Of a stretch of 64,000 nt of DNA, positions 1 to 64,000 are shown in pieces. Within the stretch, counting starts at the first letter, position 1. Each line of letters starts with the position of its first letter. Source of the DNA: Caldanaerobius polysaccharolyticus DSM 13641. Lineage in GTDB: Bacteria; Bacillota; Thermoanaerobacteria; Thermoanaerobacterales; Caldanaerobiaceae. The notes beneath the pieces were generated by a model that searched no databases, was not told the DNA's origin, and saw nothing but the letters and a program-made list of their open reading frames with translations. Where the stretch lies: NCBI RefSeq assembly GCF_000427425.1, contig NZ_KE386494.1, positions 252,476 to 316,475 on the forward strand. The letters are read 5' to 3'. Position numbers and translations under genes: made by a program.

Positions 1-1071
1 TGCCATGACTCCAGGCACGCCTCTCATCCTCTGACCAATTACAGATACAATTCCACAATTGTGATATACATTGTATCTTAAAGAATACCTGTTCAATAAC
101 TGCTCCAGCTGCTGGCTTTTATTCTCATCTACCGTAAACACCAGCTTTCCCGGGAATACATTTATAAGGTCAATGCTTATGTGATTTTTAGACAATTGAT
201 CAAATATCTCGTTTTCTAGCCGATCATCCTCTGACCCCAATTCTATCTGGAACTGAGCCCTATCGGTTACATGAGCTATAGCTGTTATTAACCTACCGCC
301 CTCGGCTGAACTGTACACGAGCTCATTATAGTTCCCTATGATAGTTCCGGGATGATCGCTCATGGTGTTTTTAATGATCAACGGTATATTAGCCCTCATA
401 GCCACTTCCACGGCTCTGGGATGAATGACCTTTGCTCCCTGCTCGGCCATCTGAAAGACCTCGTTGTAATTTATCTTATCAATAATCCTGGCATCCTGGA
501 CGATTCTGGGATCAGCTGTCATAATTCCATCCACGTCGGTATATATCTCAATGGCTTCAGCTCCTAACGCTTCGCCCAAAATGCTGGCAGTAAAGTCGCT
601 ACCTCCTCTGCTCAATGTCGTTATATCGCCCTTTTCTGTAACGCCTTGGAAGCCAGCTACTACGGGTATATAATCTTCTTCCAGGTACTCCAGAATCCTA
701 AACGGCTCAACTCTCAACACTTCCGCGTTCCCGAAGGTATCGTCCGTTATGATGCCGGCCTGAGCCCCCGTCAACGCTGCTGCTTTTACGCCTTTGTTTA
801 TGAGGCTACATGCCATAACCGCAGAGGATATGACCTCACCGCATGACATCAAAAGGTCCAGCTCTCGCAGCGAAACATAAGAATTCTGCGCTTTAACCAA
901 GTTTATGAGGGTATCCGTGGCATACGTATCCCCTTTTCTTCCCATAGCAGATACCACTACCACGCACTTGTATCCTTTTTCTCTAGCTTTTAGTATTTTC
1001 TGTATGACCATTTCTCTTCGCTCAGGCGTTGCTACAGATGTACCTCCGAATTTCTGCACCAATATTTTCAT
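1..1071 (-). CDS. dapG: Aspartate kinase, DapG type (3' end cut by window)
   Basis: Phosphorylates aspartate, the first step to lysine, threonine, methionine and diaminopimelate. The frame is open from the ATG at 1069-1071 to base 1 (357 codons), and the last part of the C-terminal ACT region lies outside the window. The N-terminus MKILVQKFGGTSVA is the kinase nucleotide-binding signature. The middle segment SRGGSDFTA and the TDVDG(I)MTADPR stretch are the aspartate and ATP site of the family. After about residue 260 the sequence turns into ACT-type regulatory domains, so feedback inhibition is likely. It follows ylxY and ymxH on the same strand, matching the Bacillus ymxH-dapG arrangement. 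The isozyme name rests on that context. Confidence 0.93.
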   Translation of the reverse strand, partial: MKILVQKFGGTSVATPERREMVIQKILKAREKGYKCVVVVSAMGRKGDTYATDTLINLVKAQNSYVSLRELDLLMSCGEVISSAVMACSLINKGVKAAALTGAQAGIITDDTFGNAEVLRVEPFRILEYLEEDYIPVVAGFQGVTEKGDITTLSRGGSDFTASILGEALGAEAIEIYTDVDGIMTADPRIVQDARIIDKINYNEVFQMAEQGAKVIHPRAVEVAMRANIPLIIKNTMSDHPGTIIGNYNELVYSSAEGGRLITAIAHVTDRAQFQIELGSEDDRLENEIFDQLSKNHISIDLINVFPGKLVFTVDENKSQQLEQLLNRYSLRYNVYHNCGIVSVIGQRMRGVPGVMA

Positions 1072-1098
1072 CAAAATCCCCCTAAACACTATATTTTA

Positions 1099-1356
1099 TT
1101 AACTATTATATCTGCTATTTTTATTAAATTCAACCACGATAATATCCGATCCTATCTTCCTTATGTTTTCCCAGGGAATCCTGATATTGGTTTTCTCTGC
1201 AGCCCTAAAAGAAAGCTTCCCTCCGCTGTTGATTAAAAAAGCCTCAATTTTACCGGTGTTTTCGTCAATGAGGAGATCCGCATCTTCCAGCAGCCCTAGC
1301 TTGGTTCCATCGCTTAAATTTATAATTTCCTTTCCTCCAAAACGGCTAAGCCTCAC
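1099..1356 (-). CDS. ymxH: YlmC/YmxH family PRC-barrel sporulation protein
   Basis: Small protein of about 85 residues with the pattern RLSxFGGKEIINLxDGxKLG, then an LGLLEDADLLID segment: the PRC-barrel of the YlmC/YmxH family. Members are linked to sporulation in Firmicutes, but their biochemical role is unknown. Two GTG starts are possible. The GTG at 1356 is preferred because the family starts at MRLS and a GAGGTGAT ribosome site lies 6 bases upstream; the GTG at 1365 would overlap that site. It sits 10 bases after ylxY and 27 bases before dapG, so the three are probably one transcript. The M16 peptidase gene usual in Bacillus between ylxY and ymxH is missing. Confidence 0.82.
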   Translation of the reverse strand: MRLSRFGGKEIINLSDGTKLGLLEDADLLIDENTGKIEAFLINSGGKLSFRAAEKTNIRIPWENIRKIGSDIIVVEFNKNSRYNS

Positions 1357-1366
1357 GATAATCACC

Positions 1367-2071
1367 TCACAAAACGTCTGAAACCCTACCTATTTTAAAG
1401 CCGTTGCGCTTTAGCTCGTTTACAATAGTAGGTAGGGCTTCCACGGTATCCTTGGTCGGATGCATGAGAATTATGGCGCCATTATGGTACTTTTTTATGA
1501 CTCTGTTCACCACAGCGGGTGCTCCATCACCTCTCCAATCTATGGTATCCACGCTCCACATAATCACCTTATGCCCCAGAGCCTCTGCTACTTTGACCGT
1601 AGTATCATTAAAATCGCCGTAAGGCGGAGCAAAAAGCAGAGGTTTCTGCCCCGTGATTGATTTAAGCAACTCGTCGTTTTTTACTATATCATTTTTTACC
1701 TGTTCAGCGGATAAAGTGCTGTATTTTACATGGGTATAGCCATGGCTTCCTATCTCATAGCCTTTCTGATAAATTTCTTTTATAAAATTTTTATTTTTTT
1801 CGGCCCAGTTTCCCTCAAAAAAAAAGGTAATCTTTATACCTTGATCATCAAAATAATCCAGCATCTGCCTCAGGTAATCATCTCCCCACGCCACATTACA
1901 GGCAAAAGCCACAATCTTTGTCTTATCGTCCCCTTTATAAATAGGATCCTGGTTCATGGTGTTGATAGCCTTGCCGGCAAAAAGCAAGACCATGAGCACT
2001 ACAATGAGAATTATAATCGCTATCGCAATAAGCAAATGAACCTTTTTGGGCTTTACATAATAAATCTTCAT
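1367..2071 (-). CDS. ylxY: Polysaccharide deacetylase-like membrane protein, YlxY type
   Basis: 234 residues. One N-terminal membrane segment (about residues 12-32, highly hydrophobic) anchors an extracytoplasmic NodB-fold domain. The metal-site motif SHGYTHVKY (HxxxH), the APPYGDFN loop and the MWSVDTIDW and ILMHP strands are all readable, so the barrel is complete. The first NodB motif, usually TFDD, reads CNVAWGDD here, so the catalytic-base aspartate appears replaced by asparagine. Activity may therefore be altered or lost, as suspected for YlxY relatives. Neighbours (ymxH, dapG and the nearby pnp) fit the Bacillus pnpA-ylxY-ymxG region. Likely substrates are cell-wall or spore-cortex glycans, but this is inference. 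The ATG follows an AAAGGAGGGG ribosome site. Confidence 0.85.
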   Translation of the reverse strand: MKIYYVKPKKVHLLIAIAIIILIVVLMVLLFAGKAINTMNQDPIYKGDDKTKIVAFACNVAWGDDYLRQMLDYFDDQGIKITFFFEGNWAEKNKNFIKEIYQKGYEIGSHGYTHVKYSTLSAEQVKNDIVKNDELLKSITGQKPLLFAPPYGDFNDTTVKVAEALGHKVIMWSVDTIDWRGDGAPAVVNRVIKKYHNGAIILMHPTKDTVEALPTIVNELKRNGFKIGRVSDVL

Positions 2072-2114
2072 TAGGTACCCCTCCTTTTATCTTTACATTC
2101 TATGTGTATTTTCG

Positions 2115-2142
2115 AGTATAACATTTTATAACCAAAAGTAAA
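2115..2142 (-). promoter_or_regulatory. Probable sigma-A promoter of ylxY-ymxH-dapG
   Basis: On the minus strand, -35 TTTACT (2137-2142), a 16-base spacer and -10 TATACT (2115-2120), about 45 bases before the ylxY start. Both boxes fit sigma-A reasonably and no other promoter is needed for the three downstream genes. Confidence 0.5.
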
Positions 2143-2217
2143 AACATAGAAAGCAGTTCTCAATTGTGCTAAAATTATATAGAAACAGATCGATTATCGT
2201 TGAAAGGGGATTTTTAT

Positions 2218-3075
2218 ATGGAGAAAAAGTTTCCACGCACCAATGTAGGCGGTGTGTCTCTGTCCAGGATGATCATAGGAACTAACTGGATACTTGGTTA
2301 TAGCCACACCAGTAATGCTGCCGATAACTTTATAAAGCGACAAAATTCAACGGTAGAAGCTATTACAAGCATACTGGAGGTATTTTTAAACTCGGGTGTT
2401 GATACAATTATGGGGCCTTTTGCAGGCAATAGACAATTAATCGACGCTGTCAGAGCAGCGGAAGACCGCATGGGGAAAAAAATGATTATCATAGATACGC
2501 CGATAATCAATGTAGACGATAACGCCATGGCCCGCAAAGAAGCTGAAGAAGTTATCGCTTTAAGTAAACGAATCGGCGCAACCTTTTGCCTCCCCCATCA
2601 CACCTCTGTAGAACAGCTGGTCAATAAGAACAAAAAGACTATAGAAAGGTTACCAGATTATCTGAAGATGATACGCGACCACGACATGATACCAGGATTA
2701 TCCTGCCATATGCCAGAACTTATCGTCTATTCAGACCTTAATGGATATGACGTAGAGACGTATATACAGATTTACAACTGCGCAGGTTTTTTAATGCAGG
2801 TGGAAATTGAATATGTACATAAAATAATATGGAGTGCTAAAAAACCTGTGATGACTATCAAACCTATGGCAGCAGGACGCGTAAGTCCTTTTGTAGGCCT
2901 GACGTTCTCATGGCACACCATACGGCCATGTGATATGGTAACTGTAGGCTGTTTGACCCCTGAAGAAGCCGAAGAGGACATAGAAATCTCTCTGGCTGCT
3001 TTAGAAGGGCGTCCGCCTATGCTAGAAGGACGTGACAGCCCTAACAAAACGGAAATAATGAAAAATCCCTTATAA
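2218..3075 (+). CDS. Uncharacterised protein, AKR-like (beta/alpha) barrel pattern
   Basis: 285 residues starting at ATG 2218, which has an AAAGGGG ribosome site 10 bases upstream; the TTG at 2200 lies in that site and is rejected. I do not recognise a named family. The N-terminus (GGVSLSRMIIGTNWILG), a late strand IKPMAAGR and the end MVTVGCLTPEEAEEDIEISLAAL have the spacing and look of an aldo/keto reductase barrel. The usual AKR catalytic Asp/Tyr/Lys/His set is not evident. No signal peptide or membrane segment is seen, so it should be cytosolic. It is a single plus-strand gene between two minus-strand blocks with a shared terminator behind it. Function is unknown. Confidence 0.8.
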   Translation: MEKKFPRTNVGGVSLSRMIIGTNWILGYSHTSNAADNFIKRQNSTVEAITSILEVFLNSGVDTIMGPFAGNRQLIDAVRAAEDRMGKKMIIIDTPIINVDDNAMARKEAEEVIALSKRIGATFCLPHHTSVEQLVNKNKKTIERLPDYLKMIRDHDMIPGLSCHMPELIVYSDLNGYDVETYIQIYNCAGFLMQVEIEYVHKIIWSAKKPVMTIKPMAAGRVSPFVGLTFSWHTIRPCDMVTVGCLTPEEAEEDIEISLAALEGRPPMLEGRDSPNKTEIMKNPL

Positions 3076-3163
3076 GTGCAGGAATAGATTAAACCTCTTT
3101 AGCATTGTTTATTTATTCCACCCTTTCTTTAAATCATAAAAACACGCCCTACATTTCAACTAC

Positions 3164-3196
3164 AAAAGTCCTGACTTATGGTCAGGACTTTTTATT
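3164..3196. terminator. Bidirectional Rho-independent terminator
   Basis: Perfect 12-base inverted repeat, AAAAGTCCTGAC (3164-3175) and GTCAGGACTTTT (3181-3192), with a 5-base loop and a T-rich tail on both strands. It ends the plus-strand gene at 3075 and the minus-strand spo0E-like gene, whose TGA stop (3182-3184) lies inside the stem. Confidence 0.85.
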
Positions 3197-3358
3197 TAAC
3201 TCTTTTATATACATATAATATTTGGTTATATACTCATCTAATTCCTTACTTTTTTTTATAACTTCCTCGTCAATCCCCTGTTCTTCAATTAAAAGTTCAA
3301 GTTCTGCTCTGAGTAATTCAATGTTTTTTAGCAGGATGTCAATTTGCTTTTTATTCAT
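3182..3358 (-). CDS. Spo0E-like aspartyl-phosphate phosphatase
   Basis: 58 residues from ATG 3358, chosen because GAGGTGG lies 7 bases upstream; a longer frame to 3394 adds a poor, basic and unconserved head. The protein is two predicted helices joined by a short turn, with SKELDEYITKYY near the end. That contains the SxELD signature of Spo0E, YisI and YnzD phosphatases, which dephosphorylate Spo0A~P and delay sporulation. It is monocistronic: pnp terminators lie upstream and a bidirectional terminator overlaps its stop. The family call rests on the motif and size. Which response regulator it acts on cannot be told from sequence. Confidence 0.8.
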   Translation of the reverse strand: MNKKQIDILLKNIELLRAELELLIEEQGIDEEVIKKSKELDEYITKYYMYIKELNKKS

Positions 3359-3414
3359 TTTAACCACCTCGGATGTAGTTTTCCAAGGTGGCATGAGGTT
3401 TTATTCCCGGACAT

Positions 3415-3436
3415 AAAAAATACGCCTTATGGCGTA
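3415..3436 (-). terminator. Second (tandem) terminator after pnp
   Basis: On the minus strand, stem TACGCC/GGCGTA with a 4-base loop (3421-3436), followed by six T (3415-3420). It lies about 100 bases after the first pnp terminator and before the spo0E-like gene, so it is either a back-up terminator or an attenuator for that gene. Confidence 0.55.
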
Positions 3437-3511
3437 CTACCAGATATAATACGTTTTTTCTTCATTTTGCTGATAAAACTCACAAAATGGCTTGAACAAC
3501 ATATTTTGAAA

Positions 3512-3547
3512 TAAAAAAACATAAACCACGTGGTTTATGTTTTTTTT
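3512..3547. terminator. Rho-independent terminator of pnp
   Basis: Perfect palindrome ACATAAACCACGTGGTTTATGT (3519-3540) flanked by A7 on one side and T7 on the other. It can act on both strands. The T run touches the pnp stop codon at 3546-3548. Confidence 0.85.
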
Positions 3548-5648
3548 ATTTGCGCTTTTCATTTTTGCTGTCCTCCAGGGCATCTTTACGCGAAAGATTA
3601 ATCCTCCCCTGTTTATCTATGTCCGTAACCTTTACCAGTATCTTATCTCCTACGCTCACTGCTTCCTCTACGGACTTAATCCTCGTCTTAGACAATTTGG
3701 ATATATGCACAAGGCCTTCTTTGCCAGGCGCTATCTCCACAAAAGCGCCAAAAGGCGTAATCCTTGTAACTTTCCCTAAATACGTGGTACCTACTTCCAC
3801 GTCTTTTGCTATGCTCTCTATCATCTCTATAGCCCGCTTGCACGCTTCAATATCCGGGGCAGAGACGTAAATCCTACCGTCCTCCTCTATGTCTATCTTG
3901 GTATGGGTTTCATCGATGATTTTATTTATAGTCTTGCCTCCCGTTCCTATTATATCCCTGATTTTATCTACATCAACCACAGTGGTAAGTATCTTTGGCG
4001 CATATGGCGATAAATGAGGTCTTGGCTTATCAATGACCTGAAGCATCTTTTCCAATATATAAAGCCGGCCTTTTCTCGCTTGCTCCAGCGCTTTTTGCAG
4101 TATCTCTTTTCCTATCCCATGGATCTTTATATCCATCTGAATGGCGTTTATGCCCTTTGCCGTACCTGCCACTTTAAAATCCATATCCCCTAAAAAGTCC
4201 TCTAACCCCTGAATATCCGTCAATATAGCTACTTTGTCCCCTTCTTTTATAAGGCCCATAGCTACGCCGGCTACCGGTGCCTTTATGGGAACGCCTGCGT
4301 CCATCAGCGCCAGGGTGCTTCCGCATACGCTGGCCTGGGATGTAGAACCGTTAGAACTTAAGACCTCTGAAACCAGCCTTATGGTATAAGGGAACTCGTC
4401 TTCTGAAGGTATGACAGGTTCTAATGCCCTCTCTGCCAGAGCTCCATGGCCTATCTCCCTTCTGCCCGGTCCTCTCAAAGGCCTTGTCTCACCCACGCTA
4501 TACGGCGGGAAGTTGTAATGATGCATAAACCTCTTAAATTCTTCGTCTCCAAGGCCATCCAATATCTGTATATCTCCCATGGCGCCAAGAGTAGCTACCG
4601 TGAGAACCTGGGTTTGGCCCCTGGTAAACAAACCAGAACCGTGAGCCCTGGGCAGCAAGCCTACCTCGCAGTAAATAGGCCTTATTTCATCTAGTGCCCT
4701 CCCATCTACCCTGTAGCCGTCTTCTATCACCATCTTTCTCATCTGCTCTTTGGTGATGTTGTACAGGATCTCGTCGATGTCCTGCTCCTTATCTGGATAC
4801 TTTTCCAGGAAAACCTGCATCACTTCTTCATTGACCTTATCCAGATTTTCTGTGCGCTTTTGTTTGTCATCGCTTAAAAGGGCCTCTCTTATTTTTTCGG
4901 TGGCGTATTCTCTAACCTCTTTATCCACCTGTTCATCAGGCGTAAACACCGTGTACTCCATCTTGGGCTTACCCACTTCAGCTACTATCTTCTCCTGAAA
5001 TTCCACGATCTTTTTGATCTCTTCATGGGCAAACATTATAGCATCCAGCATTACATCCTCGGGTATTTCATTGCCACCGGCCTCTACCATCATAATAGCA
5101 TCCTTAGTTCCAGACACCGTAAGGTGCAATGTGCTCTTTTCCCTCTCCTTGAGAACAGGGTTGAGAACCAATTTGCCATCCACAAGCCCTACAACCACAG
5201 AGCCCGTAGGTCCATCAAAAGGTATGTCGGATATAGAAAGGGCTACGGACGAGCCTATCATAGCAGCTATCTCCGGTTGGTTATCAGGATCTACCGACAA
5301 AACAGTGACTATGACCTGCACATCGTTTCTGAACCCGTGAGGGAATAGCGGTCTTATCGGCCTATCTATTAAACGGGCTGTCAAAATAGCCTTGTCTGAC
5401 GGCTTTCCTTCCCTCTTTATAAATCCGCCGGGGATCTTGCCTATAGAGTAAAGCCTCTCCTCATATTCCACGCTTAACGGAAAAAAATCCACGTCTTCCC
5501 TGGGCTCCTTTGAAGCACAGGCCGTAACCAGAACCACCGTATCCCCATAGCTCACCAGAGCAGAGCCATTAGCCAGCTGTGCCACCTTACCCAAGGATAC
5601 TCTAAGCTTTCTCCCTGCCAATTCCATTTCGTAGATTTTCTCTTCCAT
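3546..5648 (-). CDS. pnp: Polyribonucleotide nucleotidyltransferase (PNPase)
   Basis: 3'-5' phosphorolytic exoribonuclease and degradosome-type RNA turnover enzyme in the cytosol. At 700 residues it is of normal length. Two RNase PH domains are joined by the all-helical linker; the second carries FTRGQTQVL and the [14 protein letters not shown] catalytic segment. They are followed by a KH domain with the IIGTGGK GxxG loop (about residue 567) and a C-terminal S1 domain ([16 protein letters not shown], about residue 625), so the enzyme looks intact. ATG at 5648 follows AAAGGAGG. It lies downstream of rpsO, as in most Bacteria, with an rpsO terminator and a possible own promoter in the gap. Confidence 0.97.
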
Positions 5649-5670
5649 AAATTTAACCTCCTTTCACAAT

Positions 5671-5699
5671 ATTATAACCTTGCGGCTTTTAAATTAAAA
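5671..5699 (-). promoter_or_regulatory. Possible pnp promoter
   Basis: A perfect minus-strand TATAAT (5671-5676) sits 17 bases from a poor -35 (TTTTAA, 5694-5699), just after the rpsO terminator. The -10 is convincing, the -35 is not. Confidence 0.35.
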
Positions 5700-5718
5700 G
5701 AGCGAGTGCTTCTCGCCC
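5693..5718 (-). terminator. Terminator or attenuator between rpsO and pnp
   Basis: Minus-strand stem of 7 pairs (5712-5718 with 5700-5706, one G-U), 5-base loop, then TTTTAAT. It starts directly at the rpsO stop and probably leaves partial read-through into pnp. Confidence 0.6.
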
Positions 5719-5988
5719 TTATTTTCTGAGATTTAATTCTTCTATAAGTTGCTTATACTTATTGTAGTCTTTTTTCATAAGGTAATTTAGCAAAGACCTT
5801 CTCTTGCCCACCATTTTCAAAAGACCTCTTCGGGAATGGTGGTCTTTTTTGTGCACAGCCAGATGCTCATTTAAATCGTTTATCCTCTTGGTCAACAGAG
5901 CAATCTGAACTTCCGGTGACCCCGTATCGCCCTCGTGCTTTTTGTACTTGTCGATTATCTCCTTTTTGACTTCTTTGCTCAGAGCCAT
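5719..5988 (-). CDS. rpsO: Small ribosomal subunit protein uS15
   Basis: 89 residues with the family sequence [44 protein letters not shown] and the RRSLLNYL tail. It binds 16S rRNA in the central domain. The start at ATG 5988 is set by GAGGAGGTG 6 bases upstream; the GTG three codons earlier overlaps that site and is rejected. It has its own promoter and a structured leader of about 90 bases, which fits the known autoregulation of rpsO by S15. A terminator follows, then pnp. Confidence 0.97.
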
Positions 5989-6019
5989 AAATTTCACCTC
6001 CTCAGCATATCTTTCACCG

Positions 6020-6059
6020 ATTACCTAGAAGCCGTCGGTGACTCGGCTTTCTAAGTAAT
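6020..6059 (-). promoter_or_regulatory. rpsO leader hairpin, candidate S15 autoregulatory element
   Basis: Long imperfect stem: arms 6020-6034 and 6044-6059 pair over about 14 positions with one bulge and one mismatch, around a 9-base loop. It lies between the promoter and the rpsO ribosome site. S15 represses its own translation through leader structures in several bacteria; that this hairpin does so here is inference. Confidence 0.6.
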
Positions 6060-6078
6060 GGCATCTATAACCTTTACT

Positions 6079-6107
6079 ATTTTAACACAAAACGTGGCGG
6101 TTGTAAA
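6079..6107 (-). promoter_or_regulatory. Sigma-A promoter of rpsO
   Basis: Minus strand: -35 TTTACA (6102-6107), 17-base spacer, -10 TAAAAT (6079-6084). It overlaps the last codons of ribF, so rpsO can be transcribed apart from the upstream translation operon. Confidence 0.65.
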
Positions 6108-7029
6108 ATAGATTGTCGTAATTTAAGGCATATCTCACATCTTCCTGTAATTGTCTCTTTAAATCCCCTATCCTCTCAAACTTTATCTCGTCTCTTATGC
6201 GCTTTAAAAACACAATCTTAACAGCTTCACCGTATAAATCCCCAGAATAACCTATTAAATGGCTCTCTACGGTCATCTCACTGTCGTCCTTTACTGTGGG
6301 TTTCACTCCCACATTGGTTATGCTTAAATACCTATTCCCACAAGCAAATGTGTGCGTTACATATACGCCCTTTTTAGGCAAGCACCTATTTTTACAGCAA
6401 TTTAAATTCACCGTTGGAAAACCTATAGTGCGACCCAATTGCTTTCCCTTCACCACCACGCCTTTAATCTCGTAATACCTACCCAGATAGTCTTTCGCCA
6501 CATCCACCTGGCCTTCAGATATGAGATTTCTTATATAAGTGCTGCTTACTACATTGCCGTAAACCTTAGCAGGAGAGACAACTTTTAAATAAACGCCATG
6601 GGCATCGCAAAGGTCTGCAATCTTTTGGGCATTTCCCATACCTCTATAGCCCATCCTAAAGTTCTCACCGATAACCAGTGCTTTACATCCCAGCCTGTTT
6701 ACCAGAACTTCTTTAAAAAAATCCATGTAGCTCATCTGGGACAGCGAACAGTCAAAGTCCAATGTTATGATAAAATCGGGGTTACATTTTTTTAAAAACC
6801 GGATTTTATCGTCAAAATCGGTCAGAAGGCAGAGGCTTTTACGTGGATATAAGATAGACGATGTATGGCCTTTAAATGTAAATATGACTTTATAAAGCCC
6901 CTGACTGGACGCCACATTTTCTAGGGCGCTTATCAGCTTTTGATGGCCTACATGTACACCATCAAAATTCCCTATGGTAATAGCTGTGCTATGTAATTTT
7001 ACATTTTTTATATCATTCAAGATCTCCAT
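6082..7029 (-). CDS. ribF: Bifunctional riboflavin kinase/FAD synthetase
   Basis: Makes FMN from riboflavin and then FAD. 315 residues, full length. The N-terminal FAD synthetase half has ITIGNFDGVHVGHQKLI (HxGH-type nucleotidyltransferase motif, about residues 18-33). The C-terminal flavokinase half has GRTIGFPTVNL (about residue 200) and GVYVTH. ATG 7029 has GAGGAGATAAAC directly upstream and lies 2 bases after the truB stop, so the two genes are translationally close. Its usual neighbours (truB, rpsO) are present. Confidence 0.95.
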   Translation of the reverse strand: MEILNDIKNVKLHSTAITIGNFDGVHVGHQKLISALENVASSQGLYKVIFTFKGHTSSILYPRKSLCLLTDFDDKIRFLKKCNPDFIITLDFDCSLSQMSYMDFFKEVLVNRLGCKALVIGENFRMGYRGMGNAQKIADLCDAHGVYLKVVSPAKVYGNVVSSTYIRNLISEGQVDVAKDYLGRYYEIKGVVVKGKQLGRTIGFPTVNLNCCKNRCLPKKGVYVTHTFACGNRYLSITNVGVKPTVKDDSEMTVESHLIGYSGDLYGEAVKIVFLKRIRDEIKFERIGDLKRQLQEDVRYALNYDNLFYNRHVLC

Positions 7030-7031
7030 GT

Positions 7032-7889
7032 TTATCTCCTCGGCGTAAATACATTTAATACCTTTATAATCCCGCTGGCCCGCTGTCCAATGGCCAGGAA
7101 ACTCCCATTTTCAGAATATATGCGCACCTTTTGATCCTCTCCTTTATACGATGCCGATAGCCTCCCACCGTTCAAAGCCTTTATCGCATCACTTTCTGAA
7201 ACCACTATTTTCTCTAAGTCTTTAAGAGGGTAATCCACAGGCAGCATATCATCCTCTCTCAAGTGCTCTACATCTACCGATTCCTTTAATGAAAAGACCC
7301 CCGATTTTACCCGCTCCAACGACAGCATATAACCGCACGTTTTTAAAGACGTCGCTATGTCATTGCACAATGTCCTGATGTACGTGCCTTTTGAACACCT
7401 TACCCTGAATTTAACGAGATTAGGCTTAAAATAGTTTAAAATAGCTATATCATATACTGTTACCTTTACAGGTTCCCTTTCCACAGTAAGCCCTGACCTG
7501 GCGAATTCGTATAGCTTTTTTCCACCTACTTTCTTAGCTGAGTACATAGGGGGTACCTGCAGGATATCGCCTTTAAATTTCTCCATTACTTCTTCCAAAT
7601 CATCAGCGCTTATATCGGGCACAGGTTTTATTTCAACAACATTTCCATACCTGTCCTGGGAATCTGTAGCTATGCCCAAAAGCATGGTGGCGATGTATTC
7701 TTTATCCTGTTGCTCAATGTGCCTTATGACTTTAGTAGCGGCATTTACAGCTACAGGCAATACGCCAGAAGCACCAGGGTCCAGCGTCCCTAGATGCCCC
7801 GCTTTTACTTTAAAACGCCTTTTTACCATCTCCACTACTTCATAAGACGTCATGCCCACAGGCTTATAGACGTTAAAAAAACCATCCAA
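7032..7889 (-). CDS. truB: tRNA pseudouridine(55) synthase
   Basis: Isomerises U55 of the T-loop in tRNA. The catalytic motif GHLGTLDPGASGVLPV holds the nucleophilic aspartate (about residue 36-40), and KEYIATMLLG and YSAKKVGGKKLYEFAR follow as expected. The C-terminal part has a short PUA-like segment. Two starts are possible: TTG 7889 (MDGFFNVYKP, with GAGGTG about 9 bases upstream) or GTG 7901, which overlaps that site. TTG is preferred. It is in an operon between nrnA and ribF, with 13 bases to the nrnA stop. Confidence 0.93.
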   Translation of the reverse strand: MDGFFNVYKPVGMTSYEVVEMVKRRFKVKAGHLGTLDPGASGVLPVAVNAATKVIRHIEQQDKEYIATMLLGIATDSQDRYGNVVEIKPVPDISADDLEEVMEKFKGDILQVPPMYSAKKVGGKKLYEFARSGLTVEREPVKVTVYDIAILNYFKPNLVKFRVRCSKGTYIRTLCNDIATSLKTCGYMLSLERVKSGVFSLKESVDVEHLREDDMLPVDYPLKDLEKIVVSESDAIKALNGGRLSASYKGEDQKVRIYSENGSFLAIGQRASGIIKVLNVFTPRR

Positions 7890-7902
7890 ATAGCACTTCA
7901 CC

Positions 7903-8871
7903 TCATCGTCCGCCTTTTATTGCATCAGCGCAGGCCCTGACCACTCTTTCAATAGCTTCTTCCATGGGAGCTTCTACAAAACAGCCCGATGCCAGAACAT
8001 GTCCTCCTCCTCCAAAAACAGCCGCCACCTTGCTTACGTCTAGGGCCTTGGACCTGAAACTGACTTTTATCCTGCCATCTTCTTCTTTAAACAAAAGCCC
8101 GATTTCTACGCCATCAATGCACCTAGGATAATATACCAATCCCTCCGTATCCGACGGCTTTGCGCCACACTTTTCCAGCATAGCTTTTGTAACCACTATA
8201 TAAGCTATAGAACCATCTTCTACTACCCTCAGCGTCTTCAACGCTTCACATATCAGCAACACCTGACTTAATGTCTTTTTTTCGAAGATTTCTTCGGAAA
8301 TCTTCCTCAAATCAGCTCCGTTGTTTAACAGGTCTGCCGCTACCTCATGGGTTATGCTGGTAGTATTGCCGTACATAAATCTCCCCGTATCTGTAGCCAG
8401 ACTGCAATAAAGGCACGTGGCAATACGGTTATCAAATTCTACGCCTAAAAGCTTTATTAATTGATAGACGAGCTCAGCGCAAGCGCCGGAATTGGAGTCG
8501 ACCACATTGTAATCAGCGTACATGGTATTGCTTATATGGTGATCTACGTTTATTTTCACGGGAACCTTTGAGTACAGCTCTTCAGCCCTTCCCATTCTGC
8601 CTTCATCGCTGCAATCAATGGCCACAGCAGCATCATAGTGATTTTCTATTTCAGGGCTGTACTTCAGGATCTTATCGCTTTTGGGTAAAAACCTAAAATC
8701 GCCGGGAACGTCATCATCTATGACTATATCTCCTTCTATGCCTAACTTGTTTAAACCGTGCAAAAGAGCCAGGGTTGAGCCTATCCCATCGCCATCAGGG
8801 GAAATGTGGGTTACGATCAACACCTTTTTAGAGCTCTTTAATATCCTTACGATTTCACTCATCACCATCAT
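7903..8871 (-). CDS. nrnA: DHH-family oligoribonuclease/pAp phosphatase
   Basis: Degrades 2-5-mer RNA (nanoRNA) and dephosphorylates 3'-phosphoadenosine 5'-phosphate, the role shown for Bacillus NrnA. 322 residues. DHH-superfamily metal motifs are present in order: DGDGIGS (about 26-32), DCSDEGR, DHHISN (about 111) and the C-terminal DHHA1 motif GGGGHVLASG. The gene overlaps the end of rbfA by 17 bases, which suggests translational coupling. The start is the first of several clustered starts (ATG 8871, ATG 8862). Confidence 0.92.
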   Translation of the reverse strand: MMVMSEIVRILKSSKKVLIVTHISPDGDGIGSTLALLHGLNKLGIEGDIVIDDDVPGDFRFLPKSDKILKYSPEIENHYDAAVAIDCSDEGRMGRAEELYSKVPVKINVDHHISNTMYADYNVVDSNSGACAELVYQLIKLLGVEFDNRIATCLYCSLATDTGRFMYGNTTSITHEVAADLLNNGADLRKISEEIFEKKTLSQVLLICEALKTLRVVEDGSIAYIVVTKAMLEKCGAKPSDTEGLVYYPRCIDGVEIGLLFKEEDGRIKVSFRSKALDVSKVAAVFGGGGHVLASGCFVEAPMEEAIERVVRACADAIKGGR

Positions 8872-9223
8872 TTTTTTCTACCTCGTTTCTCAGATTGTCA
8901 ATTAACTTCGTTATGTGGATGCCTCTTTCTATAGAGTTATCCAGTTGTACGTCTATTTCAGGCGTATAAAAAGTCTTTATTTTACTACCCACCTCTTTGC
9001 GCAAAAAACCAGAGGCCTTTTTCAGCGCCTCAATAGTAGCGGCTCTTTCTTCATCGCTGCCGTATACGCTTACGTAAACCTTGGCATGTCTCATGTCCTT
9101 TGATACGTCCACATGAGTCACACTGGTTAACGGAGCTATCCTAGGGTCTTTTAACTGGTTTTTTATGAGGTCGCTTATAACCTTCTTGATCTCCTCAGCA
9201 ACCCTGTTTGCCCTGTAATTCAT
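8855..9223 (-). CDS. rbfA: Ribosome-binding factor A
   Basis: Small cytosolic factor for maturation of the 16S rRNA 5' end and cold adaptation. About 122 residues; starts MNYRANRVAEEIKKVIS and carries DPRI at about residue 28, the AKVYVSV strand and TPEIDVQLDNSIERG, all typical. ATG 9223 is chosen over TTG 9229 because the family starts here and GAGG lies 9 bases upstream. It follows infB after about 15 bases and overlaps nrnA. Confidence 0.93.
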   Translation of the reverse strand: MNYRANRVAEEIKKVISDLIKNQLKDPRIAPLTSVTHVDVSKDMRHAKVYVSVYGSDEERAATIEALKKASGFLRKEVGSKIKTFYTPEIDVQLDNSIERGIHITKLIDNLRNEVEKNDGDE

Positions 9224-9238
9224 AGCCAATAACCTCGC

Positions 9239-11338
9239 TTATCTTTGTACTTCTTCCGTCGTAAATGCCTCTATAATATCACTTTCCTTGATGTCGTTAA
9301 ATTTTTCCAGCATCAAGCCGCACTCGTAACCCGCAGCCACTTCTCTCACATCATCTTTAAACCTCTTTAACGATATAATCTTGCCTTCATAAACCACCGC
9401 ACCGTCTCTTACCAGCCTCACAGACGCAGTCCTAGTAATCTTACCGTCCAAGACATAGCATCCTGCTATAGTCCCCAGTCCCGATACTTTAAACAACTGC
9501 CTCACTTCAGCTCTTCCCAAATATACTTCACGGTACTCGGGTTCCAGCAAGCCCTTTAAAGCCTTTTCTATATCGTCTATTACGTCATATATGATCCTGT
9601 ACAGCCTTATATCTACTTTTTCTCTTTCAGCCAGATCCCTAGCCTTAGAATCAGGTCTCACATTGAAGCCTATTATAATGGCATTGGACGCAGAAGCCAG
9701 CATTACATCCGTCTCTGTTATAACTCCAACGCCTTCGTGCAGAATGTTAACCCTAAGCTCATCGCTGCTCAGCTTTAAAATAGCCTGCTTTAACGCTTCC
9801 ACAGATCCCTGGACATCAGCTTTAACTATGACGTTCAGTTCTTTTATGTTGCCCTGCTGCATCTGGTCAAACAGGTCTTCCAGCGTCACCTTCTGCGCCG
9901 CGGACCTTGTCTCTTTCATCTTTTCTTTTCTTGCCTCTGCCAATTCCCTGGCTTTTTTCTCGTCTTCTACTACCACCAACAAATCCCCTGCTTCCGGTAC
10001 CTCGGAAAGCCCCAATACCTCTACAGGCGTAGAAGGACCTGCCTGCTTTAGCTTTCTGCCCTTGTCATCAAACAAGGCCCGAACTTTGCCGTAAGCGGTT
10101 CCCACTACAATAGCATCCCCTACTCTTAGCGTGCCGCTCTGTACTATAACCGTCGCCACAGGGCCACGGCCTTTATCCAAAAGCGCCTCTATAACGGTAC
10201 CTCTGGCCTGCTTGTCAGGGTTAGCTTTTAATTCCTGCATTTCGGCTACCAACAGTATCATTTCCAGCAGGTCGTTTATGCCTTGTTTTTTCGTAGCCGA
10301 AACCGGTATGCAAATGGTGTCTCCTCCCCACTCTTCTGGTATTAACCCATATTCCGTAAGTTCCTGTTTTACCCTGTCAGGATTGGCTTCGGCCTTATCT
10401 ATTTTATTTATAGCGACAATTATAGGGACTTTAGCTGCTTTTGCGTGGTTGATCGCCTCGACGGTTTGAGGCATTACCCCATCGTCAGCAGCAACTACCA
10501 AAACCGCTATATCCGTCACCTGTGCTCCTCTTGACCTCATAGAGGTAAAAGCCTCATGCCCAGGCGTATCGAGAAAGACTATCTTTTTGCCATTGAGCTC
10601 TACTGTAGAAGCGCCGATATGCTGCGTAATGCCTCCTACTTCCCGAGCTGTCACATTGGTGTTTCTTATAGCGTCCAGTAACGAGGTTTTACCGTGATCC
10701 ACGTGACCCATAACCGTAACAATAGGCGGCCTAGGTTTCAGGCTTTGAGGATCGTCTTTTTCTTCATCCAAGACCTCACCGCTGTCGGCCTCTTTCTTTT
10801 CTACTGTTATACCGTATTTATCCGCGAGCTTTTGCACCACTTCGTAAGGAAGCACATCGTTTATCTTTAGCATGTATTTCATAAAAAGGAGATCTCTAAC
10901 CACTTCAGAAGGATTTTTCTTTATGAGCTCAGCAAACTCCCTTACGGTCATGCCTTCAGCAAACTCAATTTTATCCACCGGTGCGTTCTGCTGTTGCTGG
11001 ACAGCGGTGCTTTCCATGGCCGCTTTTTTATTTTTCTTCTTCTTAACACTTTTCCTCTGCTTAAACCTGTCTTCCTCATTAAATTCGGCCTCATATTTAT
11101 CAAAATCGTCCTTATCCTCGCTATCATCCCGCGCCTCTAAAGATATAGTCTCCTTTTTCTTTGTGGCTTCATCGCTCTTTGTCTCTTTAACCAATTCCAC
11201 TATCATATCCACCTCCTCATCTTCCAATGTACTCATGTGATTTTTCACATGGACACCCAAATCCAGCAACTTGGATATTAAATCCTTGCTGGATATGTTG
11301 AGCTCTTTAGCTAACGTGTACACCCGCATTTTTGACAT
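9239..11338 (-). CDS. infB: Translation initiation factor IF-2
   Basis: GTPase that brings fMet-tRNA to the 30S subunit. 699 residues. An N-terminal IF2-N helical module (residues 1-50) is followed by a charged, low-complexity linker with a KKKKNKK tract (about 50-120) and a second IF2-N module. The G domain starts at GHVDHGKT (211-218), then DTPGHEAFT (about 257) and NKIDKA. The C-terminal domains II-IV are complete. The linker is short compared with enteric IF-2. Start ATG 11338 matches the family N-terminus ([14 protein letters not shown]), but its only strong ribosome site lies 63 bases upstream behind hairpins. Confidence 0.97.
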
Positions 11339-11434
11339 GGCATTACCTGGTTCAAAAGCTTAACTGCATTGCAGTTAACGGCCTTCCCATGACCAGGCTT
11401 TCCTCCTTTCGATAAATTTGCCCTCTATGAGGGC
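11339..11434 (-). promoter_or_regulatory. Structured infB leader with displaced Shine-Dalgarno and 12-codon ORF
   Basis: Minus-strand order: hairpin GCCCTC/GAGGGC (11420-11434), strong ribosome site GAAAGGAGG (11402-11409), then stem CCTGGT/ACCAGG (11392-11397 with 11346-11351) enclosing an 8-pair hairpin (11371-11378 with 11360-11367), then ATG of infB at 11338. Folding the stem leaves about 11 bases between ribosome site and start. Alternatively, the site serves a mini-ORF at 11352-11390 ([12 protein letters not shown]) that stops 13 bases before infB. Confidence 0.5.
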
Positions 11435-11466
11435 GTACAAGGCAGGAAGACCTCCCCTTCCCCTAC

Positions 11467-11787
11467 CTATCTGCTGTCTGCTGCGCCGCTTATCGCATCC
11501 GCAAACCCTTTATCCACAACGCATACAACAGATCTCGGACTTTTGCCCAAAAAGTGCCCCAGTTCATCTTTCCGCCCGCTCACGATTACAGGGACATTGG
11601 ATCTGTGACATAAGTCCATAATTTGCCGCACCGTGTTATCCGCTGCGTCTTCCGCAATTATCACTAATTTTGCCTTTTTTTTCGTTATAGCCTGTCTTGT
11701 TAAAAAAATTCCCGATTTAATCTTGCCCGCGCGCTGGGCAAGCCCTAACAATGAGTAAAACTTTCTATTGTCCCTCAATTTTATCAT
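11467..11787 (-). CDS. ylxQ: L7Ae-family ribosomal protein YlxQ
   Basis: About 106 residues of the L7Ae/L30e/S12e fold: LLGLAQRAGKIKSG, then KAKLVIIAEDAADNT and a PVIVSGRKDELGHFLGKS segment. Family members bind kink-turn RNA; YlxQ is a non-essential ribosome-associated protein in Bacillus. ATG 11787 follows GAGGAATAT and overlaps ylxR by 23 bases. The nusA-ylxR-ylxQ-infB order is classic for Firmicutes and supports the call. Confidence 0.9.
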   Translation of the reverse strand: MIKLRDNRKFYSLLGLAQRAGKIKSGIFLTRQAITKKKAKLVIIAEDAADNTVRQIMDLCHRSNVPVIVSGRKDELGHFLGKSPRSVVCVVDKGFADAISGAADSR

Positions 11788-12046
11788 ATTCCTCTCTTAT
11801 CCTCACAAGGTCTTGCTCGGAAATCTGCGTGTTTAAAGCCTTTTCCAGCTTTTCTTTAATCAACGTCTTTTTAAGACAATCTTCATTGGGACAAAAATAA
11901 GCCCCGCGACCAGACACCTTTCCTGTGGTATCCAGCTGTATTTCACCCGTCTTGGCGTTTTTAACTATCCTTATAAGTTCTCTCTTGGGCTTTGATTGCA
12001 TGCACCCCAGGCACTTTCTCATAGGCACTTTTTTCACCGCAGCCAT
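11765..12046 (-). CDS. ylxR: YlxR family RNA-binding protein (DUF448)
   Basis: 93 residues. It has a CxxC-type start ([16 protein letters not shown]) and the conserved [12 protein letters not shown] stretch at about residue 45, both diagnostic of the YlxR fold. YlxR has been linked to RNase P and to transcription control in Firmicutes. It sits 14 bases after nusA and overlaps ylxQ. ATG 12046 has a weak GTGGTGATG ribosome site. Confidence 0.92.
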
Positions 12047-12060
12047 CAGACATCACCACG

Positions 12061-13098
12061 CTATTTAGATTCTACGCTGTTTATGTCGATTTTCCAGCCC
12101 GTAAGTTTAGCCGCCAGTCGGGCATTCTGCCCTTCTTTACCTATGGCCAAAGACAGCTGAAATTCAGGTACAAAAACTCTGGCCACTTTTTCTTCTTCAT
12201 TTATATCAACTTTTAGTATAGTGGCAGGGCTCAGCGCGTTGGATACAAATTCGCCGACGTCTTTGCTCCACTTCACTATATCTATCTTTTCTCCTTTTAA
12301 TTCGTTTACTACAGCCTGGACCCTAGTTCCTTTAAAGCCCACACAGGCACCAACGGGATCTACATTCTCATCGTGAGAAAATACCGCCATTTTTGTCCTG
12401 GACCCGGCCTCCCTGGCTATGCTCTTAATCTCTACCAATCCCTCGTAAATTTCAGGTACTTCTTGTTCAAAAAGCCTTTTTACAAGCCCGGGATGGGTAC
12501 GTGACACTATCACAGCAGGGCCTTTTGTGGTTTTCTTGACCTCTACCACAAAGAGCTTTATCCTGTCTCCAGGTTTATACGATTCTCCCGGAATTTGCTC
12601 GGAAAAAGGCAGCGTCGTCTCCATCCTTCCCAGATCTATAAGCATATTTTTGGTTTTTTTATCCACCCTAGTTACAACACCTGTTATTATGTCATTTTCT
12701 TTTGTCAGAAAATCCTCGTACAAGACGCCCCTTTCCGCTTCACGGATTTTCTGAACCACCACCTGTTTAGCTGTTTGAGCTGCTATTCTTCCAAATTTTT
12801 TCGGGGTGATTTCCACCTCCACTACGTCGCCGATCTGGTAAAGCGCACTTATCTTACGAGCCTCTTCAAGGCTTATTTCCATTTTGTCGTCGTGCACCTC
12901 GGGAACCACTACTTTTTGCGCCATAACCTTTATAATCCCTGTATCCCTGTTTATATAGACCTTGGCGTTCTGCGCCGTTCCGAAATTCTTTCTGTACGCT
13001 GTCATCAAAGCCGTCTCTAAAGCGTCCAAAATGACATCTTTGCTTATACCTTTATCTTTCTCTATTTGATCCAGCGCCTCAATTAATTCCCCGTCCAT
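12061..13098 (-). CDS. nusA: Transcription termination/antitermination factor NusA
   Basis: Binds RNA polymerase and controls pausing, termination and antitermination. 345 residues, the short Gram-positive form. The N-terminal RNAP-binding domain ([19 protein letters not shown]) is followed by an S1 domain (about 135-200) and two KH domains with [15 protein letters not shown] and [20 protein letters not shown]. No C-terminal acidic repeats. Start ATG 13098 is set by the family N-terminus and by GATGGGGG about 9 bases upstream; nine extra codons up to 13125 overlap rimP. Autoregulation of nusA through termination in its leader is known, and a hairpin lies in the rimP leader. Confidence 0.96.
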
Positions 13099-13114
13099 GA
13101 TATCAAACCCCCAT

Positions 13115-13573
13115 CTAAAATTCAAAATACAAACGCGCCGAGGAAATTTTATCCAACGGTATCAACATATCCTTTCCTTCCTCTACTTCTACATAAACAT
13201 TGCCTTCGCTGTAACCCTTAAGCACCCCTACGATTTCCTTTTTGCCATCTACTTGCTGATAAAACCTTAAATAAGCCTTTTGTCCTTTAAAGCGCTCGTA
13301 ATCTTCAGGCCTTTTAAGGGGCCTTTCTACACCCGGCGAAGATACTTCCAGTATATAACTATTTTTTATCGGGTCCACTTCGTCCAACCTATCGCTTAAA
13401 TACCTGGATAAGTCTTCGCAATCGTTTAAAGTCACGCCTCCTGGTTTATCAATATACACCTTTAAGTGCCATTCTTTGCCCTCTTTTACGTATTCCACAT
13501 CCACTATTTCGATGTCTTTGCCCTCTAAATACGGCTGTATCAATGATCTAGTTATATCTTCTATTCTTGACAT
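13115..13573 (-). CDS. rimP: Ribosome maturation factor RimP
   Basis: Assists late 30S assembly. 152 residues: N-terminal alpha/beta domain (GKDIEIVDVEYVKEGKEWHLKVYIDKPGG region), conserved YILEVSSPGVERPL at about residue 75, then an SH3-like C-terminal domain. First gene of the translation operon with its own consensus promoter. ATG 13573 follows AGGAGGATTTTT. Confidence 0.95.
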   Translation of the reverse strand: MSRIEDITRSLIQPYLEGKDIEIVDVEYVKEGKEWHLKVYIDKPGGVTLNDCEDLSRYLSDRLDEVDPIKNSYILEVSSPGVERPLKRPEDYERFKGQKAYLRFYQQVDGKKEIVGVLKGYSEGNVYVEVEEGKDMLIPLDKISSARLYFEF

Positions 13574-13610
13574 AAAAATCCTCCTGATTATTCACTCGTA
13601 ATAACACGAA

Positions 13611-13631
13611 AGAGTGGGTACTACCCACTCT
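13611..13631 (-). promoter_or_regulatory. Hairpin in the rimP-nusA leader
   Basis: Perfect 8-pair stem, AGAGTGGG (13611-13618) with CCCACTCT (13624-13631), and a 5-base loop, 20 bases after the -10 box. On the transcript it is followed by TTTCGTGTTATT, so it could be a weak intrinsic terminator (attenuator) before rimP-nusA. Confidence 0.5.
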
Positions 13632-13651
13632 CTTCCAATGCTCTACTGGTT

Positions 13652-13680
13652 ATTATAACACAGTTGTATCGATAATGCAA
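13652..13680 (-). promoter_or_regulatory. Sigma-A promoter of the rimP-nusA-infB operon
   Basis: Minus strand: -35 TTGCAT (13675-13680), 17-base spacer, perfect -10 TATAAT (13652-13657), in the gap after polC. Confidence 0.8.
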
Positions 13681-13697
13681 TAAGGTGCATCCACCCG

Positions 13698-16600
13698 TCA
13701 AATGTCAAATAAAGACAGCTGGCTGGTCTCAGACATGCCTTTCAAACACCCGTGCTTGCTCAAGATCTCTATAACCGTTTTGCTCAGTCTGGCCCTCTCT
13801 CTCAAATCTTCAACCGAGACAAATTTACCCTCCTGGCGAGCCCTGACTATGTTTTGAGCAGCAGCCAGTCCTAATCCGGCGAGAGAATTAAGAGGAGCCA
13901 GTAAGCCATCCTCTTTGACTATAAACTTTACCGCGTCAGATTGGTATATATCCACAGGATAGAGCTTTATCCCCCTCATGTACATCTCAAGGGCTACCTC
14001 CAGAATAGTTAGCATGTTCTTTTCCTTGGGCGTCATGTCATTTCCCTTGTTGTTCAACTGACTTATAACCCGCCTTATCTCTTCCTCTCCCTTTACTACC
14101 ACATTTGCGTCAAAATCGTCGGCTCTTACTGTAAAGTACGTAGCGTAAAACTCTTTGGGGTAGTGCACTTTAAAGTAAGCTATCCTAAAAGCCATCATAA
14201 CATAAGCTGCAGCATGGGCTTTGGGAAACATGTACTTTATCTTTTTACACGACTGAATAAACCATTCAGGAACGCCCTTTGCTCTCATGGCTTCCACGTC
14301 TTCATCGCTGAGCCCTTTGCCTTTCCTTACTTTTTCCATGATCTTAAAAGACAGCTTGGGTTCTACTCCTTTTTGCAGGAGATATAGCATTATATCATCC
14401 CTGGTACATATGACTTCTTTTAAAGTCGCAACGCCGTCCCTTATCAGGTCCTGAGCGTTATTTAACCACACGTCTGTCCCGTGAGATAGGCCGCTTATCC
14501 TTATCAATTCCGCAAAAGTGGTAGGACGGGTATCTACCAGCATTTGCCTTACAAATTTAGTACCAAATTCTGGTAGCGCCAGCGTGCCCACCTCGCAATT
14601 TATATCTTCGGGCTTTACCCCTAAAGGCTCTGTAGACGTAAATAATTTCATGGTATCTTTATCGTCTAGAGGAATAGATCTGGCGTCTACCCCTGTCAGG
14701 TCTTCCAGCATCCTTATCACAGTGGGATCGTCGTGGCCGAGTATATCCAGCTTCAGCAGCCTGCCGCTTAACGAATGATAGTCGAAGTGAGTGGTTATCA
14801 CTGAAGAGCTGCTGTCATCAGCAGGGTGCTGTATTGGCGTAAACTCGTATATCTCGTTGTCTTTGGGGACAACCATAAGCCCCCCTGGGTGCTGCCCTGT
14901 AGTGCGCTTTACCCCAGTACAGCACTGAACAAGCCTGTCTATTTCAGGCAAATGGACTTTTAGATTGTGGTCGTCGATGTACTTTCTGACAAAACCGTAG
15001 GCGGTTTTATCGGCTAGGGTTCCAATGGTTCCAGCCCTAAAAACATGGCCTTTGCCAAAAAGCTCTTCTGTGTACTTGTGAGCAACGGGCTGGTATTCCC
15101 CAGAAAAATTGAGATCTATGTCAGGCTCTTTATCGCCGTCAAAACCTAAAAACACCTCAAAAGGTATGTCAAAACCGTCTTTTCTAAGGGCTGTACCGCA
15201 AACAGGGCAATCCTTGTCTTCAAGGTCAGGCCCTGACCCTACGCTGCCATCGGTGTAAAACTCTGAATACTTACACTTGGGGCACACATAATGGGGAGGC
15301 AAAGGGTTGACTTCTGTAATACCGCTCATGGTGGCCACCAATGAAGAGCCTACAGATCCCCTGGAGCCCACAAGGTAACCGTCGTCATTGGATTTTTTCA
15401 CAAGCCGCTGGGCAATGATGTACAGTACCGCGTATCCGTGGTTTATTATAGAGTCCAATTCCCTTTTCAAGCGCTTATCCACTATATCCGGCAGAGGGTC
15501 CCCGTATACCTCATGGGCCTTGTTAAGCACCATCTCCCTGAGCTCTTGTTCTGCTCCGGGGATTTTAGGCGTATACGTCTCATCGGGTATTGGCTTTATA
15601 AACTCCACCATGTCAGCTATCTTATTGGTATTTTTTACTACTACTTCTTCTGCCACATCAGAACCCAGGTACGAAAATTCATCCAGCATTTCGTCAGTGG
15701 TCTTAAAGTACAGAGGAGCTTGGTCGTCGGCGTCCTCAAAGCCAGCACCGTACATCAAGATCCTCCTGGCGACTTCGTCTTGGGGATCCAGAAAGTGTAC
15801 ATCCCCTGTGGCAACCACGATTTTTTTAAGTTTTTTGCCCAGCCGGTATATTTTTCTGTTGATCTCCCTGAGGTCTTCTTCACTGGATACCAGCTGTTTT
15901 TTCAACATAAACCTGTTGTTTCCCACAGGCATTATCTCCAGGTAATCGTAAAACTCCGCTATGCTCATAAGCCTCTTTTCGTCAAATCCGCTTAAAATAC
16001 CCCTGTACAGCTCACCGGCTTCGCAAGCCGAACCCAGGATTAGCCCTTCCCTGTACTTCCTCAAAAGGCTTCTAGGTATCCTGGGCCTTCTATAATAGTG
16101 CTTAAGATGGGCCTCTGATATTAACCTGTACAGATTTCTCAAGCCCACCATGTTTTTTACCAGTATCACCGCATGATAATGTTCGCTCTTATTGTTTATT
16201 TTTCCTGAAAAGCGCTCGTTTAATTCCGCCAGCTTTTTTACCCCTTCAAACTTCAAGGATTCAACGCATTTTATGAATATGTCCGCCGTCGCCTCTGCAT
16301 CATCCACGGCCCTGTGGTGGTTTTTAAGCTCCACGTGGAGATGCTTGGCTACGGTATCCAGCTTGTGGTTTTTTAGATCAGGGAACATTCCCCTTACCAG
16401 CTGTAATGTATCCAGCACCGGATTGTCAAAGGCTATGCCGTATGCCTGTGCTCTGTTTTTTATAAAGGCGATGTCAAAATCAGAGTTGTGCGCAACCAGG
16501 ACAGCATCTCCTACAAATGACTTAAATTCTCTTAGGACTTGCCCCACCTCAGGTGCGCCTTTTACCATCTCATCGGTTATACCTGTAAGCCTTACGATGT

Positions 16601-17837
16601 TCTCCGGAATCTTTACGCCGGGGTTTACAAAAGTTGAGAATCTATCCACCACCTCGCCGCTTTTTATCTTAACAGCTCCGATCTCAGTTATGCGGTCTCT
16701 TTTTGTATCCAACCCTGTGGTCTCTATATCCAGCACCACGAACTCACAACCTAAGTCCCTATCCCCAGGGTTATAAACCACAGGCATGCCGTCGTCGTAT
16801 ATATACGCCTCTACGCCGTAAATCACCTTTATTCCGTACTTTTTAGCGGCATCGGCAGCTTCAGGATACGCCTGTACCACACCATGATCTGTTATAGCGA
16901 TGGCCTTATGGCCCCATTGAGCGGCTCTCTTTATGAGGTCCTCTGCTGAATTTACGCCGTCCATGGCGCTCATCCTAGTATGTAGATGAAGTTCCACCCT
17001 CTTTTCCTCGGCTTTATCCGCCCTCTCCTCATGCTCAAATACCTCAATATCGCTACACACCATCACCGTATCCCGCACGAAGTTATCGTACCTCACCGCG
17101 CCCCTGAATTTGTACCAGTTGTCTTTTTTCACTTTTTCCTTTACATGTCCGTTTTTTTCATCGAGAAAAACCTTGACGTAAAGAGAATCCGTATAATCCG
17201 TCACTTTCAAAGTGAGGAGCAATTTCCCTTTTTTCAATGGCCTTTCTTCCACATCAAATACCTTGCCCACTATCGCGGCCCTTTCAATCCCCTCATCTAT
17301 CTGATTTATGCTTATGCACTGATCTTTAATAGGTTTACCCATTATGACCGGGTCATTGTCAATTTTACCCTGCTCAATTTTATCTTCGCTCGCAATCTCT
17401 ACGCTGTACATTACATCGCCATCAGGTAGCGCATTTTTCTCCTCTACCAGCTCAAATTGGACCCTGGCCAAAATTCCCGTATATTTAAATATAAGCGAGG
17501 CGATAAACTTATCAACGCCTTTTTTCTTCATGAATTCCATACCAAACCTATTGCAAACAGATAAGATAAAGTCTTCGCCTGCTACTTTGTAACCTCTTAC
17601 AAACTGCTTAGCTATGGGGTACTTATCTGTTATCGCCTCTAGGATATTGGTCCATTGAGACCTTAAATATCCCTCTACGGAATCATACCATATCTCAGGT
17701 GCTTTTACTACGACATCTTTAATGAATTGAAACCTCTTCTTTATATCGTCCTTCAACACCTCAGGGTCTTCGCAACCATCTGTATCGACTTCCAGCGTCC
17801 TGTTTACAACGTCAAATTTTACGCCTTTTATCACCAT
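13698..17837 (-). CDS. polC: DNA polymerase III alpha subunit, PolC type
   Basis: Replicative polymerase of Firmicutes with built-in proofreading. 1379 residues. Domains in order: N-terminal domain, OB fold (about 185-265), PHP domain (VELHLHTRMSAMDG at 281), DnaQ-like 3'-5' exonuclease inserted in the PHP domain (VLDIETTGLD, D370 and E372; later AHNSDFDIAFIKN and HRAVDDAEAT), a zinc site (CPKC ... CPVC, about 860-910), palm with DIDLNFSGEYQ, then fingers and helix-hairpin-helix. Looks intact. GAGGAGGTGAT precedes; either ATG 17837 or GTG 17834 is the start. The usual upstream neighbour is ispG; here a glycosyltransferase intervenes. Confidence 0.97.
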   Translation of the reverse strand: MVIKGVKFDVVNRTLEVDTDGCEDPEVLKDDIKKRFQFIKDVVVKAPEIWYDSVEGYLRSQWTNILEAITDKYPIAKQFVRGYKVAGEDFILSVCNRFGMEFMKKKGVDKFIASLIFKYTGILARVQFELVEEKNALPDGDVMYSVEIASEDKIEQGKIDNDPVIMGKPIKDQCISINQIDEGIERAAIVGKVFDVEERPLKKGKLLLTLKVTDYTDSLYVKVFLDEKNGHVKEKVKKDNWYKFRGAVRYDNFVRDTVMVCSDIEVFEHEERADKAEEKRVELHLHTRMSAMDGVNSAEDLIKRAAQWGHKAIAITDHGVVQAYPEAADAAKKYGIKVIYGVEAYIYDDGMPVVYNPGDRDLGCEFVVLDIETTGLDTKRDRITEIGAVKIKSGEVVDRFSTFVNPGVKIPENIVRLTGITDEMVKGAPEVGQVLREFKSFVGDAVLVAHNSDFDIAFIKNRAQAYGIAFDNPVLDTLQLVRGMFPDLKNHKLDTVAKHLHVELKNHHRAVDDAEATADIFIKCVESLKFEGVKKLAELNERFSGKINNKSEHYHAVILVKNMVGLRNLYRLISEAHLKHYYRRPRIPRSLLRKYREGLILGSACEAGELYRGILSGFDEKRLMSIAEFYDYLEIMPVGNNRFMLKKQLVSSEEDLREINRKIYRLGKKLKKIVVATGDVHFLDPQDEVARRILMYGAGFEDADDQAPLYFKTTDEMLDEFSYLGSDVAEEVVVKNTNKIADMVEFIKPIPDETYTPKIPGAEQELREMVLNKAHEVYGDPLPDIVDKRLKRELDSIINHGYAVLYIIAQRLVKKSNDDGYLVGSRGSVGSSLVATMSGITEVNPLPPHYVCPKCKYSEFYTDGSVGSGPDLEDKDCPVCGTALRKDGFDIPFEVFLGFDGDKEPDIDLNFSGEYQPVAHKYTEELFGKGHVFRAGTIGTLADKTAYGFVRKYIDDHNLKVHLPEIDRLVQCCTGVKRTTGQHPGGLMVVPKDNEIYEFTPIQHPADDSSSSVITTHFDYHSLSGRLLKLDILGHDDPTVIRMLEDLTGVDARSIPLDDKDTMKLFTSTEPLGVKPEDINCEVGTLALPEFGTKFVRQMLVDTRPTTFAELIRISGLSHGTDVWLNNAQDLIRDGVATLKEVICTRDDIMLYLLQKGVEPKLSFKIMEKVRKGKGLSDEDVEAMRAKGVPEWFIQSCKKIKYMFPKAHAAAYVMMAFRIAYFKVHYPKEFYATYFTVRADDFDANVVVKGEEEIRRVISQLNNKGNDMTPKEKNMLTILEVALEMYMRGIKLYPVDIYQSDAVKFIVKEDGLLAPLNSLAGLGLAAAQNIVRARQEGKFVSVEDLRERARLSKTVIEILSKHGCLKGMSETSQLSLFDI

Positions 17838-17846
17838 ATCACCTCC

Positions 17847-18470
17847 TCACGGAGAGGCAATACACTTTATGATATCCCAGTACATCTTTAACCTCGCTTT
17901 AAACCCCGCTATAAACCCAAGCTTCTCTTCTTTCATCACGTGGGTAAGGTCTTTTAAGTACACGTTTTTTACTTTTATACCAGAGCGTCTCGCATACCTG
18001 GTAATGGCGATTTCAATGCCGTACTTCACATCTTCCAAAGCCCATATATCCTCCAAGACAAAGCGCTTTAAGGCCCTTTGACCTGACAGATGAGGCGCTA
18101 TTACCTGGGCAAAATCAGTGGACAACCTTCCGCTAGAAAAAAGCCCTATCGTCATGTCAGCTTCTCCACCCAGCACAGGTCCTAGCAGGTCTCTGATGTG
18201 TTCCTCTTTTAACCCTATGAGGTCAGCGTCCAGCATCAATAAAATATCGCCCCGCGCCACCTCAAGGCCTTTTTTCACCGCGCCTCCCTTGCCTACATTT
18301 TTTTCTAATTCCACAACCGTGGCGTATTTCCTGGCAATATCTGCTGTCCTGTCAGTGGATCCGTCGTTTACCACGATTATATCGTCGCTGACGCCAGAAG
18401 CCACTACCGCCTTGAGTACGCCTTCTATGGTTTTCTCCTCATTATATGCCGGAATGATAACAGACACCAT
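17847..18470 (-). CDS. Family 2 glycosyltransferase
   Basis: 207 residues, a bare GT-A catalytic domain: VSVIIPAYNEEKTIEGVLKA at the N-terminus, the nucleotide-sugar site VVNDGSTDRT (about 34) and the metal motif LMLDADLIGL (DxD, about 75-85). No membrane segment is evident, so it probably acts on a soluble or membrane-surface acceptor. The nearest types by pattern are dolichyl/undecaprenyl-phosphate sugar transferases and glucosyl-3-phosphoglycerate synthase; sequence alone does not decide. It lies between ispG and polC with gaps of 15 and 9 bases, inside an operon that also makes undecaprenyl diphosphate (uppS), so a lipid-carrier substrate is a reasonable guess. Confidence 0.85.
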   Translation of the reverse strand: MVSVIIPAYNEEKTIEGVLKAVVASGVSDDIIVVNDGSTDRTADIARKYATVVELEKNVGKGGAVKKGLEVARGDILLMLDADLIGLKEEHIRDLLGPVLGGEADMTIGLFSSGRLSTDFAQVIAPHLSGQRALKRFVLEDIWALEDVKYGIEIAITRYARRSGIKVKNVYLKDLTHVMKEEKLGFIAGFKARLKMYWDIIKCIASP

Positions 18471-18485
18471 AGACTATCATCCACC

Positions 18486-19529
18486 TTACAGTTCATTTAT
18501 ACCCTTCATGAGCTCTTGGATTATGTCTTTTTCCGCTATCTTCTTTACTACCTTTCCTCTCTTAAACAGGACAGCGCAGTCCCGACCTCCTGCAATACCA
18601 ATATCCGCATCCCTGGCCTCTCCAGGTCCATTGACCACACAGCCCATAATAGCCACTTTTATGTCTTTTTGTACCCCCTGCAATCTTTTTTCTATTTCAT
18701 TGGCTATATTTATAATGTCAACAGTGCACCTGCCGCACGTGGGGCACGATATTATCTCAACGCCTTTTTTCTCAAGGCCGAGCGATTTCAGTATCTGATG
18801 TCCCACTTTTACCTCTTCCACAGGATCTGCCGTCAGCGAAACCCTCATGGTATCCCCAATGCCCATCCATAGAAGTATACCCAAACCCACAGAGGATTTT
18901 ATCGTCCCTCCCCACATAGTACCTGCCTCAGTAATACCTATGTGAAGGGGATAGTCCAGCCGTTGAGACACCATTATGTAGGATTTAACAGTGGTGCTTA
19001 CGTCAGAGGCCTTCAGAGAAATGACTATGTCCTCAAATCCAAAATCCTCCAGCATCTTTACGTTTTTCAATGCGCTCTCAACCAACGCCTCAGGGGTTCT
19101 GCCGTACTTGTCCAGGTATTCTTTTTCTATGGAACCCGAGTTTACGCCTATCCTGATAGGGATGCCGCGATCTTTTGCCGCATCTACCACAGCCTTTATC
19201 CTATCAGAAGACCCAATATTACCCGGGTTTATCCTGATTTTATCCGCCCCGCTTTCTATAGACTTAATAGCAAGCCTGTAGTCAAAGTGAATATCAGCCA
19301 CCAGCGGAATAGCAATCCTTTTTTTTATCTGGGATATGGCAGCGGCTGATGCCTCATCGGGAACCGCGACCCTTACTATGTGGCAACCCGCTTCCTCAAG
19401 CCTTTTAATCTGCTGACACGTCGCTTCCACATCTGCGGTATAAGTGGTGGTCATGGATTGAACCGCAATGGGGTGGCCGCCTCCTATTATCACATCGCCT
19501 ATTTTTACCTCTCTCGTCTTTTTGCCCAT
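18486..19529 (-). CDS. ispG: 4-hydroxy-3-methylbut-2-en-1-yl diphosphate synthase
   Basis: Iron-sulphur enzyme of the MEP isoprenoid pathway (GcpE). 347 residues. The TIM-barrel part has [15 protein letters not shown] and [13 protein letters not shown]; the C-terminal cluster cysteines are in SCPTCGRC (about residue 265) and [10 protein letters not shown]. Substrate comes from the pathway that starts with dxr, two genes upstream. Ferredoxin or flavodoxin is the usual electron donor. ATG 19529 lies 4 bases after the rseP stop. Confidence 0.96.
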
Positions 19530-19533
19530 GTTC

Positions 19534-20550
19534 TCACCTGCTCAATCTCAATATGTCCTTGTAGGTCATAAAAATCATAAACAAGATGAGGAATATAAAA
19601 CCTATGAAATGTATCAGCCCTTCTTTTTCCCTGTCTATAGGTCTCCTCCTAACGGCCTCCACCAGTAAAAATAACAGTCTGCTGCCATCTAAAGCCGGTA
19701 TAGGCAAAAGATTGATTATCGCCAGGTTAAGGCTGATTAATGATGTAAGGCCTAGTAAATTGTAAAAACCCGACCTGGCCGCTTCTCCTACCACGCTTAT
19801 AATGCCCACAGGCCCCATAAAATCATTCACAGAAACCCTGCCCGTTACCAAGCCCGTCAAAGATGACAGCATTACCTGTGTTATATAAAATGACTGGTAT
19901 ATGCCGTTTTTAACGTTGACCGCCAGAGATGCTTTATTATTGTAACCTATCTTTCCCTTAGGCGTTATGCCTATCATTGGCTTTTTGTTTTTTTCATCGT
20001 ACACAGGGGTAACTTTGAAGTCCAGGATCTTACCAGCCCTATTTACTTCGATGGTTACTGGCTTATCCACGCTCTCACTTACTGCAGCTTGAAGGTCGCT
20101 CCACGTCTTTATGCTGTAGCCGTCCACCTTCACTACAACGTCTCCAGGCATAATACCGGCTTGAGCAGCAGGGTAATCGGGTATCACCGACTGAACTACA
20201 GGCACAGGAGTCACGGTTATAAATCCCATTGCGATGAATATCAATACAGCTACAAGGAAATTCATCAAAGAACCAGCAGCAGCCACCGCAAACCTCGCCA
20301 AGACAGGCTTATTGGAATAAGCCCTTATGTCAGTAGAGGATTCATCTTCACCCAGCATCTTGCAGTAACCCCCTATGGGGAAAAGCCTTAGGGAATAAAG
20401 GGTTTCGCCCTTTTTAAATCCCACCAGCTTAGGTCCCATTCCGACAGAGAATTCCTCTACCTTTATATCAGAGAGCTTGGCCGCTATAAAGTGGCCCAAT
20501 TCATGGAAAACTATTAAAATACCGAGAACGATTATAGATATTGCTATCAA
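19534..20550 (-). CDS. rseP: Site-2 (intramembrane) zinc metalloprotease RseP/RasP
   Basis: Membrane protease for regulated intramembrane proteolysis (anti-sigma factors, signal peptides). 338 residues. HEXXH at 16-20 ([11 protein letters not shown]) in the first membrane segment, a single PDZ domain in the middle ([23 protein letters not shown], about 125-150) and the second metal-site motif [14 protein letters not shown] near the end. Three to four membrane segments. TTG start at 20550 directly follows the dxr stop, with GGTGGTGAAT as ribosome site. The dxr-rseP-ispG order is usual. Confidence 0.94.
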
Positions 20551-21693
20551 TTAATTCACCACCATTTTTTTCACTGCATCTCTTGTGCGCCAATCTGCAT
20601 ATATTATATCCTCAAGAGACGGATTGTAAATCGGACTATGCCGATTTAAAGCCTCTTCTATAAAAACAGGGATATCCAAAAACCTTAAAGCGCCTTTAAG
20701 AAATAAATCTACCAGCACTTCATTGGCCGCGTTTAAAACCGCAGGGTACGTACCACCTTTAAGCGCTGCATCGTAGGCCAATTGTAAGCACCTAAATTTT
20801 TCGCAATCAGGCTTTCTAAAAGTTAGTGTTAGACCGCGCAAGTCCAGTGGTTTAATCATACCTCTGAGCCTTTGTGGATAGGACAGGGCGTACTGAATAG
20901 GCAACCTCATGTCAGGAACACCCATCTGAGCCAGAACGGCGCCATCTATAAACTCCACCATAGAGTGCACAACGCTCTCCGGGTGTATCACCACTTCTAT
21001 GTCATCATATTCAACGCCAAAAAACCAGTGAGCCTCTATGACCTCAAAGCCCTTGTTCATAAGCGTTGCCGAGTCTATAGTTATCTTTTGGCCCATACTC
21101 CAGGTCGGATGTTTTAACGCTTGATCCACTGTCACATCTTTTAACATATCAACGGTATAATCTCTAAAAGGCCCTCCTGATGCCGTCAAAATGATCCTCT
21201 TGATCTCCCCGTACCCCTCAGGCTTTTGAAGGCATTGAAATATGGCTGAATGCTCGCTGTCCACAGGCAAAATAGCTGTGTTTTTCTCTCGGGCCATGGA
21301 TACGATTATTTCACCAGCTGTAACCATTGATTCTTTGTTGGCCAGTGCCAGTGTCACACCCTTTTTAAGAGCAGATACAGTGGGCATAAGGCCTGCTATG
21401 CCCACAATGGAATTTAATACAATATCAGCAGCGCAAGCTTCCACCAGGCGCGCAGGTGCATCTTCTCCAGTAATGATGTGGCATTTATAATTTAACAGCT
21501 CACTGATACAGCTGCTATCTCTCACTATAGCGACCATAGAGGGCTTGAATTCGTTGGCCTGCTGTGCCAGCAATTCTGAATTGTCAAATGCCGACAAGCC
21601 CACTACTTTAAATTCCTCTGGATGCTGCTTTATAACTTCCAGAGCCTGCCTACCTATAGAGCCTGTTGAACCCAATATCAAAACCCTTTTCAT
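20551..21693 (-). CDS. dxr: 1-deoxy-D-xylulose 5-phosphate reductoisomerase
   Basis: Second enzyme of the MEP pathway; NADPH-dependent. 380 residues. N-terminal Rossmann motif LGSTGSIGRQALEVI (about 6-20), catalytic segment LPVDSEHSAIFQ (about 148) and SATLMNKGFEVIEAHWFF with metal and substrate ligands; the C-terminal helical domain is complete. With ispG in the same operon it supplies isopentenyl diphosphate for uppS. Confidence 0.96.
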   Translation of the reverse strand: MKRVLILGSTGSIGRQALEVIKQHPEEFKVVGLSAFDNSELLAQQANEFKPSMVAIVRDSSCISELLNYKCHIITGEDAPARLVEACAADIVLNSIVGIAGLMPTVSALKKGVTLALANKESMVTAGEIIVSMAREKNTAILPVDSEHSAIFQCLQKPEGYGEIKRIILTASGGPFRDYTVDMLKDVTVDQALKHPTWSMGQKITIDSATLMNKGFEVIEAHWFFGVEYDDIEVVIHPESVVHSMVEFIDGAVLAQMGVPDMRLPIQYALSYPQRLRGMIKPLDLRGLTLTFRKPDCEKFRCLQLAYDAALKGGTYPAVLNAANEVLVDLFLKGALRFLDIPVFIEEALNRHSPIYNPSLEDIIYADWRTRDAVKKMVVN

Positions 21694-21705
21694 ACCATAC
21701 CTCTC

Positions 21706-22470
21706 TTATAAGTATATTTTATCTGCTAGAAAATAAATGACAACACTTACGTAAATTATACTGTCAAATCTATCCAGCACACCACCATGTCCTGGTATTA
21801 CATTTCCGAAGTCCTTGATCCTGCAATTTCTCTTGATGTACGAAGCGCTTAAATCCCCTATCTGAGATACCACCGAGCCCACAAAGGATATGATCAAAAA
21901 AACATAGCTGCTGTGCAAGTAAACCATGGCATAAAAATATACCGTTATGACACACCCCACCACACCACCCACAAAGCCCTCTACGGTTTTGTTGGGGCTT
22001 ACATCAGGACAAAGCTTTTTTTTGCCAAAAAACCTCCCTATAAAGTAAGCAAAGGTATCAGTGGAAAAAGCTATTATAAAAACCAGCCAAAAGAGCTTCG
22101 CATCTACGTCCCTTATCCTTAGAAGAAATACAAAGGGAATTACAGCGTATATAAAACCTGCAATCCTCAAAAAAACCACATTTACACTGCGCTTATTCAA
22201 TATAGCAAAGGTCATGAGTACAATAAAATAAACATATATCAAGATATCAGAAGACACCACTTCATTCAATACAAAAAAAACCGCTATGTACAGATAGCCG
22301 ATTAAATCCAGATAACCCGATTGGCCGTTGCTATTGGCTTTATTAAACTCGCGATACGCAATTGCCGCCAGGAGGAACATGGCTACTTTCAACGGTATCC
22401 CGCCGTACACTCCAACGGCGATCAACATAGGTATTCCGATTAATGCGCTCAAAACTCTTTGTTTTAGCAT
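21706..22470 (-). CDS. cdsA: Phosphatidate cytidylyltransferase
   Basis: Makes CDP-diacylglycerol from phosphatidate and CTP. Polytopic membrane protein of 254 residues with about seven hydrophobic segments. The signature DVSPNKTVEGFVGG followed by GHGGVLDRFDSI is complete. ATG 22470 is chosen: GGAGGATTATA precedes it and it overlaps the uppS stop in a TAATG arrangement, so the 27 in-frame codons upstream are not used. Coupled translation with uppS is likely. Confidence 0.95.
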   Translation of the reverse strand: MLKQRVLSALIGIPMLIAVGVYGGIPLKVAMFLLAAIAYREFNKANSNGQSGYLDLIGYLYIAVFFVLNEVVSSDILIYVYFIVLMTFAILNKRSVNVVFLRIAGFIYAVIPFVFLLRIRDVDAKLFWLVFIIAFSTDTFAYFIGRFFGKKKLCPDVSPNKTVEGFVGGVVGCVITVYFYAMVYLHSSYVFLIISFVGSVVSQIGDLSASYIKRNCRIKDFGNVIPGHGGVLDRFDSIIYVSVVIYFLADKIYL

Positions 22471-23195
22471 TATAATCCTCCAAAACGCCTTTCCCTTTCC
22501 TGATAATCGGCTATAGCCGACAATAGGTCTTTTTCGGAAAAATCCGGCCACAAGGTGTCAGTATACCATAATTCTGAATAAGCGATCTGCCAGAGTAAAA
22601 AATTGCTCACCCTGTATTCTCCCCCTGTGCGTATCAAAAGATCGGGGTCAGGCATCCCCGCTGTGTAAATATAATTTGAAAACAGCTTTTCATCTATATC
22701 CTCTTCGCTTATCTTTGAGCTCTTAACGCCCTTAATTATCTCTTTAACAGCATTTACGATCTCCAGCCTGCCACCGTAATTTAAGGCCAGATTTACAATT
22801 AAGCCGTCATTGTCCTTCAATAATTGTTTGGCTCTCTCTATTTCAAACCTTACGTCATCTTTAAAAGAGGATATATCGCCGATGAAGTTTAACCTTACAT
22901 TGTTTTTGTTTAACTCCATTACTTCACGCCGTAAATAATACACCAATAATTTAAAAAGGGCACTTACTTCTCTCTCAGGGCGTTTCCAGTTTTCCGTGGA
23001 AAAAGCGTACAACGTAAGGTACTTAACCCCTATTTGGGAACAAAACTCTATAATTCTCTTCACCGTCTTTATACCTGCCCTGTGCCCAGCGGTTCTTGGC
23101 ATACCTCTCTTCTGTGCCCACCGGCCGTTCCCATCCATAATTATAGCGATGTGCTGCGGTATCTTACTCCCATCTATGTCCATGGTTTCATCCAT
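22470..23195 (-). CDS. uppS: Undecaprenyl diphosphate synthase
   Basis: Cis-prenyltransferase that makes the C55 lipid carrier for peptidoglycan. 241 residues. HIAIIMDGNGRWAQKRG (about 16-32) holds the catalytic aspartate; YLTLYAFSTENWKRP and the end DPDLLIRTGGEYRVSNFLLWQIAYSE are typical (quoted in parts). Start ATG 23195 has AGGTGA 5 bases upstream, so the GTG at 23204 is rejected. The stop overlaps cdsA by one base. Confidence 0.96.
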   Translation of the reverse strand: MDETMDIDGSKIPQHIAIIMDGNGRWAQKRGMPRTAGHRAGIKTVKRIIEFCSQIGVKYLTLYAFSTENWKRPEREVSALFKLLVYYLRREVMELNKNNVRLNFIGDISSFKDDVRFEIERAKQLLKDNDGLIVNLALNYGGRLEIVNAVKEIIKGVKSSKISEEDIDEKLFSNYIYTAGMPDPDLLIRTGGEYRVSNFLLWQIAYSELWYTDTLWPDFSEKDLLSAIADYQERERRFGGL

Positions 23196-23209
23196 TAATC
23201 TCACCTTTT

Positions 23210-23767
23210 TTATATCTCCATGATCTCCGCTTCTTTTTTAGCGCAAATCTCGTCTACTTGCTTTATATACTTGTCCGTCAGTTTCTGCACCTCGTCCTGG
23301 CCTTTTTTCATCTCGTCTTCCGATATCTCCTTGTTTTTCTCCATCTTTTTAACCTGGTCAATAGCCTCTCTGCGGACATTTCGTATAGCAACCCTGCTGG
23401 TCTCTGCGATTTTGTGTACCATCTTGACCATTTCCTTTCTCCTCTCTTCTGTCAATTCAGGCAGGACCAGCCGTATCACCTTGCCGTCACTGGTGGGATT
23501 CAACCCAAGGTCAGAAGTCTGAATGGCCTTTTGAATCAAGTTAAGGGAAGAAACATCCCACGGCTGAATCACTAAAACCCTGGGTTCAGGTACACTAATT
23601 GTGGCCAGCTGATTGACGGGCATAGCGGTACCGTAATAATCCACCTTTACCCTTTCTAATATAGCGGGATTTGCTCTCCCCGTCCTTATAGATGCAAGCT
23701 CTTTTTTAAAATTCTCTACTGCTGCTTTCATATTTTTCTCAGCCGCTGAATACACATCCTTTAACAT
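23210..23767 (-). CDS. frr: Ribosome recycling factor
   Basis: Splits post-termination ribosomes with EF-G. 185 residues, standard length. [15 protein letters not shown], the VDYYGT segment and the long C-terminal three-helix-bundle part ([16 protein letters not shown]) are all present. ATG 23767 follows AAAGGAGTGATTTT. It lies 4 bases after pyrH, the normal order. Confidence 0.97.
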
Positions 23768-23771
23768 AAAA

Positions 23772-24482
23772 TCACTCCTTTACCACTGTTCCTATATTTT
23801 CTCCGAGGATTACCCTCTTTATATTGCCTTTTTTAGTTAGATCAAACACGATTATAGGTATGTTGTTGTCCATGCACAGTGAAGTAGCTGTGGAATCCAT
23901 CACCCCTAAGCGCATATTTAAAACATCTTTATATGTAAGCTCATCAAACTTTTTAGCTTCCTTATTTATACGAGGATCGCAGTCGTACACGCCGTCTACC
24001 TTTTTTGCCAGGAGTATAACATCTGCATCTATTTCAGCAGCTCGCAGAGCCGCTGTAGTATCCGTTGAAAAAAAAGGACTGCCAATTCCCGCTGCAAATA
24101 TAACAACCCTGCCTTTTTCCAGATGCCTTATAGCTCTTCTCCTTATATAAGGTTCTGCAACCGCTCTCATCTCAATAGCGGTCTGCACTCGTGTAGGGAT
24201 ATTTCTTTTTTCCAGAGAGTCCTGCAGCGCCAGGGCATTTATAACCGTCGCCAGCATCCCCATGTGGTCCGCTGTGGACCTGTCCATCCCTATGCCACTT
24301 CTTCCTCTCCATATATTTCCCCCACCTACCACTACACCTATATCCACGTTAAGTTTTTTTACCTCCGCTATCTCCTCAGCTATCTGATTCACTGTATCAA
24401 AATCTATCCCAAAGCTTTTATCTCCTGCTAACGCTTCTCCCGATATTTTAAGTATAACCCTATTGTACACGGGTTTTTCCAA
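23772..24482 (-). CDS. pyrH: UMP kinase
   Basis: Phosphorylates UMP to UDP; amino-acid-kinase fold, hexameric. 236 residues. [12 protein letters not shown] near the N-terminus, [11 protein letters not shown] (about 51), [13 protein letters not shown] and the [17 protein letters not shown] nucleotide region are intact. The start is TTG 24482, with GAGGAGGG 5 bases upstream; no ATG fits. First gene after the tsf terminator, so it needs its own promoter; only a good -10 is visible. Confidence 0.96.
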
Positions 24483-24504
24483 TTTTAGCCCTCCTCAATG
24501 ATAT

Positions 24505-24510
24505 ATTATA
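24505..24510 (-). promoter_or_regulatory. Possible -10 box of the pyrH-frr-...-polC operon
   Basis: Perfect TATAAT on the minus strand, 22 bases before the pyrH start and downstream of the tsf terminator. No convincing -35 at 16-18 bases (GGATTT at 17), so this is tentative. Confidence 0.3.
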
Positions 24511-24546
24511 TTCTCTGTAACTTATAAAAATCCTCTTTAATTCGTG

Positions 24547-24571
24547 AAAAAGGGAACACCATGGTGTTCCC
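24547..24571 (-). terminator. Rho-independent terminator of rpsB-tsf
   Basis: Stem GGGAACACC/GGTGTTCCC (24552-24560 with 24563-24571) followed on the minus strand by five T. It separates rpsB-tsf from pyrH. Confidence 0.85.
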
Positions 24572-24577
24572 CTTGAT

Positions 24578-25228
24578 TTAACGATTAAGCTCCCGGGCCA
24601 CTTCCTCAGCTATGTCGCATTTCTTCTTTTCTATGCCCTCGCCTAATTCAAATCTCGCAAATCTCCTTATAACTACGTTTTCGCCAATCTTGGCAATTAA
24701 CTCATTTAAAAGCTGCTTTATGGTCTTGCTGTCGTCCCTGATAAAAGGTTGCTCCAAAAGGCAGACCTCTTTATAATATTTTTCCAACCGCCCTTCCACC
24801 ATTTTCTCGACCACTTTATCAGGTTTGCCCTCGTTCTTCGCCTGGGTCCTGTATATCTCTTTTTCCTTCTCCACGACGTCCTCAGGCACTTCTTCCCTAC
24901 TTATATACTGGGGATTGGCAGCAGCGATCTGCATGGCGATGTCGTGCACGAAATTCTTAAAATCTTCCGTCCTAGCCACGAAATCCGTCTCACAGTTTAC
25001 CTCAACGAGAACGCCAATCCTGCCACCGCCATGGATATAGGACGTCACAATGCCCTCCGCGGCAACCCTTCCTGCCTTTTTAGCAGCAGCAGCAAGGCCC
25101 TTCTCTCTCAATATTTCAATAGCTCTTTCCATATCGCCTTGGGCTTCGGTCAAGGCTTTTTTGCAATCCATCATACCGGCACCGGTACGCTCTCTAAGCT
25201 CTTTAACCATTGATGCAGTTATTTCCAT
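24578..25228 (-). CDS. tsf: Translation elongation factor Ts
   Basis: Nucleotide exchange factor for EF-Tu. 216 residues, the short form. The N-terminal UBA-like domain has [17 protein letters not shown], and [15 protein letters not shown] marks the core. One dimerisation subdomain is reduced compared with the enteric protein, common in Clostridia. ATG 25228 follows GGAGGTATCTCGAG. Partner of rpsB, 21 bases upstream. Confidence 0.96.
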
Positions 25229-25249
25229 CTCGAGATACCTCCAATTTTA

Positions 25250-25957
25250 TCATTCTTGTTCTGCCGTCATCTGCTCACCCTGCCGACCTTCTAAAACGGC
25301 ATCTGCCATTTTCTGCGTGATCAACTTGATAGCGCGGATAGCGTCATCATTACCGGGAATAGGATAATCTATCTCATCGGGATCACAGTTGGTGTCCACT
25401 ATGGCCACCACAGGTATATTAAGGCTTCTTGCCTCTTTTACCGCTATTTGCTCCTTGCGAGGATCAATTATGAAGAGCGCATCAGGTAACTTGGGCATAT
25501 TTTTAATCCCGCCCAGGTTTTTCTCCAGCTTTTCCTTCTCTTTTTTCAACGCGTTAACTTCTTTTTTAGGCAATACATCAAAAGTGCCGTCCTGCTCCAT
25601 TGCCTCTAACTTTTTCAAGTACTCCACGCGGTTCCTAATAGTCTTATAATTGGTCAGCATTCCTCCCAACCATCTCTGGTTGACGTAATACATGCCACAC
25701 CTTTCAGCTTCTTCCTTGACCGCATCCTGGGCCTGCTTTTTCGTGCCTACGAACAAAAGTATGCCGCCCTCTGCAGCCAAATTCCTCACAAATTCATAGG
25801 CCTCTTCTACCTTCTTTTCTGTTTTCTGCAGGTCGATAATGTATATGCCGTTTCTCTCCGTGAATATATACTTGGCCATTTTGGGATTCCAGCGTCTGGT
25901 CTGATGGCCAAAATGCACGCCTGCTTCCAACAATTGTTTCATTGAAATAATTGACAT
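25250..25957 (-). CDS. rpsB: Small ribosomal subunit protein uS2
   Basis: 235 residues. [42 protein letters not shown] (in parts), [13 protein letters not shown] and the [18 protein letters not shown] strand are diagnostic. ATG 25957 is chosen, with GGAGGTGCTTTG upstream; the frame is open 22 codons further up, but that stretch is the structured leader. It has its own promoter, overlapping the end of fapA, and a leader that can fold into a long stem-loop. Confidence 0.96.
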
Positions 25958-25983
25958 CAAAGCACCTCCATTGGTTATTCCTC

Positions 25984-26038
25984 CATAATCCGCATTTTCG
26001 CACGGGGCCAGGGGCACCTCCATGCGAATTGGATTATG
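25984..26038 (-). promoter_or_regulatory. rpsB leader stem-loop (candidate S2 regulatory RNA)
   Basis: Two stacked perfect stems: outer CATAATCC/GGATTATG (26031-26038 with 25984-25991) and inner TTCGCA/TGCGAA (26023-26028 with 25997-26002), capped by a GC-rich hairpin. It ends 26 bases before the rpsB start. Autogenous control of rpsB through its leader is known in other bacteria; binding of S2 here is inferred from position and fold. Confidence 0.6.
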
Positions 26039-26061
26039 TGTGTTTTATTTTTATCATTATT

Positions 26062-26090
26062 ATGATACCATCAAAGTCTTTATATGGCAA
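26062..26090 (-). promoter_or_regulatory. Probable sigma-A promoter of rpsB-tsf
   Basis: Minus strand: -35 TTGCCA (26085-26090), 17-base spacer, -10 TATCAT (26062-26067). The -35 lies within the last codons of fapA. Confidence 0.55.
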
Positions 26091-27411
26091 GTACTTTTAT
26101 ACGTCCCTCAGAGTAAATTATCTTGCAGTGCCTTATCTCGTCCTTTACAACCATTATTTCCTCTTTTATCTTTATCTTAACCCCTGAGTAAAGAATATCT
26201 GTAACCACCACATAGGGATTTTCACACTCTGACACTTTGGTGTTCTTCACAATCTCTTCAAGCTCATGTTGCTTTTCATCCAGTTGTTTTATCGCAAACA
26301 ACGCTTTTTTTAGAAGTTCTTTTTCTCCCGAAGACAAAAAGGGTTTTCCCCTGAGGTATTTAACCGTTTTCGCCAATTCCTCTATTTCTTGTCTTACTTT
26401 TTTTAACTCGCCGTTTGCAATGTCGTAACTTTCCTTTTCTTTAAAGTCACACCCTACTTCTATCTCTGTATAAGTAGCCATAGGTGAACCTATGATTTTC
26501 GCTTCTATGAATTTATAAGCGCACACTCTACCGCCCACTATCAAGCCCTTTTTACCACTTACAATTATATTGCCGTTAGCCTTCACATAACTGTGCATTA
26601 TGGCGCCGCAGCGTATATCATTGTTTACTTCAACTTTAGTATTTTCCAGATAATAGGCTTTGAGACTGCCTTCTGAGACAATTGAAGCTCTATTTTTGCC
26701 CTTTACCCCTCTTCCAATCACTATATCACCTTTACTATACAGCACGCTGTCTTCCACATTCCCCCCTATTTTTATATCCCCTTCTGCTTTTATCTCAAAC
26801 CCTGAATACACGTCGTTGCGAACCACGATGTTGCCCACGAAATTTATGTTACCCACCGACATATCTACATTTTCTATCTCTAAAACAGGTAGCACGCTTA
26901 TTTTCCCGTCTTTGATAAACAGCTGACCATCTGTCATAGAAACAAACGCGCCGTTTGCCAATATCACGTTTTGGCCACACTTTATCTTAAGAGGTCTGCC
27001 CGGTTTAGGCTTAACAGAAGTTCCCATTACATCTTTACCTTCTGTGCCCGGTGTTGCTTCTGTAACCACAGCTATTATGTCCCCTTTTTTTACATTATGG
27101 ACTATGTTGAGAGACCTGTAATCCACGCTGCCGTTGTCCATAATTTGCGGCTTTCCGCCCTGTACCACACGCCTAAAGTCCACACGGGCATCTTTCCCAT
27201 CCTTGGGTTCTTTTCCTTGAGCGATTAAAATGTCCTCGCCGTACACCGGCGCATTAGCTAATTCTTTGATCACGTCGTGCATTATGCCGTATACGACTTT
27301 TCGCTCAGACAGAAATTTCTCAATGTCTTTTACATCGGGTCTCACGCCCTCCTGTAGGTTTATATACGCCTTCATCCTGTCATTGCTTATACGCAATTTT
27401 ATGCCATCCAT
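26080..27411 (-). CDS. FapA family protein (DUF342)
   Basis: 443 residues. An N-terminal domain with VRPDVKDIEKFL is followed by a central right-handed beta-helix-like stretch (VGNINFVGNIVVRNDVYSG ... EAEGDIKIGGNVED ... SKGDIVIGRGV, about 160-300) and a C-terminal coiled-coil (about 330-395). This is the FapA/DUF342 layout; members have been linked to polar organisation and to flagellar or cell-envelope functions, with no enzyme activity known. Its start overlaps the sigD stop (TAATG), so it is the last gene of the fla/che operon, in the position of swrB in Bacillus. Confidence 0.85.
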   Translation of the reverse strand: MDGIKLRISNDRMKAYINLQEGVRPDVKDIEKFLSERKVVYGIMHDVIKELANAPVYGEDILIAQGKEPKDGKDARVDFRRVVQGGKPQIMDNGSVDYRSLNIVHNVKKGDIIAVVTEATPGTEGKDVMGTSVKPKPGRPLKIKCGQNVILANGAFVSMTDGQLFIKDGKISVLPVLEIENVDMSVGNINFVGNIVVRNDVYSGFEIKAEGDIKIGGNVEDSVLYSKGDIVIGRGVKGKNRASIVSEGSLKAYYLENTKVEVNNDIRCGAIMHSYVKANGNIIVSGKKGLIVGGRVCAYKFIEAKIIGSPMATYTEIEVGCDFKEKESYDIANGELKKVRQEIEELAKTVKYLRGKPFLSSGEKELLKKALFAIKQLDEKQHELEEIVKNTKVSECENPYVVVTDILYSGVKIKIKEEIMVVKDEIRHCKIIYSEGRIKVLAI

Positions 27412-28145
27412 TATATCACCTGGCTCAGGAAGTTTTCCCTTTTTAAAAACTCCTTCAACTTTTTTATAGCCTGAGAGTGTATCTGAGATATTCTGGACTC
27501 TGTAACCCCTAATATCATCGCGATTTCTTTATACGTCAACTCCTCCACGTAATAGAGAGACAACACCAACTTTTGCTTTTCTGGAAGCCCTTCAATAAAC
27601 TTTTCTAAAGATTCCCTCATCTCACGGTCTTCCACGATTTTATCAGGGGTACCAGTTGACGGGGGGATGTTTAATGTCCCATTTTCAAATATTTCTTCCA
27701 ATGACAATATATTGCTGATATTGGCATAATTCAAAAGCTTATAGTACTCATCCAGAGAGATGCCCACCTCTCGTGCGATTTCGCTATCGCTTTTATCCCA
27801 ACACCTGTCCACAACCTCCTGCAGCGCCTTATATTTTTTGCGCAGGGATCTGGGCATCCAGTCCATCTTCCTAAGATAGTCGATAACCTCACCTCTTATC
27901 CTGTATACAGCGTAAGTCTCAAATTTTACTCCTTTCGAGCTATCGTACTTTTCCACCGCATCTATAAGCCCCAGTATACCTTGATTTAAAATGTCGTCGT
28001 AATCGCTGCTCTCGTAATTAATTAATATGCGCTTTATCACGTATTTCACCAGAGGCAGATAATAAAGGACTATCTGGTTCCTGACTTCAATAGTGCGTTC
28101 TTTTTCATACTCATGCCACAATTTATCGATATCCAGGTCCTGCAT
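27411..28145 (-). CDS. sigD: RNA polymerase sigma factor for flagellar operon (SigD/FliA)
   Basis: Sigma-28 type factor that transcribes late flagellar and chemotaxis genes such as flagellin. 244 residues with region 2 (DDILNQGILGLIDAVEKYDS, YAVYRIRGEVIDYLRKMDW in parts), region 3 (about 115-140) and region 4 with the helix-turn-helix YKEIAMILGVTESRISQIHSQ. ATG 28145 has only a weak ribosome site. It lies 22 bases after cheD and overlaps fapA. Its anti-sigma factor FlgM is not in this window. Confidence 0.95.
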   Translation of the reverse strand: MQDLDIDKLWHEYEKERTIEVRNQIVLYYLPLVKYVIKRILINYESSDYDDILNQGILGLIDAVEKYDSSKGVKFETYAVYRIRGEVIDYLRKMDWMPRSLRKKYKALQEVVDRCWDKSDSEIAREVGISLDEYYKLLNYANISNILSLEEIFENGTLNIPPSTGTPDKIVEDREMRESLEKFIEGLPEKQKLVLSLYYVEELTYKEIAMILGVTESRISQIHSQAIKKLKEFLKRENFLSQVI

Positions 28146-28167
28146 TGTTTAAATCACCCCGCCAGCA

Positions 28168-28650
28168 TTAAAGAATTTTCACTCCCCGGCCTATGGTCTT
28201 TACCACAAGAGATCCATCTTCTAGATGCAACTCGATAGTCCTGCCGTATGTTCCCCCCACATCTTTTGCCACTATGGGTATTCCTCTGGACTTAAGGACT
28301 TTTATAGCTGCCTCGATATTCCTATCACCGATTTTCAACCTCTCGTCAGATGACTTGATTTCAAACATCCTGGCACCTCCTGCCAGCTTGCTCACAAGCC
28401 TGTCGGTAACAGCACCCATCGCTTTTAATTTTTCCAATACCACATCTATGGCAGTATCTGCAAACTTGCCTTTAGTGGAATTAGCGCTGTACTGATGACT
28501 GCAGGGAAGCATTATATGAGCCAGACCACCTACTTTTAATACAGGATCATACAATGTCACTCCTACGCAGGATCCTAACCCTATGGTCACGAGCACATCA
28601 GGAGCTTTGGAAACACCGTAATCTGCCATGCCTATCCTGATGCAACTCAT
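28168..28650 (-). CDS. cheD: Chemoreceptor glutamine deamidase CheD
   Basis: Deamidates receptor glutamines and, with CheC, tunes adaptation. 160 residues. The catalytic cysteine lies in TIGLGSCVGVTLYD (C28) and the histidine in GGLAHIMLP (H45); the KLAGGARMF segment follows. ATG 28650 overlaps the cheC stop by one base (TGATG), a strong sign of coupled translation; the TTG at 28656 is rejected. The CheC-CheD pair is complete. Confidence 0.95.
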   Translation of the reverse strand: MSCIRIGMADYGVSKAPDVLVTIGLGSCVGVTLYDPVLKVGGLAHIMLPCSHQYSANSTKGKFADTAIDVVLEKLKAMGAVTDRLVSKLAGGARMFEIKSSDERLKIGDRNIEAAIKVLKSRGIPIVAKDVGGTYGRTIELHLEDGSLVVKTIGRGVKIL

Positions 28651-29270
28651 CAGCAACCTACCCCGAGGTGTTTCATAATTCTCCCTATGCCTTCTACATC
28701 AGGAATTAGGAATATATAACCGTCGATCCTCTTATCGTTCTCTAAAAATTCAGTCTCGATGTACAGCGCGTAATCGCCTACTTCGCCAAACTGTACAGCA
28801 GGAACGCTTAATATAGCTCCAGCCATATCTGCCGAATAGGCGGGGGGAGATATCGTCAATTTCAAGTTCATCAAATGGGAAAGAGCGTTGACGTAGCTGG
28901 CTACCAGGATATTGGATATTTCCGAAATAGCAGAGACTTCCATGTCGCCGAAATCCCCGTCAGCCCTATTACTGCCTAGCACAATGTCTACAACCTCTCT
29001 GGCTGAGCTCATATTCAACACAAACAGTATATTCGCCTTGATATCCCCTGTCATCTCAAAAAAAACTCCTGCTACCTTTTCCTCGGGGTTCCCCATCAAA
29101 TCCGGCACCTGACTCAATTTGAGTATCTTCACCATGGGCACATGCATATCCAATTTCTTACCTGTCATCGCCGATAAAGCAGTTAACGCATTGCCTGTCC
29201 CGATGTTGCCCAGTTCTCTGAGGACATCCAGATAAAGGCTGTTTAAATTGCTGACATCCACTGTTTCCAT
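28650..29270 (-). CDS. cheC: CheY-P phosphatase CheC
   Basis: 206 residues. Both phosphatase active-site helices of the CheC/CheX/FliY fold are present: DVLRELGNIGTGNALTALS and SAISEISNILVASYVNAL, each with E-x-x-N and a proline about 22 residues later. It dephosphorylates CheY-P and is controlled by CheD. ATG overlaps the cheW stop region at 29270. In this genome segment FliY has the same active sites, so two CheY-P phosphatases are encoded. Confidence 0.95.
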   Translation of the reverse strand: METVDVSNLNSLYLDVLRELGNIGTGNALTALSAMTGKKLDMHVPMVKILKLSQVPDLMGNPEEKVAGVFFEMTGDIKANILFVLNMSSAREVVDIVLGSNRADGDFGDMEVSAISEISNILVASYVNALSHLMNLKLTISPPAYSADMAGAILSVPAVQFGEVGDYALYIETEFLENDKRIDGYIFLIPDVEGIGRIMKHLGVGC

Positions 29271-29701
29271 TATATCATCACCTTTTCAGGAGTCGTCAGC
29301 TTCTCTACATTGAGGATGTTTACAATCCGTTCTTGATGCCTTATTATGCCGCTTATGTACATCTTATCTGATTCGCTCAAATCAACCGCATCTCTTTGAA
29401 TGAGATGCTCGTCTATATCTACTATAGAAACCTCGTTGCCTATGAGCAAGCCAATTTTATAATCCTCTCTGCTCACTATAAGCACCTTATGAAAGTTAGA
29501 CAAATCCCCTCCATCGTCCTGTTTTAATAAAGCCGATGGATTGATAATAGGTATAATTTCACCCCTCAGGTTAATCACACCTACAAGGTAATCAGGAGCT
29601 AAGGGGACTCTTGTAATAGGCAATCTTTTTTCAATGCTGACCGCCGACTGGATATCCACTCCAAAGCTCTCGCCTGATATCTGAAAAATCACGTATTTCA
29701 T
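29270..29701 (-). CDS. cheW: Chemotaxis coupling protein CheW
   Basis: Links CheA to receptors. 143 residues of a single CheW SH3-like fold: VIFQISGESFGVDIQSAVSIEK, ITRVPLAPDYLVGVINLRGEIIPI (in parts) are the family hallmarks. ATG 29701 is preferred, with AAGGAG about 9 bases upstream; the ATG at 29710 overlaps that site. Sits directly after cheA. Confidence 0.95.
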   Translation of the reverse strand: MKYVIFQISGESFGVDIQSAVSIEKRLPITRVPLAPDYLVGVINLRGEIIPIINPSALLKQDDGGDLSNFHKVLIVSREDYKIGLLIGNEVSIVDIDEHLIQRDAVDLSESDKMYISGIIRHQERIVNILNVEKLTTPEKVMI

Positions 29702-29715
29702 AACAATCATCTCCT

Positions 29716-31662
29716 TTACAACAGCAGTATAATGTCAATGATCAGCGAGATATCGCCATTGTTCAAAATAGTAACGCCTGATATAAACTTGTAATCTGAT
29801 AGGTACTTGCCAGGTGATTTTATGACGATCTCCTCCTGTCCCAGCACCTGATCTACTACCACCCCTACCAGCCTATCTCCTTTTCTCACCACGAAAACCT
29901 GCATGGCCTCGTCATCAGATGACCCATCGATTTTCAGCAAATCCTTTAACCTGACCAGAGGTATTATATTGCCATTGTATACAAAGGTATCCCTGTTCCT
30001 AACCTTTTTAACCTGTTCTCTTTTTATATCAACTATTTCAATGATGGTACTCAAAGGTACAGCAAATGTCTCATCGCAGACTTTTACCAATAAAGCTTCA
30101 ATCATCGAAAGGGTGAGGGGAAAACTCAATAGAAATGTAGTGCCTTTGCCTTTTTCTGTTATAACGTCGATATTGCCTCCCAGCTCTTCCACCTTGTTCT
30201 TTACCACATCCAGGCCTACGCCTCTTCCCGATATCTCTGTGACCTGTTCAGACGTGCTAAAACCTGACATAAACAAAAAGTCAAGAATCTGGCTTCTGGT
30301 AAGTGAGTGAGCTTCTGAAGGATCCACAAGCCCTCGGCTCACCGCTTTTTTTATTACCCTGTCCATGTCTATTCCCTTGCCGTCATCAGAAACCTGAATC
30401 ACAATCTTATTACCATCATGATACGCTTTGAGGGACACCGTACCCGTCTCAGGCTTTCCCAACCTCAGGCGTTCCTCAGGCCCTTCTATACCGTGGTCTA
30501 TGGAGTTCCTTATAAGGTGTACAAGGGGATCTGCCAGTTCGTCAATTATGGTCATATCGACTTCTGTGTTCTCCCCTTCCATTACAAAGTCGATCTTTTT
30601 GTTCAATGTCCTGGACAGATCTCTCACCATGCGGGGAAATCTCTTAAATACCCTCTCTATAGGTTCCATCCTCAGGCTCATTACCGCGTCGTGCATGTCT
30701 GACGTTATCCTGTCAAGGTAATCTAACGCTGCTGTGATTTCTTCGCTTACATTGCCCAAGTAGGACTTCACCCTGGACTTAGTTATTAAAAACTCTCCTA
30801 CGAGGTTCATCAATTCGTCTAGCTTGTTCACGTCAACCCTTATGGACTTGGTAAGTTTCACTACACTTTCGCCGTTCTTTTTAAGCGAAGGGGTATTTTC
30901 TTTGCCAGCGCTGTTGTCGTTGTCAAATTTCAGCGGAGCTACTTCCACTCCTTGTATTTCAGAAATATCCAAAATGGCCTGTTTTAAATAAGATTCATCG
31001 GCTTTAGTTATAATATCCAGCAGAAGTTTCTCGCCGATATTGCCTTTTTCGATTTCCTCCACACCAGGCTCTGAATTGATTATATCACCCATATTCTGGA
31101 GCGTATTGAACACCACAAAGGCCCTGGCGGCTTTCAGCTGGCTTTCTCTGTCTATGGTTATGTTGACCCTGAATACATTATATCCCTGCTTTAATGCGCT
31201 TTCTACCACGCCTTTTTCGTATTCCTCGGCAGACCCTCTGATTTGCGCTGACACAACCTCGGCGCGTCCACTCTCTCCCTGTCCGCTGCCTCCCGTATAC
31301 TTATTCAGCGCTTGTATCAGCGGACCTACATCAACTTCTCCCTCCTGGGCTGTCCTTTTGATGTTGTCCATCATGCGCTCAATGGCATCAAGGCACTTAA
31401 ACAGCATATCTATAACGCCGTTATCCACAGATAACGAGCCGTTTCTTATGCCTTGAAGCAAGTCCTCCATGCCATGGGTCAAATCCGCCAACCTGTTAAA
31501 ACCCATAGAAGCAGCCATTCCCTTTAACGTATGGGCGGATCTGAAGATCTCGTTTACCAACTCAGGCGATTGACCCGCCTCTAAGTTCATTATACCGTCG
31601 TTGAGGTTTTCCAGGTGTTCCTCACCTTCATCTACAAAAGCCTGTAGGTATTGAATATCCAT
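29716..31662 (-). CDS. cheA: Chemotaxis histidine kinase CheA
   Basis: Autophosphorylates and passes phosphate to CheY. 648 residues. P1 with phospho-accepting H44 in RSAHTLKGMA, a P2-like linker domain (about 150-260), P3 dimerisation (DVNKLDELMNLVGEFLITKSR in parts), P4 kinase with NSIDHGIE (N box), DDGKGID (G1) and GRGVGLDVVK (G2), and a C-terminal P5 CheW-like domain. ATG 31662 follows AAAGGGTGAGG. No cheB or cheR is nearby. Confidence 0.96.
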   Translation of the reverse strand: MDIQYLQAFVDEGEEHLENLNDGIMNLEAGQSPELVNEIFRSAHTLKGMAASMGFNRLADLTHGMEDLLQGIRNGSLSVDNGVIDMLFKCLDAIERMMDNIKRTAQEGEVDVGPLIQALNKYTGGSGQGESGRAEVVSAQIRGSAEEYEKGVVESALKQGYNVFRVNITIDRESQLKAARAFVVFNTLQNMGDIINSEPGVEEIEKGNIGEKLLLDIITKADESYLKQAILDISEIQGVEVAPLKFDNDNSAGKENTPSLKKNGESVVKLTKSIRVDVNKLDELMNLVGEFLITKSRVKSYLGNVSEEITAALDYLDRITSDMHDAVMSLRMEPIERVFKRFPRMVRDLSRTLNKKIDFVMEGENTEVDMTIIDELADPLVHLIRNSIDHGIEGPEERLRLGKPETGTVSLKAYHDGNKIVIQVSDDGKGIDMDRVIKKAVSRGLVDPSEAHSLTRSQILDFLFMSGFSTSEQVTEISGRGVGLDVVKNKVEELGGNIDVITEKGKGTTFLLSFPLTLSMIEALLVKVCDETFAVPLSTIIEIVDIKREQVKKVRNRDTFVYNGNIIPLVRLKDLLKIDGSSDDEAMQVFVVRKGDRLVGVVVDQVLGQEEIVIKSPGKYLSDYKFISGVTILNNGDISLIIDIILLL

Positions 31663-31667
31663 AAACC

Positions 31668-32273
31668 TCACCCTTTCCTAATCCTTTTTCGCTGGCTTTC
31701 AAATATAAATTTTATTATCTGCTCTCTCTCGAACCTTTTGATATTTATAAAACAGATACCTAAATCAAACCCTTTTTCTACTTTACTGCACCTTATAACT
31801 TTTCCCGTTAAATTTAACTCTTTTCCATCCAGCGGCAGCAATATGTCGATCACATCGCCAGTTTTCAGTTCTAAATCGGCTACCATCCTCAATCCACCGC
31901 CGCTTACGTCCTTTAATATACCGCTGTGGTAATCTTCCTCATCGCTTCTTTTGTACTTTACATCCCTCACCGTCTGAAGTCTGTAATACTCCCTGCGCTG
32001 TATCCTCATTACCTCACTAATCCTACGAACTACCAGGCCATCCACGTTTCCATTGCTCTCTTTAAGGTCTACTACACCGTAAAACTCATAGATGCCATTG
32101 GGCCTGAAAAACCTTATATTGAGCATTTCTCCTAAAGGAATAAATACATTGTAGCCGTGAGATACAGGAACCGCTATGAAATACCTCTCACCGTCGTAAA
32201 TATCCTGTACCTGCGATACATAAGTATTTCCCTCAAATATTACCTCAATTCTTTCACCGACGCTTAAGTCCAA
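31668..32273 (-). CDS. PilZ-domain c-di-GMP receptor (YcgR/DgrA-like flagellar brake)
   Basis: 201 residues. An N-terminal YcgR-like beta domain (1-90) is followed by a PilZ domain with both c-di-GMP motifs: RREYYR (93-98, RxxxR) and DVSGGG (122-127, DxSxxG). Proteins of this type slow or bias the motor when c-di-GMP rises. The start is TTG 32273, overlapping the flhG stop by 10 bases with GGAGGGGGG upstream. It occupies the slot that cheB holds between flhG and cheA in Bacillus. Confidence 0.9.
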   Translation of the reverse strand: MDLSVGERIEVIFEGNTYVSQVQDIYDGERYFIAVPVSHGYNVFIPLGEMLNIRFFRPNGIYEFYGVVDLKESNGNVDGLVVRRISEVMRIQRREYYRLQTVRDVKYKRSDEEDYHSGILKDVSGGGLRMVADLELKTGDVIDILLPLDGKELNLTGKVIRCSKVEKGFDLGICFINIKRFEREQIIKFIFESQRKRIRKG

Positions 32274-33115
32274 ATATTTTCCCCCCTCCGGAAAAAGCTT
32301 AAAAACCTTTTTATCCCTTCATAGTTGACATTATCCCTATTGGTCAGTTTCAACGCTATGTCATACAAGCAGCGGGCTGCATTGCTCTTAGGAAAACCTA
32401 TGGCAATGGGCTCCTGGGCTTTTACAGACCTTACCACGTTCTTGTCGTCCAACACATACCCAAGGCTTTTTACCCTCATTGATAAAAAACGACCGATCAC
32501 ATCAGAAAACTTCTCTGCTATTTGCTGTCCTTCCCGCGGGGATTCAACCTTATTCACTATAAAGCTAAATGACTTGCTGCCATCTACCTTGCTCATGGAT
32601 TTCACCAGAGCGTAGCCATCGGTTATGGAGGTGGGTTCAGGAGTGACCACCAGTATAGGCTCATCAGCTGCATATACAAATTTTCTAACCATCTCTGATA
32701 TTCCCGCACCTGTATCTACAATAACATAATCTGCACAATAATCCAATAACAAAAAATTTTGAATTAAAAAATCCAGCTGTTCCTTTTTTATATCTGCTAG
32801 CTCCTCAATACCGTTACCGGCAGGAACAATTTTTACATCAGCAGGACCCTGGATCATTATATCTAAAATGCTCTTTTCTCCGTTGATCACATCGGATAAA
32901 TTGTACTTTGAGCTTATGCCCATTATCACATCCACATTGCCCAATCCCAGGTCTGCATCAACTATAACCGTCCTGTACCCCATTTTGGAGAGAAATATGG
33001 CAAGGTTCACCGCTATGTTAGATTTTCCCACGCCGCCCTTGCCGCTGGTTATGGTTATCAGCTTTGATGACCTTCTGGCTTTAACCTTCTGTCTCAAGCT
33101 CTCAGCTTGATCCAT
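32264..33115 (-). CDS. flhG: MinD-like ATPase FlhG (YlxH)
   Basis: Controls flagellar number and placement by acting on FlhF and C-ring assembly. 283 residues. Deviant Walker A SGKGGVGKSN (24-33), VDADLGLGNVDVIMG (Walker A') and a switch DTGAGISEMV (about 125). The basic N-terminal tail before residue 18 (DQAESLRQKVKARR) matches the FlhF-activating segment of the family. The C-terminus likely has a short amphipathic helix. Lies 3 bases after flhF. Confidence 0.94.
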   Translation of the reverse strand: MDQAESLRQKVKARRSSKLITITSGKGGVGKSNIAVNLAIFLSKMGYRTVIVDADLGLGNVDVIMGISSKYNLSDVINGEKSILDIMIQGPADVKIVPAGNGIEELADIKKEQLDFLIQNFLLLDYCADYVIVDTGAGISEMVRKFVYAADEPILVVTPEPTSITDGYALVKSMSKVDGSKSFSFIVNKVESPREGQQIAEKFSDVIGRFLSMRVKSLGYVLDDKNVVRSVKAQEPIAIGFPKSNAARCLYDIALKLTNRDNVNYEGIKRFLSFFRRGENIWT

Positions 33116-33118
33116 AGC

Positions 33119-34108
33119 TCAAATCCCTCCCAGTATTTGCTCTACGACCTTTGCAGGATTTAAGATCTCGATGTCATCAGGAACGCTTTGCCCCACCGTC
33201 ACATATGAAAAAGGAGCATCTGTAAGGTATCTGGCTTCCACTATCCCACAGAGATTCTCCGCTTCATCCAGCTTGGTAAATATAATTTTGTACTTTAAAA
33301 AGGAAAACTCTTTGAGTATTCTCGCTATATCGCCGTATTTGGAGGCGGAATTTATAACCAGATAGATTTCGTCCATCTTAACGTTTTTAATCAGGTCTTT
33401 GAGGTTTTGCATCTGATACGGGCTCCTGTGATTTCTTCCCGCTGTATCCACAAACACGATGTCCTTGTCTTCAAATGCCTTTATAGCGAGGGATAGCTCA
33501 AAACTGTTGTCTACAACCTTTATAGGCGAACCGATCATGTCCGCGTATGTTTTCAATTGTTCAGCAGCAGCTATTCTATACGTATCTGCCGTGATAAACG
33601 CCACATCTTTATCGTAATTTAACGCATAATTAGCAGCCATTTTGGCAATGGTAGTGGTCTTACCTACTCCTGTAGGCCCCACAAAGAGCACCACTGTAGG
33701 TTTTGAGGTAATTTTAAGAGGTGATGCAAAGCCTATTTTTTTGATAAAATAGCTCTTTAACTCTTTTATATCTTCCATATCCTGACCGGCTATTGCAATT
33801 TCCTTGGCTACCTCAGGGCTAAAACCAGCCTTCAACATCTTGTTGTATAGATTATCGTCATCGCTTTGGCTTTTTTGAGCGTGTATCTCCTGCCTCAACA
33901 GCTCAATGTCTTTTTTAATGGTGCGCAGGTGATCCTGCTTTGAGTCTACAGCTGCTATAACCTCTATCTTGGACCTGCCAAAAAGCCCTTTTATTCCTCT
34001 CTCTCTGTACTTGGCTGTGTGGAGAATAATGGCATCTTCACCTAACTCGGACTTTATTTTCATACGCGCTTCCAGCATATCGTTAACTATATACTTTTTT
34101 ATCATCAT
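33119..34108 (-). CDS. flhF: Flagellar SRP-type GTPase FlhF
   Basis: 329 residues. N-terminal domain, then the N and G domains of SRP GTPases: P-loop [16 protein letters not shown] (144-151), ADTYRIAAAEQLKTYA, DTAGRNHRSP and a TKLDEAE guanine motif. Marks the site of flagellum assembly. ATG 34108 overlaps the flhA stop (ATGA), with GGAAGGTGA 7 bases upstream, so the longer frame to 34126 is rejected. Confidence 0.95.
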   Translation of the reverse strand: MMIKKYIVNDMLEARMKIKSELGEDAIILHTAKYRERGIKGLFGRSKIEVIAAVDSKQDHLRTIKKDIELLRQEIHAQKSQSDDDNLYNKMLKAGFSPEVAKEIAIAGQDMEDIKELKSYFIKKIGFASPLKITSKPTVVLFVGPTGVGKTTTIAKMAANYALNYDKDVAFITADTYRIAAAEQLKTYADMIGSPIKVVDNSFELSLAIKAFEDKDIVFVDTAGRNHRSPYQMQNLKDLIKNVKMDEIYLVINSASKYGDIARILKEFSFLKYKIIFTKLDEAENLCGIVEARYLTDAPFSYVTVGQSVPDDIEILNPAKVVEQILGGI

Positions 34109-36150
34109 GAAACGGTCACCTTCCAAAGAACATCAACTGTGATCTCCGGCAGCAATTCATTATAAGAGAGCACAGGGATATCTCTAAATACATGTTCTGT
34201 AATCTGCCTGACATATGGCCTTATAGCCGGCGACGTGAGTATCACCGGTTGCTGTTCTGAAAAAACAAATTTTTTCAACCCTTCTGCTATGCTGTTTACT
34301 ATAGCGTTAATAGTCCTGGGATCCAATGACAGATAAGAGCCCAACTCCGTCTTTTTCACAGAATCAGATATGAGGTTCTCTAACTGTGGGTCCAGTGTGA
34401 TGGCGTGGATTTTGTTGTTGACAGCAAAGAGATTGCTTATAGTCCTCCTGAGGGACTGCCTTACGTACTCTGTAAGCACATTCACGTCTTTTACATGGGG
34501 ACTGTAATCAGCCAGCGTCTCCAGTATGGTCACCATATCCCTCACCGGTATTCGCTCTCTCAACAGATTGCAAAGCACTTTTTGAACGTCGCCTAAAGAC
34601 ATGTTCTTCGGTATGAGGTCATTTACAAGGGCCTCGTCCTCAGATTTGATGTTATCTATGAGCTGCTGCACATCTTGCCTCGTTATTATCTCATGGATAT
34701 GCCTCTTCAACACCTCTGTTAAATGGGTAGCGATAACAGAAGTAGCATCTACAACGGTATACCCTGCCATTTCCGCCTTTTCCCTCTGGCTCTCGCTGAT
34801 CCATACAGCAGGGAGCCCAAAAGCCGGCTCTTTTGTCTTGATCCCTACAAGCTCTTCTGTGGCGCCTCCAGGGTTCATTGCCAAGTAGTTATTGGGTATA
34901 ACCTCAGCTCGGGCAACTACATTGCCGCGAATCTTTATGGTGTATTCGTTGCTACCCAACTGTATATTATCCCTAAGCCTTATCATAGGTATCACAACCC
35001 CCAGTTCCAGCGCCAACTGTCTCCTTATCATGACTATCCTATCCAAAAGGTCGCCGCCTTGCTTTACATCCGTAAGGGGTATAAGCCCATAACCAAACTC
35101 CAGTTCAATAGGGTCAACTTTGACAAGAGGTAATACATTTTCAATTTTCCGCATCTCTTCCGCCTCTTTAACGGATTTTGCTTCCACTTCTTTTGCTTCA
35201 TTGACCTTGTAGGATTGCTGAAGGGTGTAACCAAGATAGCCAAAAATGCCTGCCATTATAAAATTGGGTAGTTTAGGCAAGCCTATAAGCCCCATAAAGG
35301 CCAGCAGAACTGCCGCTATCATGAGAATCTTTGGCTGAACCAACAGCTGCTTTAAGATGTCGTTGCCCAGATTGGAATCAGAGGCAGCTCTGGTAACAAT
35401 GATACCTGTGGCTGTGGAGATTAAAAGCGCAGGTATCTGGGATACCAGGCCATCCCCCACTGTAAGCAATGTGTACTTTTGGAAAACCCCCATTATATCC
35501 ATTCCTGTATTAAAGACAAGTCCTATCACTATGCCGCCGATTATGTTTATCAACGTTATTATAATGCTGGCTATTGCATCACCTTTGACGAACTTACTGG
35601 CACCGTCCATAGCCCCGTAAAAATCCGCTTCCCTTTGTATTTCCTGCCTTCTTCTTCTGGCCTCCGCTTCGTTTATGATACCTGTGTTCAGATCCGCGTC
35701 TATAGCCATCTGCTTTCCCGGCATAGCATCAAGGGTAAACCGGGCTGCTACCTCCGCTACCCTTTCCGCTCCCCTGGTTATGACGATAAACTGTACTACG
35801 ATGATTATGAGAAAGACTATAAGGCCTACGACAAGATTGCCTCCGATGACAAAATTCCCAAAGGCCTGTATGACATCTCCTGCATAACCGTCTTTGAGTA
35901 TAAGCCGTGTACTGGATATATTGAGAGCCAGCCTAAACAGGGTTGTTATGAGCAACAGCGATGGAAATATAGAAAAATCCAGAGATTTATTTATAAACAT
36001 AGTGGTGAGCAATACCATTATTGAAATGGATATATTAAGGGTTATCATCACGTCAAGTACATGGGGAGGTAAAGGAATTATTATCATCATCACCACAACG
36101 AGTATGATCACAGATACGGTAATATCCCCATATTTTAACCTTCCACTCAA
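34105..36150 (-). CDS. flhA: Flagellar export gate protein FlhA
   Basis: 681 residues. The N-terminal half has about eight membrane segments with the FHIPEP-type cytoplasmic loop (ARFTLDAMPGKQMAIDADLNTG region, about 150-165). The C-terminal cytoplasmic half docks export substrates and chaperones. Part of the type III export gate with FlhB and FliPQR. TTG 36150 overlaps the flhB stop (TTGA), with GAGGGTGAG as ribosome site. Confidence 0.96.
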   Translation of the reverse strand: MSGRLKYGDITVSVIILVVVMMIIIPLPPHVLDVMITLNISISIMVLLTTMFINKSLDFSIFPSLLLITTLFRLALNISSTRLILKDGYAGDVIQAFGNFVIGGNLVVGLIVFLIIIVVQFIVITRGAERVAEVAARFTLDAMPGKQMAIDADLNTGIINEAEARRRRQEIQREADFYGAMDGASKFVKGDAIASIIITLINIIGGIVIGLVFNTGMDIMGVFQKYTLLTVGDGLVSQIPALLISTATGIIVTRAASDSNLGNDILKQLLVQPKILMIAAVLLAFMGLIGLPKLPNFIMAGIFGYLGYTLQQSYKVNEAKEVEAKSVKEAEEMRKIENVLPLVKVDPIELEFGYGLIPLTDVKQGGDLLDRIVMIRRQLALELGVVIPMIRLRDNIQLGSNEYTIKIRGNVVARAEVIPNNYLAMNPGGATEELVGIKTKEPAFGLPAVWISESQREKAEMAGYTVVDATSVIATHLTEVLKRHIHEIITRQDVQQLIDNIKSEDEALVNDLIPKNMSLGDVQKVLCNLLRERIPVRDMVTILETLADYSPHVKDVNVLTEYVRQSLRRTISNLFAVNNKIHAITLDPQLENLISDSVKKTELGSYLSLDPRTINAIVNSIAEGLKKFVFSEQQPVILTSPAIRPYVRQITEHVFRDIPVLSYNELLPEITVDVLWKVTVS

Positions 36151-37235
36151 TCTCTCACCCTCTTCTCCCGATTGATGCTGTAGACAAACGCTAGCACTTC
36201 TGCCACAGCATAATAAAGCTCTTCAGGTATCATCTGCCCTATGTCTACCATATGGTACAGGTTTCGCGCCAGTTCCTTGTTCTCCATGATGGGTACGCCA
36301 TTTTTCTTAGCTTCTTCCTTTATCCTCTGGGCCAGGAAATCAACGCCCTTTGCTACCACTACAGGGGCAGCAGCGATCTTAATATCGTATTTCAGCGCTA
36401 CAGCGTAATGGGTAGGATTAGTTATAACCACATCCGCCTCTGGGACCTGGCTCATCATCCTCCTCAGCGCCGACTTGCGCTGTCTCTCCCTGATCCTGGA
36501 CTTTACATGGGGATTACCTTCCATCTCCTTTATTTCGTCTTTTACCTCCTGTTTTGTCATCATAATACCACGTTCAAAATCCCACCATTGATACAGGTAG
36601 TCCAAAACCGATATTCCCAGGATCAACATACCGGCTTTTAATCCTATTTCTACCACTGCTTTTACCAGATAATTGTTGATCTCCTCAATGCTCATATCTA
36701 AAAGCTGTGGAAGCATATCTATCTGCGACTTCACTGTGGTGTATAGCACAAAACCGATTAGCGCTACCTTTACCAACGACTTTATAAGCTCAACAACTCC
36801 CTTGGTGGAAAATATCCTTCTAAGCCCTTCTAGTGGGTTAAGCCTTTCCAGCTTAAAGCCCAAGGCCTCTCCTGTAAAGATAAATCCCACCTGACCGTAA
36901 TTGAGAAGCAATCCTGTAGCCGCGGTCAATAGAGCTATGGGAACTACTATCTTGGCCGCTGTGGTGAGAATAAATACGAAAAATTTCTGAAGATTTGCCA
37001 CGGTGTACAAATCGCTGTGATTGAGCACATAGGATGTGAATAAGTCTTTTATAAAGCTCTCCATTGTAACGGCGATGAAGGGAAACAAAGCGTTAAAAGC
37101 CAGAATAGACACCAATATAATAGCAGCAGCGGTCAAATCCCTGCTCTGAAAAACGTATCCTTTTTTCTTTAAATCCTGCCTTTTTTTAGGGGTGGCTTTT
37201 TCAGTTTTCTCTTCCGCAAAAAGCTGCAATAACAT
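36147..37235 (-). CDS. flhB: Flagellar export switch protein FlhB
   Basis: 362 residues. Four membrane segments, then a cytoplasmic domain with the autocleavage site NPTH (273-276, in VVITNPTHYAVALKY), which switches export from hook to filament substrates. The basic N-terminal segment (EEKTEKATPKKRQDLKKKG) is typical. Start ATG 37235, or GTG 37238; GAGG lies 8 bases before the ATG. Overlaps the fliR stop. Confidence 0.96.
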   Translation of the reverse strand: MLLQLFAEEKTEKATPKKRQDLKKKGYVFQSRDLTAAAIILVSILAFNALFPFIAVTMESFIKDLFTSYVLNHSDLYTVANLQKFFVFILTTAAKIVVPIALLTAATGLLLNYGQVGFIFTGEALGFKLERLNPLEGLRRIFSTKGVVELIKSLVKVALIGFVLYTTVKSQIDMLPQLLDMSIEEINNYLVKAVVEIGLKAGMLILGISVLDYLYQWWDFERGIMMTKQEVKDEIKEMEGNPHVKSRIRERQRKSALRRMMSQVPEADVVITNPTHYAVALKYDIKIAAAPVVVAKGVDFLAQRIKEEAKKNGVPIMENKELARNLYHMVDIGQMIPEELYYAVAEVLAFVYSINREKRVRD

Positions 37236-37993
37236 CACATCAACCTCAATATCCTAAGGTTATTGTAATCTATCCTGTTAAACAGCACATCCAATACCAC
37301 GAGAAACATAGGCAACATAAGCATTATCACCCCAAACCCTATGAGTATTTTTAAAGGCAGCCCATTTATAAACACGTTCAGCTGAGGCACCGCCCTTGAG
37401 AGCAAAGCCAAGCTTACATCTGTAAGAAATATGGCTATTAAAACAGGGGCGCTTATTTTAATTCCCAAAACGAGCATTTCACCGAATACCTGTACCAGCT
37501 GACCTATCATTGAATCACTTATCACCATGCCGCCCACAGGTACCATGCGGTAACTGGCCACTAAAGCCTCAATGAGCCTATGATGTCCATTGGTAACAAG
37601 ATAAACCATCAGCGAAAAATAGAATATAAAATTTCCCATAAGAGGCATGGGAGCCTGGGTAAAAGGGTCAAAGAGATTGACCATGCCAAATCCCATTTCC
37701 AGATCCATGACTTCACCTGCCACATAAAGGGCATTGAACAACAAGCGGCTTACAAAACCCATGGCCATGCCTGTGATAAATTCTTGCAAAAGCACAAGGG
37801 TCAACGTTATAAAATCCTTTGGAGGAGCAGCAGTTATAAAAGCCGATTGACCCACTATATAAGTCAGCGCTGCTACCAATACCGCCTTTACGTACATCGG
37901 AATGACCCTCGAACTAAAAAATGGAGCGAATGCAAAAAGTCCCGAAATTCTAAACAATACACATACGTATTTTAAAAGCGCCGCAGAAATCAT
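37235..37993 (-). CDS. fliR: Flagellar export gate protein FliR
   Basis: 252 residues, about six membrane segments, with LFRISGLFAFAPFFSSRVIP near the start and LLSRAVPQLNVFINGLPLKI (in parts) toward the end, as in other FliR. ATG 37993 overlaps the fliQ stop (ATGA) with AGAGG upstream; the 22 codons further up are fliQ in another frame. Forms the FliP5-Q4-R1 export pore. Confidence 0.95.
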   Translation of the reverse strand: MISAALLKYVCVLFRISGLFAFAPFFSSRVIPMYVKAVLVAALTYIVGQSAFITAAPPKDFITLTLVLLQEFITGMAMGFVSRLLFNALYVAGEVMDLEMGFGMVNLFDPFTQAPMPLMGNFIFYFSLMVYLVTNGHHRLIEALVASYRMVPVGGMVISDSMIGQLVQVFGEMLVLGIKISAPVLIAIFLTDVSLALLSRAVPQLNVFINGLPLKILIGFGVIMLMLPMFLVVLDVLFNRIDYNNLRILRLM

Positions 37994-38259
37994 CTTATAT
38001 ACCTCTGTATATTCAACAAAAGATCTTGAGTGTAATTGGTCATTACCGTCATCATCCACGGTCCAAAAATCAGAAGCACAATTACCACAATAGCAATTTT
38101 AGGTATAAACGTCAAGCTCTGCTCCTGTATTTGCGTCGTAGCCTGAAACACGCTGATAATCAACCCTATGAGCATGGATAGAAGCATAATAGGCCCTCCT
38201 ATAAGCAGTGCCGTATATATAGCTTTTCTAGCCAGATCGATTACTATTGCCTGATCCAT
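37990..38259 (-). CDS. fliQ: Flagellar export gate protein FliQ
   Basis: 89 residues with two membrane hairpin helices (about 15-38 and 52-72) and the conserved ISVFQATTQIQEQSLTFIPK loop between them. Part of the export pore. ATG 38259 follows GAGGTGGTTAA. Confidence 0.95.
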   Translation of the reverse strand: MDQAIVIDLARKAIYTALLIGGPIMLLSMLIGLIISVFQATTQIQEQSLTFIPKIAIVVIVLLIFGPWMMTVMTNYTQDLLLNIQRYIR

Positions 38260-38268
38260 TTAACCACC

Positions 38269-38937
38269 TCATCTAAAACTCATAACGAGGGACTTAACCA
38301 CCAGGTTCCAACCGTCGACCATTATAAACAGCAGCAGCTTAAAAGGCAAGGAGATCAGTACAGGAGGGAGCATAAACATGCCCATAGACATAAGGACACT
38401 GGACACCACCATATCGATAATCAAAAAAGGGATATATAGTATAAATCCTATTTCGAAACCCGTCTTTAACTCGCTTATAATAAACGCCGGAATCAGCGCA
38501 GAATTAGGCACCTGATCCAGCGACGTAACTTTTTGCCCTTTCATATCCATAAATAAGGCCAAATCGGCTTTGCGCGTCTGTTTAAACATAAACTGGCGCA
38601 ATGGCTCCATTGCCCTTTTATACGCCACATCCTGGGTTATCTGCCCTTTGATATAAGGCTGTAAGGCGTTCTTGTTTATATCCGCTGCCACAGGGCTCAT
38701 TATATAAAAAGTGAGAAACAAGGATAGCCCTATGAGGACCTGATTGGGCGGAATCTGCTGGGTACCCATTGCATTTCTCAAAAAAGAAAAAACTACAATT
38801 ATCCTGGTAAAGGACGTAACCATTATTAAAATAGATGGCGCCAGCGTAAGCACCGTAAGCAGCAACATAAGCTGAACAGCCGTGGACATATTGTTGGGGT
38901 TATTCAATGCGTTTTTTAATAAATCAAGGCTATTCAT
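38269..38937 (-). CDS. fliP: Flagellar export gate protein FliP
   Basis: 222 residues. Membrane protein with the FliP blocks [21 protein letters not shown] (in parts), [18 protein letters not shown] and the C-terminal [23 protein letters not shown] (in parts). The short N-terminus lacks a clear cleavable signal peptide. ATG 38937 overlaps the end of fliO by 8 bases, with AGGTGACC upstream. Confidence 0.95.
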
Positions 38938-39208
38938 CCTGGTCACCTGTGCTATTTACATCTTTTGCTTTGCCCAGATCCTGTATTAAATTCACGCTGC
39001 TATTTGTAACGCCAATGAGCATGCGCTTCTCCTCCACTTCCACCACCATCAGTTGTTTATCCTGTCCTATCTGCAGCACATCCACAACCTTGATGTACTT
39101 GCTGTCCGTCCTTACCATGCCCTTCTTTTTCAGCAACAACAATATAAAATACGCTATGGATATTACAATAACCAGGGAAAAAATCGTCCACAATATCTGA
39201 AAAAGCAT
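38930..39208 (-). CDS. fliO: Flagellar biosynthesis protein FliO/FliZ
   Basis: 92 residues: one N-terminal membrane segment (about 4-27), then a small cytoplasmic beta domain ([31 protein letters not shown] in parts). It helps assemble the FliP ring. Shorter than Bacillus FliZ, lacking its long N-terminal domain. Follows cheY by one base. Confidence 0.88.
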
Positions 39209-39209
39209 A

Positions 39210-39571
39210 TCACTTACCTATTATTTTTTTAACGGCTTCTATAACTCTATCGTGCTGAAAGGGCTTTACTATAAAATCCCTGGCCCCTGCCTGTATCGCC
39301 TCTATGACCATGGCTTGTTGCCCCATAGCTGAACACATCACAATTTTCGCATCAGGATCTATGGCTTTTATATTTTTCACTGCTTGAATGCCATCCATTT
39401 CGGGCATCGTTATATCCATTAAAACCAGATCGGGCTTTTCTTCTTTATATTTTTCTACTGCTACAACCCCGTTTTCAGCTTCGACAACAGATTCGTACCC
39501 ATTTTTTTCAATATATCTTTTAACATCATCCTCATAAAAGCCGCATCATCTACAATAAGAATCTTCTTCAT
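39210..39571 (-). pseudogene. cheY: Chemotaxis response regulator CheY, one-base frameshift
   Basis: ATG 39571 has GGAGGGTGAGATT upstream and reads MKKILIVDDAAFMRMMLKDILKK, then loses frame at an A7 tract (T7 at 39502-39508 on the plus strand) and hits a stop 10 codons later. One added A restores GYESVVEAENGVVAVEKYKE, the phospho-acceptor VLMDITMPEMDG and the rest with KPF (lysine and switch residue) to 39210. The corrected protein is about 120 residues with no other defect. Options are a sequencing error, a real recent mutation, or slippage on the A tract; a -1 shift at AAA-AAA would give the right product. It is the only CheY in the window. Confidence 0.88.
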
Positions 39572-39587
39572 AATCTCACCCTCCATT

Positions 39588-40679
39588 TTATAGAATTTCT
39601 ATGATCCTAACGCCAAAATTCTCGTCAATAACCACAACCTCGCCCTTTGCCACATTTTTGCCATTGACCAGGATATCCACAGGCTCCCCTGCTGCCTTAT
39701 TTAATTCAATAATGGAACCGGGACCCAATTCCAATATTTCTTTAATAAGCTTATGAGTCCTGCCCAACTCCACGGTAACCTCAAGGGGCACATCTTTTAT
39801 AAGTCCAATATTGGTGGAAAAATTTCCCGCAGGCTCCTCGTCGAACTCCTGAAATTTAACTGGGGAAACTTTAACAGCTTCTCCTTTAGGCTTATCTGCT
39901 CCCTCCATAGCAACGCCAGCAGCCACGGTAAAGTCTTCTTTTTCTTTAGCACCGCTGTTTTCAGCAGGTGCTGCCATCTCTTTAGTAGCATCTGCTGAAT
40001 CATCCTTCTGCTCGCCATTTAATATCCTGCCTACCAGATCTTTGGCAAAATCCAGTGGTAGCAGCTGCATAATCTCGCTGTTTATTATATCTCCTACCAC
40101 CATCTTAAAGGCAACCTTGACTATCTTCTGGCCGTATATAGGTATATCCTTTATTTCATCAGAATCAAAATTAACCACATATACTTTAGGTGGAGATATG
40201 TTTATATTCATGTACAGCATGCTGGAAAGAGAAGTAGCAGCAGATCCTACCATTTGATTCATGGCCTCTCCCACAGCGCTTAAAACTATCTCGGACATTT
40301 CCATTTGGGTATTGGTGCCGTCTCCACCCATCATGAGATCAGCGATTTTTTTAGCATCCTCTTCTTTTAAAATCAGCATGTTAAACCCTTTTAGGCCTTC
40401 CACGTACTCCACCAAAATGCCCACATAGGGTATATGATACTCCTCTTTAAGTTCTTCCCATGTCAATACCTCTACCTCAGGCGTGGTTATAGATACTTTG
40501 TTGTTGAGCAACGTGTAAAGAGTGGTGGCAGATGTACCCATACTAATATTGCCTATCTCGCCCAGCACATCTTTTTCCTGCTCCGTGAGATCTTGCTCTG
40601 GTTGAGAAGAGTCTCCTTCGTTGCTTACCGCTCTAAGAAGCGCATCAATCTCCTCTTGCGACAACATATTATTGTCCAT
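39588..40679 (-). CDS. fliY: Flagellar motor switch phosphatase FliY (FliN-like)
   Basis: 363 residues. N-terminal FliM-like CheY-P-binding peptide (NNMLSQEEIDALL), then a CheC-like domain with two phosphatase motifs (DVLGEIGNISMGTSA and SAVGEAMNQMVGSAA, each with E-x-x-N), a flexible acidic linker (about 215-280) and a C-terminal FliN/SpoA domain (PLEVTVELGRTHKLIKEIL). It is the C-ring component that also removes phosphate from CheY-P. ATG 40679 follows GGAGGTGAAGGCG and overlaps fliM by 11 bases. Confidence 0.95.
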   Translation of the reverse strand: MDNNMLSQEEIDALLRAVSNEGDSSQPEQDLTEQEKDVLGEIGNISMGTSATTLYTLLNNKVSITTPEVEVLTWEELKEEYHIPYVGILVEYVEGLKGFNMLILKEEDAKKIADLMMGGDGTNTQMEMSEIVLSAVGEAMNQMVGSAATSLSSMLYMNINISPPKVYVVNFDSDEIKDIPIYGQKIVKVAFKMVVGDIINSEIMQLLPLDFAKDLVGRILNGEQKDDSADATKEMAAPAENSGAKEKEDFTVAAGVAMEGADKPKGEAVKVSPVKFQEFDEEPAGNFSTNIGLIKDVPLEVTVELGRTHKLIKEILELGPGSIIELNKAAGEPVDILVNGKNVAKGEVVVIDENFGVRIIEIL

Positions 40680-41664
40680 CGCCTTCACCTCCTTCGACTG
40701 TACCCATCACCTTTACCGCAAGCTTTTTTTTGTATAAACCAGGTCTTGCGCGAAATTTGGGCTTCCCGTCTATCATTACTATTATATCGTCGTTTACGGT
40801 GTTATCCAACCTTATAACATCACCTATTTTTAAATCCAGAAACTCCCCTACGCTAATATGAGTTTTACCCAAAATTACCTTAATGTCAACATAAGATTTT
40901 TTTATGCTCTTTTCTATCTTTTCAAAAGCTCCATGGTTTGTGATTTCGTTGTTTCTTGTAAACCACGACTTAGTGGTTAACTTTGCCACGATAGGCTCTA
41001 TAACCAGGTATGGTATACAAAAATTAATAAATCCCTCTTTATTGCCTATCGTTATCTTTATGGGCACTACGACGACTACGTCATTGTGCGATACAATTTG
41101 GACAAACTGGGCATTGGTCTCTATCCTCTCAATGCTTGGCTTTAATTCAACCATCACCTGCCAGGCATCTTTTAATATGTTGACGATACGGCTGATTAAC
41201 TTGCGCATCAGCGCCAGCTCTATCTCTGAAAAATCCCTGTCTATATCAGACCCTTCACCATTACCCCCTAGTATCCTGTCCACCATGGTGAATACCGTAT
41301 CGTTGTATATCTGCATTATGATAGAACCCTTAAGAGGTGAGAAGTCAATAATCGTAAAAAGAGCCAAATTGGAAGCAGCAGCTATGAACTCGTAGTAGGT
41401 TATTTGTTCAGGGGTATTGGTCTCCATGTAGACATTGGTACGCAGGTAACCTGACAAAAAAGTTGATAGAGACCTGGAGAAATTTTCAAAAAGAAAACCT
41501 ATAGTCCTTAACTGCTCCTTTGACAATTTATTGGGTTTTTTAAAATCGTAAACTTTTAGCGTCCGCTCTTTCTGTATGTTTTTAGTCTCGTTTATATCTA
41601 GAGCCCCCGAATTCAAGGCGTTAAGAAGTTCATCGATTTCGCTCTGGGACAGTACATCTGCCAT
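40669..41664 (-). CDS. fliM: Flagellar motor switch protein FliM
   Basis: 331 residues. N-terminal CheY-P-binding segment VLSQSEIDELLNAL, a CheC-like middle domain without phosphatase motifs, and a C-terminal SpoA domain (about 255-320). Rotor C-ring protein that reverses rotation on binding CheY-P. ATG 41664 follows AGGTGAATTTT; the frame to 41673 overlaps the ribosome site. Confidence 0.95.
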   Translation of the reverse strand: MADVLSQSEIDELLNALNSGALDINETKNIQKERTLKVYDFKKPNKLSKEQLRTIGFLFENFSRSLSTFLSGYLRTNVYMETNTPEQITYYEFIAAASNLALFTIIDFSPLKGSIIMQIYNDTVFTMVDRILGGNGEGSDIDRDFSEIELALMRKLISRIVNILKDAWQVMVELKPSIERIETNAQFVQIVSHNDVVVVVPIKITIGNKEGFINFCIPYLVIEPIVAKLTTKSWFTRNNEITNHGAFEKIEKSIKKSYVDIKVILGKTHISVGEFLDLKIGDVIRLDNTVNDDIIVMIDGKPKFRARPGLYKKKLAVKVMGTVEGGEGDGQ

Positions 41665-41673
41665 AAAATTCAC

Positions 41674-42090
41674 CTACTGTACTATAAAATTGTCGAAATA
41701 TACGTTGATGATCTTGCCTCTCTGCAATATGGCGTTAACCTTAGAGAGTATCAATTGTCTGATTTTATCCTGGCCTTCTGACCCAGCCACTTGATTGGAT
41801 GTTTGATTCCTCAAAATCGCTATAATGGCATTGCGTATAACAGCATTTTTCTCCTTCAGCTCTTCTTCAACCTTTTTATCGTTTATCTCAAATTCCACAT
41901 TTATCTTTATGTACCTGTTATCATCCTTAAGGTTTGTTATGAGATCACCGTCAATAGTGTAGAAATAAGTTTGAGGCTGAACGCTGACGTTGGTACTGCT
42001 GCCCATGGTTTGCATGTATATAAAGTAAGCAAGGCCACCAGCTACTAACATCAACAAAATAATTATTACTACCAGATATCCATTCTTCAT
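41674..42090 (-). CDS. fliL: Flagellar basal body-associated protein FliL
   Basis: 138 residues from ATG 42090: one membrane segment right at the N-terminus (GYLVVIIILLMLVAGGLAYF), then a periplasmic-side domain (RYIKINVEFEINDKKVEEEL, C-terminal VNAILQRGKIINVYF). Stabilises stators near the rotor. ATG 42090 gives the usual FliL N-terminus but has no close ribosome site. The strong AAGGAGG at 42135-42141 would fit only a GTA codon or a GTG (42135) overlapping it. A hairpin lies between site and ATG, so the true start is uncertain. Confidence 0.85.
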   Translation of the reverse strand: MKNGYLVVIIILLMLVAGGLAYFIYMQTMGSSTNVSVQPQTYFYTIDGDLITNLKDDNRYIKINVEFEINDKKVEEELKEKNAVIRNAIIAILRNQTSNQVAGSEGQDKIRQLILSKVNAILQRGKIINVYFDNFIVQ

Positions 42091-42097
42091 TTTAAAA

Positions 42098-42141
42098 CCG
42101 CGTACACTACCTGTGGTAGATACTACGGATTGCACCTCCTT
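42098..42141 (-). promoter_or_regulatory. fliL ribosome site separated from ATG by a hairpin
   Basis: AAGGAGG (42135-42141) is followed by stem CTACC/GGTAG (42107-42111 with 42115-42119, 3-base loop), framed by partly pairing CCGTA/TACGCGG. The ATG lies at 42088-42090, 44 bases from the site; about 13 remain unpaired if the hairpin forms. Confidence 0.35.
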
Positions 42142-42149
42142 ACTTCATA

Positions 42150-42830
42150 CTATGAGCCATTTCTCAATATAACTATGTCTACCCTTCTATTTTTGGCTCT
42201 ATTGCTATCGCTGGTATTAGGCACAATGGGGCGATACTCACCAAACCCCTCTGCAGATAACCTCTCGGGTGAAATCCCGTGTTTGTTCACCAGATGCTTC
42301 AACACAGTTACCGCCCTATCTGTAGAGAGCTCCCAGTTGCTAGGATATTTGCTGTTGTATATTGGAACATCATCAGTGTGTCCCTCCACTTTTATAGGAT
42401 AATCACAACTTTTCAAAACAGATGAAATCTTGTCTAATATCATTATAGACTCGGGTTTTAAATCAGCTTTTCCAGTATCAAAAAGTACCCCATCTACAAA
42501 TCTTATAATGAGACCTCTCTCATTTAACACCAATTTTACACTGCCTTTTAATTGGTTTTCGCTTATGTACTTATTCAAATTGTTGTAAATCTTCCGCAAT
42601 TGGTCGTTACTACTTTGTTGATTTGAGCCTAAATCCAGATTACTTATTTGCTTTACACCCATCCCACCGCCAATCGACTGGATAAACGTCTGAAACTTGT
42701 TTGCGTTTACAGAAGACATGGAAAAAAGCAATACAAAGAAAGTCAAAAGGAGCGACATTAAATCGGCATAGGTATTGAGCCAATCGTTGGGGGCACCTTC
42801 ATCTATTTCAAACCTGCGTTTCTTACGCAT
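42150..42830 (-). CDS. motB: Flagellar motor stator protein MotB
   Basis: 226 residues. Single N-terminal membrane helix with the proton- or ion-binding aspartate D23 (NTYADLMSLLLTFFVLLFSM), a plug/linker, and an OmpA-like peptidoglycan-binding domain (VEGHTDDVP, LSTDRAVTVLKHLV, NRRVDIVI). ATG 42830 overlaps motA by 8 bases. The ion type (H+ or Na+) cannot be fixed from this alone. Confidence 0.95.
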   Translation of the reverse strand: MRKKRRFEIDEGAPNDWLNTYADLMSLLLTFFVLLFSMSSVNANKFQTFIQSIGGGMGVKQISNLDLGSNQQSSNDQLRKIYNNLNKYISENQLKGSVKLVLNERGLIIRFVDGVLFDTGKADLKPESIMILDKISSVLKSCDYPIKVEGHTDDVPIYNSKYPSNWELSTDRAVTVLKHLVNKHGISPERLSAEGFGEYRPIVPNTSDSNRAKNRRVDIVILRNGS

Positions 42831-43623
42831 TTATTTCACCTTCTAAACCTTTCCTGATACCTTCATTTTTTTTGAATTTTTCAGGATACCTGAAAAAGGC
42901 CCACAACTTTTCCTCTATAATCCTGGGATTTTCTCCTGCCTGTATGGACAAAATGCCCTCAATCATCACTTCCCTTAACAGCGATTCCTCTTTACTCCTT
43001 ATACCTATCTTCTTTGCAATAGGTATAAATAACATATAAGCCAGTATAGAACCATAAAATGTAGTTATAAGTGCCACTGCCATACCAGGCCCTATCTTCG
43101 AAGGATCGTTGAGGTTTTTAAGCATATTTATTAAACCGATGAGGGTACCTATCATTCCAAAAGCTGGGGCAAATGTAGCTAAAGTTCTGAATACCCCTCC
43201 TTCCTCTTTACTCCTCTCCTCCATAAATGTCAATTCTGTCTCCAGTATATCCCTCACCAGTTTAGGATCGGTGCCATCTACAACCAGCAGTATTCCCTTT
43301 TTTAAAAATTCATCTTTTATATGAGAAGCCTCATCCTCCAGAGCTAATAATCCTTCTCTCCTGGCCGTCGTAGCCAAATTTATTATTTGATCAATGAGTT
43401 CCTCAGGTTTTATGAGTTTTTGAAAAAATACCTTTTTAGCTGATCTAAACGCCCGCGCAATATTGGACATAGGACAGGAGAGAAGGGTACTGCATATAGA
43501 CCCTCCTATAGTTATCAACACCGACGGAATATCAATAAACGTGTCAATGCTGCCATTTAAATATATCGACCATATTACGACTACAAATCCGGCTATAAGT
43601 CCTATTAAGGAAGCTATATCCAA
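42823..43623 (-). CDS. motA: Flagellar motor stator protein MotA
   Basis: 266 residues with four membrane segments and the conserved APAFGMIGTLIGLINML block (third helix) and GPGMAVALITTFYGSILAYMLF (in parts, fourth helix). The large cytoplasmic loop carries charged residues that meet FliG. The start is TTG 43623 immediately after the flbD stop (TAATTG), with GGCGGTGAAT as ribosome site. Confidence 0.95.
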   Translation of the reverse strand: MDIASLIGLIAGFVVVIWSIYLNGSIDTFIDIPSVLITIGGSICSTLLSCPMSNIARAFRSAKKVFFQKLIKPEELIDQIINLATTARREGLLALEDEASHIKDEFLKKGILLVVDGTDPKLVRDILETELTFMEERSKEEGGVFRTLATFAPAFGMIGTLIGLINMLKNLNDPSKIGPGMAVALITTFYGSILAYMLFIPIAKKIGIRSKEESLLREVMIEGILSIQAGENPRIIEEKLWAFFRYPEKFKKNEGIRKGLEGEINA

Positions 43624-43824
43624 TTAATTCACCGCCTTAAAAAAGCCATTTACATCCCTTTTATACTCTTTCACCTTTTCTATTATCTCATCTATGCTCT
43701 GCTGTACCACGTATTTGTTACCAGTGGTAAGGGTTATTACCGTATCTGGAGTAGACTCCACACACTCTATGAGATCCGCGTTGACCACAAACTCTTTTCC
43801 ATTCAACCTGTTTACTTTTATCAA
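43624..43824 (-). CDS. flbD: Flagellar FlbD family protein
   Basis: 66 residues: MIKVNRLNGKEFVVNADLIECVESTPDTVI (in parts) and TLTTGNKYVVQQS are the FlbD family signature. Small protein of unknown mechanism, always between flgE and motA or fliL. TTG 43824 with AGGTGATATCCT upstream. Directly followed by motA. Confidence 0.9.
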   Translation of the reverse strand: MIKVNRLNGKEFVVNADLIECVESTPDTVITLTTGNKYVVQQSIDEIIEKVKEYKRDVNGFFKAVN

Positions 43825-43838
43825 AGGATATCACCTAA

Positions 43839-45104
43839 TCAGCGCACTATATTCACAAGATCCTGTAGCATCGCGTCTGATGCGGTTATAACCCTGGCAT
43901 TAGCTTGATAACCCCTCTGGGTTACAATCATATTGGTAAATTCCTGGGCCAAGTCTACGTTGGACATCTCCAGCGATCCAGGGTTTAACACACCACGACC
44001 TCCCGTACCCGCTGTTCCGTAATCAGGATCTCCTGAGTTAGGCGTAACTTTATAAAGATTATCTCCTGCCTTTTCCAGCCCCATGGGATTAGGTATATTA
44101 GCAATAGCCAATTGGCCTATGATTACATTTTGACCATTGGAATACGTGACATTTACGTTGCCGTACTGATCGATTTCAAAGCTCTCCATAGATCCTGCGG
44201 GATTGCCGTCCTTGCTCACTTCTTTAACCGTGTCTTTTTCCATGCCCACCCCTGCGTATTGCGTAAGATCCGTTATGTCCAGGTTGATAGTCTGCGGGCT
44301 GTTTGCTCCATCGCTATCTGTTATACTCAGTTGTATAATCCTCCTGCCATTGGAATCCGCCGCAGGGCTTGTCAATTTACCGTTGGAATCAAAGGCAATA
44401 CTAGAAGTATTTATAGTTATATTTGTTAATGCCGAATCAGCGGAGGAAACGGAGATATCCCATGCGTTGACGCCTGTCTTAGTAAATTTCAGGTTAATTA
44501 TATGTGACCTTCCCAGTGAATCGTATATCATCTCGTCATATGTCATGAAGTCATCAACAGCAAGGTTTGCGTTTAGATTCCCGCCGATTTTGACATTTTG
44601 AGTTGCAGACGCCCCTTTGGAAAGTTGGGCGTACAGATTAAGCGGTACCAAATCCCCTGAAGTATCTACTTTCCCGGTGCTATCAGCCCGCCAGCCGTAG
44701 ACGTAAAGCCCGCCTGCCGTGACCAGGTTGCCCTGGCTATCTACGCCAAAATTGCCTGCTCTGGTATAGCTTTTGCTTCCTGTAAGATCACCTACCGTAA
44801 AAAAGCCGTTGCCATCTATCATTACATCAAGGGGATTATCTGTCCTTTGGCTACTGCCTTGAGAAAACAAGGTGTCAATAGAACCTATGGCCACTCCCAA
44901 GCCAATTTGCTGCGGATTGGTACCTCCCATATTGTCCTGAGGCATAGATGCACCTTTTATAAGCTGGCTCATCACATCTTTAAATGTAACCCGGCTTGCT
45001 TTAAAGCCCACGGTGTTCACATTGGCTACATTGTTGCCTATCACATCCATAGCCGCCTGCTCTGCCTTCAGGCCTGATACTGCTGAATACATTGAACGCA
45101 TCAT
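43839..45104 (-). CDS. flgE: Flagellar hook protein FlgE
   Basis: 421 residues. N-terminal rod/hook motif SAVSGLKAEQAAMDVIGNNVANVNT (in parts) and C-terminal VDLAQEFTNMIVTQRGYQANA (in parts), the two ends that form the coiled-coil core; central D1/D2 beta domains are exposed. Exported by the type III system without a cleaved signal. ATG 45104, or the adjacent ATG 45101, after AAAAGGGGTG. Length is usual for Clostridia. Confidence 0.95.
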   Translation of the reverse strand: MMRSMYSAVSGLKAEQAAMDVIGNNVANVNTVGFKASRVTFKDVMSQLIKGASMPQDNMGGTNPQQIGLGVAIGSIDTLFSQGSSQRTDNPLDVMIDGNGFFTVGDLTGSKSYTRAGNFGVDSQGNLVTAGGLYVYGWRADSTGKVDTSGDLVPLNLYAQLSKGASATQNVKIGGNLNANLAVDDFMTYDEMIYDSLGRSHIINLKFTKTGVNAWDISVSSADSALTNITINTSSIAFDSNGKLTSPAADSNGRRIIQLSITDSDGANSPQTINLDITDLTQYAGVGMEKDTVKEVSKDGNPAGSMESFEIDQYGNVNVTYSNGQNVIIGQLAIANIPNPMGLEKAGDNLYKVTPNSGDPDYGTAGTGGRGVLNPGSLEMSNVDLAQEFTNMIVTQRGYQANARVITASDAMLQDLVNIVR

Positions 45105-45122
45105 CTTTCATACACCCCTTTT

Positions 45123-45497
45123 CTATTTTACACTCTTTACATCGCTTATGGGTATCAAACCATTTCCTACCAACAAATATACGGTGCCATTGGAAATGGA
45201 CACGCTGTCTACTGTACCACTGATCGTACCTGTATCTACAGTTTTCCCTATGAGCTCCGTTGCCCTTAACATATCAATGCTGGTGTTCAAATTTTGCATC
45301 TGCTCCAGCGCGCTGAACTGGGCCATTTGCGCAACAAACTCTCTGTCATCAACAGGTTGCAAAGGATCCTGGTTGCTCAGCTGTGTTATGAGCAACTTGA
45401 GGAAGTCATATTTGCCCAATACCTGGTTTTTCTGAACTGACGTATCAGGTTCTATAGAATAACCTGAGGTTAAAGCGCTGACATCCACTATTTTCAC
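45123..45497 (-). CDS. flgD: Flagellar hook capping protein FlgD
   Basis: About 121-124 residues. [40 protein letters not shown] (in parts) is the FlgD N-terminal export and cap signature, followed by a short beta part ending [14 protein letters not shown]. The long C-terminal domain of enteric FlgD is absent, as in many Firmicutes. Two starts: GTG 45497 overlaps the ribosome site, while GTG 45488 has GGGGTG 6 bases upstream and may be the real one. Confidence 0.92.
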
Positions 45498-45518
45498 CCC
45501 GTTTCTTCACATTGCGTT

Positions 45519-46829
45519 TTACACGAGATAATTTACGCTGGACACGCCATCGTACACAAAGGCTACGTCGTCAAAAGCCTTTGTGACAATCTTGTTGTTG
45601 TCAAACCTATACCTTTTTCCCTCATTCCACTGGTTGCCGCCATTGCTTTGGGCCAATTGGTCGTTCGTCCCTGTATCCACCATTACACTTATGCTCTGCA
45701 CGTTTATGCCTTGGTTCTGCAGGGCATCTCTAAGCTGCATAAGATTTGACTCTATAACCTGCTTTACCTGATAATTTTGAACTTCAATCTTGGCCATCAT
45801 AATACCTTTGTCTATTTCGATGTTTAAGGATATGTTGCCTAAAGACTCAGGTTTTAACTTGATGTCAGCACCGTATTTATCAGCGGTCAGGTCTATATTG
45901 AATCTTGCACCATCTACTATCTGGGATATCACGTCCTGAGCTTTTACCGGCGATGCATCCAACGGTAAAGCATTCAAAGATGCCTGAGATACCCTGGATT
46001 CTAAGCCAGGAATAGCATGCTCCAGGTTATGCGCGCCGGCTGAATAAGCCGGTATTCCACTTAACACCACCTTTAATCCATCTGCAGTCTTTGGCAGTTT
46101 ATCATCCAGTAGATTTCTCTTTGCGCCTGCCAGGTCTTCTTGACCTCCCAGCTTTCCCTGCTCTGAGAAAACCTTCAACGCCTGGTCTGGACTATCGCCT
46201 TTTTTATCAAAGGACAAATATCCCTTTACATCAGTGGGCATTTGCTGCTTTTTAACCCCCGTATCAGCCGCATCAGCCACAGTGATTTGTTTTTGAGCAA
46301 CCTCTTTTGCCCCTTTCGTTATCTCCTTTTGCGTGTCGCCGCTGTAACTCTCTTCTTTTCCCTCTTTGCCTTTCGCTACAGCGTATGCCGCCATAAGCCC
46401 CGTTGCTTCGCCCTTTGCAACGCTGACGGTATCCACATTCTGTCCGATTGCCTTTTTGTCTTCGCTGCTTATGAAAATACTATCCATGTAACTTTTAAGC
46501 TCCTCGTTCAGTTCCTGTAAAAGAGCAGGATTTTTAATCATTTGATTTAACAGGTCCTTTAGCATTTGATCCACTTTGATGCCTTTATCCGACAATGTGC
46601 TTTCTACCATATGTTCATCGATGGGCATATTCTGGGAGATGCCCATACTCAACAGCAAATTCAGTAGCGCCATTACATCAGACCAGTGGGATTTCAAAAG
46701 GCTTGCAAAATCCTCTTTCTCATCATCCAAGCCCTTAGCCACGGCCTTTATCGGCTGTTTTGTGTCGCCTATTGCATCTATTGACGCCTTATATCCCTTT
46801 ACAACAAACAAAAAATCGCTTTTAACCAA
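45519..46829 (-). CDS. fliK: Flagellar hook-length control protein FliK
   Basis: 436 residues. The N-terminal two thirds are low-conservation, secreted ruler sequence rich in Lys, Asp and Gln. The C-terminal domain (about 300-410: ADIKLKPESLGNISLNIEIDKG, then VESNLMQLRDALQNQGI-like block) is the Flg_hook fold that switches FlhB specificity. The start is TTG 46829 after GGGGGTGAGC. Between motE-like and flgD, the usual place. Confidence 0.9.
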   Translation of the reverse strand: MVKSDFLFVVKGYKASIDAIGDTKQPIKAVAKGLDDEKEDFASLLKSHWSDVMALLNLLLSMGISQNMPIDEHMVESTLSDKGIKVDQMLKDLLNQMIKNPALLQELNEELKSYMDSIFISSEDKKAIGQNVDTVSVAKGEATGLMAAYAVAKGKEGKEESYSGDTQKEITKGAKEVAQKQITVADAADTGVKKQQMPTDVKGYLSFDKKGDSPDQALKVFSEQGKLGGQEDLAGAKRNLLDDKLPKTADGLKVVLSGIPAYSAGAHNLEHAIPGLESRVSQASLNALPLDASPVKAQDVISQIVDGARFNIDLTADKYGADIKLKPESLGNISLNIEIDKGIMMAKIEVQNYQVKQVIESNLMQLRDALQNQGINVQSISVMVDTGTNDQLAQSNGGNQWNEGKRYRFDNNKIVTKAFDDVAFVYDGVSSVNYLV

Positions 46830-46844
46830 CAGCTCACCCCCTCT

Positions 46845-47381
46845 TTACTGGATCACCTGTCCCATCATTATCTGGGTGATCTTAGCAGCTGTATCAGGGT
46901 TCATATTCTGCATTATCTGAGCAGCCGACGACTTTTGCATGTTTTTGAGTATAAGAGCCACCTGATTGCTATCCTGCATCTTTTCCAGTATACTGGCAGC
47001 CGATTGAGGATCCATATTTTCGTAATATTTAACCAGGTCTTTTATCTGCACTTCTTTGGAATTTAATAGCTTTTCCCGGTCATCCAGGGACTTTTGCAAC
47101 TTCATAAGCTTCTCCTGTTGAGTTTTTATATCCGCCTCTTTAGCGTTTAGCTGATTTTCCCTTTGCTGTAACTTCAACTTCTCGCTTCTTATATAATCCA
47201 TTTCCTTAGCAATTTTTTCCTGAGTAGAGGACAGCGAATAAGAAACTACGACATTCTTTACCACAGGTATACTGGATAACTGTTTTATCACAGCATCCTT
47301 TATATTAAAAAAATTAAAATACACCACAACACCCGCCGCTACTGCCAGTATTAAAAAAAAGGGGAAAAATCTTTTTCTCAT
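46845..47381 (-). CDS. MotE/YlxF-like flagellar protein (MgtE N-terminal-like)
   Basis: 178 residues. One N-terminal membrane segment (about 6-25), a long coiled coil (about 50-110, many Lys/Glu/Gln), then a small helical MgtE-N/FliG-like domain (YYENMDPQSAASILEKM, ALILKNMQKSSAAQIMQNM). This matches YlxF of Bacillus and MotE-type chaperones of the motor; the exact role here is inferred from its place between fliJ and fliK. Confidence 0.85.
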   Translation of the reverse strand: MRKRFFPFFLILAVAAGVVVYFNFFNIKDAVIKQLSSIPVVKNVVVSYSLSSTQEKIAKEMDYIRSEKLKLQQRENQLNAKEADIKTQQEKLMKLQKSLDDREKLLNSKEVQIKDLVKYYENMDPQSAASILEKMQDSNQVALILKNMQKSSAAQIMQNMNPDTAAKITQIMMGQVIQ

Positions 47382-47831
47382 CTATATCACCTTTGTTATA
47401 TACCTGTTGCTTACAAACTGATCTATATTGTTCTGCTCCAGCTTGTCCAACTTTTTTATATATTCTTTATAGCATTTTTCATCCAGCTTGTCTAACATTT
47501 TTATATCCTGTGAGGTCTTGACAAGCTCCTGCCGTATGCTGTCTAATTCTTTTTGTATTTTTTCTATCACTTCCAATTGATTTGAGAGGTCCTGGCGAAC
47601 TCCCCAGAGGCTCCTATAAGAATACTGATATTCCAAGGCGCTTAACGGTTTGGTACTGGCGCTCTCTAGGTGATTTAATATCTCTTTTTCCTTATCAATA
47701 AATCTGTCTAAGACCTTTTTAGCACTTCTCAAATGGCTCATTTTTAATGAAAATTCGCTTTTTAATTTCTTTTGTCGCTGGAGGCTTAAATCAGCGATTC
47801 TCTTAAGTCTGAATACATATCCCACATTCAA
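47382..47831 (-). CDS. fliJ: Flagellar export chaperone FliJ
   Basis: 149 residues, nearly all coiled coil, starting YVFRLKRIADLSLQRQKKL (in part) as in the FliJ family. It sits in the FliI hexamer and links it to FlhA. TTG 47831 overlaps the fliI stop by 4 bases. Low sequence conservation is normal, so gene position (fliI-fliJ) carries weight. Confidence 0.88.
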   Translation of the reverse strand: MNVGYVFRLKRIADLSLQRQKKLKSEFSLKMSHLRSAKKVLDRFIDKEKEILNHLESASTKPLSALEYQYSYRSLWGVRQDLSNQLEVIEKIQKELDSIRQELVKTSQDIKMLDKLDEKCYKEYIKKLDKLEQNNIDQFVSNRYITKVI

Positions 47832-49138
47832 TCACCTACTATGCTTTTCATCTGCTTTAAAATATCACCAGGGTTAACAACCTCTCCGCTCTTCTGCCTT
47901 AAAAAGCTGTTTATCGCGCCTATCTTTTCTATAGCATAGTCCACCTCCGGGTTATTGCCTTTTTTATAGGCGCCTATGGATATCAGGTCCTCAAAATCCC
48001 TGTACACCGCAAGAGTATTCTTTATCTTCCCCGCTAACTCCAGATGTTCCTCAGACACCACGTCAGTCATAACCCTGCTTACGCTGGCGAGCACATCTAT
48101 GGCCGGGTAGTGATTGCTGTTTGCCAGCTTTCTGGACAGGACGATATGCCCATCCAGTATGCTCCTCACAGCGTCAGTTACCGGCTCGTTAAAGTCATCA
48201 CCGTCTACCAACACCGTGTAAAGTGCCGTTATAGAACCAACCTCTGCATTGCCGGTCCTCTCCATTAGCTTGGGCAACAGTGAAAACACCGAAGGAGTAT
48301 AACCCTTTGAGACCGGCGGTTCACCTACAGCCAACCCTATTTCCCTCTGGGCCATAGCAAACCTGGTGACAGAATCCATCATAAACATAACGTCACAACC
48401 GCAATCCCTAAAGTACTCGGCGATAGCCGTAGCGGTATACGCCGCTTTTAACCTCACCATAGCGGGCTCGTCGGATGTAGAGACCACCAATACCGATTTT
48501 TTCATGCCTTCAGCGCCCAGGGCCTTGTCTATAAAGTCGTTTACTTCCCGTCCCCTCTCGCCTATTAACGCTATGACGTTTACGTCAGCTGAAGAAGATC
48601 TGGCAATCATCCCCATGAGAGTGCTTTTACCCACTCCACTTCCCGCAAATATGCCAAATCTCTGGCCTTTCCCGCAGGTCAAAAGTCCATCTATAGCCCT
48701 TATACCTGTATAAAACGGCTGTTTTATCGGCTTTCTCACCAGGGGATTGGGAGGGCTGGCGTAGATCTTTTTCCACCGCCCTTTTACTATATCGCCGTTG
48801 CCATCAATGGGTTTGCCCAAGCCGTTTAAAACCCTACCTCTAAGCTCTGAGCTAACCCGAACCCTCAGCGGCTCGCCATAGGACCTGACTGTACAACCCT
48901 GCCTTATACCTTCTGTATCACCGATAGCCATAAGTATGACGCCGTTTTTATCAAAGCCCACCACCTCAGCTAAAACCCCGCCGCCTTTGCTTTTCTCTAT
49001 CCTACAAAGCTCCCCTACTTGTGCATAAGGCAGGCTGCACCTTATAGTGAGTCCTACCACCTGGGTTACATGGCCTATATAACTGTAAAACTTTTTGTCC
49101 TGTATCTCCTGGTATTTGTCTAAATCTACCTTATTCAT
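47828..49138 (-). CDS. fliI: Flagellum-specific ATPase FliI
   Basis: 436 residues, F1-beta-like. Walker A FAGSGVGKSTL (165-174), the catalytic ALIGERGREVNDFI with Glu, and VMFMMDSVTRFAMAQREIGLAVGEPP (in parts). Powers unfolding and delivery of export substrates. ATG 49138 overlaps fliH by 8 bases. Confidence 0.96.
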   Translation of the reverse strand: MNKVDLDKYQEIQDKKFYSYIGHVTQVVGLTIRCSLPYAQVGELCRIEKSKGGGVLAEVVGFDKNGVILMAIGDTEGIRQGCTVRSYGEPLRVRVSSELRGRVLNGLGKPIDGNGDIVKGRWKKIYASPPNPLVRKPIKQPFYTGIRAIDGLLTCGKGQRFGIFAGSGVGKSTLMGMIARSSSADVNVIALIGERGREVNDFIDKALGAEGMKKSVLVVSTSDEPAMVRLKAAYTATAIAEYFRDCGCDVMFMMDSVTRFAMAQREIGLAVGEPPVSKGYTPSVFSLLPKLMERTGNAEVGSITALYTVLVDGDDFNEPVTDAVRSILDGHIVLSRKLANSNHYPAIDVLASVSRVMTDVVSEEHLELAGKIKNTLAVYRDFEDLISIGAYKKGNNPEVDYAIEKIGAINSFLRQKSGEVVNPGDILKQMKSIVGD

Positions 49139-49862
49139 TTAACAAAATGCTCCTCAGTTCTCTCTTCATGTTGTCCAACTGGGTCATTATACCACAGTCA
49201 ATGCTGCCATCAGGGGTATCTATTATTATATCACCCTGCTTTAACGTAGGATCAGCAATCAATTTAAAACCCTGAAGTTCCGCGCTATCCGACAAAATCT
49301 TGTAATCATCGTCGCATACCCTTACCTCAAAATCTCCCTTTACGCTTAAATGAGACATGGCCTCATGGATAACCCTCTGGTATAATTCGCCTTTATTTAT
49401 TTCTCCCAGGATCTTTTCTACACATGTGGATAAAAGCCTCACCATGTCCGACTCCATCTCTTGTAAAAGCCTCTGCCTTTCCTGTGTGATTTGCTCTTTT
49501 AGCCGATTGGCCTGATCCACTATGGCCTGGGCCTCTTTCCGTCCTTCTTCTAACCCTTTAGCCATGCCTTCTGCATAACCATCGGCATAGCCTTTTTGCT
49601 TGCCCTCCATATAGCCCTGTTGTTTAGCTTGTTCTTTCTGCTCTGAGGCTAATTTGCCTGCTTCTTCAATAATCTTGTCTCTCTGAACCAAAGCGTCTTT
49701 TATTATCCTGTCATGTTCGGCTCTCGCTCTTGACAGCGCTTCATCTATTTCATTTAGCCTTTCGTCTGCCCGGGATGGGACTTTATCTTTGTTGGCATTT
49801 GGCGGCGCTATGTAATAGATGCCCTCGTAATCCACCACCGTCGCTTTTATAACTTTACTCAA
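49131..49862 (-). CDS. fliH: Flagellar assembly protein FliH
   Basis: 243 residues. Regulates FliI. The middle has a long charged coiled coil (about 30-135) with the glycine-repeat-like segment GYMEGKQKGYADGYAEGMAKG (in parts; GxxxG spacing at 85-107), known from FliH. The C-terminal globular domain resembles the ATPase delta subunit. TTG 49862 with GGTGATGAATTAA upstream, overlapping the fliG end. Confidence 0.9.
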   Translation of the reverse strand: MSKVIKATVVDYEGIYYIAPPNANKDKVPSRADERLNEIDEALSRARAEHDRIIKDALVQRDKIIEEAGKLASEQKEQAKQQGYMEGKQKGYADGYAEGMAKGLEEGRKEAQAIVDQANRLKEQITQERQRLLQEMESDMVRLLSTCVEKILGEINKGELYQRVIHEAMSHLSVKGDFEVRVCDDDYKILSDSAELQGFKLIADPTLKQGDIIIDTPDGSIDCGIMTQLDNMKRELRSILLNE

Positions 49863-50862
49863 TTAATTCATCACCACCGCCCCTGGATATAATGATCTCC
49901 CCAGCATCTTCTAATTTCCTTATTATGCTCACAATCCTCTGCTGAGCCTCATCCACATCCCTTAACCTAACAGGTCCCATATACTGGATGTCCTCTTTGA
50001 TCATCTCGGCCAAGCGCTTTGACATGTTGTTGTATATAACCCTCGCCACATCCTCACTGGCTCCTTTAAGAGCTAAGGCTATGTCGTGGTTGTCCACTTC
50101 CCTTAAAATCCTCTGGATGGATCTGTTGTCAAGGGTGACTATATCTTCAAATACAAACATGCGCTTTTTGACCTCTTCTGCCAAATCTATATCCATGACC
50201 TCCAGGGTATCCATGATGTTTTTCTCGGTGGTTCTATCTACAGAATTTAAAATGCTGACGATAGCAGGAATTCCGCCGGTGACGGCGTAATCCTGGACCA
50301 CTACATTGGACAGCTTTCTCTCCAGTATGCTCTCCACCTCTTTTATAATCTCCGGTGAAGTCCTGTCCATTTTGGCTATCCTGTAAGCTATATCAGCTTG
50401 TTTTTCCTGAGGCAACGCTGAAAGAACCATAGCAGCCTGCTCCGGCTGGAGATATGATAAAACCAGCGCTATGGTCTGCGGATGCTCATTTTGTAAAAAA
50501 TTTAATATTTGAGAAGGATCGGCTTTTCGCATAAAGTCAAAAGGCTTTACCTGTAATGATGAAGTGAGGTGATTTATTATCTCTAACGCCCTCTGGGTGC
50601 CCAAGGCTTTTTCCAGCACCTCCCGGGCGTACTCTATACCTCCTTCTGCAATGTAACCCTGAGCCAGGCACATATCGTAAAAATCCTGCAGCACTTTTTC
50701 TTTTTCTTCTGCCGTTATGGATTTTATATTGGCTATCTCCAGCGTAAGCTGCTCTATTTCCTGTTCTTCCAGGTGCTTAAACACCTCTGCGGCGTATTCC
50801 GGCCCCAGGGCTATAAGGACCTTCGCGGCCAGCTCTTTTCCGTTGAAATTCTTTTGCACCAT
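49855..50862 (-). CDS. fliG: Flagellar motor switch protein FliG
   Basis: 335 residues: N-terminal FliF-binding domain, middle domain with the EHPQTIALVLSYLQPEQAA motif (about 130-148) and C-terminal torque domain with charged residues (VKKRMFVFEDIVTLDNRSIQRIL in parts). Transmits stator torque to the rotor. ATG 50862 after GAGGTGATAT. Confidence 0.96.
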   Translation of the reverse strand: MVQKNFNGKELAAKVLIALGPEYAAEVFKHLEEQEIEQLTLEIANIKSITAEEKEKVLQDFYDMCLAQGYIAEGGIEYAREVLEKALGTQRALEIINHLTSSLQVKPFDFMRKADPSQILNFLQNEHPQTIALVLSYLQPEQAAMVLSALPQEKQADIAYRIAKMDRTSPEIIKEVESILERKLSNVVVQDYAVTGGIPAIVSILNSVDRTTEKNIMDTLEVMDIDLAEEVKKRMFVFEDIVTLDNRSIQRILREVDNHDIALALKGASEDVARVIYNNMSKRLAEMIKEDIQYMGPVRLRDVDEAQQRIVSIIRKLEDAGEIIISRGGGDELIE

Positions 50863-50870
50863 ATATCACC

Positions 50871-52424
50871 TCAATCCTGTTGCATAAGCGTCTTTATTAA
50901 CTGCGCTACGATATCTGGCTTATCTTTTATAAGCTTCTCCAGCTCACGCCTGTAAACCGGTTTCTCTTCTAATTTGTCCACAAGGGTGCCTGAGGCGCCT
51001 TCTTCAGGAGAGGGTAAGGAAGAAAGTGGAACGACCTCTGTTGGATGAGCAGGTTTTGTTTTTTTCCTCTTCACAGCGCTGTACGCAAACCACCCTCCTG
51101 TAGCCAATGCCGCCAACAAAGCGCCCATGAGTACATACCCTCGCATCCTGGCTGCTGCCTGCTGCCTTGCCAACTGCGCCATCTCGTTTGCAAGGCTCCT
51201 GTTAAATGGCATCGCATCCACCGTTACATTGGCATTTTTTGTACCTGTTGCACTGGCCACCAACTGAGCTACCTGCCGCCTCGTCGCAGCAGATAAATTA
51301 TTGTCATTTACTACCACCGCTACAGTCAAGCTGTCGATACCACCCTTAGCCTTGTCTATTTCTCTCCTTATCTCATTTATTTCATAATTTATAGTCCTAT
51401 TCGTTTCGCTGTAATTGCCATTGGAAGCATTGCCCGTAACGGTAGTATTTCCGCCATTATTAGTGGTTCCCGGTGTGCCACCAGGTCCATTGCCCCCTGT
51501 TTGATTTTTTCTTATCTCCTGTATACTCCTTATAATTCCATTGGTGTCAATCACAGGGGAATACTGAACCGACGTCTCTTTTTGCGTGTCAAAATTTAAC
51601 CTGGCATTGACCCGTACCACCACATTGCCCGGCCCGAACACCTGCTCCAGCAGCGACTGCACGTTGTCTTTGATGTTTGATTCAATTTCTCGCTGCAACT
51701 GGTACCGAGAATCCACAGAACCTATATCAGTCCCGTTGACATCACTGTCCGACGTATTCAATATGGTGCCATTCTGATCGATTACCGTTATGTTTTGAGG
51801 TTTTAACTGCTGTATGCTCTTGGATACAAATTGAACGATGCCGTTTACCTGCTGTTTGCTCAACGTGACACCAGGTTGCAACGTGATTTTAATAGCAGCC
51901 GTAGCCTCCTGCTGATCATTGGACAGCACAAAAGTATTGCTGTCAGGGACCACAATCAACACCTGGGCATCCTGTACGCCGTTTATGGTCTTTATAGCGT
52001 CGGCGATCTCGTTTTGCAGGAAATACAAATACCTTTTCTGCCTCTCCATATCCGTGGTACCCAATGATGAATTTTTAAAAGCGTCGTCTATAGAAAATCC
52101 ACTTTGGGGAAGCCCTTGGGTTGCCAGTTGCATTCTCACTTCATCCCTGAACTGCTGGGGAACCAATATGGTGCTTCCACCGTTTGACAACTTGTAAGGC
52201 ACTTTCAAGTCGCTCTTCAGTTTTTCTACCACAGCGCCGGCATCTTTTTCGTTCAAACCGCTGTACAAGACCACGTAATTGGGCCTCGTCACAATCGTCA
52301 TAAGGGTAAACACCGACGCCACGGTTATGGCTGCAATCGCTATAAGTTTTATTTTTTGTGATTTTGTAAGGTTATTCCAGTATTCCTTCAATCGCGCCGT
52401 GTATCTATTAAATATATCTTTCAT
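50871..52424 (-). CDS. fliF: Flagellar MS-ring protein FliF
   Basis: 517 residues. Two membrane helices (about 22-44 and 430-452) enclose a large extracytoplasmic part with ring-building motifs and a YVVLYSGLNEKDAG segment. A Gly/Asn/Thr-rich loop (about 310-345) is disordered. The C-terminal helix (VYRRELEKLIKDKPDIVAQLIKTLM in parts) binds FliG. ATG 52424 has GGGAG 5 bases upstream; the ATG at 52436 overlaps it. Confidence 0.95.
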   Translation of the reverse strand: MKDIFNRYTARLKEYWNNLTKSQKIKLIAIAAITVASVFTLMTIVTRPNYVVLYSGLNEKDAGAVVEKLKSDLKVPYKLSNGGSTILVPQQFRDEVRMQLATQGLPQSGFSIDDAFKNSSLGTTDMERQKRYLYFLQNEIADAIKTINGVQDAQVLIVVPDSNTFVLSNDQQEATAAIKITLQPGVTLSKQQVNGIVQFVSKSIQQLKPQNITVIDQNGTILNTSDSDVNGTDIGSVDSRYQLQREIESNIKDNVQSLLEQVFGPGNVVVRVNARLNFDTQKETSVQYSPVIDTNGIIRSIQEIRKNQTGGNGPGGTPGTTNNGGNTTVTGNASNGNYSETNRTINYEINEIRREIDKAKGGIDSLTVAVVVNDNNLSAATRRQVAQLVASATGTKNANVTVDAMPFNRSLANEMAQLARQQAAARMRGYVLMGALLAALATGGWFAYSAVKRKKTKPAHPTEVVPLSSLPSPEEGASGTLVDKLEEKPVYRRELEKLIKDKPDIVAQLIKTLMQQD

Positions 52425-52442
52425 ATCTACTCCCATCCACTA

Positions 52443-52745
52443 CTACAGCTGCATTCTCATTATTTCCTGATAGGCATTTACGATCTTATCCCTTATGCTT
52501 AACGCTGTCTGAAGAGCTATGCTCGCTTTTTCAGCATCAATCATCACCTGAGGTAAATCTATTTGGCCAGCAGCCAGCAAAATGTCGTCATTGCGCGACA
52601 CTTTTTGCAAATTATCCAGTTCTTTTAAAGCATTGCTCAATACATCAGAAAAATCGAGATCAGGTATCGCAGAATTGCCGGAAGCGGAAAAGCCGCTTAC
52701 ATTATAGACGTTGTTAACACCTATAGAGGATACAGATTGTATCAC
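52443..52745 (-). CDS. fliE: Flagellar hook-basal body protein FliE
   Basis: 100 residues. DFSDVLSNALKELDNLQKVS and the C-terminal ALQTALSIRDKIVNAYQEIMRMQL (in parts) match FliE, the adaptor between MS ring and rod. GTG 52745 is preferred because GAGGTGATTCCT lies before it; the GTG at 52754 is inside that site. Six bases before the fliF frame. Confidence 0.93.
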   Translation of the reverse strand: MIQSVSSIGVNNVYNVSGFSASGNSAIPDLDFSDVLSNALKELDNLQKVSRNDDILLAAGQIDLPQVMIDAEKASIALQTALSIRDKIVNAYQEIMRMQL

Positions 52746-52756
52746 AGGAATCACCT

Positions 52757-53191
52757 CTATTTACCGATATTCAGTGTCTTCATAGCCATATCCTTTGTGG
52801 CATTTACTGCGGTCACATTAGCCTCATAAGACCTGGTTGCAGATATCATATCCACCATTTCCGTGACGATGTTCACATTGGGCATCAAAACATAACCTTG
52901 GGCATTAGCATCAGGGTGACCTGGCTGGTATATTCTTTTAAACGGCGACTGATCCTGCTGTATGGAATCCACCGTAACACCTGTTCCATTAAACCTAGCC
53001 CTCTGGCTATCCAATATGCTTGCAAAATCAGTTGTTTGGTTCTCCCTAAATACCACGACTTTACGCCTGTAAGGCCCACCACCAGGTGTCCTGGTAGTAT
53101 TAACATTGGCGATATTATCCGCTATGACGTCCATCCTTAGCCTCTGGGCGCTCAATCCTGTAGCGCTTATATCAAGAGCACTTAAGAACAA
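52757..53191 (-). CDS. flgC: Flagellar proximal rod protein FlgC
   Basis: 144 residues. [27 protein letters not shown] (in parts) and the C-terminal [25 protein letters not shown] (in parts) are the paired rod signatures. Start TTG 53191 with GAGGTGACGAAT upstream; GTG 53200 overlaps that site. Between flgB and fliE. Confidence 0.94.
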
Positions 53192-53196
53192 ATTCG

Positions 53197-53595
53197 TCAC
53201 CTCCCGCTATTAATGACATCCCTTATCCCATTAAATTCGCCGGATATCCTGGTTATAAGCGCGTCGTACCACACGTTGTTTTTCGCCAGCTGCGCCATCT
53301 CATTGTCAATATCCACGTTATTTCCATCCATCCTGTACGAGGTACCATCTACTTTTTCTACCACAGGCTGCAGATTTTCTACATTTTCATTCCCTATAGG
53401 TATGTGCCTCGGATTCGTCACATATCCCGCAAAAGACTTTCCACTTAATGCATCTGCCAAAATGTCCTCAAATCTGACTATAGACCTCTTAAAACCCGGC
53501 GTATCAACGTTGGCGATGTTATTAGAAATGACCTGATTTCTTAACCATGCGGCATTTACGGCACTGGATAAGATATTAATTGAATTAATTTCCAT
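53197..53595 (-). CDS. flgB: Flagellar proximal rod protein FlgB
   Basis: 132 residues. [19 protein letters not shown] near the N-terminus and [20 protein letters not shown] toward the end mark FlgB. First gene of the fla/che operon; ATG 53595 with GAGAGGTGTTCTAC upstream. The 90 bases before it, after the codY terminator, hold no clear sigma-A or sigma-D promoter. Either a weak promoter drives the 27-kb operon or it relies on read-through from codY. Confidence 0.94.
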
Positions 53596-53683
53596 GTAGA
53601 ACACCTCTCAATAATTATTCGACATCATTTTTATATTTCCTTCAAAAATTCTCATATTTTGTGCTGTGTAACAACTTGAAGCA

Positions 53684-53716
53684 CAAAAAAGCGCTGCGAA
53701 ATCAAACGCAGCGCTT
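53684..53716 (-). terminator. Rho-independent terminator of hslV-hslU-codY
   Basis: Perfect 10-pair stem AAGCGCTGCG/CGCAGCGCTT (53689-53698 with 53707-53716), 8-base loop, then six T on the minus strand. Confidence 0.88.
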
Positions 53717-53724
53717 AAGTTCTT

Positions 53725-54441
53725 TTATTTGATTTTATTCAATTCATCCAACAACTTGTCGTTTAGTATCTTTATATAAGTTCCTTTCATTCCTAAAGAC
53801 CTTGACTCTATAACCCCTGCGCTTTCAAACTTTCTCAGGGCATTCACTATAACAGAACGGGTGATTCCTACCTTATCGGCAATTTTACTTGCTACCAGAA
53901 GTCCCTCGCTGGAATTTAGCTCTTTGAATATATGCCTTATAGCCTCAAGCTCTGAATAAGACAGTGTGGCAATAGCCATCTGGACCATAGCCCTTTTTCT
54001 CACATCTTCTTCCACTTCTTCGTTCTTTGACCTGAGTATTTCCATACCTACCACTGTTGCCCCGTATTCGGCCAGTACAAGGTCATCATCGGTAAACCTC
54101 TCATATCTGATCATCAAAAGGGTGCCAAGCCTTTCTCCACCGCAGCTTATGGGAACCACGGTAATAAACTTATCGCTTATCACGTCATTTTCGCTGGTTT
54201 CATTTATCTCCATGAGCCTCGCGTTGTACTCATCCAAAAGCTTATTGCCTTCAATAAAATTTTCTGCCAGTTTAAAAGAAACCATCTGCCCTAGTATCTT
54301 GCCTCTGCGGCTGGTTATATACACATTGGCATCCAATACTTCGCTTAAAATGCGGGCGATATCGTTAAAATCCACCGGTTGCCCACCTGATTTCTGCAGT
54401 ATCCTATTGACTTTTCGCGTTTTTTCCAGTAAATCACTCAT
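53725..54441 (-). CDS. codY: GTP- and branched-chain-amino-acid-sensing repressor CodY
   Basis: 238 residues. N-terminal GAF-like ligand domain (about 1-140, including the [12 protein letters not shown] loop), linker helix, and C-terminal winged helix with [20 protein letters not shown] (about 180-200), the family-specific DNA reader. Represses amino-acid uptake, motility and other stationary-phase genes when nutrients are plentiful. Follows hslU by 15 bases, as in Bacillus (codV-clpQ-clpY-codY), and lies right before flgB. Confidence 0.96.
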
Positions 54442-54456
54442 CAGTAACCCACCTCA

Positions 54457-55845
54457 TTAAAGTATAAAATCATTGATATCGTTCTGCGGCATCATTTCAT
54501 CCAGTTGCTTTTTTACAAATTCGCCGTCGATGATTATAGATTTTTCAACAAACGGAGCGTTGAATGAAAGATCCTCAAACAGTTTTTCCATAACCGAATA
54601 CAGCCTTCTCGCGCCTATATTCTCGTATTGCTCGTTCATCTCGTAAGCGATATTCGCAATGGCTTCTATAGCGTCGTCGGTTATCTGTACATCTATCCCT
54701 TCCGTTGCCAACAACGCTTTGTACTGCTTGACCAGTGCATTTCGAGGTTCTGTCAATATCCTCTTGAAATCCTCAGCTGTCAAATTGTCCAGGTGAACTC
54801 TAACAGGAAATCTACCTTGAAGTTCAGGGATCAGGTCGGATACCTTTGAAACATTAAAAGCTCCTGCCGCTATAAACAGTATGTAATCCGTCTTTACAGG
54901 CCCATACTTGGTCATCACAGTGCACCCTTCTACTATAGGCAGTATATCCCTTTGCACCCCTTCACGGGATACATCAGGGCCTGAGGAGTATTCTCTTCCA
55001 GCTATCTTATCTATCTCATCGATGAAAATAATACCTTCCTGCTCTGCCCTTCTTATGGCTTCAGAAGTCACTTCATCCATGTCGATTAATTTTTGAGCTT
55101 CTTCCTGTTGAAATATGCGCCTGGCCTCTTTTACCGTCACTTTTCTTATCTTCTTCTTTTTATTTAAAATCCCTGAAAACAGATCCTGAAAGTTAACGTT
55201 CATCTCTTCCGGTCCCAAATTGGTAAAAAACTCAATAGAAGGCAAAGAAGAGTCCTCGACCTCTATTTCTATGAGTTCATCCTCCAATTCTCCGTTTCTT
55301 AATTCTTCCAGCACATGTTTCCTTTTGGCCAGCGTTTCCTCATCTGGCATATCCTCACCTTCATTGCGCTGCGTGCCCAGCGAAAACAAAAATTCCATAG
55401 GATTGCTCTGAGGTCTCGCCTTTTTCCTGGAAGGCACAAGTTCTTTTACCAATCTCTCCTCGGCTAGTTTTGCAGCCTTATCGCTTACTTCATTTATTTT
55501 TTCTTCTTTCACCAGCCTTATAGATGCCTCTACCAAATCTCTTACCATGGACTCTACATCTCTGCCCACGTAACCTACCTCAGTATACTTGGTAGCCTCT
55601 ACCTTTATAAAAGGTGCTCCTACCAATTTCGCCAGGCGTCTGGCTATTTCTGTTTTTCCAACGCCGGTCGGACCTATCATTATAATATTATGGGGCGTCA
55701 CTTCATCCTTTAAATCTTCGGGCAATAAAGACCTTCTGTACCTGTTTCTCAGAGCCACTGCTACGCTTTTTTTTGCCTCTGTTTGCCCTATTATGTATTT
55801 ATCCAGTTCCTGAACGATCTCTTTGGGAGTAAGTTGCTTTTTCAA
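54457..55845 (-). CDS. hslU: ATP-dependent protease ATPase subunit HslU (ClpY)
   Basis: 462 residues from TTG 55845, which has AAAGGGGG 9 bases upstream and gives the family N-terminus [23 protein letters not shown] 55872, overlapping the hslV stop, is the alternative and would add nine codons. Walker [11 protein letters not shown] (58-67), the I-domain (about 110-245), Walker [14 protein letters not shown], sensor and C-terminal helix ending DFIL, which inserts into HslV pockets. Unfolds substrates for HslV. Confidence 0.94.
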
Positions 55846-55868
55846 AAAGGTCGGCCCCCTTTCAAAAT

Positions 55869-56399
55869 TCATAGCTCTTCTACGCTTATATTGTCGTTGG
55901 TGTAAACGCATATCCTTGAGGCGATTTCCATGGATTTTATCGCTATATCCCTCGCCGATAAATTTGTATTCTCTATAAGAGCTTTCGCTGCGGCAAAAGC
56001 GTAATTACCCCCTGAACCAATAGCTATCACCTGATCGTCTGGCTGTATAACCTCTCCGCTCCCTGAGATCAACAGTATCTGTTCTTTATCGGCCGCAAGC
56101 AGTAATGCCTCCAGCTTCCTTAACACCCTATCAGATCTCCATTCAGATGCTAGTTCTACTGCTGCTTTCTTTAAATTGCCGTCGGACTTTTCCAGCTTTT
56201 CTTCAAACATATCGTAAAGGGCAAAAGCATCTGCTACAGACCCCGCAAATCCAACCAGTATTTTCCCATTATAAATCTTTCGGATCTTTTTAGCAGTGTG
56301 TTTTAATATAGTATTCTCTCCAAATGTCACCTGGCCATCTCCCGCCATTGCGACACTATTGTCTCTTTTTACCGCCACTATAGTGGTTGCTTTTATCAA
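55869..56399 (-). CDS. hslV: ATP-dependent protease peptidase subunit HslV (ClpQ)
   Basis: 176 residues, proteasome-beta-like. N-terminus [12 protein letters not shown]: the catalytic threonine is exposed after removal of a short propeptide; AGDGQVTFG and [10 protein letters not shown] follow, with [15 protein letters not shown] near the end. TTG 56399 with GGGGGTGCGAAT upstream. First gene of the hslV-hslU-codY unit and preceded by a consensus promoter. Confidence 0.95.
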
Positions 56400-56429
56400 A
56401 TTCGCACCCCCTTGATACCAAACACATAA

Positions 56430-56458
56430 ATATTAGCATAAATCGACACCATTTGCAA
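56430..56458 (-). promoter_or_regulatory. Sigma-A promoter of hslV-hslU-codY
   Basis: Minus strand: -35 TTGCAA (56453-56458), 17-base spacer, -10 TAATAT (56430-56435), 31 bases before the hslV start. Confidence 0.7.
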
Positions 56459-56474
56459 TATTTATAAAAATTTT

Positions 56475-58562
56475 TTATATTTTCTCATTATTCATGGAGA
56501 CTTCGTAATTGCACTGCTTGTTGCTGCACTTTATAATGCTGCCGCTCTTGGTATTTTTCTCCACTAAAATGCCGCCGCACTGAGGGCATTTTTCCCCCGT
56601 GGGTTTATCCCACGTCATAAAACCGCATGTGGGATTGTTTTCGCAGCCGTAATAAACCCTTCCCGTCCTGGTCCTCTTTACAAGCACCCTGCCACCGCAC
56701 TCCGGGCATACCACCCCTGCATCCTGGTACAACGGCTTGGTGTTTTTGCACTCAGGGTAGCCAGGGCAGGCCAGAAACTTCCCATACCTGCCGTGTTTTA
56801 CAACCATGTTTCTCCCGCACAGTTCGCACTTTATATCGGTTTGTTCATCAGGGATGGCGTATGAGCCCATTTTTTCCATAGCATCCTTGAGCTCTTTGCT
56901 AAACTGATTGTAAAAGTCCCTTACTAATTCCTTCCACTGTATCTGGCCACTTTCTACGGCATCCAGCTTGTTTTCCATGTCAGCGGTAAAACCTATATCC
57001 ACTATATCTTTAAAATACTTAAGCATTATATCGTTTACTATATAGCCCAGTTCCGTAGGAACCAATACCTTGCCTTCTTTGACCACATACCCTCTTTCCT
57101 GAATGGTAGAAAGGATAGGGGCATAAGTGCTGGGCCTTCCTATACCTTTCTCCTCCAGCGTTTTTATCAGCGACGCTTCTGTATACCTTGGAGGCGGCTG
57201 GGTAAAATGCTGCTGAGGCTTTATCTCTACGAGTTTTAACACCTGCCCTTCCGTTAGTTCCGGTATTGTATTTTTATCTTCTTCAGGAGCGTCCTCTGAA
57301 CTCTCCATGTATACGTGCATAAAGCCAGGAAATCTGATGGAAGACCCCGTGGCTTTAAAAAAGTATCTGCCCGCCTTAATATCCACAGTCAACGTATCGT
57401 ATACAGCAGCAGCCATCTGGCTTGCCACAAACCTATCCCATATCAATTTATACAACCTGTACTGATCTCTGCTCAATGAGGATTTGACATCTTCAGGTCT
57501 CCTTAAAACCGATGTAGGTCTTATGGCTTCGTGAGCATCCTGTATTCTGCCAGATGCCTTAACCTTGGCTTTATCGCCACTGACATAATCGCTGCCGTAG
57601 TTCTCCAAGATAAATTTACGCGCCTCATTTTTGGCATCCTCTGATAATCTGGTAGAGTCCGTTCTTATATATGTGATAAGGCCAACCGAACCCTCCCCTT
57701 GGATGTCAACTCCTTCGTAAAGTTGTTGAGCCAGAAGCATGGTTTTTTTAGCCGTAAACCCGTACTTCCTCGACGCCTCCTGTTGCAACGTGCTGGTAGT
57801 AAAAGGAGGGGCCGGATTTCTCTTCTTTTCGCCTTTTTTAACTCCGGTGACAACGTATTCAGCGCCTTCTAACTCTTTGACAATATCCATCACCTGTTGC
57901 TGATCTTTAAGATCGAGTTTTTCAGACTCAGTACCGTAAAACCTGCCTTCAAATACCGTCGAATCGTCGCTTAAAAGAGCTGTTATCGTCCAGTACTCCT
58001 CAGGTTTAAAGGCTTTTATCTCGTTTTCTCTATCGCATATTATGCGGACCGCCACCGACTGGACTCTACCTGCACTTAATCCGTATTTGACGTTTTTCCA
58101 CAGCAACGGACTTATCATGTACCCCACCAGTCGATCCAACACCCTTCGCGCCTGCTGGGCATTTACCAGATCGTCGTGTATAGGCCGCGGATTTTTCACG
58201 GCATTTTTAACGGTATTTTTAGTGATCTCGTTAAATTCAATCCTGCAGGGCTTGTCAGGGTCTATATTCAATATCTGCGCTAAATGCCAGGAAATAGCTT
58301 CTCCTTCCCTGTCAGGGTCTGTAGCTAGGTAAACCTTCTCAGCCGTTTTAGCCTCTTTTTTTAACCTGTCGATAACCTCACCTTTACCTCTAATGGTGAT
58401 ATACTTTGGTTCAAAGTCGTTTTCAATGTCTATACCCATCTGGCTTTTAGGCAAATCCCTCACATGTCCCATAGATGCCTCGACCTTATAATTTCTACCC
58501 AAGTACTTGCTTATCGTTTTAGCCTTAGCAGGTGACTCCACAATTACCAGTGTCTTATTCAT
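56475..58562 (-). CDS. topA: DNA topoisomerase I
   Basis: Relaxes negative supercoils. 695 residues. N-terminal Toprim domain (LVIVESPAKAKTISKYLG, DPDREGEAI at 83-91), catalytic tyrosine Y298 in GLITYIRTDSTR, then three C-terminal four-cysteine zinc ribbons (CELCG, CPECGG, CPQCGG). ATG 58562 follows GAGGTGATATTT. Lies 58 bases after dprA, the usual order. Confidence 0.97.
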   Translation of the reverse strand: MNKTLVIVESPAKAKTISKYLGRNYKVEASMGHVRDLPKSQMGIDIENDFEPKYITIRGKGEVIDRLKKEAKTAEKVYLATDPDREGEAISWHLAQILNIDPDKPCRIEFNEITKNTVKNAVKNPRPIHDDLVNAQQARRVLDRLVGYMISPLLWKNVKYGLSAGRVQSVAVRIICDRENEIKAFKPEEYWTITALLSDDSTVFEGRFYGTESEKLDLKDQQQVMDIVKELEGAEYVVTGVKKGEKKRNPAPPFTTSTLQQEASRKYGFTAKKTMLLAQQLYEGVDIQGEGSVGLITYIRTDSTRLSEDAKNEARKFILENYGSDYVSGDKAKVKASGRIQDAHEAIRPTSVLRRPEDVKSSLSRDQYRLYKLIWDRFVASQMAAAVYDTLTVDIKAGRYFFKATGSSIRFPGFMHVYMESSEDAPEEDKNTIPELTEGQVLKLVEIKPQQHFTQPPPRYTEASLIKTLEEKGIGRPSTYAPILSTIQERGYVVKEGKVLVPTELGYIVNDIMLKYFKDIVDIGFTADMENKLDAVESGQIQWKELVRDFYNQFSKELKDAMEKMGSYAIPDEQTDIKCELCGRNMVVKHGRYGKFLACPGYPECKNTKPLYQDAGVVCPECGGRVLVKRTRTGRVYYGCENNPTCGFMTWDKPTGEKCPQCGGILVEKNTKSGSIIKCSNKQCNYEVSMNNEKI

Positions 58563-58620
58563 AAATATCACCTCGATCAATACAAGTGTATATTATATCA
58601 AAAAAATTATAAAATTCAAA

Positions 58621-59703
58621 CTATAAAACCTCATAGATTTTCCCCGGCAACCTCTTGACTTTCCCTTTTAACTCCAACAGAGTCAAAATCGAGTTTACCT
58701 TTTCCACAGGAATGCCCGCCACAGCTACAAGGTCGTCAATGTGGATAGTTTCACTGAGCTTAATTAATTCATAAACTTTAGTTTCTTCCGCGCTTAAATC
58801 ACCTGTACCCTGATGCTCCCTCTCTGGACCTGCGTGAATCCCCCACTGGTATTCCTCAAGTATGTCCTGGGCCGACGTAACCAATTTTGCCCCGTCTTTT
58901 ATGAGCCTGTGACAGCCTGCGCTCATAGGGCTAAAAATATTCCCCGGCACTGCAAAGACATCTCTTCCTTGCTCCAGCGCTGCCTGAGCGGTGATGAGCG
59001 AGCCGCTTTTCTCCCCTGCTTCCACTACTACCACGCCCCTGGACAACCCGCTTATAATCCTGTTTCTCTGCGGAAAATAGCCAGCTACAGGTTGGGTACC
59101 CGGTGGATACTCGGATACCACCAACCCCTTTTCCCGTATTTTTTCGTAAAGGTCCCTGTTCTCCGGCGGATATACTACGTCCACACCGCAGCCCAAAACT
59201 GCGACGGTTTTGCCACCAGCATCTATTGCCGCCCGTTGCGCTGCGCCATCTATCCCTCGCGCCATTCCGCTGACGACAGTGATACCCGAAACCGCTAGAT
59301 CGCGGGCTATCCTGTCCGCTGCCTTCAGCCCGTAATAAGAAGGCTTTCTGGAACCCACCACCGCTATGGCGATGCTGTCAATACTTAAATCTCCTGCGTA
59401 AAACAAAACCGGGGGTGGATCGTATATATGCCTTAAAAGCTCTGGATAGCTGTCATCGTAAAAAGTCACGTAATCTATTCCCTTCGACCTCATCTTTTTA
59501 ATATAAAAATCGATATCGTAATCCCTGCTTTTAATTATATTATTACACAATTCGCCGCTTATTCCCGGTACCTCAAGCAATTCACTCGGCGAAGCCTTAA
59601 ATACATTAAAGGCTGTTTTAAAGTGATCCATTAAGGTAAAAAAGCGCCTGCTCCCTATCCCTCTGCACAGGCTCAATAAAAGAACGTATTTCCCCTCTTC
59701 CAC
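58621..59703 (-). CDS. dprA: DNA-processing protein DprA (Smf)
   Basis: Loads RecA on incoming single-stranded DNA in natural transformation. About 360 residues: N-terminal helix-hairpin-helix-like part (LLEVPGISGELCNNII), Rossmann core with VVGSRKPSYYG, GMARGIDGAAQRAAI and GSLITAQAALEQGRDVFAVPG (in parts), and a C-terminal winged helix. GTG 59703 has AAAGGTGATAGGT before it and is preferred to GTG 59712. Neighbours topA and rnhB are usual, but rnhB points the other way here. Confidence 0.95.
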   Translation of the reverse strand: MEEGKYVLLLSLCRGIGSRRFFTLMDHFKTAFNVFKASPSELLEVPGISGELCNNIIKSRDYDIDFYIKKMRSKGIDYVTFYDDSYPELLRHIYDPPPVLFYAGDLSIDSIAIAVVGSRKPSYYGLKAADRIARDLAVSGITVVSGMARGIDGAAQRAAIDAGGKTVAVLGCGVDVVYPPENRDLYEKIREKGLVVSEYPPGTQPVAGYFPQRNRIISGLSRGVVVVEAGEKSGSLITAQAALEQGRDVFAVPGNIFSPMSAGCHRLIKDGAKLVTSAQDILEEYQWGIHAGPEREHQGTGDLSAEETKVYELIKLSETIHIDDLVAVAGIPVEKVNSILTLLELKGKVKRLPGKIYEVL

Positions 59704-59743
59704 ACCTATCACCTTTGTATTGAAAATTCTTTACAGTATATAA

Positions 59744-59772
59744 ATAATAACAATATATCAATGCTTTTGCAA
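59744..59772 (-). promoter_or_regulatory. Sigma-A promoter of dprA-topA
   Basis: Minus strand: -35 TTGCAA (59767-59772), 17-base spacer, -10 TATTAT (59744-59749), about 40 bases before dprA. Confidence 0.7.
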
Positions 59773-59811
59773 GAAAAACATGACCTACGATACATGATAT
59801 GCGATACAGAA

Positions 59812-59846
59812 GGATTTTCACAAAATCCATCGAATATATCTATTAA
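59812..59846 (+). promoter_or_regulatory. Possible rnhB promoter overlapping a palindrome
   Basis: Plus strand: TTCACA (59817-59822), 18-base spacer, TATTAA (59841-59846), both weak matches. The -35 sits in a perfect 7-base inverted repeat GGATTTT-CAC-AAAATCC (59812-59828) that could be an operator or a short hairpin. Confidence 0.3.
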
Positions 59847-59873
59847 AAACACTCTATGAAAGGAAGACATTAT

Positions 59874-60500
59874 TTGAAAGAACAGGAAAAAGCAAGACTT
59901 GACGCTATGATGTGCTATGAAACACAGGCGAGGAATACAGGATACAAGTTTATAGGAGGAATAGACGAAGCGGGAAGGGGACCGCTGGCAGGGCCGGTGG
60001 TAGCTGCATGTGTGATACTTCCTGAGGGTCTTTACATAGAAGGCCTAAATGACTCTAAAAAATTGACTCCGTCTAAAAGAGAAAAATTATACCTGGAAAT
60101 ACAAAAAGCGGCAGTAGACATAGGCATAGGCTTAGTGGACCAGGACGTTATCGACGAAATAAACATATTAAATGCCACAAAAAAGGCCATGATGATGGCC
60201 ATAGACAAATTGCGCGTAAAGCCTGATATAATCCTCACAGATGCCGTAAAGCTGGATGTATCCATACCTCAAATTTCTATCATAAAAGGCGACCAAAAAA
60301 GTGCATCTATCGCAGCGGCATCCATAATAGCAAAAGTGTACAGAGACAGGCTTATGATAAAATACCATGAGGATTTTCCTCAATACGGATTTAAAAGCAA
60401 CAAGGGATACGGCACCAAAACTCATATAGAGGCTATAAAAAAATACGGCATAACTCCCCTTCACCGCAAGAGCTTTACTAAAAAATTTATAGAATCATAA
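59874..60500 (+). CDS. rnhB: Ribonuclease HII
   Basis: Removes RNA from RNA-DNA hybrids and misincorporated ribonucleotides. 208 residues. GIDEAGRGPLAGPVVAA (catalytic D31, E32), LTDAVKLDV (third acidic residue) and SASIAAASIIAKVYRDRLM (fourth). TTG 59874 is preferred: AAAGGAAG lies 7 bases upstream, whereas ATG 59856 has no ribosome site. It is alone on the plus strand, divergent from dprA; its last codons overlap the end of the oxidase gene, so the two convergent genes share their 3' ends. Confidence 0.95.
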   Translation: MKEQEKARLDAMMCYETQARNTGYKFIGGIDEAGRGPLAGPVVAACVILPEGLYIEGLNDSKKLTPSKREKLYLEIQKAAVDIGIGLVDQDVIDEINILNATKKAMMMAIDKLRVKPDIILTDAVKLDVSIPQISIIKGDQKSASIAAASIIAKVYRDRLMIKYHEDFPQYGFKSNKGYGTKTHIEAIKKYGITPLHRKSFTKKFIES

Positions 60501-62090
60501 TTTAAAATTCACCTCATATGGCCTCATCATTTCGTGGTCCTCATGTTCTAATATATGGCAGTGCCACGGATATATGCCGGTATAGTCGCCAAAGCGTGCA
60601 ATTATTCTTGTAACTTCCCCGGGGTTGGCTCTTACAGTATCTTTCCATCCCCGTTCATTTAAATCCGGTTTTACTTTTGGACCAGTAAAAACAACTTCAC
60701 CGGTAGATTTATAGTGTTCCACATCAAAGGGTTGTCGGTCCAGTATCTGAAATTGCACCAGGTGAAGGTGTATTGGGTGGGTATCCACAGTTAAGTTAAT
60801 AAATCTCCATATTTCTACGCTTTGGAATAAAGTTGTATCATCAATAGGATCATCCCACCGCTTGTTGTTTAACAGCAAAATGGGCCTACCGTATTCATCG
60901 ACACTTTCTATTAATTCCTGATCTCTTACTTTAATAGCGGAACTCTCTGACAGCCATTCAATACGGCACAAACGGTCGGGTATTCTGGAATTATCATGCA
61001 CAAAATAAGGGTATCCGACTCTAAACTGCATAATCTGGCCTGTGGTATCCGGATCTACCGGATCACCATCCGGAAACGGAGTGGGAGCATCGTTGAGCAG
61101 CAATATTTTTTCTCCTGCATATCTTGAGAAATCTACAATGACATCTGCCCTCTCGGCTGGAGCTAGAGTTATAGTGTTTACCTCAACAGGCCTTTCTAAT
61201 AAACCCCCATCTGTTCCTATTTGATAGAAAGGTTGGCCCGTGGAAAACCTTAATCTATAAAACCTAGAATTAGAACCGTTTAAAATCCGAAAACGGTATT
61301 TGCGGGGTTCTACACTCAAATAAGGCCAAACCTTGCCATTTACTAAAATTGTATTGCCAAAAAATTCTGGGACAATTGAAGGATAAACATCTGCCACAGG
61401 AGGCTCTGGTTTACTCGGATAAAAAAGTGAACCATCTTTATTGAACGACCTATCCTGTATTATAAGAGGAATTTCATGCTTTCCCTTTGGCAAATTTAAA
61501 GATCTCTCATGTTTGTCCCTTATATAATATATCCCTGCTAAACCAGCGTACACATTAAGGCGCGTAATTCCTATCGCATGATCATGGTACCATAATGTAG
61601 CAGCTCGCTGGTTATTAGGATAGTAATAAACACTAGTAGAAAAAGCCGGTCCTGTTTCTCCGTATTTTCTTGTAAACCATGCCTCGGGATGGCCATCACT
61701 TACCGCAGGCACATTCCCTCCGTGCAGGTGTACAACTGTCCTGACTTCAGGTGTATTCATACATCCATGAACCGTATGATCTACAGGCAGTAAGTGTTTG
61801 TCAGGAAGGCTATTTATCCATTTCACTACGACTGGCTTATTCCTTTGTACCTCTATTATAGGACCAGGGTAAAATCCCTCATACCCCCATACAGTGGTCT
61901 CAGGAAAATACCTATGGAGTCTTTGCTTAATTTGTTTCATTTTAACTTCATAATATGGTACATGCCAATTTCGGCTTTTTGGCTGCAATACATGCGGAAT
62001 AGGAAGTATATCTACGTATTTAGGAACCGTCTTAGGGTCCGAGGGATCTATACGAGAGACAGATAAGTTATCAACTGCTTTTGCCGATAT
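60495..62090 (-). CDS. CotA-type multicopper oxidase
   Basis: Three-cupredoxin laccase/bilirubin-oxidase-like enzyme, nearest in pattern to the spore-coat laccase CotA. Copper ligands are all visible: VVHLHGG (about 121), WYHDHAIG, HPIHLHLVQF and WHCHILEHEDHEMM (about 509-522), with a methionine axial ligand. No signal peptide, as in CotA. A TTG start at 61988 would cut off SRIDPSDPKTVPKYVDILPIP, which aligns with the CotA head. The frame is open to a TGA at 62101-62103, and AAAGGA lies just before an ATA at 62088-62090, giving 531 residues. So either an ATA start, or a mutated or misread ATG. It follows the permease stop by one base. Confidence 0.88.
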   Translation of the reverse strand: MSAKAVDNLSVSRIDPSDPKTVPKYVDILPIPHVLQPKSRNWHVPYYEVKMKQIKQRLHRYFPETTVWGYEGFYPGPIIEVQRNKPVVVKWINSLPDKHLLPVDHTVHGCMNTPEVRTVVHLHGGNVPAVSDGHPEAWFTRKYGETGPAFSTSVYYYPNNQRAATLWYHDHAIGITRLNVYAGLAGIYYIRDKHERSLNLPKGKHEIPLIIQDRSFNKDGSLFYPSKPEPPVADVYPSIVPEFFGNTILVNGKVWPYLSVEPRKYRFRILNGSNSRFYRLRFSTGQPFYQIGTDGGLLERPVEVNTITLAPAERADVIVDFSRYAGEKILLLNDAPTPFPDGDPVDPDTTGQIMQFRVGYPYFVHDNSRIPDRLCRIEWLSESSAIKVRDQELIESVDEYGRPILLLNNKRWDDPIDDTTLFQSVEIWRFINLTVDTHPIHLHLVQFQILDRQPFDVEHYKSTGEVVFTGPKVKPDLNERGWKDTVRANPGEVTRIIARFGDYTGIYPWHCHILEHEDHEMMRPYEVNFKL

Positions 62091-62091
62091 A

Positions 62092-62961
62092 TTATCCTTT
62101 CACCGATCCTACCGTTAATCCTCCAACGATGTGCTTTGATAAGGCAAAAAATGCGATCATAATAGGTAAGATAGAAACAGCAATGCCCAAATACATAGCG
62201 CCATAATCCCTCTCGTAAAAACCTCTCATCATGGATACCAATACAGGTAACGGGAATTTATCCTGTGTAAATATAAGTACCAATGGTGTGAGATAATTGT
62301 TCCATGATCCCACAAAAGTGAATATTGAAATGGTAGCTATAGCTGGCAAAATAAGTGGTAGGATTATTTTGTTAAAAATCATAAATTCTCCACATCCGTC
62401 AATCCTGGCAGATTCCATCAGGGAATCCTGGATGGAAGAATCTATTTACTGTCTGATCCAGAATACAGAGCTAGCGCTGGCAATAGAAGGGAGAATCAAA
62501 GGCCAATAAGTATCCAGCAATCCCAGTGTTTTTACCAGCTGAAAGTAACCTATAAGGCCTAGTTGACCGGGTACCATCATGGTGGCCAGCACAAACCAAA
62601 ACAGCGCGTTATTGCCTTTAAACCTGTACTTTGAAAAACCATATGCAGTTAATGCGCTAAAATAGCCACTTAAAGCCGTACAAGATACCGCTATAATTAT
62701 GCTATTTAAAAAACCTCTCCAGATGTTGATGCGCTGGATCATGCGAACGTAATTGTCTACTAAATAACTACCAGGTGCCAGCAACAGCTTAGTAGCTATT
62801 TCATCATTGCTGTGAGTGGCGTTTATTATCATCATATAAAAAGGCAAAAACGAAATCACAGCAACCCCAATCAAAAATACATATATTACCACTACATAGA
62901 TATCGCTCTTACTTTCTTTTTGTTGAATGTTTGTCTTTTTCTCTAAAACTATATTCTGCAC
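62092..62961 (-). pseudogene. Carbohydrate ABC transporter permease (MalG/UgpE type), in-frame stop
   Basis: One frame of 290 codons interrupted by TAA at 62446-62448 (codon 172), where relatives have Tyr in an RQYIDSSI-like stretch; TAC to TAA is a single change. Without it the protein is a full 289-residue CUT1 inner permease: six membrane segments and the EAA loop ESARIDGCGEFMIFNKIILPL (in parts) that contacts the ATPase. ATG 62961 is 18 bases after permease 1. The downstream half may be lost, made by read-through, or the stop may be a sequence error. No ATPase gene is in the window. Confidence 0.88.
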
Positions 62962-62979
62962 AGCGCCTCACCTCTCTAA

Positions 62980-63873
62980 TCAGTCGTATAGGGATCTTCT
63001 GGTTATAATCTTAAACACTATTATAGAGAAGACCAAAATCATCAAGAACAAGGCATAAGCCACAGCAGCTCCATATCCATAGTTGTAATTCTTAAAAGCC
63101 GTATTGTACAGGTACATAACCATCGTCAGAATAGACTTTTCAGGAGACCCCATGCCATCTGTCAAAGTCATAGGGACATCAAATATCTGCATCCCTCCAA
63201 TCAACGACGTGATCGCCTGATACAGTACTACGGGCCTTAATAAAGGCAGTGTTATTGTCCAAAAAGTCCTCCACCTATTTGCGCCATCCACATACGCGGC
63301 CTCATACAGCTCTACAGGAATCGCTTTTATACCCGCTATAAAAAATATCATCGTGGGACCAAACCACTGCCAGAATTGAATGAGAGAAACCGTGGCACGG
63401 GCATAAACCGGTTCATTTAACCAGTTTATAGGGTCTTTAAGCAGTCCCATAGATATCAACAGTTTATTAACCGTACCTGTCTGCCAATCCAGCAAAATAT
63501 TAAACAAAACACCTATAGATGCTGCTGTGACAAGGTTGGGAACATAAAATATGGCTCTAAAAATACTGGTTCCTTTAATGGAGTACTGAGTAAGTAAAAC
63601 AGCGAGAAAAATAGCCAATAACATTTGCGGTATAACATTAAATATCCATATAATCCAGGTATTACCGATGGATTTTAAGAACACATCGTCGTTCAAAAGA
63701 TTAACATAATTCCCAAGCCCTATGAATTTAATTGCGCTAACCCCATCCCATTTTGTAAAGCTCAGATAAAGAGAATACAACACAGGGTACAGACCAAATG
63801 TAAAATAGGCAATAAAATAAGGAGCTATAAACAAGTAACCATAGTTATCTTTTTTTAAAACACTTTTAAACAC
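62980..63873 (-). CDS. Carbohydrate ABC transporter permease (MalF/UgpA type)
   Basis: 297 residues from GTG 63873, which has AAGGGGTGAT 5 bases upstream; the longer frame to a TTG at 63921 runs into an intergenic hairpin and is rejected. Six membrane segments, EAA motif ELYEAAYVDGANRWRTFWTITLP (in parts, about 200-220). First permease of a CUT1 sugar importer; substrate unknown. Follows a probable binding-protein gene. Confidence 0.93.
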   Translation of the reverse strand: MFKSVLKKDNYGYLFIAPYFIAYFTFGLYPVLYSLYLSFTKWDGVSAIKFIGLGNYVNLLNDDVFLKSIGNTWIIWIFNVIPQMLLAIFLAVLLTQYSIKGTSIFRAIFYVPNLVTAASIGVLFNILLDWQTGTVNKLLISMGLLKDPINWLNEPVYARATVSLIQFWQWFGPTMIFFIAGIKAIPVELYEAAYVDGANRWRTFWTITLPLLRPVVLYQAITSLIGGMQIFDVPMTLTDGMGSPEKSILTMVMYLYNTAFKNYNYGYGAAVAYALFLMILVFSIIVFKIITRRSLYD

Positions 63874-63910
63874 TATAATATCACCCCTTAAATGCCATTT
63901 ACTTACAATT

Positions 63911-63963
63911 AACCTGTACAACCCTGTCGGATAGCAGACAGATATCTATGGGTTGTACAGGTT
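63911..63963 (-). repeat. Long intercistronic stem-loop in the ABC operon
   Basis: Perfect 14-base inverted repeat AACCTGTACAACCC (63911-63924) and GGGTTGTACAGGTT (63950-63963), with an inner CTGTC/GACAG stem in the loop. No T run follows, so it is more likely an RNA-stabilising or processing element between binding-protein and permease genes than a terminator. Confidence 0.7.
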
Positions 63964-63969
63964 AGCTTA

Positions 63970-64000
63970 TTAATTCGTTTTCACATCAGGATACGCATTT
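63970..64000 (-). CDS. C-terminal end of probable sugar-binding protein (partial)
   Basis: Only the last nine codons (NAYPDVKTN) and TAA (63970-63972) are in the window. Position directly upstream of two CUT1 permeases suggests the extracellular solute-binding lipoprotein of the same importer; the residues alone cannot prove this. Confidence 0.4.
   Translation of the reverse strand, partial: NAYPDVKTN

What the first reader, a model, noticed from the sequence alone, without database searches (positions are those of the whole stretch)
11339..11434. infB start separated from its Shine-Dalgarno by a foldable leader
Seen: the only strong ribosome site lies 63 bases before the infB ATG, with a stem CCTGGT/ACCAGG enclosing an 8-pair hairpin between them. 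When folded, about 11 bases remain, close to normal spacing. The same site also precedes a 12-codon ORF ([12 protein letters not shown]) ending 13 bases before infB. Either a structure-bridged initiation site (as for T4 gene 38) or a leader peptide coupling IF-2 synthesis to translation would be a neat autoregulatory device.
Basis: partly seen in the sequence, partly recalled or inferred. Interest (0 to 1): 0.55.

Follow-up and report, generated by a model that had tools for sequence, protein, structure and literature searches.

The report
Transposon end rebuilding a ribosome-binding site
The odd leader in front of this essential translation gene is the leftover end of a jumping gene whose family inserts itself exactly into ribosome-binding sites and brings a folded replacement site with it, which probably lets the gene it hit stay switched on.

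Summary
It is a 107-nt solo right end of an IS607-family, TnpB-encoding transposon. The sibling species lacks it: its infB has a normal SD (GGAGG) exactly where the element sits. Three further sibling comparisons (alaS, aroC, remA) show the same. In the parent elements (Thermoanaerobacterales, Carboxydocella, Desulfofundulus, Thermovorax and others) the left flank is the target gene's SD (GGAGG in 34 of 36 read ends). The right end stops 4-13 nt before a start codon in 75 of 86 copies; of plain GGAGG sites in the window, 25 of 117 have such a start. The right end carries its own SD (86 of 88) followed by a pseudoknot; helix A covaries (245 of 245 pairs, 15 strand combinations). The SD lies 61-90 nt from the start but 9-19 nt once helix B folds. 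Best reading: the transposon disconnects its target's SD and replaces it with a split, structure-bridged one, so insertion is tolerated even before single-copy infB and alaS. A 2024 paper reports AGGAG as target motif of related IS607 TnpBs without mentioning Shine-Dalgarno. No experiment was run here.

The parts
11346..11452 (-). solo right end (RE) of an IS607-TnpB element, 107 nt including the GG at each edge
   Evidence: same unit at other genes in G000, G001, G010 and as the RE of full transposons in G011
11451..11457 (-). GGGGAGG, left flank: the original infB Shine-Dalgarno, now cut off from its start codon
   Evidence: sibling G001 has ACGGAGGTGATGTCATG at the same point
11445..11452 (-). 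helix A, 5' strand (GGTCTTCC)
   Evidence: compensatory changes across copies
11420..11434 (-). hairpin GCCCTC-ATA-GAGGGC
   Evidence: a hairpin at this place varies in length and sequence among copies
11402..11409 (-). replacement Shine-Dalgarno AAAGGAGG carried by the element
   Evidence: GGAG at this place in 86 of 88 right ends
11392..11397 (-). helix B, 5' strand (CCTGGT)
11380..11387 (-). helix A, 3' strand (GGAAGGCC)
11360..11378 (-). inner hairpin TTAACTGC-AAT-GCAGTTAA
11346..11351 (-). helix B, 3' strand and terminus of the element (ACCAGG)
   Evidence: terminal motif of the full transposons
11339..11345 (-). right flank TAATGCC, the old SD-to-start spacer of infB
   Evidence: aligns with TGATGTC of sibling G001
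11352..11390 (-).
   Evidence: not conserved in most copies
9239..11338 (-). infB, translation initiation factor IF-2, the gene hit
   Evidence: TIGR00487 E 2.5e-266; one IF-2 match in G000, the next listed match there being a shorter GTPase hit at 3.7e-13
11467..11787 (-). upstream ORF of 106 aa, probably the YlxQ/RplGA-type L7Ae protein (name recalled, not searched)
   Evidence: in sibling G001 infB follows the end of the corresponding reading frame closely

Best explanation
The leader is a solo right end of an IS607-family transposon that carries tnpB. Shown by sequence: elements of this clade sit codirectionally just after the GG of a gene's Shine-Dalgarno, between SD and start codon; their right end (also the 3' part of the presumed TnpB guide RNA) holds a new SD followed at once by a pseudoknot; the element ends 4-13 nt before the start. 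Inferred: when helix B closes, the new SD comes within about 9-19 nt of the start codon, so ribosomes initiate as on T4 genes 38 and 25 and the target gene stays translated. In the window this keeps single-copy infB expressed. After loss of the transposon genes, the end remains fixed as a structural ribosome-binding site.
For: Copies elsewhere. Full transposons: TnpA matches NF033518 IS607 transposase (E 2.7e-57), TnpB ORF matches NF040570 (E 6.2e-15, under cut-off) and TIGR01765. Empty sites, 4 of 4 gene pairs examined between the siblings: infB, alaS, aroC, remA. Left flank ends GGAGG in 34 of 36 left ends that could be read: 7 of 7 in G011, 27 of 29 elsewhere. Start codon of an ORF of 50 aa or more, 4-13 nt after the RE end: 75 of 86; plain GGAGG sites in the window 25 of 117. 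GGAG just 5' of helix B: 86 of 88. Helix A: 245 of 245 standard pairs in 35 modules, 15 combinations, 0 of 5000 shuffles as good. Anti-SD energy medians, n = 76: -11.6 kcal/mol at the RE's SD, -4.3 in the 20 nt before the start. Genes hit include IF-2, alaS, valS, purA, era, ddl, pth. No tnpB match in G000 or G001 at E 1e-30, yet helix A and SD persist there, with paired changes at aroC and glnB.
Against: No expression, probing or ribosome data. Helix B barely varies, so covariation neither supports nor refutes it; it may be fixed as a recombinase or guide-RNA sequence. Nested MFE folds of several copies pair the helix A 5' strand with the SD instead, and the fold z-scores of the window leader are moderate. 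Folded spacing (median 14) is longer than the usual optimum (recalled). The RE end CAGG is itself a weak SD. 11 of 86 right ends failed the start-codon test; some look explicable (prfB frameshift, a possible CTG start), others are not explained. The ORF test is loose: 17% of GG sites pass it.
Confidence: 0.78

Rival explanations
1. The element is a transposon end, but translation of the hit gene uses only the weak SD-like CAGG at its terminus, a few nt before the start; the strong GGAGG in the element is needed for the guide RNA, not for translation.
For: CAGG stands at about SD distance in most copies; median anti-SD energy of the 20 nt before the start is -4.3. The GGAG lies inside the presumed guide RNA of full elements.
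Against: CAGG is the 3' strand of helix B, so it is paired when the leader folds. The GGAG is kept in 86 of 88 right ends while its neighbours change (AAAGGAGGCG, TGGAGGTG, AAAGGAGCG), and it is kept in solo copies of genomes without tnpB.
Confidence: 0.2
2. Two-state switch: the helix A 5' strand pairs either with helix A 3' (SD free) or with the SD (SD hidden), so that something, perhaps TnpB or temperature, regulates the gene hit.
For: MFE folds of the remA, aroC and alaS copies pair the helix A 5' strand with the SD.
Against: Nested folding cannot weigh the pseudoknot; G011-type and L196-type copies fold otherwise; the genes hit are unrelated, so a shared signal is hard to see.
Confidence: 0.15
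3. Leader peptide: ribosomes translate a mini-ORF from the strong SD and reinitiate at infB.
For: Window mini-ORF of 12 codons; 18-codon versions ending at the same TGA in several copies, 14 of 86 in all.
Against: 49 of 86 copies have no start codon 4-16 nt after the SD; 19 stop earlier and 4 run past the end; the peptide sequence is not kept.
Confidence: 0.05
4. IF-2-specific autoregulatory leader.
For: Position before infB only.
Against: Absent at infB in sibling G001 and in the order relatives whose junction was read; present before many unrelated genes.
Confidence: 0.02

Closest known systems
IS607 TnpB elements with RAGATH-18 guide RNA (Cell Res 2024, PMC11061315; abstract, sections 5 and 10 and passages read)
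   Same: IS607 TnpA with a TnpB; guide RNA downstream of tnpB with pseudoknots; reported target motif AGGAG (18 of 22 strains), which is a Shine-Dalgarno core. RAGATH-18 right ends fetched here also stop 3-14 nt before a start codon in 21 of 31 cases and hold AAGGAA-like motifs in most.
   Different: TnpB here is about 560 aa, not about 390; the guide RNA gives no RAGATH-18 match. The paper's main text holds no 'Shine', 'ribosom' or 'start codon'.
T4 gene 38 and gene 25 split ribosome-binding sites (review PMC3014915, passages read)
   Same: An RNA structure between SD and AUG shortens an over-long spacing (22 to 5 nt and 27 to 11 nt in T4).
   Different: Here the spacing is 61-90 nt, the structure is a pseudoknotted transposon end, and the layout recurs at dozens of unrelated genes. 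Not shown by experiment.
IS607 and relatives (eLife 2018, PMC6188088, passages read)
   Same: Serine recombinase, exchange at GG, no target duplication.
   Different: That work reports only a (G)GG preference; here the target is the SD of a gene.
IStrons and other expression-sparing insertions (recalled)
   Same: The element limits harm to the host gene by an RNA device in its own transcript.
   Different: IStrons splice out of RNA; here nothing is removed and the initiation site is rebuilt.

Membership tests
IS607 family (parent elements) | serine recombinase TnpA with MerR-like N-terminal domain | tested here: met
   PF00239, PF00376; NF033518 193 bits over cut-off 110
IS607 family (parent elements) | insertion at GG without target duplication | tested here: met
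   GG at both edges; sibling empty sites continue without duplication
IS607 family (parent elements) | accessory tnpB gene | tested here: met
   NF040570 E 6.2e-15 but 55 bits under the cut-off of 100; TIGR01765 38.9 under 47.25
IS607 family (window copy itself) | carries tnpA or tnpB and a left end | tested here: not met
   only the right end is present; no tnpB in G000 at E 1e-30, no IS607 tnpA at E 1e-20: a derivative, not an autonomous member
RAGATH-18 guide RNA | match to RF03064 | tested here: not met
   no match in the two right ends scanned to E 10, nor in the copies
TnpB RNA-guided nuclease | guided DNA cleavage with a target motif | not testable with these tools
   needs biochemistry; acids at the first two RuvC positions are invariant but the third region reads H-x-A-A-A (motif recalled)
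structure-bridged (split) ribosome-binding site | strong SD too far from the start, with a helix between that brings it near | tested here: met
   linear 61-90 nt, folded 9-19 nt, 75 copies: sequence layout only
structure-bridged (split) ribosome-binding site | initiation depends on the helix | not testable with these tools
   needs reporter mutants and toeprints
leader-peptide coupling | conserved short ORF after the SD | tested here: not met
   49 of 86 without one

The most novel reading that the evidence does not exclude
IS607-TnpB transposons, in at least two guide-RNA classes, are specialised parasites of Shine-Dalgarno sequences: recombinase and nuclease both read the SD (TnpB through a target motif such as AGGAG), the element lands between SD and start codon, and the 3' end of its guide RNA doubles as a folding ribosome-binding site that keeps the gene translated. 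This lets the element live in front of essential genes, where loss or damage would be costly to the host, and leaves solo ends as permanent structured 5' UTRs.
Probability: 0.6. Interest if true: 0.9.

Novelty: new variant of a known kind. Interest (0 to 1): 0.8.

Why it matters
It explains why an IS607 nuclease target motif is AGGAG: it is the ribosome-binding site. It would be a mobile element whose guide RNA also serves translation of its host gene, a natural way of inserting kilobases between SD and start codon without silencing the gene, and a large natural set of bridged initiation sites (dozens of copies, many before essential genes) in which long-range initiation can be tested directly. 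It also explains some structured 5' UTRs as transposon ends.

Tried and rejected
Rejected: IF-2 autoregulation and the leader peptide. Rejected: a known Rfam family (the sR24 match at 11839-11890 is far under its gathering score; the dauA match in L196, 18.3 bits against 45, E 2.2, is taken as chance). Considered: intrinsic terminator or internal promoter in the leader; the scans gave none there. Considered: self-splicing or HDV-like ribozyme; the unit is short and no such family matched.

Did not work: the MAFFT alignment A4 of 35 right ends misplaces helix A between 7- and 8-bp types, so pairs were counted on strands cut out by script, where the anchors G[GA][TC]C and GG[CT]C fix pairs 1-4 in part; pairs 5-7 are the free test. 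Those 35 are representatives of the 79 (of 88) right ends in which the script found a helix; for part of the 79 the script's first pick was a neighbouring GGCCGAGG duplex, corrected by anchor. Nine of 88 were not recognised; at least four of these (L147, L157, L204, L205) have a GGGTGGC-type 3' strand with a plausible partner. In one search I set aside by eye four rows as false left ends (L156, second L166 row, L179, L198) and two at contig starts without flank. glnB and the other G001 copies were not compared with an empty site.

Full report
What is there. On the minus strand, a 128-nt gap separates a 106-aa ORF (ends 11467) from infB (starts 11338). Two things were missed: GGTCTTCC (11452-11445) pairs with GGAAGGCC (11387-11380) across the CCTGGT/ACCAGG stem, a pseudoknot; and the sibling species G001 (85% identical IF-2) has no such leader. 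There infB follows the upstream frame closely, with ...AACGGAGGTGATGTCATGTC.

A dispersed unit. Searching G000 (this genome) and G001 with the leader found more copies: before alaS in G000; before remA, aroC and a P-II-like gene in G001 (last name recalled); and partial or diverged copies. One in G010, of another family, is nearly the same as the G001 remA copy. All but the diverged ones share a GG-TCTTCC-type start, a hairpin, GAAAGGAGG, CCTGGT..., and end in GAACCAGG shortly before a start codon. Rfam has no such family.

The parent. A covariance model of six copies, run on 37 genomes of the class, hit 7: among them G011 with nine copies, each preceded by a RuvC-type ORF and about 300 nt of conserved RNA sequence, and three hits around 24 bits in G009, G013, G021, two of which I read and which look like chance. 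Seven of the nine G011 copies could be delimited as elements of about 2.7 kb: left flank GGAGG, then TRMGYAACAGCTACC, a serine recombinase with MerR-type domain (214 aa in L103), a TnpB of about 565 aa, the RNA region, and TTTTTTGAACCAGG. NCBIfam calls TnpA an IS607 transposase (E 2.7e-57); TnpB matches guided_TnpB weakly, under the cut-off. TnpB relatives were found in 16 of 199 genomes at E 1e-30 and in 79 loci of named genomes, including Carboxydocella thermautotrophica, Thermovorax subterraneus, Fervidicola ferrireducens, Desulfofundulus, Desulfovirgula, Desulfotomaculum and MAGs of other groups. A DNA pattern for the right end occurs in 52 of 398 phylum genomes; many of these are chance matches, and by eye about 23 genomes hold the real end.

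Insertion in the Shine-Dalgarno. Four gene pairs were compared between the siblings and all four show the empty site: infB GGAGG|TGATGTCATG against GGGGAGG|element|TAATGCCATG; alaS CAGGAGGAACGACATG against TAAGG|element|AGCGATATG; aroC GGAGG|GTTGCAATTG against AAGG|element|GTTGTAGGTG; remA GGAGG|TTGGTTTATG against element|TTGGGTTATG. In full elements the left flank ends GGAGG in 7 of 7 and 27 of 29; joining left and right flanks gives an anti-SD energy of -10 kcal/mol or better in 27 of 29. The two exceptions (GGTGG, GAAGG) share their left end with others of that genome, so GGAGG is target, not element. Of 88 distinct right ends, 86 have 150 nt or more downstream, and 75 of these 86 have a start codon of an ORF of at least 50 aa (30 if open at the edge) at 4-13 nt, most at 6-10. 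In the window the same test (fixed 50 aa) passes at 25 of 117 GGAGG and 1205 of 7092 GG sites. Of the 11 misses, L121 looks like prfB with its frameshift and L036 may start at CTG (both recalled); L115 has its start at 24 nt with its own SD; the rest are open. NCBIfam confirms IF-2, AlaS, AroC, RemA, ValS, PurA, Era, Ddl, trigger factor and Pth among the genes hit; alaS and aroC gave one match each in G000.

The replacement site. GGAG stands within 16 nt 5' of helix B in 86 of 88 right ends, though the collecting pattern did not ask for it. Its context changes (AAAGGAGGAA, TGGAGGTG, AAAGGAGCG, AAAGGAGGCG) while the core stays. In 75 copies the SD is 61-90 nt from the start (median 75), 3-7 nt from helix B, and 9-19 nt (median 14) from the start if helix B and its contents are taken out. 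Helix A is standard at 245 of 245 positions (7 pairs in 35 modules), with G-C/A-U, U-A/C-G/G-U and C-G/U-A changes; 0 of 5000 reshufflings of 15 distinct combinations reach it. Helix B is almost invariant; one diverged G001 copy reads CCTGGTC/GATCGGG, still pairing (read). Solo copies in G000 and G001, where no tnpB was found, keep SD and helices, with paired changes at aroC (GGTCTTTC/GAAAGGCC) and glnB (GGCCTTCC/GGGAGGTC). That argues for use by the host gene, though recent arrival from different donors is not excluded.

Against. The mini-ORF is not conserved. Nested folds of three solo copies pair the helix A 5' strand with the SD, so a closed state may exist. CAGG at the end could act as a weak SD. 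Nothing here measures translation.

Known work. IS607 inserts at GG, (G)GG preferred, with no further target rule reported (PMC6188088, passages). IS607 TnpBs with RAGATH-18 RNA need AGGAG (18 of 22 strains) or GAGGG (PMC11061315); its text does not mention Shine, ribosom or start codon. The RNA here is not RAGATH-18 by Rfam. As a test of generality I searched RAGATH-18 in 398 phylum genomes: 16 have it. Of 31 distinct right ends read (30 loci of that search plus L302), 21 have a start codon 3-14 nt beyond the end, among them genes that look like mutS and rimO (recalled); AAGGAA-like motifs lie in the RNA of most. T4 genes 38 and 25 are the precedent for bridging (PMC3014915, passages). Searches for IS607 or TnpB with Shine-Dalgarno, ribosome binding site or AGGAG showed no paper that, by listing, title and abstract, makes this link; subscription papers and preprints outside the library are not covered.

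How the small window form arose is open. Its left edge lies at a GG in the left flank in the four small copies examined (infB, alaS, aroC, glnB), which fits either a GG-to-GG deletion by the recombinase or a non-autonomous mobile form (inference).

Noticed in passing
L033 1499-1618, L061 1499-1620, L035 1466-1580: In solo copies the helix A 5' strand is complementary to the element's own SD as well as to helix A 3'; MFE folds hide the SD. A possible on/off switch.
   Followed up: partly
L288-L305 and L306-L335: RAGATH-18-class IS607 elements also sit just before start codons (21 of 31) and most carry AAGGAA-like motifs in the guide RNA.
   Followed up: partly
L037 around 1501-1525 (G000 C2:1029368): Half copy: only the CCCGAAAGGG hairpin and AAAGGAGGAA directly before an ATG, without the pseudoknot 3' half.
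   Followed up: no
L062 and L065, around 1501: TAAATTT...GAAAGGAGGACAA before corresponding genes in both siblings: an old remnant or a chance likeness.
   Followed up: no
A3 alignment of 12 TnpBs: The third RuvC region reads H-x-A-A-A where an aspartate is usual (motif recalled); nuclease activity of this clade is uncertain.
   Followed up: no
Carboxydocella thermautotrophica CP028514.1 (L169-L208): Many copies in one genome keep tnpB and both ends, and the left end lies close before tnpB, so most seem to lack tnpA.
   Followed up: partly
L140 3187-3700: Right-end region interrupted by a run of N with part of the RNA repeated: assembly fault or tandem right end.
   Followed up: no
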